From: Armatimonadota bacterium | GTDB lineage: Bacteria; Armatimonadota; Zipacnadia; Zipacnadales; VGFC01 | DNA: 35,560 bases | Direction: 5' to 3' | NCBI GenBank assembly: GCA_016869045.1 | Contig: VGFC01000023.1 | Location: 1-35,560, forward strand | Part shown: positions 1-35,560 of the stretch, one piece after another | Layout: every line of letters begins with the position of its first letter | Numbering within the stretch: the first letter of the stretch is position 1 | Translations under genes and position numbers: made by a program | The notes under the pieces: model-generated | Seen by the model: only the letters and a program-made list of their open reading frames with translations | What the model was told of the DNA's origin: nothing | Database searches by the model: none

Positions 1-1
1 G

Positions 2-598
2 CACTGGCAGCTTCCGCTCTCCAGCACCGACGAGGGCATTCGGCTACAGGGCGTGGACGGGATCAAGCACGCACTGCATGTCGCAAAGTGGTCGGGCGCG
101 GGCGTCGTGCTGGTCGTGCCCGGCGTCGTCACGGCGGACGACTCGTATGAGGCGGTCTACGACCTCTCCCGCAAGAGCATCCGCGAGTTGCTGCCGACGG
201 CCGAGGAACTGGGAGTCGTGATGGCCATCGAGAACGTGTGGAACAAGTTCCTGCTCAGCCCCATGGAGATGCGCGACTACATCGACGACTTCCGCCACGA
301 GCTGGTGAAGGCCTACTTCGACGTGGGGAACATCCTGCTCTACGGCTTCCCGCACCACTACGTCGAAACCCTCGGCCGCCGCATCGTGAAGGTGCACATC
401 AAGGACTTCAACGTGGGCCAGCGCCAGTTCGTCCCGGTGCTGACCGGCGACGTGGACTTCCCGCGCTTCGTCAACGCCCTCAAGGGCGTCGGCTACAGCG
501 ACTACCTCACCGCCGAGCTGTCGCCCTACCCGCAGTTCCCGGAGCAGCTCGTCTACGACACCTCGGCCCACTTGGACTGCATCATCGCGAGTACGTAG
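2..598 (+). CDS. Sugar phosphate isomerase/epimerase (xylose isomerase-like TIM barrel), 5'-truncated by window edge
   Basis: Open frame continues upstream to base 2 (HWQLPLSSTDEGIRLQGVDG...); motifs AIENVWNKFLLSP, YFDVGN, VKVHIKDF, YLTAELSPYP typical of the AP-endonuclease-2-like family; stop TAG 596-598. Confidence 0.85.
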   Translation, partial: HWQLPLSSTDEGIRLQGVDGIKHALHVAKWSGAGVVLVVPGVVTADDSYEAVYDLSRKSIRELLPTAEELGVVMAIENVWNKFLLSPMEMRDYIDDFRHELVKAYFDVGNILLYGFPHHYVETLGRRIVKVHIKDFNVGQRQFVPVLTGDVDFPRFVNALKGVGYSDYLTAELSPYPQFPEQLVYDTSAHLDCIIAST

Positions 599-644
599 GT
601 AGCGACGGTAACGACGGTAGCGACGGTAACGACGGCAGCGACGC
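596..644 (+). repeat. Nonamer tandem tract (TAGCGACGG/TAACGACGG alternating)
   Basis: TAGCGACGG 600-608, TAACGACGG 609-617, TAGCGACGG 618-626, TAACGACGG 627-635, CAGCGACGC 636-644; begins at the stop codon of the preceding CDS. Confidence 0.9.
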
Positions 645-720
645 CCGGGCGGCAACAGCCGCAACGGCGGCTCGCAGACAGCGGCAGCGACGACGGTCCG
701 GGGGCAACGAGGATGGCGGG

Positions 721-1095
721 ATGACGCGCTTCCAACGGTTCGAGGACATCGAGGCCTGGCAGAAGGCCCGACAACTGGCCAACGCGGTCTACGATGCATC
801 CGAGCAAGCGCCCTTCGCCCGCGACTTCGGGCTGCGTGACCAAGTACGGAGGGCCGCTGTCTCAGTCCTGTCGAACATTGCCGAAGGCTTCGAGCGAGGG
901 AGTCCAGCGGAGTTCATCCGCTTCCTGACGATAGCGAAGGGTTCGGTGGGGGAACTGCGCGCGCAGCTCTACATCGCCGCGGACCGGGCGTACGTGGCAC
1001 CGGAGCTGTCTGAGTATCTGCGCGATGAGGCGGCCCGAGTCAGCAAGATGCTCGGCGCGCTCATCGCGCATCTCCGGAAGGCCTCATGCCGCTAA
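721..1095 (+). CDS. Four-helix bundle protein (23S rRNA intervening-sequence protein / S23-like family)
   Basis: MTRFQRFEDIEAWQKARQLANAVYDAS...RDQVRRAAVSVLSNIAEGFERGSPAEFIRFLTIAKGSVGELRAQLYIA; hallmark 'W..A..L', 'QVRRAA.S..SNIAEG' and 'GS..EL..QL' motifs. Confidence 0.9.
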   Translation: MTRFQRFEDIEAWQKARQLANAVYDASEQAPFARDFGLRDQVRRAAVSVLSNIAEGFERGSPAEFIRFLTIAKGSVGELRAQLYIAADRAYVAPELSEYLRDEAARVSKMLGALIAHLRKASCR

Positions 1096-1133
1096 CGGGC
1101 GGGCCGCCAGTGTCGTCGGTTGTGAACCTGCGA

Positions 1134-1194
1134 GGCGTGTTACTGCCGTTGCCTGCCGGCCGTCGTTACCGCCGTTACCTGCCAACCGTCGTTA
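1134..1194 (-). repeat. Degenerate nonamer tract, inverted relative to 596-644
   Basis: Minus strand reads TAACGACGG-TTGGCAGG-TAACGGCGG-TAACGACGG-CCGGCAGG-CAACGGCAG-TAACACGCC; the first TAA is the purB stop codon. Confidence 0.8.
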
Positions 1195-2583
1195 CCACCA
1201 CAGCCTCCCTCGCCACAGCTCGCAGATGCGCTCCGTCTTCTCCGAGGCGATCCCCGTGTAGGACTCCACGTGGCGAACGAGGTCCTTCTGCTTGTCGGTG
1301 AACTGGGCGATGTATGGCTGCAGGTCCTCGGCGGCGAAGAAGACCTCGGGGAAGGGCTTCCCGGTGGCCTGCGCTTCGAGGGTCAGCTTGCGGGAGGCCT
1401 CGTGGGCATCAGGATGGCCGTAGGCGGCGAGCAGGATGTAGGCCGGCTCGGCGGCGCTCATGCCCTCGCTGAGGTCCAAGATGCGCTTCATCTGCGCGGG
1501 GTCGGCGATCAACTTGCCCATGATGCGGTTCATCCGGCGGGCCGTCGCGACGAGGGCCACGATGACCTCGGGGATGAAGCGCGCCGACGCGGAGTTCGAG
1601 AGGTCGCGCTGGTGCTCGCTGATCTGGTCCAGGTAGACCGTCACCATGCGCGGCATGAAGGCCTTCCAGAAGCTCTTGATGTTCTCGAAGTTCCACGGGT
1701 TGCGCTTGTGCGGCATGGTTGAGGAGCCGACCTGCTCGGCCGTGAACTCCTCGGCGACCTCGGAGATCTCCGTGCGCTGCAGGTGGCGCATGTCGTCGGC
1801 CAGATTCGCCAGCACGCCCAGCGTCGAGACCAGCGCATGGACGAAGTCCACGAGCGGCTCGGCCTCCGCGATCTGCGTGGAGGAGATCGACGGCTGCAGG
1901 CCGAGCTCGGCCAGCACCTCGCGCTCCAGCTCGATGGGGTCATCCACGAACAGGCACTGCGCGTTGTGCGCGCCGACGCCCCCGCTGATCTTCCCTCTCA
2001 GCGCGGCCCCCGCGTCGCGCACCGCCTCGATGCGTCCGCCCAGGCGGCTCACGTAGGAGGCAAGCGCGAAGCCGAAGGTGATCGGCACGGCGTGCTGGCC
2101 GTGGGTGCGGCCCATCTGGAGCGTGTCCTTCTCACGCAAGGCAAGCTTGATGAGCGTGTCCTCGAGGTCGAGCAGCGTCGGCACAATTGCCTTCTCAGTC
2201 GCCTGCTTGAAGCGCCAGGCCGCGGCCGTGTCCTTCACATCGAAGCTGGTGAGCATGAGGTGGACGAACGGCTTTGCCTCATCGCTCACCTCGGCCCGCA
2301 GGCAGTTCACGAGCGCGCGGGTCGAGTGGTGGATGCGCGCATCCTCTTGCGTCACATCCTCCAGCTTCACCCGCGCGGTCGCGGCATCGATCTCATCTGC
2401 GATCGCCTGGCTGCACACGCCCCGTCGCGCCAGCACGCGCACGACCGCCGCCTCGACGGCCAGTTCCGCCGCCAGCCTCCCGCGCTCGCTGACGTACGGG
2501 CCGAGGAGCTGCACGAGCTTGTCGTTGTTGGCGTAGTACCGGTAGTCCAGCGGCGACACGCAGTCGAACAGGTCGATGGGCAT
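1192..2583 (-). CDS. purB: Adenylosuccinate lyase
   Basis: MPIDLFDCVSPLDYRYYANNDKLV...; fumarase/ASL signature GSSTMPHKRNPWNFENI; start at 2583 with upstream GGAA. Confidence 0.93.
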   Translation of the reverse strand: MPIDLFDCVSPLDYRYYANNDKLVQLLGPYVSERGRLAAELAVEAAVVRVLARRGVCSQAIADEIDAATARVKLEDVTQEDARIHHSTRALVNCLRAEVSDEAKPFVHLMLTSFDVKDTAAAWRFKQATEKAIVPTLLDLEDTLIKLALREKDTLQMGRTHGQHAVPITFGFALASYVSRLGGRIEAVRDAGAALRGKISGGVGAHNAQCLFVDDPIELEREVLAELGLQPSISSTQIAEAEPLVDFVHALVSTLGVLANLADDMRHLQRTEISEVAEEFTAEQVGSSTMPHKRNPWNFENIKSFWKAFMPRMVTVYLDQISEHQRDLSNSASARFIPEVIVALVATARRMNRIMGKLIADPAQMKRILDLSEGMSAAEPAYILLAAYGHPDAHEASRKLTLEAQATGKPFPEVFFAAEDLQPYIAQFTDKQKDLVRHVESYTGIASEKTERICELWRGRLWW

Positions 2584-2623
2584 CGGGGGTTCCTTTCGCT
2601 TGCCGGGCGGAGGCCTCAAGGGT

Positions 2624-2686
2624 GACGAAGCTGGCGCCTCGTCCTACGAGCCCCTTCCTGTAGTAGGTCGAAGCGCCAGCTTCGAC
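2624..2686. repeat. REP-like palindrome, GTCGAAGCGCCAGCTTCGAC plus related inverted copy
   Basis: gtcgaag(cgccag)cttcgac at 2667-2686; gacgaagctggcgc at 2624-2637 is near-complementary to gcgccagcttcgac. Confidence 0.7.
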
Positions 2687-2697
2687 GCCATCAGCCT

Positions 2698-2822
2698 ACT
2701 GAGTCTCGTGTAGGTAGGGAAACTCGTGGGGCGGGCATTCCTGCCCGCCACGGGCCATTGGCGGGCAGGAATGCCCGCCCCACGGATTCGCTCCTTGTTC
2801 CCCAAGATACACGAGACTCAGT
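2698..2822. repeat. Nested inverted-repeat element (15-bp outer arms, 26-bp inner hairpin)
   Basis: Outer arms actgagtctcgtgta (2698-2712) / tacacgagactcagt (2808-2822); inner arms cgtggggcgggcattcctgcccgcca (2725-2750) / tggcgggcaggaatgcccgccccacg (2759-2784), 8-nt loop. Confidence 0.9.
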
Positions 2823-3192
2823 GAGAGAGCGGACGGTCTCTGGTTCTCGTGACCTCGACCTCGGCGCAGTCGATCAGGCCGCCGAGGGGCACGCTCTGCT
2901 TGCGGGCCCGCACCGTGACCTCGTCCACGTCGAAGGTCTCCAGGATGCCACGCGCGATGTTGAGCGCCAGGGCCTCCAGCAGGCAGAACCCGCGTCGCTG
3001 GATTTGGGCCACGAGGTCGTAGACCGCTTGGTAATCGACCGTGTCACTCAGGTCGTCGGTCTCGCCCGGGCGGGTGAGGTCGCGGACGAGTTCGATGTCG
3101 AAGGAGAAACGCCCGCCCAGGTCGCGCTCGGCGGCGCCGACCCCGTGGTGTCCGTAGAAGTGCATGTTGTGGAGCGTGATTCGGTCTCTCAT
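2818..3192 (-). CDS. folB: Dihydroneopterin aldolase
   Basis: MRDRITLHNMHFYGHHGVGAAERDLGGRFSFDIEL...; FolB 'GHHGV..AER..G..F..D' motif; ATGA overlap with upstream gene. Confidence 0.88.
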   Translation of the reverse strand: MRDRITLHNMHFYGHHGVGAAERDLGGRFSFDIELVRDLTRPGETDDLSDTVDYQAVYDLVAQIQRRGFCLLEALALNIARGILETFDVDEVTVRARKQSVPLGGLIDCAEVEVTRTRDRPLSH

Positions 3193-3773
3193 GGCCGGTC
3201 AATCCGTTCCGTCTCGGTAATGAGGACACGCACGCGCATGTCGTGCTCGTCCGCCGGCACCTCGGCCACCACCTGCGCCGCGAAGCAGATCGCGATCGCC
3301 GGTGCGCGACCGGCGACGGCGGCGAGGACTCGGTCGTAGTACCCGCCGCCGTACCCGAGCCGCCGCAGCTCCCGGTCGAAGGCGACGCCCGGCACCAGGA
3401 CGAAGTCGATGTCGTGCAGCGCGACCTCGGGACACCGTTCGGGGATCGGCTCCGGGATACCCCAGGTGCCCGGCGTGAGGTCGGCATTGGGGGACCGGAC
3501 CTCGCGCAGCTCGAGCCGGCGCGTCTCGGGGTCCACCCTGGGCAGCGCCAGACGCTTGCCCATGCGCAGCGACGCCTCAAGCAAATCGCCCGTGTCCACT
3601 TCGCTCCCGAAGCTCGCGAACAACAGCACGACCCGCGCCCGCCGGAACTCCGGGCTCTCAAGGACACGGCGGCAGATCGCGGCGCTGTTCGCCTTGCGCG
3701 TCGGCGCGTCCAGAGCGTCGCGCAAGGCGATGGTCCGCCGGCGGAGTTCCCGCTTCTCGTCCGCCCGGGTCAC
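3189..3773 (-). CDS. 5-formyltetrahydrofolate cyclo-ligase family protein
   Basis: C-terminal LVPGVAFDRELRRLGYGGGYYDR signature; GTG start at 3773 overlapping the upstream stop (GTGA). Confidence 0.9.
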   Translation of the reverse strand: MTRADEKRELRRRTIALRDALDAPTRKANSAAICRRVLESPEFRRARVVLLFASFGSEVDTGDLLEASLRMGKRLALPRVDPETRRLELREVRSPNADLTPGTWGIPEPIPERCPEVALHDIDFVLVPGVAFDRELRRLGYGGGYYDRVLAAVAGRAPAIAICFAAQVVAEVPADEHDMRVRVLITETERIDRP

Positions 3774-5953
3774 TCCGTCCCCTCCGCCCAGTCCTGCAGC
3801 TTCTTCCACCAGGGCCGGTCGTCGCGATCCGGCTTGGGTGGCCCGCCCTTCGGCTGAACGGTGTACGTGAGGCCATCCAGCCACGTCGGGATTGCGATCT
3901 GCATGCGGTAACGGAGCACCTGCACCTGCAGCGGCGCCAGGCGCACGTACACCTCCTGGCGCTTGGCCTGCACCGCGCGCTTGGTGAACTCGAAGTGCCC
4001 CTCGTACGTGCGGCTGATCAGCGGATCGTCACGCGAGACGGCCAGGACATGCTCGCTGTAGGGTACCTGGCGGAGCGTCAGCGTCAGTAACTTCGCGGTC
4101 GAGGTGTTGTTCCAGAGCACCAGGATCACCTCGTCCCCGCGCACGAACGGCAGCGCGACGATCGCCTCGCCGAACCGCCCTGAGATCTCGCTGCTGGTCC
4201 AGGAGCGCAGAATCGGGGCTGCCCCTGCGAGTTCGCGGCTCAGCTCGCGCACGGCCAGCCCCGCAGGAGAAAGCGCCCCATCGGCGCGGGTCAGCGCGAT
4301 CCGACCCGCCTCGGGGCCCCCGGGGAAGGTGGCCCCCGTCGCGCCCGCATAGGCCGCGAGGCACATGCTACGAGCGACCTTCACTGCATCAAGGCGCTCG
4401 TCAGTGCTGGCCGGGCCCCCGATTCCCGAGGTGAGAATCGGCTGCGAGGCGTCGTGCTTCTCCATGAGCGCCTCGACTGTCCGCGGATACTGCTGGGGAT
4501 CGAGGTCGGCCCAGAAGGCGCTCGGCTCGCGGGCGTTCTTGTCATTGAGCGACTCCCCCAGCACGCCGCCGACCGGCAGAGGGGTTGCCCTCACGACGAC
4601 CGCGCCGAAGTACTTGTCCATCTTCAGCGCGAGGCACGCGTCCAGCAGGCGGTTCTCCGGCGTGCCTTCCGCGTTGGCAGTGCAGTCGAACACGGGTGAA
4701 ATGCAGGCGGCGTCCAGGTCAGCCGTGCTCACCACTGAATGCAGTTCGCGGGACACGGCCAGAAGCGCTTCCGCCTCCTCCTGGAATGCGTTGCTCTGGT
4801 AGGGTCGGCCCGGGCGCCAGGCCGCGCTGTACAGGCCAACCTTGCCCTTCAGAGCAGTCACGAACTCACGGAGCACGCCGTTTTCCGGCAGGCCCTCGAA
4901 GAAGACGACGGGGATCGTCGGCGGACCCTCGATGATGGGCCGGACCTGGTCAAGCAACTGCTGGGCGGTTGAGGTTACTGTGGCCCGGACGAGCACCTCG
5001 CGAAGCTGCCACTGGCGGGCGCCGGGAGTGTCACCGGCGGTCACACCGAAGGCGGGGTAGTTGCGGGACACGGTCAGGTGGATCGGAAACGAGGCCGAGT
5101 CCTTGCCGGAACTCGCGGTGAGCCGCCCGCTGTAGGCTCCCGGCAGCAGCCCTTGCACCCGTAGCGAGGCGTTGTGGAGGCCGCTCTTCGCAATGGCGTA
5201 CTCCCGCGCATCGCAGGCGACGCCGTCGGGGAACTCACCTGTGATCGACAGCATCCGCGTCCCGGTTCCCCGTGCGAGAACGAGGGCCGACAGCGACGCG
5301 AATCCCCCCAGTGCGCAGGACGTCTCCGGGTTCACCGAGACCTGCGTCCCGCCGACATCGACGGTCAACTCGGTCACACCTGCGATCTCTCTCGCCTGCG
5401 CGTCCAGAGGCCCGTCGGGCTTCCAGCCATCGGGCAAGGCCGGCTTGACCGACGTGTCCGCCGGCAGGGGAAGAGTCTCCTGCACGAGAGCGAGTTCGCT
5501 CAGCCGCAGCTGGCCCTGCGCCTGTGCGCCGATGTACAAGTACAAGGGCTGACTGCCGGCCGCGGGAGGCGCCAGGCGAGCAGCAAGACGCTGCCGCTTG
5601 CCCGGGGGCACAGCCATGCGCCACAGCGTGGCAGCGGACTTCGTCGTCGGCTCGCGCAGGAACTGAACGACGAGCTGAGGCGCCCCCTCGCCCGTCGCCG
5701 ACACGCCGATGTCCACCAGCCCCGTCGGCTCAGGCTCCAGTCGGGCGACAATGCCGGCCTGTCCGGCGCCCGGCGCCAGCGAGACCTCCGTCGCCGGCCC
5801 AGACCCGCTCCAGCTCACTTGGCCGCCGCCGTCGGCGAGCACGGTCCAGGCGCGTTGCCCATCAGCGAAGGTCAACGGCAGTTCGCCCGTCTGCGCGGTC
5901 GCACAGCCGGTGGCGGCGGCCAGCACCGCGAGAAACAGGAGCAGCCTTGGCAT
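3770..5953 (-). CDS. Hypothetical large secreted lipoprotein
   Basis: MPRLLLFLAVLAAATGCATAQ... lipobox-like signal peptide; 727 aa, no catalytic motif recognised. Confidence 0.7.
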   Translation of the reverse strand: MPRLLLFLAVLAAATGCATAQTGELPLTFADGQRAWTVLADGGGQVSWSGSGPATEVSLAPGAGQAGIVARLEPEPTGLVDIGVSATGEGAPQLVVQFLREPTTKSAATLWRMAVPPGKRQRLAARLAPPAAGSQPLYLYIGAQAQGQLRLSELALVQETLPLPADTSVKPALPDGWKPDGPLDAQAREIAGVTELTVDVGGTQVSVNPETSCALGGFASLSALVLARGTGTRMLSITGEFPDGVACDAREYAIAKSGLHNASLRVQGLLPGAYSGRLTASSGKDSASFPIHLTVSRNYPAFGVTAGDTPGARQWQLREVLVRATVTSTAQQLLDQVRPIIEGPPTIPVVFFEGLPENGVLREFVTALKGKVGLYSAAWRPGRPYQSNAFQEEAEALLAVSRELHSVVSTADLDAACISPVFDCTANAEGTPENRLLDACLALKMDKYFGAVVVRATPLPVGGVLGESLNDKNAREPSAFWADLDPQQYPRTVEALMEKHDASQPILTSGIGGPASTDERLDAVKVARSMCLAAYAGATGATFPGGPEAGRIALTRADGALSPAGLAVRELSRELAGAAPILRSWTSSEISGRFGEAIVALPFVRGDEVILVLWNNTSTAKLLTLTLRQVPYSEHVLAVSRDDPLISRTYEGHFEFTKRAVQAKRQEVYVRLAPLQVQVLRYRMQIAIPTWLDGLTYTVQPKGGPPKPDRDDRPWWKKLQDWAEGTE

Positions 5954-6040
5954 CACAGTCCTCTTCGTACCGGCACTCGGGCGGTTGATGAGCAGCGGGT
6001 GAGTTCGTCCCCCGTCGAGCGCAGTCCTTCGCCCGGGACG

Positions 6041-6057
6041 GGGAGGCAAGGCCTCCC
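6041..6057. repeat. REP-like hairpin GGGAGGC-AAG-GCCTCCC
   Basis: 7-bp perfect arms with 3-nt loop in an intergenic region. Confidence 0.6.
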
Positions 6058-6107
6058 ACAAGCGTTAGACACCGGGGAGCCCCGGCCGGTTTGGGGCCTC
6101 GCAGCAA

Positions 6108-7229
6108 TCAGGCCCTCTCGACAAGGTCGATGATGGAGGAGGCGGCGTCGCGGGCTGCATTCGGTAGGCCGAGGGCCGCGGCGCGTTGTGCCACCCCGGC
6201 GAGTTGGTCGGGGTCCGCGAGCAGCTTCGTGACGATGGCGCAAACCTCGCGGATGGTCCTTGCTGCCCGCCCCGCGCCGCCGGCGACGACGAACGACTGG
6301 TTCGCGCGCTCCTGGCCGGGGATCGCCCCGTAGAGGACCAGCGGCAGGCCGACCGCCAGAGCCTCCGCTACAGTGACCCCACCCGGCTTCCCCACAAACA
6401 GGGACGCGGCAGTGTAGTGGCGGTGGATGTCCTCGACGAACGGGTAGACTTCGAGGGCGCCGTCCAGAGCGGGCGCCAGGGATTCCAGCGCCCGCTGCAG
6501 GGCCCTGTCGTGGCCGCAGACGACGATGGTTCGAGGGGCGCACTCGGCCACGGCGCGGCAGAGCGCTTCCGCGCCGCGGAGCATTCCCTCGGCACCCACG
6601 GTGATCAGCACCGGGCCGTCCGCCGGGCAGTCATCGCGTGGCGTGAACCCGGGCCGCACGGGGACGCCGCTGGCCTGGACGCGGTCACCGGGCACCCCCA
6701 AACCAACCAGTTCCTCTCGGAGCGCGTCGTGGCCGACGATGTAGAGGTCCACGCCTTCGTGAATCCACTGACTGTGGCTTGCGCAATCGGTGAGGATGGT
6801 GACCGAGGGGACGCTCACTTCGCCCCGGCGTTTCAGGCCGCAAAGCACGGCGGAGGGCGTCGGATATGTGCTGACGACCACGTCGGGTCGCCGGCTCCGC
6901 AGGTACTCGCGCAGGCGGCGACGACCGACTCGGTTCAGCCGGCTCTGCACGCGCGGGTGTTCGCCCACCCACTGCGCGGTGCGGTAGAACGAGCCATACA
7001 AGAAGGGGGCGTTGCGGGCGCTGAAGCCGTACGACCAGGCGACGGCCCGGCTGAACTTGGGGCCGACGAACTCCTCGAAGAAGTCGAGGACCTCGACGTC
7101 CCACTGTGGCCGGAGGTCGCGCACCGCCGCAGCTACGGTCTGGGCGATCATCCGGTGGCCGCCGCCGAAGCTGCTGGTAAGAACGGTGACCGTGGCCCGT
7201 GCCTCTCCCGCGGATGGTGGCCGTGTCAT
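6108..7229 (-). CDS. MGDG synthase / processive diacylglycerol glycosyltransferase-like (GT28-type) protein
   Basis: N-term TVTVLTSSFGGGHRMIAQ, C-term FVGKPGGVTVAEALAVGLPLVLYGAIPGQERAN; ATGA overlap with the upstream mutase. Confidence 0.85.
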   Translation of the reverse strand: MTRPPSAGEARATVTVLTSSFGGGHRMIAQTVAAAVRDLRPQWDVEVLDFFEEFVGPKFSRAVAWSYGFSARNAPFLYGSFYRTAQWVGEHPRVQSRLNRVGRRRLREYLRSRRPDVVVSTYPTPSAVLCGLKRRGEVSVPSVTILTDCASHSQWIHEGVDLYIVGHDALREELVGLGVPGDRVQASGVPVRPGFTPRDDCPADGPVLITVGAEGMLRGAEALCRAVAECAPRTIVVCGHDRALQRALESLAPALDGALEVYPFVEDIHRHYTAASLFVGKPGGVTVAEALAVGLPLVLYGAIPGQERANQSFVVAGGAGRAARTIREVCAIVTKLLADPDQLAGVAQRAAALGLPNAARDAASSIIDLVERA

Positions 7230-8602
7230 GCGTTGACGACCGGTCTGAGGATCGCCACGGCCTCCTCGCACAATCGCCGGGCGGCGCCGGTGGTGTCGCA
7301 CTCGGCGATCACGCGGATGATAGGCTCAGTGTTGCTCGGCCGGATGTGCAGCCACTGGCGCGTGTCGGGCCAGAGGACCTTCAGACCCTCGGTGAGGTCC
7401 AGCTTGTTGTCCGCATACTCGCGCCGAACAGCGGCCATCGCGTGCGGGACCCGGCTCGAGGGGCACTCGATCTTCGTCTTGTGCATGCCGCTTGGGCGGA
7501 AGCGGCGCATCCAGGCGGAGATGGTCCCATGCTCCGCGAGTCCCTGCAGTACCAGGGCCATGCCGGCCATGGCGTCGCGGCACAGATGCACCCGCGGGTA
7601 GACGACGCCACCGTTCCCCTCGCCGCCGACCACGGCTCGCTCGCGCAGCATGGTCTCCACGACGTTGATCTCGCCGACCTTGGTGCGGATGACCTGGCCC
7701 CCGTGACGGTCAGTGACCTCGTCGATCATGCGGCTTGTGGACACGTTGGTCACGATCGGTCCCGGCGTCTGGGCCGCGACCGTGTCGCAGGCGAACGCCA
7801 GCGTGAACTCCTCCCCGATGGCGCGCCCCTTCTCGGACACGATCGCCAGCCGATCCGCGTCGGCGTCCTGGGCGAAGCCTACGTCCGCGCCCGTCTCCTT
7901 CACGGCGCGGCACAAGGCCCGCAGGTTCTTGGCAATCGGCTCGGGGTCGTGAGGGAAGTCGCCGTCCGGTTTGCCGTGAATGACCTTCACCTTGCAGCCC
8001 AGCTCGCGCAGCAAGTCGGGGGCCATCACAGCGCCCGCGCCGTTGCACGTGTCCACAACGACCTTCGGCCGCCGTGCGCGGATCGCGTCCACGTCCGTGC
8101 TCTGCACGACCAGCCTGACATGTCGCTCGACGGCGTCGCTATCGGTCTCCACGGGGCTGATCTCCGACGTGCGCGCCAGCCGGAACTCGCCCTGATGGTA
8201 CACGTCGAGCAGCTCGGTCGCCTGGTACGAGTTGAGGAAGACGCCATCGGATTGCGCGAACTTCAGCGCGTTCCACTGCGCCGGGTTGTGGCTCGCGGTG
8301 ATGGCGACAGCGCCCGCAGCCTGTCGGTGTTTCACCGCGACCAGCACCGTCGGGACGGGCACCACGCCCAGGTCGATCACACGGCAGCCCGTCGCCAGCA
8401 GGCCGCCGACTACGGCCGAGCGGACCATCTCTCCTGTCTGGCGGGTATCGCGCCCGACCAGCACGACGCCGCCCTCGACGTAGCAACCGAACGCCTCCGC
8501 GAAGCCCACGACGAGCTGAGGCGTGAGCGATTCGCCCACGACCCCGCGCACGCCCGAGATGCTGACCTTCAGCGTATGAACCGGCGACCGCGCCGTTACC
8601 AT
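7226..8602 (-). CDS. Phosphoglucosamine mutase / phosphomannomutase family protein (canonical active site)
   Basis: VAITASHNPAQWNALKF catalytic Ser loop, DADADRLAIVSEKG metal loop, GEGNGGVVYPR, RPSNTEPIIRV phosphate loop. Confidence 0.9.
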   Translation of the reverse strand: MVTARSPVHTLKVSISGVRGVVGESLTPQLVVGFAEAFGCYVEGGVVLVGRDTRQTGEMVRSAVVGGLLATGCRVIDLGVVPVPTVLVAVKHRQAAGAVAITASHNPAQWNALKFAQSDGVFLNSYQATELLDVYHQGEFRLARTSEISPVETDSDAVERHVRLVVQSTDVDAIRARRPKVVVDTCNGAGAVMAPDLLRELGCKVKVIHGKPDGDFPHDPEPIAKNLRALCRAVKETGADVGFAQDADADRLAIVSEKGRAIGEEFTLAFACDTVAAQTPGPIVTNVSTSRMIDEVTDRHGGQVIRTKVGEINVVETMLRERAVVGGEGNGGVVYPRVHLCRDAMAGMALVLQGLAEHGTISAWMRRFRPSGMHKTKIECPSSRVPHAMAAVRREYADNKLDLTEGLKVLWPDTRQWLHIRPSNTEPIIRVIAECDTTGAARRLCEEAVAILRPVVNA

Positions 8603-8624
8603 GGTATGCCCTCGCGACCCCGCT

Positions 8625-9992
8625 TCACATGACCGCCCGCCGCACGCGCCAGGCGAAGCGCTCGGCCAGGTCGTTGGCGGCCTGCTGCGTCGGGCCCTCG
8701 CTGATGACGCGGATGATCGGCTCGGTGATTGAGGCCCGAACGTGCACCCACATGCCCTCGTCGATGATCTTCACGCCGTCCTCGAGATCGATGGCGCCGC
8801 CAAAGACGCCCTGCTCGGCTTCCTCGCGGATCTGCTCGACAACCGCCGAGACCTTAGCCGGCGGACACGGGATGGTGAGCTTGACCATGTGGATGCTCGG
8901 CAGTTCGGCGACAATGCTGCTCAACGGGCGGCCGACGTGAGCCATGAGTTCGAGCACGTGAGCCAGCGTCGCCAGGCTGTCGTGCGCGCAGTTGATACGC
9001 GGGAACATCACGCCTCCGCTGCCCTCGCCCGCAACGGCGGCCTCATTGCTCAGCGCGGCTTCCGCCACGAAAGACTGCCCGACCCGCGTCCGGATCACTT
9101 CCCGCCCGTGGCGCTCCGCGACCTCGTCAACGGCATGAGTAGTGGAGACATTGGTCACCACGGGCCCCGGGTCCCCCCGGCTCAGCACAGCCTCCGTCGC
9201 CAGGCAGAGGGTCAGTTCATCACCCGGCGCCTCGCCCTTCTCAGTGACCACCCCGAGGCGGTCCCCGTCGGCGTCCTGAGCGAAGCCGACATCCGCCTTA
9301 GCGGCGGCGACCAGCGCGCGCAGTTGGCCGAGGTTCTTCGGGCCGGGCGCTGGCTCGTGGGGGAAGGGCTGGTCCGTGTCGGTGTTGATCGGGACCACGC
9401 GGCAGCCCAATGACCCCAGGAAGCCGGGGGTGAAGCCCGAGCACGCTCCGTTGCAGCAATCAACCGCAACCGTGAAGGCGGCTTTGCGTATCGCCTTCGC
9501 GTCGATGTGCCGGCGCAGCACCCGGGCGTGCTCCTGTGGCAGCAGGGCTTCCGTCTCGACGGCCGGGCACACTTCCCGGTAGGGCGCCTTGTGGAACTCG
9601 CCCTGGTGGAGGATGTTCAGCAGCTCCTCGCCCTGGTTGGCGTTCAGGTAGAGGCCGTCCTGTCGCACGAACTTGAGGGCGTTCCACTCGAGGGCGTTGT
9701 GGCCGGCAGTGACCGCGATCCCGCCGCCGGCCTCGGTGGACTTGACCGCCCACTGCATCGCGGGCGTGGGACAGACGCCGAGCTCCACCACCCGACAGCC
9801 GGTGGCCAGGAGGCCCGCTGCCACACAGGAGGTCACCATCGGCCCGGAGGGCCGGGTATCGCGCGAGATCAGCACCGTCGCCGGCCCCACCAGTGTCCCG
9901 AACGCCTGCGCGAAGTTCGTGAGCAGTCGGGGATCGAGCGTCTCCCCCACGATGCCTCGAACGCCGGTGATGGAGATCTTCAGAGATGCCAT
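8625..9992 (-). CDS. Phosphoglucosamine mutase / phosphomannomutase family paralog lacking the catalytic Ser (TAGHNA)
   Basis: MASLKISITGVRGIVGETL...; IAVTAGHNALEWNALKF; DADGDRLGVVTEKG; GEGSGGVMFPR; RASITEPIIRV. Confidence 0.88.
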   Translation of the reverse strand: MASLKISITGVRGIVGETLDPRLLTNFAQAFGTLVGPATVLISRDTRPSGPMVTSCVAAGLLATGCRVVELGVCPTPAMQWAVKSTEAGGGIAVTAGHNALEWNALKFVRQDGLYLNANQGEELLNILHQGEFHKAPYREVCPAVETEALLPQEHARVLRRHIDAKAIRKAAFTVAVDCCNGACSGFTPGFLGSLGCRVVPINTDTDQPFPHEPAPGPKNLGQLRALVAAAKADVGFAQDADGDRLGVVTEKGEAPGDELTLCLATEAVLSRGDPGPVVTNVSTTHAVDEVAERHGREVIRTRVGQSFVAEAALSNEAAVAGEGSGGVMFPRINCAHDSLATLAHVLELMAHVGRPLSSIVAELPSIHMVKLTIPCPPAKVSAVVEQIREEAEQGVFGGAIDLEDGVKIIDEGMWVHVRASITEPIIRVISEGPTQQAANDLAERFAWRVRRAVM

Positions 9993-10004
9993 CAGCGGAC
10001 CCCG

Positions 10005-11102
10005 CTACTCCACAGTGACCGTCAGTCCCGGGTGAGACTCCACGATGTAGGCCTTCCCGCCTGCCGACTCGATGGCCGCCGCCACCTGCTCCTGGCGACC
10101 CGGCGCCAGCGCGAACATGCACCCGCCCCCGCCCGATCCGTTGATCTTGGCTCCGAGTGCGCCGGCGGCCAGCGCAGCCTCAACCATGCGGTCGATCTTC
10201 TCGGTGGAGATCTGGATGTTGCGCGAGAGCTGCTCGTGGTGCTCTTGCAGCAACCGGCCGATCTCGGCGACATCCGGGTCCTCGGCGCCCAGCAACCGGC
10301 GAGCCGCCACGCACAGGTCCCGGTTGATGAGGTTCCCCTCCAGCATCTCCTGACCGCGCACTTCGAGGTTGGCGAAGACGCCGCGTGCGTCCTCAACCGG
10401 GGTCTCGTGAATGCTGAACCCGTTGATCTCCTGCCTCGCGACGGCCACGGCGCGCGCCATCGCCTGCCGCGAACGGGCGAGGGTGGTGGTCGTGTCCTTG
10501 GGGGTGAGGGAATCGCCCAGGACGAAGCCCTCGAGCATCGCCGGGAGGCGCGTGCACTCGATCTCTCCCTCGGTCCTGATGTGCAGTAGCCCGCCGAGGG
10601 CCGAGGTGTAGTGGTCCATCATCCCGCCGGGCTCGTTGAACTCAATGACTTCAGCACGGTGCGCCAGCCGCGCGACCGTCACCGGATCGCGGGGGAAGGC
10701 GTCGCTCTGAGAGACCGCCAGGAAAGCGATCCAGGCATTGAGCATTGCCGACGAGCTCCCGCAACCCGCGTTGATCGGGATGTTGCCTCGCACCGTGATG
10801 TCGTAGCCGTAGCGACACCGCAGCCCCTCGCGACGCAGCACGTTCACCGCCGAGCGCAGGTAGTCCCGTCGGTGGCGGTATGTCAGCTCGTTGCCTGGGT
10901 CGATCTCGTCATGGTCGTCGATGTCAGGCAGATCGATGCGAAACAGGCTGTCCTCGCGCCGCGTGCCTGTGAAGGCGATCTCGCGCGTTACGGCGAGCGC
11001 GATCACCGGCAGACCCAGGAAGTCCTGATGCTCGCCGAAGAGGCAGAGCCTCCCCGGCGCAGAAGTCGTAAGCCGACCCGGTGGCAGCAAGAGTCGCTCC
11101 AT
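10005..11102 (-). CDS. GHMP kinase family sugar kinase (galactokinase-like)
   Basis: SAPGRLCLFGEHQDFLGLPVI N-term; IPINAGCGSSSAMLNAW ATP loop; KINGSGGGGCMFAL C-term motif. Confidence 0.88.
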   Translation of the reverse strand: MERLLLPPGRLTTSAPGRLCLFGEHQDFLGLPVIALAVTREIAFTGTRREDSLFRIDLPDIDDHDEIDPGNELTYRHRRDYLRSAVNVLRREGLRCRYGYDITVRGNIPINAGCGSSSAMLNAWIAFLAVSQSDAFPRDPVTVARLAHRAEVIEFNEPGGMMDHYTSALGGLLHIRTEGEIECTRLPAMLEGFVLGDSLTPKDTTTTLARSRQAMARAVAVARQEINGFSIHETPVEDARGVFANLEVRGQEMLEGNLINRDLCVAARRLLGAEDPDVAEIGRLLQEHHEQLSRNIQISTEKIDRMVEAALAAGALGAKINGSGGGGCMFALAPGRQEQVAAAIESAGGKAYIVESHPGLTVTVE

Positions 11103-11150
11103 TCGCAAGTGTCGTTGGTGACATGGGCGGCCCGCCCGTGGCCGCCGTTA

Positions 11151-11987
11151 CTACAACCCCTGTCGCATCAACCAGTACACCGCGAAGTCGCCGTAGTGCA
11201 TGATCGCCGTCCCGACGGCCAGCCCCAGACCTACCTGCGGGAGGCCGCGCCGCCAGAGACGCTCGATGGGCGAGTCGGGTCGAGGCGGCGTGTTGCGCCA
11301 ACGCTCGAGCAACGTCCGCCCGCTCTCGATGCCGGCGCGAAGCTGCGCGGGGGACGGCTCCTTGGTGGTGAAAACGGTCTGCACGACCCACCCGATCTGC
11401 CGCCGGAAGGTCACGCCCACAACCAGCAGGCCGAGGAGCAGCCACGGCGACATTCTCACGTCCGGCGTAAAGGCCAGTAGCAGCGGCGCGATCCCGGCCA
11501 GCAGGTTCGTGCCGCAGCGCAAGTGCTGTGGCGGCATCCTGCGCACCACGTTCTCCTCCACGCCGCCCGTCTGCTCGATAGCGTTGACGACCTTGTGCTC
11601 GGCGCCGTGGTATCCGGCAATGGGGCTCAGGCGCAGAAGCGAAAGGAACGCCAGGAAACGGACGCCGTGGACGGCGATCCGCCAGCCGACATACGGGTCC
11701 GGGTAGGCAGGGGGCTGCGTGTAGGTGTAGATCGCCACCAGCGGGACGGCCGCAATCAGCTTGCCGGCGAGGTAGACGATCGTGTAAGCCACCAGCGACG
11801 ACACCGAGAACAGCACGATGAACCCCGCCCCGGCAGCGATCAGCCCGGAGTCGGTCGCGCTGCGGACCCTCCCCGTGGATAGGAAGACCCCTCGCAGAAG
11901 GGCCAGCCCCGAGATGCGATCCGGGCGCGGCGTCTCTGTGTACTCGGGAGGGGGAGGGAGATAGGGCGCTTGTAGGACAGGTCGCAT
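11151..11987 (-). CDS. DUF1385 family membrane protein
   Basis: RISGLALLRGVFLSTGR..., PIAGYHGAEHKVVNAIE, RCGTNLL and hydrophobic helices; start ATG at 11987 chosen by family N-terminus. Confidence 0.82.
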   Translation of the reverse strand: MRPVLQAPYLPPPPEYTETPRPDRISGLALLRGVFLSTGRVRSATDSGLIAAGAGFIVLFSVSSLVAYTIVYLAGKLIAAVPLVAIYTYTQPPAYPDPYVGWRIAVHGVRFLAFLSLLRLSPIAGYHGAEHKVVNAIEQTGGVEENVVRRMPPQHLRCGTNLLAGIAPLLLAFTPDVRMSPWLLLGLLVVGVTFRRQIGWVVQTVFTTKEPSPAQLRAGIESGRTLLERWRNTPPRPDSPIERLWRRGLPQVGLGLAVGTAIMHYGDFAVYWLMRQGL

Positions 11988-12027
11988 GTGCTGCCTGGTG
12001 CCGGGCGTTGCGCGGCAGCGTGCTTGC

Positions 12028-12056
12028 TTTACACGCGCGGCGCGATGTGCTATTAT
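12028..12056 (+). promoter_or_regulatory. Sigma70-type promoter for rpmB
   Basis: TTTACA (12028-12033) - 17 nt - TATTAT (12051-12056). Confidence 0.75.
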
Positions 12057-12062
12057 ACGCAC

Positions 12063-12200
12063 CCGTGGCGCGGGATGGCAAGGCTTCCGCGCCGCGGGCT
12101 CGTGTTCTACGGGACGAGCCACGATGGTGGCCCGGTGCGCGGCGGTCTGCCTCGGCAGGCGAGCGGCGGCCGACGAGCGCACCGTGAGGGAGTGTATGAG
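12063..12200 (+). promoter_or_regulatory. Structured rpmB 5' leader with three consecutive stem-loops
   Basis: ggcgcgg/ccgcgcc (12067-12073/12087-12093); ggctcgt/acgagcc (12097-12103/12114-12120); cggtgcgc/gcgcaccg (12133-12140/12177-12184). Confidence 0.5.
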
Positions 12201-12398
12201 ATGCCGAAGGTCTGCGAAGTCTGTGGCAAGCGCCCGGCGCGCGGCAACTGGGTGAGTTTCTCGCACCGCCGGAGCCGACGTACATGGAAGCCAAACCTGC
12301 AGAGCGTTCGCGCCGTGGTGGGCGGGCAGAACAAGCGCATCAATGCCTGCGTCTCCTGCCTGAAGGCCGGCAAGGTCACCAAGCGCCCGGTCGGGTGA
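12201..12398 (+). CDS. rpmB: 50S ribosomal protein L28
   Basis: MPKVCEVCGKRPARGNWVSFSHRRSRRTWKPNLQSVRAVVGGQNKRINACVSCLKAGKVTKRPVG; paired-Cys (zinc-type) L28. Confidence 0.93.
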   Translation: MPKVCEVCGKRPARGNWVSFSHRRSRRTWKPNLQSVRAVVGGQNKRINACVSCLKAGKVTKRPVG

Positions 12399-12429
12399 AC
12401 ATCGATAGAGCGAACGTCCGTGCACGAGG

Positions 12430-12449
12430 GCCGGGCAGGAGTGCCCGGC
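12430..12449. terminator. Hairpin after rpmB (GCCGGGCA-GGAG-TGCCCGGC), terminator or REP-like
   Basis: 8-bp perfect arms, 4-nt loop, in the rpmB-nuoE-like intergenic region; no T-tract. Confidence 0.4.
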
Positions 12450-12571
12450 TCTCTCGCCGTCTGCCCACCCGCGACCAGGAGGACACCCAGCAGGTCCTGC
12501 CGAACACGCGGTCCGCTTGCGGGTGTTGGCCTCGAACGAGTTGTGCGTTGGCCTTGGAACGGAGCGCCCCC

Positions 12572-13129
12572 ATGCCGATGAAGGACCCACTCGCCCGCCG
12601 CTGGCGCAAGGGCGGCCCGGGCGAACTCCGTCGCCCCGACGACGGGGCTGACCTGTCGCTGCTCGAGGACGCGCTGCAAGGCCTCCCCCGCAACGAGATG
12701 TCCGTCATCCCGGCCCTGCAGCGTGCGCAGGAAGTCTACGGCTACCTCCCCGAGAGCGTCCTGGCGCAGATCGCGGATGAGCTGCGCGTGCCCTGGGCGC
12801 GCGTGTACGGCGTGGCAACCTTCTACGCGCAGTTCCACCTGAAGCCCCGCGGCAGGCACATCGTCCTCGTCTGTCGCGGGACGGCTTGCCACGTGGGGGG
12901 CGCCTCTGAGATCTTGGGTGCTCTGGAGGAGCGACTGGGGATCAGGGAGGGGGAGACGACCCCCGACCTGATGTTCACCCTGGAGACGGTGGCGTGCCTG
13001 GGAGCGTGCGCGCTGGCGCCGGTGATAGTTGTGGGCGGCAGATACTACGGGCATCTGGACGAGGCCAAGACCCTGGCGGTCATCGACATGTACACGGACG
13101 GCAACGCCGCGCCGGAGGTCCAGCCATGA
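12572..13129 (+). CDS. NuoE/HydC-like 2Fe-2S thioredoxin-like NAD-oxidoreductase subunit
   Basis: NEMSVIPALQRAQEVYGYLPESVLAQIADEL...VYGVATFYAQF; C-x4-C ... C-x3-C cysteines (CRGTACH, CLGAC). Confidence 0.92.
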   Translation: MPMKDPLARRWRKGGPGELRRPDDGADLSLLEDALQGLPRNEMSVIPALQRAQEVYGYLPESVLAQIADELRVPWARVYGVATFYAQFHLKPRGRHIVLVCRGTACHVGGASEILGALEERLGIREGETTPDLMFTLETVACLGACALAPVIVVGGRYYGHLDEAKTLAVIDMYTDGNAAPEVQP

Positions 13130-14988
13130 CCGGGGTGACCAGGATTCGCAGCTCTAAGGACCTGGCCCGGCTGCGCGGGACGGCCCAGGAGGCGCGTCGC
13201 AGGTACCGCAAACGGGTGACGATCTGCAATGGCACGGGCTGCCGGGCTTGTGGGGGGCTGGACGTGACAGCCGCTTTCCGGTCCGAACTTGCGCGGAAGG
13301 GCCTGACCGACGTTGTGCAGGTGATGCCGACGGGATGCCAGGGGTACTGTCAGCGCGGTCCGATCGTCGTCGTAGACCCGCCGGGCGTGTTCTACCAGCG
13401 GGTGACAGCGGAGGATGTTCCGACGGTGGTCGCGAGCACGCTGGAGGCCGACGAGGTGGTGGAGAAGCTCCTGTACACCGACCCCCTGACGGGGGAGCAC
13501 GTGCCGCTGGAGAAGGACATCCGGTTCTATGCCGGGCAGCAACGGATCGTGTTCGCCCTCAATGGTGAGATCGAGCCCAGTTCGATCGACGACTACATCG
13601 GCATGGGCGGTTACGAGGCGCTGGCCAAGGCCCTGGAGGACATGTCGCCCGAGCAGATCATCCAGGAAGTGACCGACGCCGGCCTGCGAGGCCGGGGCGG
13701 CGCAGGCTTCCCCACCGGTGTGAAGTGGCGGTTCGTGCGCGAGGCGGCGACCTTCCCGAAGTACGTCATCTGCAACGGCGACGAGGGGGACCCGGGTGCG
13801 TTTATGGACCGGAGCCTGCTGGAGGCCACGCCGCACAGCGTTCTCGAGGGCATGCTGATCGCGGGCTACGCCATGGGAGCCTCCGAGGCGTACATCTACG
13901 TGCGGGCCGAGTATCCCCTCGCGATCGAGCACGTGGGGAAGGCGTTAGCGGACGCCAGCACGCTGGGCCTGCTAGGCGAGGACATCCTCGGCACCGGCTT
14001 AAGCTTCCACGTCCACATCAAGGAGGGGGCTGGGGCATTCGTCTGCGGGGAAGAGACGGCGCTCATCACGTCCATCGAGGGGCGTCGGGGAACGCCGCGC
14101 CCGCGCCCGCCCTTCCCGGCCCAGTCGGGCCTGTTCGGCAAGCCCACCAACATCAACAATGTCGAGACCTTCGCGAACGTCCCACCCATCATCCTCAACG
14201 GGGCCGCCTGGTACGCCGGCATGGGCACGGAGAAGAGCAAGGGCACGAAGATCTTCTCCCTGACCGGCAAGGTGCAGAACAACGGCCTGGTCGAGGTGCC
14301 CATGGGCACAACGCTCCGCCAGGTGATCTTCGAGATCGGCGGCGGAATGCACGAGGGCCGGGACTTCAAGGCGGCGCAGATGGGCGGCCCGTCCGGCGGA
14401 TGTGTGCCGGCGAAGCACTTGGACCTGCCAATCGACTACGAGTCCCTGCAGAGCATCGGGGCCATCATGGGCTCCGGCGGTCTGGTCGTCATGGACGACC
14501 GCACGTGCATGGTCGACGTTGCCCGCTTCTTCCTGGCGTTCACGATGAGCGAATCGTGCGGCAAGTGCGTGCCTTGCCGCATCGGCACCAAGCAGATGCA
14601 CGACACGCTTGATGGCTTCACGCGGGGCGAGGGAAGCGTCGATGATCTGACGCAGCTCGAGGCCCTCGCCCAGAACGTGAAGCGCGGGTCGCTGTGCGGC
14701 CTCGGGCAGACCGCGCCCAATCCCGTGCTCTCGACGATCATGCACTTCCGTGAGGAGTACGAGGCCCACATCGTCGAGAAGCGCTGTCCAGCCGGTGTCT
14801 GCAAGGCTCTGCTGAGCTTCCGAATCGACTCGGAGAAGTGCGTCGGCTGCATGGCCTGCGCGAAGGTCTGCCCCGTCAACGCCATCACCGGCGAGAAGAA
14901 GCAGCCGCACACCATCGACCCCACGCTCTGCATCAAGTGCGGCCAGTGCTTCGAGAAGTGCAAGTTCGACGCGGTGCTGAGAGGCTGA
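13126..14988 (+). CDS. NuoF/HydB-like NADH-binding flavoprotein subunit with C-terminal 2x[4Fe-4S] ferredoxin domain
   Basis: GRGGAGFPTGVKW, CNGDEGDPGAFMDR, ESCGKCVPCRIGTKQM, CVGCMACAKVCP / CIKCGQCFEKC; ATGA overlap with upstream gene. Confidence 0.94.
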   Translation: MTGVTRIRSSKDLARLRGTAQEARRRYRKRVTICNGTGCRACGGLDVTAAFRSELARKGLTDVVQVMPTGCQGYCQRGPIVVVDPPGVFYQRVTAEDVPTVVASTLEADEVVEKLLYTDPLTGEHVPLEKDIRFYAGQQRIVFALNGEIEPSSIDDYIGMGGYEALAKALEDMSPEQIIQEVTDAGLRGRGGAGFPTGVKWRFVREAATFPKYVICNGDEGDPGAFMDRSLLEATPHSVLEGMLIAGYAMGASEAYIYVRAEYPLAIEHVGKALADASTLGLLGEDILGTGLSFHVHIKEGAGAFVCGEETALITSIEGRRGTPRPRPPFPAQSGLFGKPTNINNVETFANVPPIILNGAAWYAGMGTEKSKGTKIFSLTGKVQNNGLVEVPMGTTLRQVIFEIGGGMHEGRDFKAAQMGGPSGGCVPAKHLDLPIDYESLQSIGAIMGSGGLVVMDDRTCMVDVARFFLAFTMSESCGKCVPCRIGTKQMHDTLDGFTRGEGSVDDLTQLEALAQNVKRGSLCGLGQTAPNPVLSTIMHFREEYEAHIVEKRCPAGVCKALLSFRIDSEKCVGCMACAKVCPVNAITGEKKQPHTIDPTLCIKCGQCFEKCKFDAVLRG

Positions 14989-15034
14989 GAACAACCCCCG
15001 CGTGGGGCGACGAACTGCCGGTTGAGGGACCCTG

Positions 15035-17770
15035 ATGCAGGTCACGATCAACGATCGTGTGTACGAGGCTCGGGAGGGGGAGACGATCCTGGAGGTCGCG
15101 CTCCGGAACGGGGTGCGCATCCCGAACCTGTGCTACGACCGGCGGCTGGCGCCGACGGGGCAGTGCCGGCTGTGCCTCGTCGAGATCGAGGGCGCGCGGG
15201 GCCTGCAGCCCTCGTGCTGCATGGTGGTGCGCGACGGCATGGTCATCCGCACGAGTACCGAGGAGATCGAGGACATCCGCCGGACGGTCATCAGGCTGCT
15301 GCTGACCGAGCACCCGAACGACTGCCTGCGCTGCGAGGCCAATGGCGCTTGCGCGTTGCAGGACCTGGCGTATGAGTATGGCGTGGACTTCCCGCAGAAG
15401 CCCCGTCAGCCGAAGTTCGAGGTCAACGAGCAGGACAACCCGTTCATCGTCCGCGACTACGACAAGTGCATTCTCTGCGAGCGTTGCGTGCGAATCTGCA
15501 GCGAGGTCCAGGGCGCCAACGCGCTGACGGTCGCCTGTCGCGGGTCGGAGTCCGTTGTCAGTACGTTCCTCGGCGGCACGCTGATGGACTCGCCGTGCGT
15601 GCTGTGCGGGCACTGCGTCGATACGTGCCCGGTCGGTGCGCTGGTGGACAGGAAGCGCCTGGGGTGCGGACGAACCCACGACTTTGTGCGCGTGCGGACC
15701 ACCTGCTCCCACTGCGGCGTCGGCTGCGGGATGTTCCTGCTCGTCCGCCATGGCCGAATCGTCGCCGTGGAGCCCCATCATGCCAGCCCGGCCAACCGGG
15801 GCAGCCTGTGCGTGAAGGGGCGGTACGCCTACGACTTCCCGCATCACCCCGACCGACTGACCACGCCGCTGATTCGCCGCAACGGGGAGCTTCAGCCCGC
15901 GACCTGGGATGAGGCGCTCGAGTACGTCGCGACGCGCATGAAGCAGACTCTCGCCGAGAGCGGGCCGGGCGCCTTCGCCGGGTGGTGCTCCTCGTGTTGC
16001 ACGAACGAGTCGAACTACCTCTTCATGAAGTTCATGCGCGCAGTGATTGGCACGAACACGGTCGATAACTGCGCAAGGAACTGTCACGCTCCCACGGTCG
16101 CCGGTCTGGCGACCACGCTCGGAGCCGGCGCGATGACCAACTCGATCGCCGAGCTCCAGAACGCCCCGTGCATCCTCGCGATCGGGACGAACATGACGGA
16201 GACGCATCCGGTGCTCGCCCTCCGCGTGCGCAAGGCCGTGCAGCAGGGCGCGAAGCTGATCGTGGCCGACCCGCGCCGCACCGAGCTGGCCGACTTGGCG
16301 ACGACGTACCTCCCCCTGCGCGTCGGCACGGACATCCCGCTGCTCAATGGGATGATGCACGTCATCATCAAGGAGGGGCTCTGCCACGAGCAGTTCGCGA
16401 CGGAGCGCTGCGAGGGCTTGGAGGAGCTGAAGGCGGTCGTCGCCGAGTACCCGCCGGAGCGCGTGGCGGAGATCACCGGCATCCCGGCCGAGGACATCAT
16501 CAACGCTGCTCGGGAGTTCGGCGAAGCCGAGCGCGCGGCGATCTGCTACACGATGGGCATCACGCAGCACGCCTGCGGCACGGACAACGTACAGAGCATT
16601 GCGAACCTCGCGCTGCTGACCGGCAACGTGGGCCGCGAGAACGCGGGCGTGAACCCCCTTCGCGGGCAGAGCAACGTGCAGGGCGCGTGCGACATGGGCG
16701 GCTTGCCGAACGTGCTGACCGGCTACCAGAGGATGGATGATCCGGCGGTGCAGGCGAAGTTCGGCGAGGCCTGGGGCTGCGACATGCCGGCGGAGATTGG
16801 CCTGAAGCACACCGAGGCCATCCTGAGGATGGGCGAGGGGCAGATCCGGTGCCTGTACCTCATGGGCGAGCAACCGCTGCTGACGGACGTCGATGTGAAC
16901 CACGCGCGCCACTGCCTCGAGAGGCTTGATCTCCTGGTGATGCAGGACAACTTCCCGGGCGAGACGTCGGCGCTGGCGCACGTGGTGCTGCCGGCGACAG
17001 GCTGGGGCGAGACCGACGGTACGTTCACCAATACCGAGCGCCGCGTGCAGCGCGTGCGACGGGCCGTGCTGCCGCCGGGCGAGTCGAAGCCCGATACGTG
17101 GATCATCTGCGAACTGGCGAAGCGCATGGGGAAGGACATCGGCTCGGGCAACGCCAAGGACACGTGGAACGAGATCGCGCGTCTCACGCCGACGATGGCG
17201 GGGATCAGCTACGAGCGGATCGAGAAGACCGGCCTCCAGTGGCCGTGCCGCACGCCCGCTGACCCGGGCACGAAGTTCCTGCACGCGGACCTGTGGACCG
17301 ACCGCAAGGCGAAGTTCATGCCCGTGCACCACCAGCCGCCGGCGGAACTGCCGGACGAAGAGTACCCGCTGGTGCTGACCACCGGCCGGCGCCTGTACCA
17401 CTACCACACGGGCATGAGGACGCACCACTCGCAGGGAATCGACGACGTCGCGCCCGAGGAACTGGTGGAGATGAGCCCGCAGGACGGCCAGAACCTCGGC
17501 ATCGAGGACGGCGAGATGGTGCGGGTCGTCTCCCGTCGCGGCGAGGTCACGGCGCGAGCCACCTTCACGCGGCGCTCGCCCGTCGGCACGATCTTCATGT
17601 CCTTCCACTTCCGCGAGAGCCCGACGAACGTCCTCACCAACCCCGTCCTCGACCCGAAGGCAGGCATCCCGGAGTTCAAGGCCTGCGCGGTGAGGGTCGA
17701 GAAGGTCGGTGAGACGGCTCCTACCCCCCTGCCCCCCTTCCTTCAGAAGGGGGGAGACGATAGGGGGTAG
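15035..17770 (+). CDS. NAD-linked formate dehydrogenase catalytic subunit (NuoG-like N-terminus + molybdopterin domain), Cys active site
   Basis: N-term 2Fe-2S (CYDRRLAPTGQCRLCLVE), 4Fe-4S clusters CILCERCVRIC / CVLCGHCVDTCP, NTVDNCARNCHAPTVAGLA active-site region, GTFTNTERRVQ. Confidence 0.93.
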   Translation: MQVTINDRVYEAREGETILEVALRNGVRIPNLCYDRRLAPTGQCRLCLVEIEGARGLQPSCCMVVRDGMVIRTSTEEIEDIRRTVIRLLLTEHPNDCLRCEANGACALQDLAYEYGVDFPQKPRQPKFEVNEQDNPFIVRDYDKCILCERCVRICSEVQGANALTVACRGSESVVSTFLGGTLMDSPCVLCGHCVDTCPVGALVDRKRLGCGRTHDFVRVRTTCSHCGVGCGMFLLVRHGRIVAVEPHHASPANRGSLCVKGRYAYDFPHHPDRLTTPLIRRNGELQPATWDEALEYVATRMKQTLAESGPGAFAGWCSSCCTNESNYLFMKFMRAVIGTNTVDNCARNCHAPTVAGLATTLGAGAMTNSIAELQNAPCILAIGTNMTETHPVLALRVRKAVQQGAKLIVADPRRTELADLATTYLPLRVGTDIPLLNGMMHVIIKEGLCHEQFATERCEGLEELKAVVAEYPPERVAEITGIPAEDIINAAREFGEAERAAICYTMGITQHACGTDNVQSIANLALLTGNVGRENAGVNPLRGQSNVQGACDMGGLPNVLTGYQRMDDPAVQAKFGEAWGCDMPAEIGLKHTEAILRMGEGQIRCLYLMGEQPLLTDVDVNHARHCLERLDLLVMQDNFPGETSALAHVVLPATGWGETDGTFTNTERRVQRVRRAVLPPGESKPDTWIICELAKRMGKDIGSGNAKDTWNEIARLTPTMAGISYERIEKTGLQWPCRTPADPGTKFLHADLWTDRKAKFMPVHHQPPAELPDEEYPLVLTTGRRLYHYHTGMRTHHSQGIDDVAPEELVEMSPQDGQNLGIEDGEMVRVVSRRGEVTARATFTRRSPVGTIFMSFHFRESPTNVLTNPVLDPKAGIPEFKACAVRVEKVGETAPTPLPPFLQKGGDDRG

Positions 17771-17974
17771 GACCTCCGAGGCGCAGACTCCCCCTTCCTC
17801 CGGAAGGCGGAACGCGAACCTCGTCCCCTGCCGTTCCCCCCTTCCTTCAGAAGGGGGGAGACGCTAGGGGGTAGGATCTCCGGGGCGCAGACTCCCCCTT
17901 CCTCTGGAAGACGGAACGCGAACCTCATCCCCTGCCGTTCCCCCCTTCTGAAGGAAGGGGGGCAGGGGGGTAGG
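17720..17974. mobile_element. MITE-like element: 35-bp perfect terminal inverted repeats, two internal 104-bp direct repeats
   Basis: Left arm cctacccccctgccccccttccttcagaagggggg (17720-17754) is the exact reverse complement of 17940-17974; units 17732-17835 and 17836-17939 differ at about 6 of 104 positions. Confidence 0.8.
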
Positions 17975-17986
17975 AACCGTTCCCCC

Positions 17987-19276
17987 ATGCGCAAGAAAGC
18001 CGCCATCACCACGCTCGGGTGCAAGCTCAACCGGTACGATAGCGAGCGCATCCGCGAGCAGCTCATGCGGCGAGGGTACGACATCGTCGAGTTCGACGAG
18101 GTCGCCGACCTGTATGTCGTCAACAGCTGCACGGTCACGGCGAAGAGCGATCGCGACGCGCGACGGCTGGCGCGGCAGGGCAAGCGCCGCAACCCTCGGT
18201 CGGTCGTCGTGCTGACCGGCTGCTACGCGGAAGTGGCGCCGGAGAAGGTCGCCGAGATCGCGGAGATCGACATCGTTCTCGGCAACACGGAGAAGGAGAC
18301 CATCGCTGCCCACGTGCCGCCGGGCTCGGACCTCGCCGAGGCTGAGGAGGAGGGCGACCCGCACGGCGAGCGGCTGATCGAGTCCTTCGCCGGGCACACG
18401 CGCGCGTTCGTGAAGGTGCAGGAGGGCTGCGACGCCCACTGCGCCTACTGCATCATCCCCCAGGCGCGCGGCCCGAGCCGGAGCGTGCCTCCCGTGCAGG
18501 TCGTCCAGCAGGTCGAGAAGCTCGTCGCCGCCGGGCATCCCGAGGTCGTGCTCATCGGCGTGCACCTTGGCTGGTACGGAGGCGACCTCCCGGAGGAGTA
18601 CGTGGACCTGGAGGAGCTAGCGCGCTGGCTGTGTGAGGTTCCCGCCCTCGGGCGCCTCCGCCTCTCCTCCATCGAGCCATGCGAAGTCGCCGAAGGCATC
18701 ATCGACCTCATCGCGCGCCACCCGCGAGTCTGCCGGCACCTGCACATCCCGCTGCAGAGCGGCTCGGACGCGATCCTGCGCTCCATGGGCCGGCCCTACG
18801 ACGCGCAGCAGTACGCCGACCTCGTCGCGAGCATCCGGGAGGCCAGCCCGCTCGCGGGGATCGGCACGGATGTGATGGTCGGCTTCCCCGGGGAGACGGA
18901 CGCGCACTTCGAGGAGACGCGGGCCTTCCTGGCCGGGTTGCCGCTGAGCTACCTGCACGTGTTCGCGTACTCACCAAGGCCCGGCACGCGCGCCGCCGAC
19001 ATGCCGGACCAGGTGCGCCCCGATCTCAAGCGCGAACGCAGCCGCGAGCTGATGAAGCTCTCCGCCGAGATGCGCCTGTCGTTCGCCGAGCAGAACCTGG
19101 GGGAGACGGTAGACGTGGTGGTGGAGGAGCCCCTCACCGAGGAGGGCTACCTCATCGGGATGAGCGACAACTACCTGCGAGTGCGCTTCGCAGCGCCAAC
19201 AGCATTGCGCGGCAGCATCGCTTCGGTGAAGCTCGCCTCGGCTGACCCGCACTCCGTCACGGGCACCCTCGCCTAG
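17987..19276 (+). CDS. mtaB: tRNA t6A37 methylthiotransferase (MtaB-like radical SAM)
   Basis: ITTLGCKLNRYDSERI, VNSCTVT, CYAEV, radical SAM CDAHCAYCIIPQARG, HIPLQSGSDAILRSMGR. Confidence 0.92.
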   Translation: MRKKAAITTLGCKLNRYDSERIREQLMRRGYDIVEFDEVADLYVVNSCTVTAKSDRDARRLARQGKRRNPRSVVVLTGCYAEVAPEKVAEIAEIDIVLGNTEKETIAAHVPPGSDLAEAEEEGDPHGERLIESFAGHTRAFVKVQEGCDAHCAYCIIPQARGPSRSVPPVQVVQQVEKLVAAGHPEVVLIGVHLGWYGGDLPEEYVDLEELARWLCEVPALGRLRLSSIEPCEVAEGIIDLIARHPRVCRHLHIPLQSGSDAILRSMGRPYDAQQYADLVASIREASPLAGIGTDVMVGFPGETDAHFEETRAFLAGLPLSYLHVFAYSPRPGTRAADMPDQVRPDLKRERSRELMKLSAEMRLSFAEQNLGETVDVVVEEPLTEEGYLIGMSDNYLRVRFAAPTALRGSIASVKLASADPHSVTGTLA

Positions 19277-21909
19277 CCGGACGCTCTACTGCACTCCTTC
19301 CACATCGCCGCAACCGCCCGCTTCCGTTCATCCTCGGAGCCTTCGTACGAGGCCAGAACCGTCTCCAGCCCCTGCGCCAGCCGCGTCGCGGCCTCAACGT
19401 AGCTCCGGTCGGCGGCGTGCTGCGAGACGGGCGGGAGGGGCGGCAGTTGGCCCTCGGCGATCAGCCGTTCGCGCTCGTGGATCACGCGCACGTAGTCCAC
19501 GACCAACCTCGCGTGCTGCGCCTCATAGCTGTCCTCCAGCCCCGCCTGCCGCAGCCGCTCGCAGAACACGCCCCACCGCGCCCATTGCGGGCCTGCGGGT
19601 TTCTTCGCCGGTGTTGAGGCGACCAGCTTGCCGTTGAGGTAGAGCCGCAGCTCGCCGCGCGGGTCGAACGTGCCCGCGAGATGCACCCACTCGCCGGGTT
19701 TCAGCCTCGCATCGTAGGCGGCGTGCCCCTGCTCCGTGATTAGCCGCAGCGAGTTCCCCGGGCACGTGTCCAGCAGGTAGCCGTCATCCACGCCCGCCGT
19801 CACCTTGTCGATGATCCGCGCCCCCATGTCGGGTAGCTGGTCCGGGCAGATCCATGCATCGAGCGTGTAGGCGCCGCGCGGCTCCAGGCGCGAGTCGAAC
19901 GCCACTTCCAGGTAGCCCTCGCCCGTGAGGCGGACGCCCGCCTCCGTTACCTCGACCTTGCCGACCACCTTCGCGCTCAGGTCCCCGCCCGCCGCATTCG
20001 GGCAGAGGCCGTCCCGCGTCTGCCCAAGCACCCAGTCCGCGATCAGACTGGGATCGCCTGCCAGCGTGCGCGCCGGATCGGCGGCGAGTGCCGCCATCTC
20101 CTCCTCCCCCAGCGCCCGCCCCCAGATTCGTGCGCGGCCCATGAGGCCGAGGAACTGGTTCCCGCTGCCGCTGTTGGCGCCGAGGCGCAAAGGTCGTTGG
20201 TTGTCCGCCGTCAGCGCGGCATACGCCGTCAGGTCCCAGAAGGGGTCGCCCGGCGGCGGTACGGGGTCGGGAGACGCGGGCACACCTAACGGTGCCCCGG
20301 GGCGCGTCGCGCCACCGAGGCAGATGGTGACCTGCGCGAGACCGGGCGTCTCGTCATACGGCAGCCGCACGGACGCGCGATCGTGCGCTCTCCACCGCTT
20401 CCCGTTCACCCAGACCGACGTGACCTCACCGGAGCCCACCGTCGCCAGGTAGACCCGCTTGTCACCCAGACGGATCGGGAAGCGCTGCTCAAGCCGGGTG
20501 ATCGCCGGCGGAATGTGAGGGAGAAGCGTGACCCCCTCGGCGGTGTAGAGATACTCGAACAGGCCTCGGATCAACGCGGAGGGTGCGCCCCACGTGTCGT
20601 ATACGCAGTTGATCGGTTCATTGGGCTGGTAGACGTTCGCGCCGAAGTCCACCAGGTTGTTGTCCATCCGAAACGTGCGCGCGAACTTCAGGATATGCTC
20701 CATGGACCGCCGCGCATCGTCGTGCTTACCGAGCCGGTAGTACGCGAGGATCATCCGCGCTTCGCACGTCGTCCAGTGGCCGCCGTTCACCCACCGGCCG
20801 AACTCCCACAGGCCCGTAGGCGGCACGTACATGTCATCGAGCGAGGGGCAGTTGGTGATAATCACATCATGCGGGCGCAGGCCGGGGATCGAGGCGATCT
20901 TGTCATAGATGCGCGCCGCCTGCGCATCATCGACCACGCGGAACGCCACCGCGTCGTGGTTGCAGACCGCCTCGAAGTAGCCGTGCTGCTCTGCGCCGTA
21001 CACGCCGTGGCGCGTGCCGTCCGGGTCCAGGTACTTGAGGAAGTAGCCCTCATCGGTCGTGAGCGCAGGCAGGCCCTGGCGCGCCAGGCGGCGGCGCTCG
21101 TCGTAGAGGGCTGCCTGCTCCGCGCGACCGACGAGCTTCTCCAGCTCGATGAGCCGACCCAGCGCCGCGATGTAGGTGATGGAAAGCCCGGCGAGGTAGG
21201 CCTGGCCATACGTGCCGTCCGGCTTCAGCCAACCGGCGTAGCTCGGCGCCAGCAGATTCCCGGCCGGCCCTGCCAGGAAGAGGTTCGTCTTCGGATCGCG
21301 CCGACCCTCGATGAAGTTGGCGCAGCGTTCGAGCTTCGGCAGGTAACGCGCGATGGCCTCACGGTCACGGCTGATCAGCAGCAGCTCCGCCTGCAGCACG
21401 ATCCCCGCTGCGGTGAACTCCATCCCCCAGTCGTGGATGTCGATCCGGCCGTCGCCCTGCTTGTAGACGATCCAGTTCGGCGCCGCCGCGTCGCACAGGC
21501 AGCCATCCGGCGCCACCCAGTCGTGCACGCCCTTCCGCTGCCCGTCCCCCATCTGGCTGAACCAGAGGTCCTGGGCGTTCTGCAGGAACGTGGTGTACGG
21601 CTCCGTGAGGAACGGCAGCGCGCAGTAGCTCGGCCCATAGCTGTTCTGAATCCACCAGGCGCCCCACGTCGGCCCCTCCACGAAACCGTTCCATTGGGGG
21701 GCGTACAGCATGGGGATGTTCTGCAGCTCGGGATCGGGGTGGTACATCCGCGCCGCCGTCTCCAGCAGTCGCAGATACTCTACGTCCCCCTCCCCCGCGA
21801 AGTACCTCCCCTCAAACGGCTCACCGGCCGCACGTGCCGTCACTTGTGCCCCGGCTGTTGCCGCAAGGGCCGCTCCCCCCATCGCCCGCACGAACTCCCG
21901 CCTTCGCAT
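19273..21909 (-). CDS. Tat-exported six-hairpin glycosidase-like protein with LamG/concanavalin A-like region
   Basis: MRRREFVRAMGGAALAATAGA twin-arginine signal; (alpha/alpha)6-type region (GLWEFGRWVNGGHWTTCEARMILAYYRLG); C-term YTLDAWICPDQL...GEWVHLAGTFDPRGELRLYLNGKLVAS LamG. Confidence 0.78.
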   Translation of the reverse strand: MRRREFVRAMGGAALAATAGAQVTARAAGEPFEGRYFAGEGDVEYLRLLETAARMYHPDPELQNIPMLYAPQWNGFVEGPTWGAWWIQNSYGPSYCALPFLTEPYTTFLQNAQDLWFSQMGDGQRKGVHDWVAPDGCLCDAAAPNWIVYKQGDGRIDIHDWGMEFTAAGIVLQAELLLISRDREAIARYLPKLERCANFIEGRRDPKTNLFLAGPAGNLLAPSYAGWLKPDGTYGQAYLAGLSITYIAALGRLIELEKLVGRAEQAALYDERRRLARQGLPALTTDEGYFLKYLDPDGTRHGVYGAEQHGYFEAVCNHDAVAFRVVDDAQAARIYDKIASIPGLRPHDVIITNCPSLDDMYVPPTGLWEFGRWVNGGHWTTCEARMILAYYRLGKHDDARRSMEHILKFARTFRMDNNLVDFGANVYQPNEPINCVYDTWGAPSALIRGLFEYLYTAEGVTLLPHIPPAITRLEQRFPIRLGDKRVYLATVGSGEVTSVWVNGKRWRAHDRASVRLPYDETPGLAQVTICLGGATRPGAPLGVPASPDPVPPPGDPFWDLTAYAALTADNQRPLRLGANSGSGNQFLGLMGRARIWGRALGEEEMAALAADPARTLAGDPSLIADWVLGQTRDGLCPNAAGGDLSAKVVGKVEVTEAGVRLTGEGYLEVAFDSRLEPRGAYTLDAWICPDQLPDMGARIIDKVTAGVDDGYLLDTCPGNSLRLITEQGHAAYDARLKPGEWVHLAGTFDPRGELRLYLNGKLVASTPAKKPAGPQWARWGVFCERLRQAGLEDSYEAQHARLVVDYVRVIHERERLIAEGQLPPLPPVSQHAADRSYVEAATRLAQGLETVLASYEGSEDERKRAVAAMWKECSRASG

Positions 21910-21966
21910 GGCCTTGCCGTTCTCCTACACTCCGAAACTCCTGCTCTCCTACACTCCTGCCGTCCC

Positions 21967-23499
21967 TCACACCTCATCGATCTTCGCTTTGCGCTCGGCG
22001 ACGATGAGCTTGTTGACGCCATTCAGGTAGGCTTTCGCGCTCGCGAGCATGGTGTCCACATCCGCGCCGCGGCCGATGGCCTCGCGGTCCTCCATCACGA
22101 GGCGAATGCGCGCCTGCGCGATCGCATCCCGGCCGCGCGTGACGGCGTGGACGGAGAAGTCCTCCAGCGTGCCGCTCAGACCTGTGGCCGCATCGATGGC
22201 CGAGCAGACGGCCTCCACGGGTCCGTTCCCCACGCCCGAACCGCGCATCTCCTCCCCGTCGCGCTCCAGCGTGACCTCTGCGGTGGGCGTCGTCGTCCCG
22301 GCCACCACGTTCAGCGAGACGATGCTGTACGTGCCCGCGCTGGCGGCGCCGTTGAGCTGCATCAGGGTCGCGAGGTCCTCGTCGTGAACCTGCTTCTTGC
22401 GGTCGGCCAAGGCCAGGAAGCGCTGGTAGATGACGTCCAGCTTCTCGGGGCTCTCGACCGGGTAGCCCAGATCGTCCAGCCGCTTCTTCAGCGCGGCGCG
22501 CCCCGAACGCGGTCCGAGCGTGATGGCGCTCTCCGAGATCCCGACGTCCTGCGGGTCCATGATCTCGAAGGTCGTGCGCTCCTTGATGACGCCATCGGCG
22601 TGGATGCCCGACTCGTGGCTGAAGGCGTTGTCGCCGACGATGGCCTTGTTCGGGGCAACAAGGAAGCCGCTGAAGCTGCTCACCATGCGGCTCGTGCGCA
22701 TGATCTCGCTCGTCTCGGTGCCCACCTCGAGGCCGAAGAAGCCGCGGCGCGTCTTCAGGCCCATCACGATCTCCTCCAGCGACGCATTCCCCGCACGCTC
22801 GCCCAGCCCGTTCACCGCACACTCCACCTGCCGCGCGCCCGCGTGCACCGCCGCCAGCGAGTTGGCGGTCGAGAGGCCCAGGTCATCGTGGCAGTGGACG
22901 GAGATGATCACGGCGTCCATGCCCGGCACGTTCTCGCGCAGGTGGGTAATGAGGTCGTGCATCTCCCACGGCGTCGTGTAGCCGACGGTGTCCGGGATGT
23001 TCACCGTGGTGGCACCGGCGGCGATCGTCGCTGCAACGACCTCCACGAGGTACGGCCGATCGGTCCGCGTGGCGTCCATCGGGCTGAACTCGACATCCGC
23101 GCAGCGCGCCTTGGCGAACTCCACGGCGTGGACCGCCATCTGCAGGACCTCGTCATGGGTCTTGCGCAGCTGGTACTTCACGTGGATGTCGCTCGTGCCC
23201 ACGAAAGTGTGGATGCGGGGCCTTTCCGCCGACTGGACCGCCCGCCAGGCGGCGTCGATATCCTCCTCCCGCGCCCGCGCGAGGCCCGCAATGATCGGCC
23301 CCCGCACGGTCTGCGCGATCTCCCGGACGGCGTTGAAATCGCCCGGCGAGGAGATCGGGAAGCCCGCCTCGATCACGTCCACTTTCAGCCGCGCAAGCTG
23401 CTTGGCGAGGGTCAGCTTCTGGTCGCGGTCCATACTCGCGCCCGGCGACTGCTCGCCATCCCTCAGCGTCGTGTCGAAGATCAGCACCCGGTCTGTCAT
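21967..23499 (-). CDS. leuA: 2-isopropylmalate synthase
   Basis: MTDRVLIFDTTLRDGEQSPGASMDRDQKLTLAKQLARLKVDVIEAGFP; SVHCHDDLGLSTANSLAAV.AGARQVECAVNGLGERAGNASLEEI; C-terminal allosteric domain. Confidence 0.95.
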   Translation of the reverse strand: MTDRVLIFDTTLRDGEQSPGASMDRDQKLTLAKQLARLKVDVIEAGFPISSPGDFNAVREIAQTVRGPIIAGLARAREEDIDAAWRAVQSAERPRIHTFVGTSDIHVKYQLRKTHDEVLQMAVHAVEFAKARCADVEFSPMDATRTDRPYLVEVVAATIAAGATTVNIPDTVGYTTPWEMHDLITHLRENVPGMDAVIISVHCHDDLGLSTANSLAAVHAGARQVECAVNGLGERAGNASLEEIVMGLKTRRGFFGLEVGTETSEIMRTSRMVSSFSGFLVAPNKAIVGDNAFSHESGIHADGVIKERTTFEIMDPQDVGISESAITLGPRSGRAALKKRLDDLGYPVESPEKLDVIYQRFLALADRKKQVHDEDLATLMQLNGAASAGTYSIVSLNVVAGTTTPTAEVTLERDGEEMRGSGVGNGPVEAVCSAIDAATGLSGTLEDFSVHAVTRGRDAIAQARIRLVMEDREAIGRGADVDTMLASAKAYLNGVNKLIVAERKAKIDEV

Positions 23500-23564
23500 A
23501 GCCTGTCGCTCCTTGCCGTCCGTTGCCATCCGCCTCTGCCGTCACCCATCACCCATCACCTAGC

Positions 23565-23869
23565 AAAAAGCCCCCGTCTCTCTGAAGAGACGGAGGCCGA
23601 TGGCTTCCGCGGTACCACTCTTCTTGGTCCCATCCGCCGGGACCCGCTCAGTCGGTACGAGGGCCGGACATCGCCCCGATACCGCCGCCCAGGTAACGGT
23701 GGGCGCTCCGTCGTAACCTACTGGGTCCGGCCTGCGCAGGACCGTTCGGTACGCGACTCAAGGGCGAGTTTCAGCGGTCTCGGGATGGCCGCCTCTCAGC
23801 GATAGCGGCCTCTCTGTGACCCGTCCTCCGCCTACTACTCCCTGTCACAGTCTTTGGTTGCCCAGATTG
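23565..23869 (-). promoter_or_regulatory. T-box riboswitch (Leu specifier) controlling leuA
   Basis: Minus strand: stem I GGGAGTAGTAGGCGG...AGAGAGGCCG, specifier GAAACTCGCC (CUC, 23768-23766), T-box AGAGTGGTACCGCGGAAGCC (23621-23602), terminator GGCCTCCGTCTCTTCAGAGAGACGGGGGCTTTTT (23598-23565). Confidence 0.92.
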
Positions 23870-23875
23870 CGCGAG

Positions 23876-23904
23876 ATTGTAGTGGATACGCTGGTGAGTG
23901 TCAA
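23876..23904 (-). promoter_or_regulatory. Sigma70-type promoter for the leuA T-box transcript
   Basis: Minus strand TTGACA (23904-23899) - 17 nt - TACAAT (23881-23876). Confidence 0.8.
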
Positions 23905-23972
23905 TGGTGACGGCCGGAGTCGGGGAGATGCGGAGTTGCGCAGTTCAGGAGAACGGCGACGGCACGAACGGC

Positions 23973-26495
23973 TCAGCGCCATTCTTCTGCGCGGTAGCCC
24001 CCGACGCCTATACGCTCCACGGGGATCGGCTCGAAGCCAAGCCCAATGGCGGGCGAGTTAGGCTGCAGGCGGTAGTCGTCGTGCGCGGCGTCCATGAAGA
24101 GCGGGTCGGCGATCCGCGAGTGTGTGTCGAAGCCCCCTGCGAGCCACTGCACCCAGGCGCCCTCGGGGGTGAGGCCGCGAGTGCTCTGGGCAAGGTCCTC
24201 GGCAGCGCTCCACAGGAGGTTCCCGTCGCACTCCCGAAGGACGGCGCGATCCCAGCCGCCCGAGCGCATGTAGGCCGCCTCGGCGTTCGACCAGACCACA
24301 ATGTTGCGGCGGAACACGTTGTTGCGCATCTCGGCCGCGCCGTTGTACTCCGCCTGCTGCAGGAGGCCGTCCACGAACACGTTGTTCTCTACCACGTTGT
24401 CGAAGCCCAGGTGGTTGTGATACCCACCCCGGTACGTCCGCGCGACGATGTTGCCGATCACCTGAGTGCCGCTGCTGTAGTCATCGAGGTACACGCCCCA
24501 CGTGTAGAAGGGGCTGATGATCCCGCCCTCGGGCAGGTGCTTCATCCCGACCACGTCGAGAATGAGGTTGTAGCGGATGACGTTGCCGCTGGCCTGTTGG
24601 TCGCGGCCGAGGGTCTCGATGGCGCCCGTGTCGTTGGTCTCCAGGTTCGTGCGCAGCATCTCGTTGTACTCGGCGATGTTGTCATGCGAGACCGCGTTCG
24701 GCCCATAGGACTTGAAGGACACTGCGTAGCGCGGGACATCAGTGATCGTGTTGTGCGCGACGCGGTGCCCGCTCCCCGTGGTGACATACACTCCCGCGAC
24801 GTGCTTGTAGATCCGCCCCAGGAAGCTCATCTCGCAGCCTGCGACGGTGCAGTCCGTCGGCTGCGTGGCCGTATCGTCGACCATGATGACCCCGCCGCCG
24901 CCCATGTGCGTGATCTTGCACCCCAGCACCTTGCAGCGCGTCGAGTTCACCGCGAACTTCACCGCGTTGCCGCCCAGTTGGCTGAAGGTGCAGCCCTCGA
25001 TCACGATGTCACGCGCGTGATCGATCCACACGGCCGCGTCCTCGTCCTGGTAGAGCGACTTGATCCCGGGCGAGTAGGTCGTGTCCCTGAAGCTCAGCCC
25101 GCGGAAGTGGATGTACTCGGGCCAGGTGTCGTCTTCGGTGCTGCCGCGAACCTCGATGAGGCGGTCGAGTCGGGGTGCGACGACGCCCTGCTCCTCGAAG
25201 TCGGCGCTCCTCGGAATGTAGAGCAGCTCGCCGGCCTGATCGTCGGCGAAGAACTCGCCGGGTTGGTCGAGGGCCTCGCGCACATTGCGCAGGTAGTAGC
25301 GGTTCCCGCGCTCCACGTTCTGCTGGACGTTCTGGCCGGTCAAGGTGAGGACACACTCAGCCCAGTCCACGCCGCCGACCAGGATCGGGCCACCGACCCA
25401 ACCCCAGGCGGGGAAGATCATCACATCCGCGCCCGTCAGGTCCCAGCCGCGCGGGATGTCGCCCTCCGCGAACGGCAGCCTGTCTGGGCTCGCGGGGAAA
25501 GTCAGGTCGCGGGTCATCTCGCGCCCTTGCGCCTGCTTCCAGGCTTCGGCCTGGATGACGGTGAGGTGGCGACCTTCGGCGGGCGGAGCGAGGTTCGTGC
25601 CCTGTGGCGTCCAGTTCGGGTCGTCGCAGATGGCGAAGGCATCGAAGTTGATTCCGCCGCCCTGCCGGTTGGTCCACCGCAGCGTGTGCTTGCCTTGGGT
25701 CAGCGGCAGCGTCGCGCATCGCGACCACGCGAACGTCTGCCAGCCACCCGTGTCCGGTAGGCTCTCCAGCGTGATGTCCTCGCCCCCGTCGATCTGAAAC
25801 GTCGTCCGCCCGGCCATGTCGGTCCGGCCGAAGGGGGCGTTGAGCGCGCCGTAGTACACCCACAGCGCGTAGCTACCGGCGACGGGTGTGTCGATCTCCC
25901 ACTCGATCCAATCCCCCGGCGTGTGGATGTTCGCGACCGTGGACCCGAAGGCCCCCGCCTCGTTCAGCTTCGGCCGGGCGAACAGCCAGCCGCCCTTGTA
26001 CGGCTCGTCCGGCACCGCGTTTGGGTGCCGCGCGAGCGTCTGCATCTCGTCGCCTACGCGCAGTTGCCGGATGCGCCACTGCCCGTCTCCGGCCTCTGGG
26101 ACGGAGGCCTTCCAGACGTCGCCTTCGCCTTGCGTCCACCCCGCAATCGGTTGCCCGCCGCTCAGCACGACCGTCTCGCCCTCTTGGGCCATCCAGACGA
26201 CCGGATGCTCGGGTGTGCCCGAGTCCTCCGGCCCGAGGAGCAGCGGCGCATCGAGGTAGTAGACACCGCCCGCCAGGATCACCTTGCGGTCGAGGTTCCG
26301 GTCGAAGACACGGACCACGTCGCGCGCCTTGCCCAGCGACCGCAGAGGGCCGTCCGTACCCTCGGCGTTCGGCGCCTGCAGCGCCCCGGACCAGCCGTCA
26401 TCACCCTTCGGCGACACATAGACGGTGCTCTGCGCGGCGAGGGCTGGATCGGACGCTGAGACGGTAAGCACAAGTAGGCTCCAGGCAGCAATCAC
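23973..26495 (-). CDS. Secreted right-handed parallel beta-helix protein with internal CBM-like module
   Basis: GTG start at 26495 (VIAAWSLLVLTVSASDPALAAQ signal-like); STVYVSPKGDDGWSG, ARDVVR; beta-helix repeats (IVIEGCTFSQLGGNAVKF, CKVLGCKITHMGGGGVIM, HRVAHNTITDVPRYAVSF). Confidence 0.82.
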   Translation of the reverse strand: MIAAWSLLVLTVSASDPALAAQSTVYVSPKGDDGWSGALQAPNAEGTDGPLRSLGKARDVVRVFDRNLDRKVILAGGVYYLDAPLLLGPEDSGTPEHPVVWMAQEGETVVLSGGQPIAGWTQGEGDVWKASVPEAGDGQWRIRQLRVGDEMQTLARHPNAVPDEPYKGGWLFARPKLNEAGAFGSTVANIHTPGDWIEWEIDTPVAGSYALWVYYGALNAPFGRTDMAGRTTFQIDGGEDITLESLPDTGGWQTFAWSRCATLPLTQGKHTLRWTNRQGGGINFDAFAICDDPNWTPQGTNLAPPAEGRHLTVIQAEAWKQAQGREMTRDLTFPASPDRLPFAEGDIPRGWDLTGADVMIFPAWGWVGGPILVGGVDWAECVLTLTGQNVQQNVERGNRYYLRNVREALDQPGEFFADDQAGELLYIPRSADFEEQGVVAPRLDRLIEVRGSTEDDTWPEYIHFRGLSFRDTTYSPGIKSLYQDEDAAVWIDHARDIVIEGCTFSQLGGNAVKFAVNSTRCKVLGCKITHMGGGGVIMVDDTATQPTDCTVAGCEMSFLGRIYKHVAGVYVTTGSGHRVAHNTITDVPRYAVSFKSYGPNAVSHDNIAEYNEMLRTNLETNDTGAIETLGRDQQASGNVIRYNLILDVVGMKHLPEGGIISPFYTWGVYLDDYSSGTQVIGNIVARTYRGGYHNHLGFDNVVENNVFVDGLLQQAEYNGAAEMRNNVFRRNIVVWSNAEAAYMRSGGWDRAVLRECDGNLLWSAAEDLAQSTRGLTPEGAWVQWLAGGFDTHSRIADPLFMDAAHDDYRLQPNSPAIGLGFEPIPVERIGVGGYRAEEWR

Positions 26496-26630
26496 GAGAG
26501 GCTCCTCCGGTCGGCTGCTCCCGCGCTCAGGTTGGACCCGGGTCCATGTGATTCCTGCTCGGCGAGGATTCCGAGCCACGATGGACGAACAGGACCCCGC
26601 CGTACGACGATCACGTACTGGAGGCCTTAC

Positions 26631-27206
26631 ATGAAGGTAGTAGCCATCAACGGAAGCGCGCGGAAGGACGGCAACACCGCGCTGTTGGTGAAACATGTCT
26701 TCGAGGAGCTGAACGCAGCGGGCATCGAGACCGAGATGATCCAGCTGGCGGGGCAGCCCCTGAAGGGCTGCATCGCGTGTTACCGCTGCTTCGAGAGCAA
26801 GGACGGGCAGTGCGCCCAGAAGGACGACATCGTCAACGAGTGCCTGCCGAAGATGGCCGAGGCCGACGGGATCATCCTCGCCTCGCCGACCTACTTCGCG
26901 GGCATGAGCGCGCAACTCAAGTGCTTCTGCGACCGCGCCTTCTTCGTCGCCCGGGCGAACGACGACCTGTTCGCGCGCAAGGTCGGCGCGGCGGTGGTTG
27001 CGGTCCGCCGGGGCGGGGCGGTGCCCGCCTTCGACTCGATCAACCACTACTTCCTCATCGGGCAGATGATCGTGCCCGGGTCGGTCTACTGGAACATGGG
27101 TATCGGCCGCGACATCGGGGAGGTCGAAGGGGACGAGGAGGGCGTGAAGACGATGAAGACGCTCGGGCAGAACATGGCGTGGCTTCTGCAGAAACTCGCC
27201 GGGTAG
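26631..27206 (+). CDS. Flavodoxin-like NADPH-dependent FMN reductase family protein
   Basis: MKVVAINGSARKDGNTALLVKHVFEELNAAGIETEMIQL; GCIACYRCFESKDGQCAQKDD; ILASPTYFAGMSAQLK. Confidence 0.9.
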   Translation: MKVVAINGSARKDGNTALLVKHVFEELNAAGIETEMIQLAGQPLKGCIACYRCFESKDGQCAQKDDIVNECLPKMAEADGIILASPTYFAGMSAQLKCFCDRAFFVARANDDLFARKVGAAVVAVRRGGAVPAFDSINHYFLIGQMIVPGSVYWNMGIGRDIGEVEGDEEGVKTMKTLGQNMAWLLQKLAG

Positions 27207-27246
27207 TGCAGGCAACCTCGCCTGTCGGTTTGGGAGGCAGATCACG

Positions 27247-28443
27247 ATGGCACAGGACATGGAGCAGCTGTACCAGGAGCGCATGAAGCGCTACACGACG
27301 GCGATGCGAAACGGCAAGCCGGACAAGGTGCCGATCCGGCCCTTCGTGGCGGAGTTCACCGCGAAGTACGCCGGCTACACGTGCCAGGAAGTGACCCACG
27401 ACTACCAGAAGGCCTTCGACGCGGCCTGCAAGTGCGCCGCGGACTTCGACTGGGATGCGGTTGTGGGGAACATGGTGTATGTGTGGACCGGCCTGACCGA
27501 AGCGCAAGGTACGCAGTACTACGCCGTCCCCGGCATCGGCCTCGACGCCGACGTGGGCTTCCAGTACAAGGAGCCCTCCGAGGAACGTGCCTACATGCAG
27601 CCCGAGGACTACGACGCGCTGATCGACGACCCGACCGGCTTCCTCTACAACGTCTGGCTGCCGCGCGTCTCGGCCGATGTGGCGCCCCTTGGCTCCCCTG
27701 CCACCTTCCGCAACAACCTCGCCTTCGTCAAGGGCGGCATGGCGATGATGCAGTACTTCAGCGGCTTTGGCGAGCAGGCCGCCCGGCTGCGCAAGGAGTC
27801 GGGCACGGTCTCCGCCATCGCCGGCATCCTCAAGGCGCCCTTTGACATCCTCGCCGACAAGCTGCGCGGCTTCATCGGGCTGACGATGGACCTCTGGGAG
27901 CGGCCGAAGAAGGTCCTCGCCGCCTGCGAGGCTCTCATGCCGCACCTCACTTGGGTCGCGCTCTCCGGCGCCGACCCGGACAAGAACGTGCCCATCAGCA
28001 TCTGGATGCACCGGGGCTGCGTGCCGTTCATCTCGCCTGCTCAGTTCGATCGCCTCTACTGGGCGACGCTGAAACCGATCATCGAGGAGATCATCTCGCG
28101 CGGTCACCAGGTCCTCTTCTACGCCGAGGGCAACTGGCGCCCGCACCTGAAGGCCTTCGCCGAGCTGCCGCCGGGCAGCATCATCTGCCACGTCGATCAG
28201 GACGACATCTTCGCGGTGCACGAGGTGCTCGGCCATCGCTTCTGCCTCAGCGGCGGCATCCCGAACTTCCTGCTGAGCTACGGCACGCCGGACCAGGTCC
28301 GGGAGCACTGCCGCAAGGTCATCGACGGCGTCGCCCGCGACGGCGGCTACATCTGCGACGCCAGCGCCATCATGCAGGACGACACCAGCATCGAGAACAT
28401 GCGGGCGATGACCGACTTCGTCCGCGAGTATGGGGTGTACTGA
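27247..28443 (+). CDS. Uroporphyrinogen decarboxylase-like (MtaA/CmuA-type) methyltransferase family protein
   Basis: ERMKRYTTAMRNGKPDKVPIRPFVAEF N-term; VLFYAEGNWRPHLKAFAELPPGSIICHVDQDDI; C-term GGIPNFLLSYGTPDQVREHCRKVIDGVA. Confidence 0.85.
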   Translation: MAQDMEQLYQERMKRYTTAMRNGKPDKVPIRPFVAEFTAKYAGYTCQEVTHDYQKAFDAACKCAADFDWDAVVGNMVYVWTGLTEAQGTQYYAVPGIGLDADVGFQYKEPSEERAYMQPEDYDALIDDPTGFLYNVWLPRVSADVAPLGSPATFRNNLAFVKGGMAMMQYFSGFGEQAARLRKESGTVSAIAGILKAPFDILADKLRGFIGLTMDLWERPKKVLAACEALMPHLTWVALSGADPDKNVPISIWMHRGCVPFISPAQFDRLYWATLKPIIEEIISRGHQVLFYAEGNWRPHLKAFAELPPGSIICHVDQDDIFAVHEVLGHRFCLSGGIPNFLLSYGTPDQVREHCRKVIDGVARDGGYICDASAIMQDDTSIENMRAMTDFVREYGVY

Positions 28444-28444
28444 G

Positions 28445-28624
28445 ATGAGCGACGAACGGAAGGCCGAGCAGCCCAAGCGCCCGCCCGGCGTCTGCGTCCC
28501 CTGGCAGGAGAAGCTCAAGGAACTCCCCGAGATCAAGGGCGACCGCGAGCTGGTCCAGCGCGTCTGGGAGGACGTGGACGCGCTGGGCTATGTCTACATC
28601 TGGCACTGCCTGCTGTCGTTCTGA
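28445..28624 (+). CDS. 59-aa small protein of unknown function, coupled to upstream UroD-like gene
   Basis: MSDERKAEQPKRPPGVCVPWQEKLKELPEIKGDRELVQRVWEDVDALGYVYIWHCLLSF; starts 1 nt after the upstream stop. Confidence 0.6.
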   Translation: MSDERKAEQPKRPPGVCVPWQEKLKELPEIKGDRELVQRVWEDVDALGYVYIWHCLLSF

Positions 28625-28642
28625 CGCTCCGGAGAGACCACG

Positions 28643-30187
28643 ATGCGCCGCCCCGCGTTACTCGGGCTTGCTCTGGCGCTGCTCTGTGTGCTAAGCGTCG
28701 GGCAGGGCAGCAACCCCATCGGCAACCCCGGCTTCGAGAGCGTCACCGATGGCGCGATCCAGCAATGGACGCTGCCCTCGTATTGGATCGGTGAGATTGC
28801 GTCCGTCGCCGATCCGACGCAGGTACACTCGGGCTCGCGGGCGGCGCTGCTCGAGGCCGCGAAGAGCACCGACGGCAAGTGCTGGGGCCGCATACACAAC
28901 ATACAGGTTCCTGCCTCCTTCGGCCTGCGCTACCGCCTGTCGGTGTGGGCGAAGGGCACGGGCAGCCTGCGCCTCGGCATCATCAACTACCGCCCCGAGA
29001 AGCCCGGCCTCGAACCGTACACTTGGGCGTGGCAGGACGAGCCCCTGGCCCTCAGCGACGACTGGCAGCAGGCCTCCTTCGAGTTCACACCCGTCGATGT
29101 GAACGTGGACCGCGTGACCGCGGCGATCAACGTTGAGGGCGAAGGCGCCCAGGCGTGTCTGGATGACGTCTCACTGGAGGTCACTCGGCGCGCTGAGGGG
29201 GAGGTCCGAGCCAATCCCCCGTATGTGATGGCCCAGGCCGGCGAACGCATCGAGATCGCGCTGCGTGTCACGGAGGGGGGGAAGCCCTTCGCGAACGGCC
29301 GCCTCACGGCCATCGTCCGTGACCCCGATACGCCTCGCACCGAAGAGGTCGCCCTCGACCCGGACGGCGCGGCGACCTACTCGGTTCAGACAGACAAGAC
29401 GGAACTCCGCGAGCTGGCCTTCGTCGTCGCGGACCTCGGCGCGATGGCGACCGTGAACGTGGACGTGGTGGGGGAGGAGACGTACCGGGCCTTCGCGGAC
29501 GCGGCCGCCAAGACGACGCTGGAGTCCACAGCCCACCTGTTGTTCCTCGGTGACTCGCTGACGGACTTCCATCGCGGCTGGAACTACGTGGACCAGGTTG
29601 GCTTCTGGCTGCGGAAAGCGCGCGGCGAGCAGGTGACGGTGAGGAACGCCGGCGTGGGCGGCGACTACATCACCCGCGTGTGGCAGCGGCTCAGCGGCGA
29701 CAAGACCGCGTACCGGGCGTCGATGTACGACAACCTCTTCGAGCCGAAGCCGAGCCACGTCTTCATCTTCCTGGGCCACAACGACACCAAGCTCACCAGC
29801 GGGTCCGGCTTCACGCAGGCCGTGGTCTCCCCTGAGGAGTTCGAGTCCCTCTTCCGCCAGACCATCGACAAGGTCCGCACCGACACCGGCGCGCGCATCA
29901 CGCTGCTCTCCTCGACCTCCTCTGTCTACGAGATCACGAAGCCGAATGCCGAGAAGCTGCTGCAGACGCGCGGCTCCGCCTCGCTCTTCGGCAAACCCGA
30001 GGTGCTGGAGCAGTACAACGCCATTCTAGAGCGCATTGCCGAGAACACGGGCTGCGCCTACCTCGACGTCTACGAGCCGACCCGTACACACCCCGACAAG
30101 CCCAGCCTGTTCATGGCCGACGGGGTCCACGTCAACCTGGAGGGGAATCACCTCCTCGCCTTGGAGGTGCTGAAGGCCTTGCAGTGA
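28643..30187 (+). CDS. Secreted SGNH/GDSL hydrolase with N-terminal carbohydrate-binding-like domain
   Basis: Signal peptide MRRPALLGLALALLCVLSVGQ; NPGFE...CBM-like; FLGDSLTDF (block I), IFLGHNDTK (block III), DGVHVNLEGN (block V). Confidence 0.87.
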   Translation: MRRPALLGLALALLCVLSVGQGSNPIGNPGFESVTDGAIQQWTLPSYWIGEIASVADPTQVHSGSRAALLEAAKSTDGKCWGRIHNIQVPASFGLRYRLSVWAKGTGSLRLGIINYRPEKPGLEPYTWAWQDEPLALSDDWQQASFEFTPVDVNVDRVTAAINVEGEGAQACLDDVSLEVTRRAEGEVRANPPYVMAQAGERIEIALRVTEGGKPFANGRLTAIVRDPDTPRTEEVALDPDGAATYSVQTDKTELRELAFVVADLGAMATVNVDVVGEETYRAFADAAAKTTLESTAHLLFLGDSLTDFHRGWNYVDQVGFWLRKARGEQVTVRNAGVGGDYITRVWQRLSGDKTAYRASMYDNLFEPKPSHVFIFLGHNDTKLTSGSGFTQAVVSPEEFESLFRQTIDKVRTDTGARITLLSSTSSVYEITKPNAEKLLQTRGSASLFGKPEVLEQYNAILERIAENTGCAYLDVYEPTRTHPDKPSLFMADGVHVNLEGNHLLALEVLKALQ

Positions 30188-30196
30188 ATACGGCGT

Positions 30197-30269
30197 GGGC
30201 GGCTCACGAGCCGCCCCTACGAGACGTGACGTAACGGATTGCAGGGTAGGGGCACAGCGTGCTGTGCCC
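30197..30269. repeat. Pair of 20-nt REP-like hairpins with inverted CTAC/GTAG flanks
   Basis: gggcggctc-ac-gagccgccc CTAC (30197-30216) and GTAG gggcacagc-gt-gctgtgccc (30250-30269); both 9-bp arms with 2-nt loop. Confidence 0.75.
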
Positions 30270-30300
30270 GGTGTGACCACACGAACGAGGAGTCCACAGG

Positions 30301-31050
30301 ATGAAACCGATTGGCTTGCAGCTGTACACCCTCCGGGAGTGGGCTGCGGAAGACTTCCCGGCGGTGCTCAAGAAGGTCGCGGAGATCGGCTACAAGGGCG
30401 TCGAGTTCGCCGGCCTGCACGGGATGCCGGCCGCTGAGGTGCGGAACATGATCGACGACCTCGGCATGGTCGCCTGCAGCGCGCACGGGGGCATCCCGAC
30501 GGCCGAGACGGCTGACCAGATCATCGACGAGTGCAACACCCTCGGCCACACGCGCCTCGTGACCGGGCCGGGCGGTGCACTCGACACGATGGACAACGTC
30601 CTCGCCGCTGCCGACCGCCTGAACGCGGGCATCGAGGCCCTAGGCAAGTCCGGCATCCGGCTGGGCCTGCACAACCACTGGGCGGAGTTCCAGCCGGTGG
30701 ACGGCGCGCTCCCCGAGGACGTGATCCTCGAGAAGTGCCCCGACCTGTTCGCGCAGCTTGACGTCTACTGGGTCGCCGTCGGTGGGCCTGACTCGGCGAC
30801 GACCCTCGCTCGTCTGAAGGGCCGGGCGCCGCTGCTGCACATCAAGGACGGGATGATCGACCCGCCCCAGCCGCACACCGCCGTCGGCCAGGGCGTCCTC
30901 GACATGCCGAAGATCATCGCCGCCGCCGATCCGAACGTGCTCGAGTGGCTGATCGTCGAGCTCGATTCCTGCGCGACGGACATGACGCAGGCCGTCGAGG
31001 ACAGCTACCGGTATATGATCGACAACGGCTTGGCGGCGGGGAACAGGTAG
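30301..31050 (+). CDS. Sugar phosphate isomerase/epimerase (TIM barrel)
   Basis: MKPIGLQLYTLREWAAEDFPAVLKKVAEIGYKGVEFAG; RLGLHNHWAEF; LDVYWV; LLHIKDG. Confidence 0.9.
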   Translation: MKPIGLQLYTLREWAAEDFPAVLKKVAEIGYKGVEFAGLHGMPAAEVRNMIDDLGMVACSAHGGIPTAETADQIIDECNTLGHTRLVTGPGGALDTMDNVLAAADRLNAGIEALGKSGIRLGLHNHWAEFQPVDGALPEDVILEKCPDLFAQLDVYWVAVGGPDSATTLARLKGRAPLLHIKDGMIDPPQPHTAVGQGVLDMPKIIAAADPNVLEWLIVELDSCATDMTQAVEDSYRYMIDNGLAAGNR

Positions 31051-31057
31051 GCCCATA

Positions 31058-31109
31058 GGTGACAGGCACCATTTCCCGCGTACGTCTGCGGCAAATGGTG
31101 CCTGTCACC
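31058..31109. repeat. 17-bp perfect inverted repeat GGTGACAGGCACCATTT ... AAATGGTGCCTGTCACC
   Basis: Arms 31058-31074 and 31093-31109, 18-nt spacer with an inner ccgc/gcgg stem. Confidence 0.9.
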
Positions 31110-32505
31110 AATCGCAGTGCAGCTTGTCTCCCGTCGTCTCCTGCCAGCCGCGCAGTTCCTCCGTCAGCTCCTCGACCCGCTCCCTGTCCTGCGGGTCGTC
31201 GGCAACGCTCCTCATCTCCCACGGATCGGCCTGCAGGTCGAAGAGCTGCGCGACGTTGACCTGCGGATAGCGGATGAGCTTCCACTGCCCCTTCCGCACC
31301 ATCCGCTGCACGTCCATGTACGCGCCGAAGACCGACTCGTAGCCGCCCGCTTCCCCGCGCAACAACGGCGTTAGGCTGCGGCTCTCCACCGTCTCCGGGA
31401 TCGGAATCCCCGCCAGCTCGCACGTCGTCGGCATGATGTCATGCAGGTACACGAGCGCGTCCTTGCGCTGGCCTGCCGCGATGCCCGGGCCGCACATGAC
31501 CAGCGGCACCCTCACGCTGTGCTCGTACAGGTTCTGCTTGCCCAGCAGTCCGTGCTGACCGACCGCCAGGCCGTTGTCGCCCGCGAAGATGATGAGCGTG
31601 TTGTCCATCTCATCGCGCGCCTCGACGGCCGCCAGCACGCGCCCGATGTAGTAGTCCACGTGCGTGACCATCGCATAGTACGCCGCGATATGCTCGCGGA
31701 TGACCTCCGGCGTGCGCGGGAAGGGCGCCAGCAGCTCGTCGCGGATGCGCAGCTCTCCATTGTCGAAGGGATGCTCGGGCAGGAAGTTCGGCGGCAGCTC
31801 CACCTTCTCCGCTGGGTACAGGTCGGCGAACTCCTTCGGTGCCATGCGCGGGTCATGCGGCGCGGTGTACGAGACATACGCGAACCACGGAGCGTCACCC
31901 TCATACGCCCGGAGGAACCGGATCGCCGAGTCGCTGAACAGCTCGCTGGAGAAGCACTTGCCCATCTGCCGATCCTCGGCGGGGTACTTGCCGGTGGGGT
32001 CGAAGTCGTGGACGGGCACTTCGAGGTGATCGGACATCCCGCCGAAGAAGATGTTCTCTCCGCCGGCGAAGCTCTGCGCGAAGCTCCACGGCCCGTTGTG
32101 CCACTTGCCCGTCGCGAACGTCGTGTACCCGTTGTCGCGGAAGACCTGCGGCCAGAGGGCGAGGTGATCGTCCGCGCGCGGCTGCTGCGGTGCGGTGTAG
32201 AGGTGACGGCCCGTGATGAGCGACGCGCGGCTGCAGATGCAGACCGCCGGCACGGTCGAGCCCATGATGTAGCAGTGCGTGAACGACACGCCGCGCTCGA
32301 CGAGCTGGTCCATGTTCGGCGTCTGGATCGCCTCGTTGCCCGGCGCATGGATAGTGTCGAAGCGCTGATCGTCGGTGAACAGGAACAGGACGTTCGGCCG
32401 GCGGCCCTGACCCCGCGACGTACGCGCCAGGCTGCCGGCCCCGAGGGTTGCGGCTCCGAGTGCCATCGTCTGCACGGCCTCCCTTCGCGTCACCGATCTC
32501 TGCAT
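31105..32505 (-). CDS. Tat-exported sulfatase (alkaline phosphatase superfamily), variant CICSR active site
   Basis: MQRSVTRREAVQTMALGAATLGAGSLARTSRGQGRRPNVLFLFTDDQRFDTI; PAVCICSRASLITGR; IIFAGDNGLAVGQHGLLGKQNLYEHSVRVPLV. Confidence 0.9.
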   Translation of the reverse strand: MQRSVTRREAVQTMALGAATLGAGSLARTSRGQGRRPNVLFLFTDDQRFDTIHAPGNEAIQTPNMDQLVERGVSFTHCYIMGSTVPAVCICSRASLITGRHLYTAPQQPRADDHLALWPQVFRDNGYTTFATGKWHNGPWSFAQSFAGGENIFFGGMSDHLEVPVHDFDPTGKYPAEDRQMGKCFSSELFSDSAIRFLRAYEGDAPWFAYVSYTAPHDPRMAPKEFADLYPAEKVELPPNFLPEHPFDNGELRIRDELLAPFPRTPEVIREHIAAYYAMVTHVDYYIGRVLAAVEARDEMDNTLIIFAGDNGLAVGQHGLLGKQNLYEHSVRVPLVMCGPGIAAGQRKDALVYLHDIMPTTCELAGIPIPETVESRSLTPLLRGEAGGYESVFGAYMDVQRMVRKGQWKLIRYPQVNVAQLFDLQADPWEMRSVADDPQDRERVEELTEELRGWQETTGDKLHCDW

Positions 32506-32594
32506 GGGTGCCCCTTCGCCAAGCCGCTCACGAAGCCCTCGCCTTGGGAGGACTTCGGCCCTTCGCAGCGAAGCCTACGCGCCGTCGCCATCGC

Positions 32595-33902
32595 ATGACA
32601 CGGAGGGATCAGGTGGACGACCGCAAGCTCGTCATCATCGGCGCAGGGAGTGCGTCCTTCACGGCCGGCCTGGTGGCCGATCTGCTCGCCTCAGGCATCG
32701 AGGCGAACTGGACCATCGGGCTGGTGGACATCAGCGAGGAGGCCCTTGCCGTGCCGGAGGGGCTCGTCTCGCGCATGGTTCAGCACACGGGGCAGGACGC
32801 CGCGGTGCAGGCCTCGACGGATCGGTGTGACATACTGCCCAGCGCGGACTTCGTCGTGACGACCATCGCGGTCGGCGGCCGCGACGGCTGGCGCAAGGAT
32901 GCCGAGGTGCCGCTGAAGCATGGCATCTACCAGCCGGTCGCCGACACCGTTGGCCCGGGCGGCATCTCGCGCGCGCTGCGGCAGGTTCCCGCGATGCTCG
33001 ACATCGCCAGTGACGTAGCGTGTCTCTGCCCGAACGCGCACTTCTTCAACTACGCCAACCCGATGGCCGCCATCTGCCGCGCGGTGAACAAGGCCACCCG
33101 TGCGAACGTGGTCGGCCTCTGCCACGGCGTGCAGGGCACGCTGCGCTACCTCTGCGACAAGATCGGCGTGCCGTACGGGGAGGTCGGGTCGCTGTATGTC
33201 GGCATGAACCACCTGACGTGGATCACGCACTTCACGCACGGGGGGAAGAGCCTCTGGCCGCGCATCGACGCGATGCTGGCCGACCTTGATCCCGGCGACA
33301 ACCCCTTCTCTTGGGAACTGTACCGCACGTATGGCGCGTTCCCGGCGGTGCTCGACCGGCATGTCGCCGAGTTCTTCCCCGAGCGCTTCTTCCGCGACGC
33401 CGCCTACGGCCAGCCCCTCGTGGACGAGATCCTGCGGGTCATCAGCGGCGGGGATGACACGTGGGAGCGCCGCAAGCGCCAGGCCCGCGGCGAGGAGCCG
33501 CTCGAGGAGGGCCTCTTCCGGCGCACGCTCGGCGAGCACGAGGCCTTGCTGCCGATCATCGCCTCGATCCTCGGCGACCGGCACGAGGTCTTCCCGATGA
33601 ACGTTCCGAACCGCACGGTGGAGGCGATCCCGCCGGGCTTCGTGCTGGAGATGCCAGTCGCCGCGACCGCCGCCGGCTGCCTGCCAACCGCGCTGCCGCC
33701 CACGCCGCCGGGGATCCTCGCGTGGGTGACGGAGGCGCTGTACGGGGTGGAGATCACCGTGGAGGCGGCCATCCGCGGCGACCGGAATCTCGTGGTGCAG
33801 GCGTTGCTCTATGACCGCAGTGTGCCCGATCTCCCGGCGGCGGAGGTGTTGGCCGACGACCTCCTCGCCGCCCATCGGGAACACCTGCCGACCTTTGCGT
33901 GA
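32595..33902 (+). CDS. GH4 family NAD-dependent alpha-galactosidase/glucosidase-like enzyme
   Basis: KLVIIGAGSASFTAGLVADLL; VGGRDGWRKDAEVPLKHG; NYANPMAAICRAV; GLCHGVQGT; GMNHLTWI. Confidence 0.9.
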   Translation: MTRRDQVDDRKLVIIGAGSASFTAGLVADLLASGIEANWTIGLVDISEEALAVPEGLVSRMVQHTGQDAAVQASTDRCDILPSADFVVTTIAVGGRDGWRKDAEVPLKHGIYQPVADTVGPGGISRALRQVPAMLDIASDVACLCPNAHFFNYANPMAAICRAVNKATRANVVGLCHGVQGTLRYLCDKIGVPYGEVGSLYVGMNHLTWITHFTHGGKSLWPRIDAMLADLDPGDNPFSWELYRTYGAFPAVLDRHVAEFFPERFFRDAAYGQPLVDEILRVISGGDDTWERRKRQARGEEPLEEGLFRRTLGEHEALLPIIASILGDRHEVFPMNVPNRTVEAIPPGFVLEMPVAATAAGCLPTALPPTPPGILAWVTEALYGVEITVEAAIRGDRNLVVQALLYDRSVPDLPAAEVLADDLLAAHREHLPTFA

Positions 33903-33905
33903 GGT

Positions 33906-35339
33906 GTGGTGTCCGTGCGAGTCCAGCTACTCACTGCCGACCAGATCGCCCGCGTCCACGAGGCCTCACTGAGCATCCTCGCCGAGGTCGGTGTGCACCT
34001 GCCTCACCCCGAGGTCCTCAGTCGCTTCGCCGACTCCGGCGCGACGGTGGACCACGATGCGCAGCGCGTGCGCATTCCCGCTGAGCTAGTCGAGCGCTGC
34101 ATCGCCTCCGCGGGCAAGCAGTTCGCGATCTACGGCCGCGACATCGCGAAGGCCGCGCGCTTCGGCTGCGGCGAGCGCAACTACAACAGCATCGCGGGCG
34201 AGGCGCACTGGATCGACCGGCCCGGGGGCAAGCGCCGGCCTGCGGTCCTCGCCGACGTGGCGACGGCCTCCCGGATGGGCGATGCGCTGGAGCACATCAA
34301 CCTCGTCGGGGCGATGACCGATCCGCAGGACGTGCCGCCAGCCCTCAAGTGCATCGAAGTGATGGCGCAGATGCTGAAGCACACCACGAAGCCCATCCAC
34401 TTCTGGTTCCACGACCGGGCCTCGGCGAAGTACCTCGTGGACATGACCATCGCCCTGCGCGGGAGCGAGAGCGAGGCGCGCGAGTTCCCGATCTGTTACC
34501 CCTTCCTGGAGCCGATCAGCCCGCTGCGCTTTCCGTTCAACGGGGTGGACGTGTTGTTCGAGACCGCGCGCCTGAACCTCCCCGTGCCCATTGGGCCGAT
34601 GGCGCAGATGGGCCTCTCCGCGCCATGCAGCCTCGCCGCCACGCTCGCGCAGGAGAACGCGGAGATCCTCGCGGGAGTCTGCGTCACGCAGCTCATCCAG
34701 CCGGGCGTGCCGGTGATGTACGGCGGCATCCCCCACGCGTTTGACATGCGCACCACGCAGCTCATCTTCTCGGGCCCTGAGCAGGCGCTGTTCGGCGTCG
34801 CGATGACCGAGATCGGCAAGCACTACGGGCTGCCGGTCTACATCAACGTCGGCCTGACCGATGCGAAGCGCCCCGACGCGCAGGCGGGTCTGGAGGCGGG
34901 CATCACGCTGATGCTGGGCGCCGCGGCGGGCGCCGACATCTTCGGCCACATGGGCATCTCGGGGGTCGATCAGGCCTCCTCGCTGGACCTGCTCGTGTTC
35001 CAGAATGAGGTCATCGGTTTCGTCGAGAACGTCCTCCGCGAGATGGACTTCAGCGACGAGGCCTTCGCGCTCGATGTGGTCCGCGAGGTCGGTCCCGGCG
35101 GCAGCTACATCGACACCGACCACACCGCCCTCAACTTCCGCCGGGCGCTGTGGTTCCCGAAGCTACTCGACCGCCAGTTCTACGACGCATGGCTCACCGG
35201 CGGCGCGGAGTCGCTCGAAGACCGCTGCCGCCTCCGCACCGAGGACCTGCTGGCGACGCACGAGCCGGAGCCGATCTCCGAAGACGAGGCGGCCGCCATC
35301 GACGAGGTGCTGCGCGCCGCCCGGAGGGACCTGAGTTGA
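33906..35339 (+). CDS. MttB-like (non-pyrrolysine) trimethylamine methyltransferase family protein
   Basis: ASLSILAEVGVHLPHPEVL; NVGLTDAKRPDAQAGLEAGITLMLGAAAGADIFGHMGISGVDQASSLDLLVFQNEVIGFV; GTG start. Confidence 0.87.
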   Translation: MVSVRVQLLTADQIARVHEASLSILAEVGVHLPHPEVLSRFADSGATVDHDAQRVRIPAELVERCIASAGKQFAIYGRDIAKAARFGCGERNYNSIAGEAHWIDRPGGKRRPAVLADVATASRMGDALEHINLVGAMTDPQDVPPALKCIEVMAQMLKHTTKPIHFWFHDRASAKYLVDMTIALRGSESEAREFPICYPFLEPISPLRFPFNGVDVLFETARLNLPVPIGPMAQMGLSAPCSLAATLAQENAEILAGVCVTQLIQPGVPVMYGGIPHAFDMRTTQLIFSGPEQALFGVAMTEIGKHYGLPVYINVGLTDAKRPDAQAGLEAGITLMLGAAAGADIFGHMGISGVDQASSLDLLVFQNEVIGFVENVLREMDFSDEAFALDVVREVGPGGSYIDTDHTALNFRRALWFPKLLDRQFYDAWLTGGAESLEDRCRLRTEDLLATHEPEPISEDEAAAIDEVLRAARRDLS

Positions 35340-35560
35340 CCAGCCGCGAACGAGTCCTCGCCGCCCTGAACCATGAGGAGCCGGACCGGGTGCCGCTCGA
35401 CCTCGGCGGCAGCTTCGTCACCGGCATCGCGGCGACGTCGCTGCACCACCTGCGCAAGCACCTCGGGCTCGCGGATCGGCCGGTGAAGGTGTACGACGCG
35501 TACCAGATGCTGGGCGAGGTCGAGATGGACCTTGTGGAGCGCTTCCGGCTCGACTGCCTC
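35336..35560 (+). CDS. UroD/MtaA-like methyltransferase family protein, truncated at window end
   Basis: TTG start overlapping the MttB-like stop; MTSRERVLAALNHEEPDRVPLDLGGSFVTGI. Confidence 0.85.
   Translation, partial: MTSRERVLAALNHEEPDRVPLDLGGSFVTGIAATSLHHLRKHLGLADRPVKVYDAYQMLGEVEMDLVERFRLDCL

Follow-up and report, generated by a model that had tools for sequence, protein, structure and literature searches.

A conserved tandem pair of phosphohexomutases, one lacking the catalytic serine: a possible heteromeric enzyme with a non-catalytic subunit

Introduction

The classical phosphohexomutase (PHM) reaction needs a phosphoserine, and characterised PHMs are, to our knowledge, treated as self-sufficient enzymes with one type of subunit. 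Structures have been solved for several archaeal-type PHMs, namely PGM/PMM (1wqa and 9du5) and PPM (9ix8), and all of these have the TASHN loop. The T. kodakarensis PPM assembles into a homotetramer (PMC11641776). A literature search for a bacterial PHM pseudoenzyme or heterodimer found no description of a pair such as the one considered here.

The window, a stretch of 35,560 nucleotides, contains two adjacent PHM genes, encoding P0002 and its partner P0001 (Table 1). P0002 has the fold, domain order, and sugar and phosphate loops of the archaeal-type PHMs, with 34-35% identity to 9du5 and 1wqa in structural alignment. Unlike them, it lacks the phosphoserine, carries replacements of Arg337 and Glu306, and belongs to a conserved tandem pair.

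Table 1. Coordinates of the PHM pair, its motifs, and the flanking genes in the window
Feature	Position	Strand	Remarks
P0002, serine-less PHM paralog	8625..9992	-	455 aa; upstream pair member; open reading frame and translation
P0002 TAGHN loop	9696..9710	-	ACT GCC GGC CAC AAC; Gly at phosphoserine position
P0002 DADGDR metal-binding loop	9258..9275	-	intact in P0002, degraded in other lineages
P0002 GEGSGG sugar-binding loop	9012..9029	-	
P0002 RASITEP phosphate-binding loop	8718..8738	-	
P0002 LHQG motif	9600..9611	-	pair-specific; adjoins domain-1 dimer interface; YHxG in most members
P0001, canonical PHM partner	7226..8602	-	458 aa; next gene to P0002
P0001 TASHN loop	8285-8299	-	
P0001 YHQG motif	8189-8200	-	
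GHMP-family small-molecule kinase	10005..11108	-	directly upstream of P0002, 12-nt gap; Pfam GHMP_kinases_N/C and GalKase_gal_bdg
MGDG-synthase-like / diglucosyl-diacylglycerol-synthase-like glycosyltransferase	6108..7229	-	ATG overlaps P0001 stop (ATGA)

The two proteins and their neighbours

A preliminary description of this DNA had noted neighbouring mutase genes, one with TAGHN and one with TASHN. Both reading frames and their loops are indeed present, each frame running uninterrupted from ATG to stop. P0001 contains all four catalytic loops: TASHN, DADADR, GEGNGG, and RPSNTEP. All four PHM Pfam domains (PGM_PMM_I-IV) were found in both proteins. Against TIGR03990 (NCBIfam "Arch_GlmM"), P0001 scores 505.9 bits and P0002 457.8 bits, the latter passing the cut-off of 439. 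Because P0002 does so without the Ser, its automatic name is doubtful; this family model accepts a protein lacking the catalytic residue as a "phosphoglucosamine mutase", and such genes are probably misannotated. Other conserved sites also differ in P0002 from canonical copies (for example, Arg337 to His and Glu306 to Gln). The AlphaFold model of P0002 is confident over its full length (pLDDT 89.4, pTM 0.89), and its closest PDB match by Foldseek is the archaeal PGM 9du5 (TM 0.89).

The GHMP kinase, which falls under every NCBIfam cut-off, was rejected as part of a core unit: it is kept as a neighbour in the window's order only, not in other phyla. A counterpart of the glycosyltransferase also lies downstream of the partner gene in a genome of the same genus (L035). 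Acidobacteriota and other loci were searched for a common neighbour of the pair, and only lineage-local genes were found. A search among long frames for a fusion of both copies returned nucleotidyltransferase-PHM fusions, which represent a different family. The idea that the pair is the cell's only GlmM is unsupported, as a separate bacterial-type GlmM is encoded on another contig of the genome (TIGR01455, 562.8 bits versus a cut-off of 447.55).

An ancient, ordered pair

In a tree with an archaeal root, the serine-less copies fall in a single ancient clade (support 100/99). P0002 lies inside this clade, and P0001 is placed with the downstream copies. The clade spans the Armatimonadota, Acidobacteriota, Aminicenantota, Verrucomicrobiota, and Myxococcota. 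Both genes occur together at 65 loci, and in every case the odd copy lies upstream of its partner on the same strand; at 55 of these loci, the genes are within 200 bp of each other. Linkage has one exception, a Fimbriimonadaceae genome (G067) in which both genes are present but unlinked. Both genes are under purifying selection, with dN/dS of about 0.06-0.3 for each.

The earlier interpretation is supported in part. Its idea of a pseudo-mutase maintained together with an active copy agrees with a pair that is ancient, ordered, and syntenic, both members being under purifying selection.

Residues lost and residues kept

Residues were counted in 72 upstream copies, 71 downstream partners, and 27 stand-alone copies. 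Gly stands in place of Ser in 54 of the 72 upstream copies, across phyla; it is the only replacement seen (54/54), and all four Gly codons are in use. Orthologs with Gly come from 26 genomes of the window's order as well as from other phyla, and the aligned orthologs of that order all read TAGHN or TGGHN (24/24), with Gly97 invariant. The Ser-to-Gly change (GGC) reported for P0002 is therefore genuine, and the concern that close homologs might all carry Ser can be laid to rest. That Ser has only ever become Gly suggests a specific role for this residue, not simple relaxed constraint.

The catalytic set was scored as Ser, Lys, and the three metal Asp. Of the 72 upstream copies, 63 depart from it, in lineage-specific combinations; it is complete in 69 of 71 partners and in all 27 stand-alone copies. 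At least one metal Asp is altered in 40 of the upstream copies. The metal loop, initially described as intact, is so in P0002, and the window's lineage also retains Lys107 and the invariant His98; in upstream copies of the Aminicenantota, Pyrinomonadaceae, and some other Armatimonadota, however, Asp residues of this loop are lost. Thus, loss of Ser is one of several routes away from the standard active site. The Aminicenantota copies share Gly with the window's lineage but lack two metal Asp and the Lys (an unaligned fold of one such copy, L094, was uninformative, with a pLDDT of 38). Bryobacterales-type upstream copies have the complete catalytic set, Ser included, which means that catalytic loss may not extend to the whole clade.

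The ligand-binding residues are kept throughout: Arg419, Ser421, Thr423, and Glu424 of the phosphate loop and Arg245 in 72/72 upstream copies, and Glu323 of the sugar loop in 71/72.

Pair-specific residues at the dimer interface

A scan of all alignment columns for pair-specificity ranked His129 highest, present in 71 of 72 upstream and 65 of 71 downstream copies and in none of the 27 stand-alone copies. The top downstream-specific column is 138, which is Trp in 50/72 upstream copies, 16/27 stand-alone copies, and archaeal sequences, and in 0/71 downstream copies. Its equivalent in the T. kodakarensis PPM homotetramer, Trp134, is an interface residue (PMC11641776). Both proteins carry pair-specific residues, and these adjoin the dimer interface of an archaeal relative. 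Two stand-alone copies fall within the downstream clade (the f6 genomes), and in these genomes the upstream gene is missing, as is the His-Gln motif (His129/Gln130); with two independent contrasts, a sign test for association between motif and pairing is not significant alone. As read from the alignment, His129/Gln130 and the absence of Trp138 from the partner, at positions of the homologous interface, would fit an asymmetric heteromer and lend some indirect support to the heterodimer proposed in the preliminary description.

A model for the pair, and its alternatives

The observations are that Ser is lost, that the fold is predicted to be intact, that the binding loops are conserved, and that the two genes form an ancient, ordered pair under purifying selection. 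The explanation that we favour, and consider rather likely, is that P0002 is a pseudo-mutase which binds ligand and forms a heteromeric PHM with P0001, the catalytic subunit; the complex, the inactivity of P0002, its allosteric function, and the nature of its sugar ligand are all inferred. P0002 is predicted to fold as an alpha-D-phosphohexomutase, and its retained sugar and phosphate loops lead us to expect a hexose (bis)phosphate as ligand. Structures have been solved for serine-less mutants of P. aeruginosa PMM/PGM, one of them (2fkm, S108D) with glucose 1,6-bisphosphate bound. Without Ser, P0002 cannot form the phosphoserine of the classical reaction. It most likely assembles with the adjacent TASHN enzyme through the domain-1 interface, by which an archaeal relative becomes a dimer of dimers, and as a non-catalytic subunit would sustain or regulate mutase activity in the partner upon binding sugar phosphate. 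Since the mismatched genes have stayed neighbours in no fewer than five phyla, the "dead" sister probably senses for, or controls, the live one.

The main rival is that the serine-less protein is itself an enzyme of altered chemistry, Gly making room for a second phosphate in hydrolysis or synthesis of a sugar bisphosphate, or in direct transfer without a phosphoenzyme. The uniform choice of Gly through all four codons does appear selected, the window's lineage retains an intact metal loop together with Lys107 and His98, and Cys184 is exclusive to upstream copies (39/72). Yet the Gly-bearing Aminicenantota copies without two metal Asp and Lys imply that metal-dependent phosphoryl transfer is not common to the whole clade, and altered chemistry leaves the invariant pairing with a canonical copy unexplained; we regard it as unlikely. 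The same pairing, near-invariant in adjacency and order across phyla, and the pair-specific residues in both proteins make it improbable that P0002 is a stand-alone sensor or scaffold, binding sugar phosphate and acting on a target other than the neighbouring mutase, even though its ligand loops are conserved and the GlmM-CdaA complexes (7olh, 7ojs, 9g69) and PGM5/aciculin (PMC5570346) offer precedents.

A conventional mutase, relying on a different nucleophile or only weakly active in the absence of Ser, could draw on the invariant His98 and on the intact metal loop and Lys of P0002; repeated and differing catalytic losses inside the clade, together with the absence from P0002 of two residues that canonical copies conserve, Arg337 and Glu306, render it very improbable. 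Finally, nothing favours a recent mutation, a sequencing error, or a decaying gene, all refuted by the conservation of Gly, dN/dS well below 1, and the confident full-length fold; the initial judgement that the P0002 gene is not decaying was correct.

Extending the heteromeric model beyond the window is a more tentative step, and one on which we stop just short of an even wager: the pairs may constitute an undescribed class of heteromeric PHM that occurs in five or more bacterial phyla. One product of an old duplication would have given up catalysis and become a subunit that senses sugar phosphate, losing phosphoserine, metal site, and general base in combinations that differ among lineages, while the subunit interface turned asymmetric.

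Comparison with known systems

Within the PHM superfamily, PGM5 (aciculin) is reported to be enzymatically inactive and to serve a structural function (PMC5570346). In contrast to P0002, it is a vertebrate protein of the PGM1-like subfamily, with no operon pairing. The GlmM-CdaA complexes present the PHM fold as binding partner of another protein; there, GlmM is a canonical mutase, and it is bound to a diadenylate cyclase rather than to a paralog.

Ser, Lys, and metal ligands have been lost independently while the binding site was kept, which provides a natural series for following the path from enzyme to binding subunit. The closest functional analogy is with trypanosomatid deoxyhypusine synthase and AdoMetDC, in which a catalytically dead paralog ("prozyme") forms a heteromer with the active enzyme and activates it (PMC3663545, PMC5201418). 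The analogy concerns how the systems work: the prozyme systems are eukaryotic and unrelated in fold and pathway, and for the PHM pair both complex and activation are predictions. As with the prozymes, an apparently dead paralog is conserved with an active one (a single clade and 65 syntenic loci, with G067 unlinked). A conserved dead-plus-live PHM pair would be a prokaryotic counterpart of prozyme-type regulation, acting where the routes of sugar-nucleotide and glycan synthesis branch.

Two adjacent phosphohexomutase genes

The window carries, as the preliminary description held, two full-length tandem phosphohexomutase (PHM) genes: that for P0001, the canonical copy, and that for P0002, its serine-less neighbor. 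Each product contains all four PGM_PMM Pfam domains. The P0002 codons ACT GCC GGC CAC AAC confirm the glycine previously read at the phosphoserine site (Gly97; P0002 numbering here and below, except for the archaeal PPM), and the P0002 metal and sugar loops are indeed intact. P0002 is predicted to adopt a complete fold (pLDDT 89.4, pTM 0.89), for which the top structure match is the archaeal PGM 9du5 (TM 0.89, 35% identity). Both P0001 (505.9 bits) and P0002 (457.8 bits) exceed the cut-off of 439 for NCBIfam TIGR03990. This is an equivalog model, yet it accepts P0002 despite the missing catalytic serine; an automatic pipeline would therefore call the protein a phosphoglucosamine mutase.

Genes in and around the PHM pair
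Product	Position	Strand	Features
GHMP-family kinase	10005-11108	minus	12 nt before P0002
P0002	8625-9992	minus	TAGHN, DADGDR, GEGSGG, RASITEP
P0001	7226-8602	minus	TASHN, DADADR, GEGNGG, RPSNTEP
Glycosyltransferase		minus	after P0001; ATG overlaps P0001 stop
Protein without family match	3770-6061	minus	after glycosyltransferase

The first four genes form a tight run in the order listed, with 22 nt between P0002 and P0001. All NCBIfam scores for the kinase fall below cut-off; in the window's order, the majority of loci with enough flanking sequence have it immediately 5' of the pair. Together, the kinase and glycosyltransferase suggest a role in hexose-1-phosphate metabolism. The source genome encodes four PHM proteins, one of which, on a different contig, is a standard bacterial GlmM. 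(The protein after the glycosyltransferase has no Pfam or NCBIfam match; a relative is present in a same-genus genome.)

A conserved pair

Orthologs of P0002 with TAGHN (51-61% identity) are present in 26 of 41 genomes of the same order, the window's own included. Gly97 is invariant in the 24 aligned orthologs from this order, in the motif TAGHN or TGGHN, as are His98, Asn99, Lys107, DADGDR, and GEGSGG. Relatives are found in the Armatimonadota (Ca. Zipacnadia, WS1, and Fimbriimonadaceae), additional families of which also have the pair; the Acidobacteriota (Pyrinomonadaceae, Vicinamibacterales, and Bryobacterales); the Aminicenantota; and one bin each from the Verrucomicrobiota and Myxococcota. 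Nearly all are metagenome bins, so single-bin taxon labels (such as Arcobacter for the bin of L120) need caution.

Both genes are present at 65 loci; in every one the odd copy is upstream and on the same strand, and in 55 the intergenic distance is 200 bp or less. The exception to pairing is Fimbriimonadaceae genome G067, whose TAGHG and TASHN copies are on separate contigs. (This genome also has a pair, at positions 6219-9294 of its locus L170, whose downstream copy is degenerate: TGGSQ, AAGGDR, and SNSQ.) Partners in genome family f5 (six loci: L038, L042, L045, L047, L051, and L053) have TASHHP in place of TASHNP, replacing Asn with His and keeping Ser.

With motif columns left out and archaeal structures as the outgroup, the upstream copies form a single clade (support 100/99) nested within canonical bacterial copies. 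Their pairwise dN/dS values, about 0.06-0.3, are near those of partners in the same genomes, as rough Nei-Gojobori estimates with synonymous sites partly saturated in more distant pairs.

Binding residues and the fate of catalysis

The comparison comprises 72 upstream, 71 downstream, and 27 stand-alone copies; several loci reach a contig edge before the partner, and their copies are classed by sequence. The catalytic Ser, Lys, and three Asp are unchanged in only 9 upstream copies, as against 69 partners and all stand-alone copies. The substitutions follow lineage: written as Ser/Lys/Asp-Asp-Asp positions, the window's order has G/K/DDD, Pyrinomonadaceae have G/K/DDE, most Aminicenantota have G/N/NDS, and some other Armatimonadota have S/K/NDD. 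On the upstream-copy tree the Ser/Gly state changes at least three times, and the metal loop, intact versus altered, at least four. The phosphate-loop residues Arg419, Ser421, Thr423, and Glu424, along with His98 and Arg245, are kept in every upstream copy, and Glu323 in 71/72. Because catalytic residues are altered in lineage-specific ways and binding residues are kept, the upstream clade appears to have lost its chemistry repeatedly on a preserved predicted binding site. Just one upstream copy retains Arg337, against 69/71 partners and 27/27 stand-alone copies, and most upstream copies have Gln in place of Glu306.

Residue Cys184, part of the NGACS loop with which domain 2 opens, occurs only in upstream copies (39/72); all canonical copies have Gly or Ala. 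An altered active-site role is possible.

Six loci in other Armatimonadota (L182-L187; genomes G073, G062, G041, G078, G112, and G140) encode a fusion protein that joins a nucleotidyltransferase to a PHM-like domain at the C terminus. The catalytic loops of this domain are gone; for example, HVRxxP replaces TASHNP, and LPDxSEPxFH replaces the phosphate loop. Non-catalytic PHM domains thus include a second family, distinct from that of P0002.

A candidate interface

The characterized archaeal PPM, from T. kodakarensis, assembles as a dimer of dimers whose interface residues include Trp134 and Ala132 (PMC11641776). A scan of all alignment columns ranks His129 as the most pair-specific (upstream, 71/72; downstream, 65/71; stand-alone, 0/27), with Glu123 and Gln130 in its vicinity. 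The His-Gln motif has been lost from two stand-alone copies that nest in the downstream clade and whose genomes lack the upstream gene. The top downstream-specific column, 138, is the counterpart of Trp134. Trp occupies it in 50/72 upstream copies, 16/27 stand-alone copies, and archaeal sequences, and in 0/71 downstream copies, where Ala, Gly, Asn, or Ser predominate; P0002 itself has Tyr. Judged from these alignments, the pattern suggests the trace expected from an asymmetric interface, although alone it is not significant because there are only two independent contrasts.

What does P0002 do? The preliminary description offered a pseudo-mutase with a regulatory or heterodimer role, or altered chemistry. 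We think it somewhat likelier than otherwise that P0002 is a pseudo-mutase subunit, which would bind ligand, assemble with P0001, and support or control its partner. That P0002 instead performs altered chemistry on sugar bisphosphates, the main alternative, seems unlikely. Strict replacement favors such chemistry (the substitute for Ser is Gly every time, with all four Gly codons in use), and the window's copy considered by itself, with metal loop and Lys intact, could still perform it; however, related copies lacking both count against it for the clade as a whole.

Relation to known systems

The open-licence papers searched yielded none on this tandem pair, although an earlier mention is possible. 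Both fold and principle (a dead paralog as partner) are known; their combination was found nowhere described in that literature. One member of the PHM superfamily, PGM5, has been reported to be inactive (PMC5570346), and another, GlmM, is seen in complex with CdaA in PDB structures. The closest working analogy to the proposed pseudo-mutase subunit comes from trypanosomatids, in which dead paralogs activate their enzyme partners (PMC3663545, PMC5201418).
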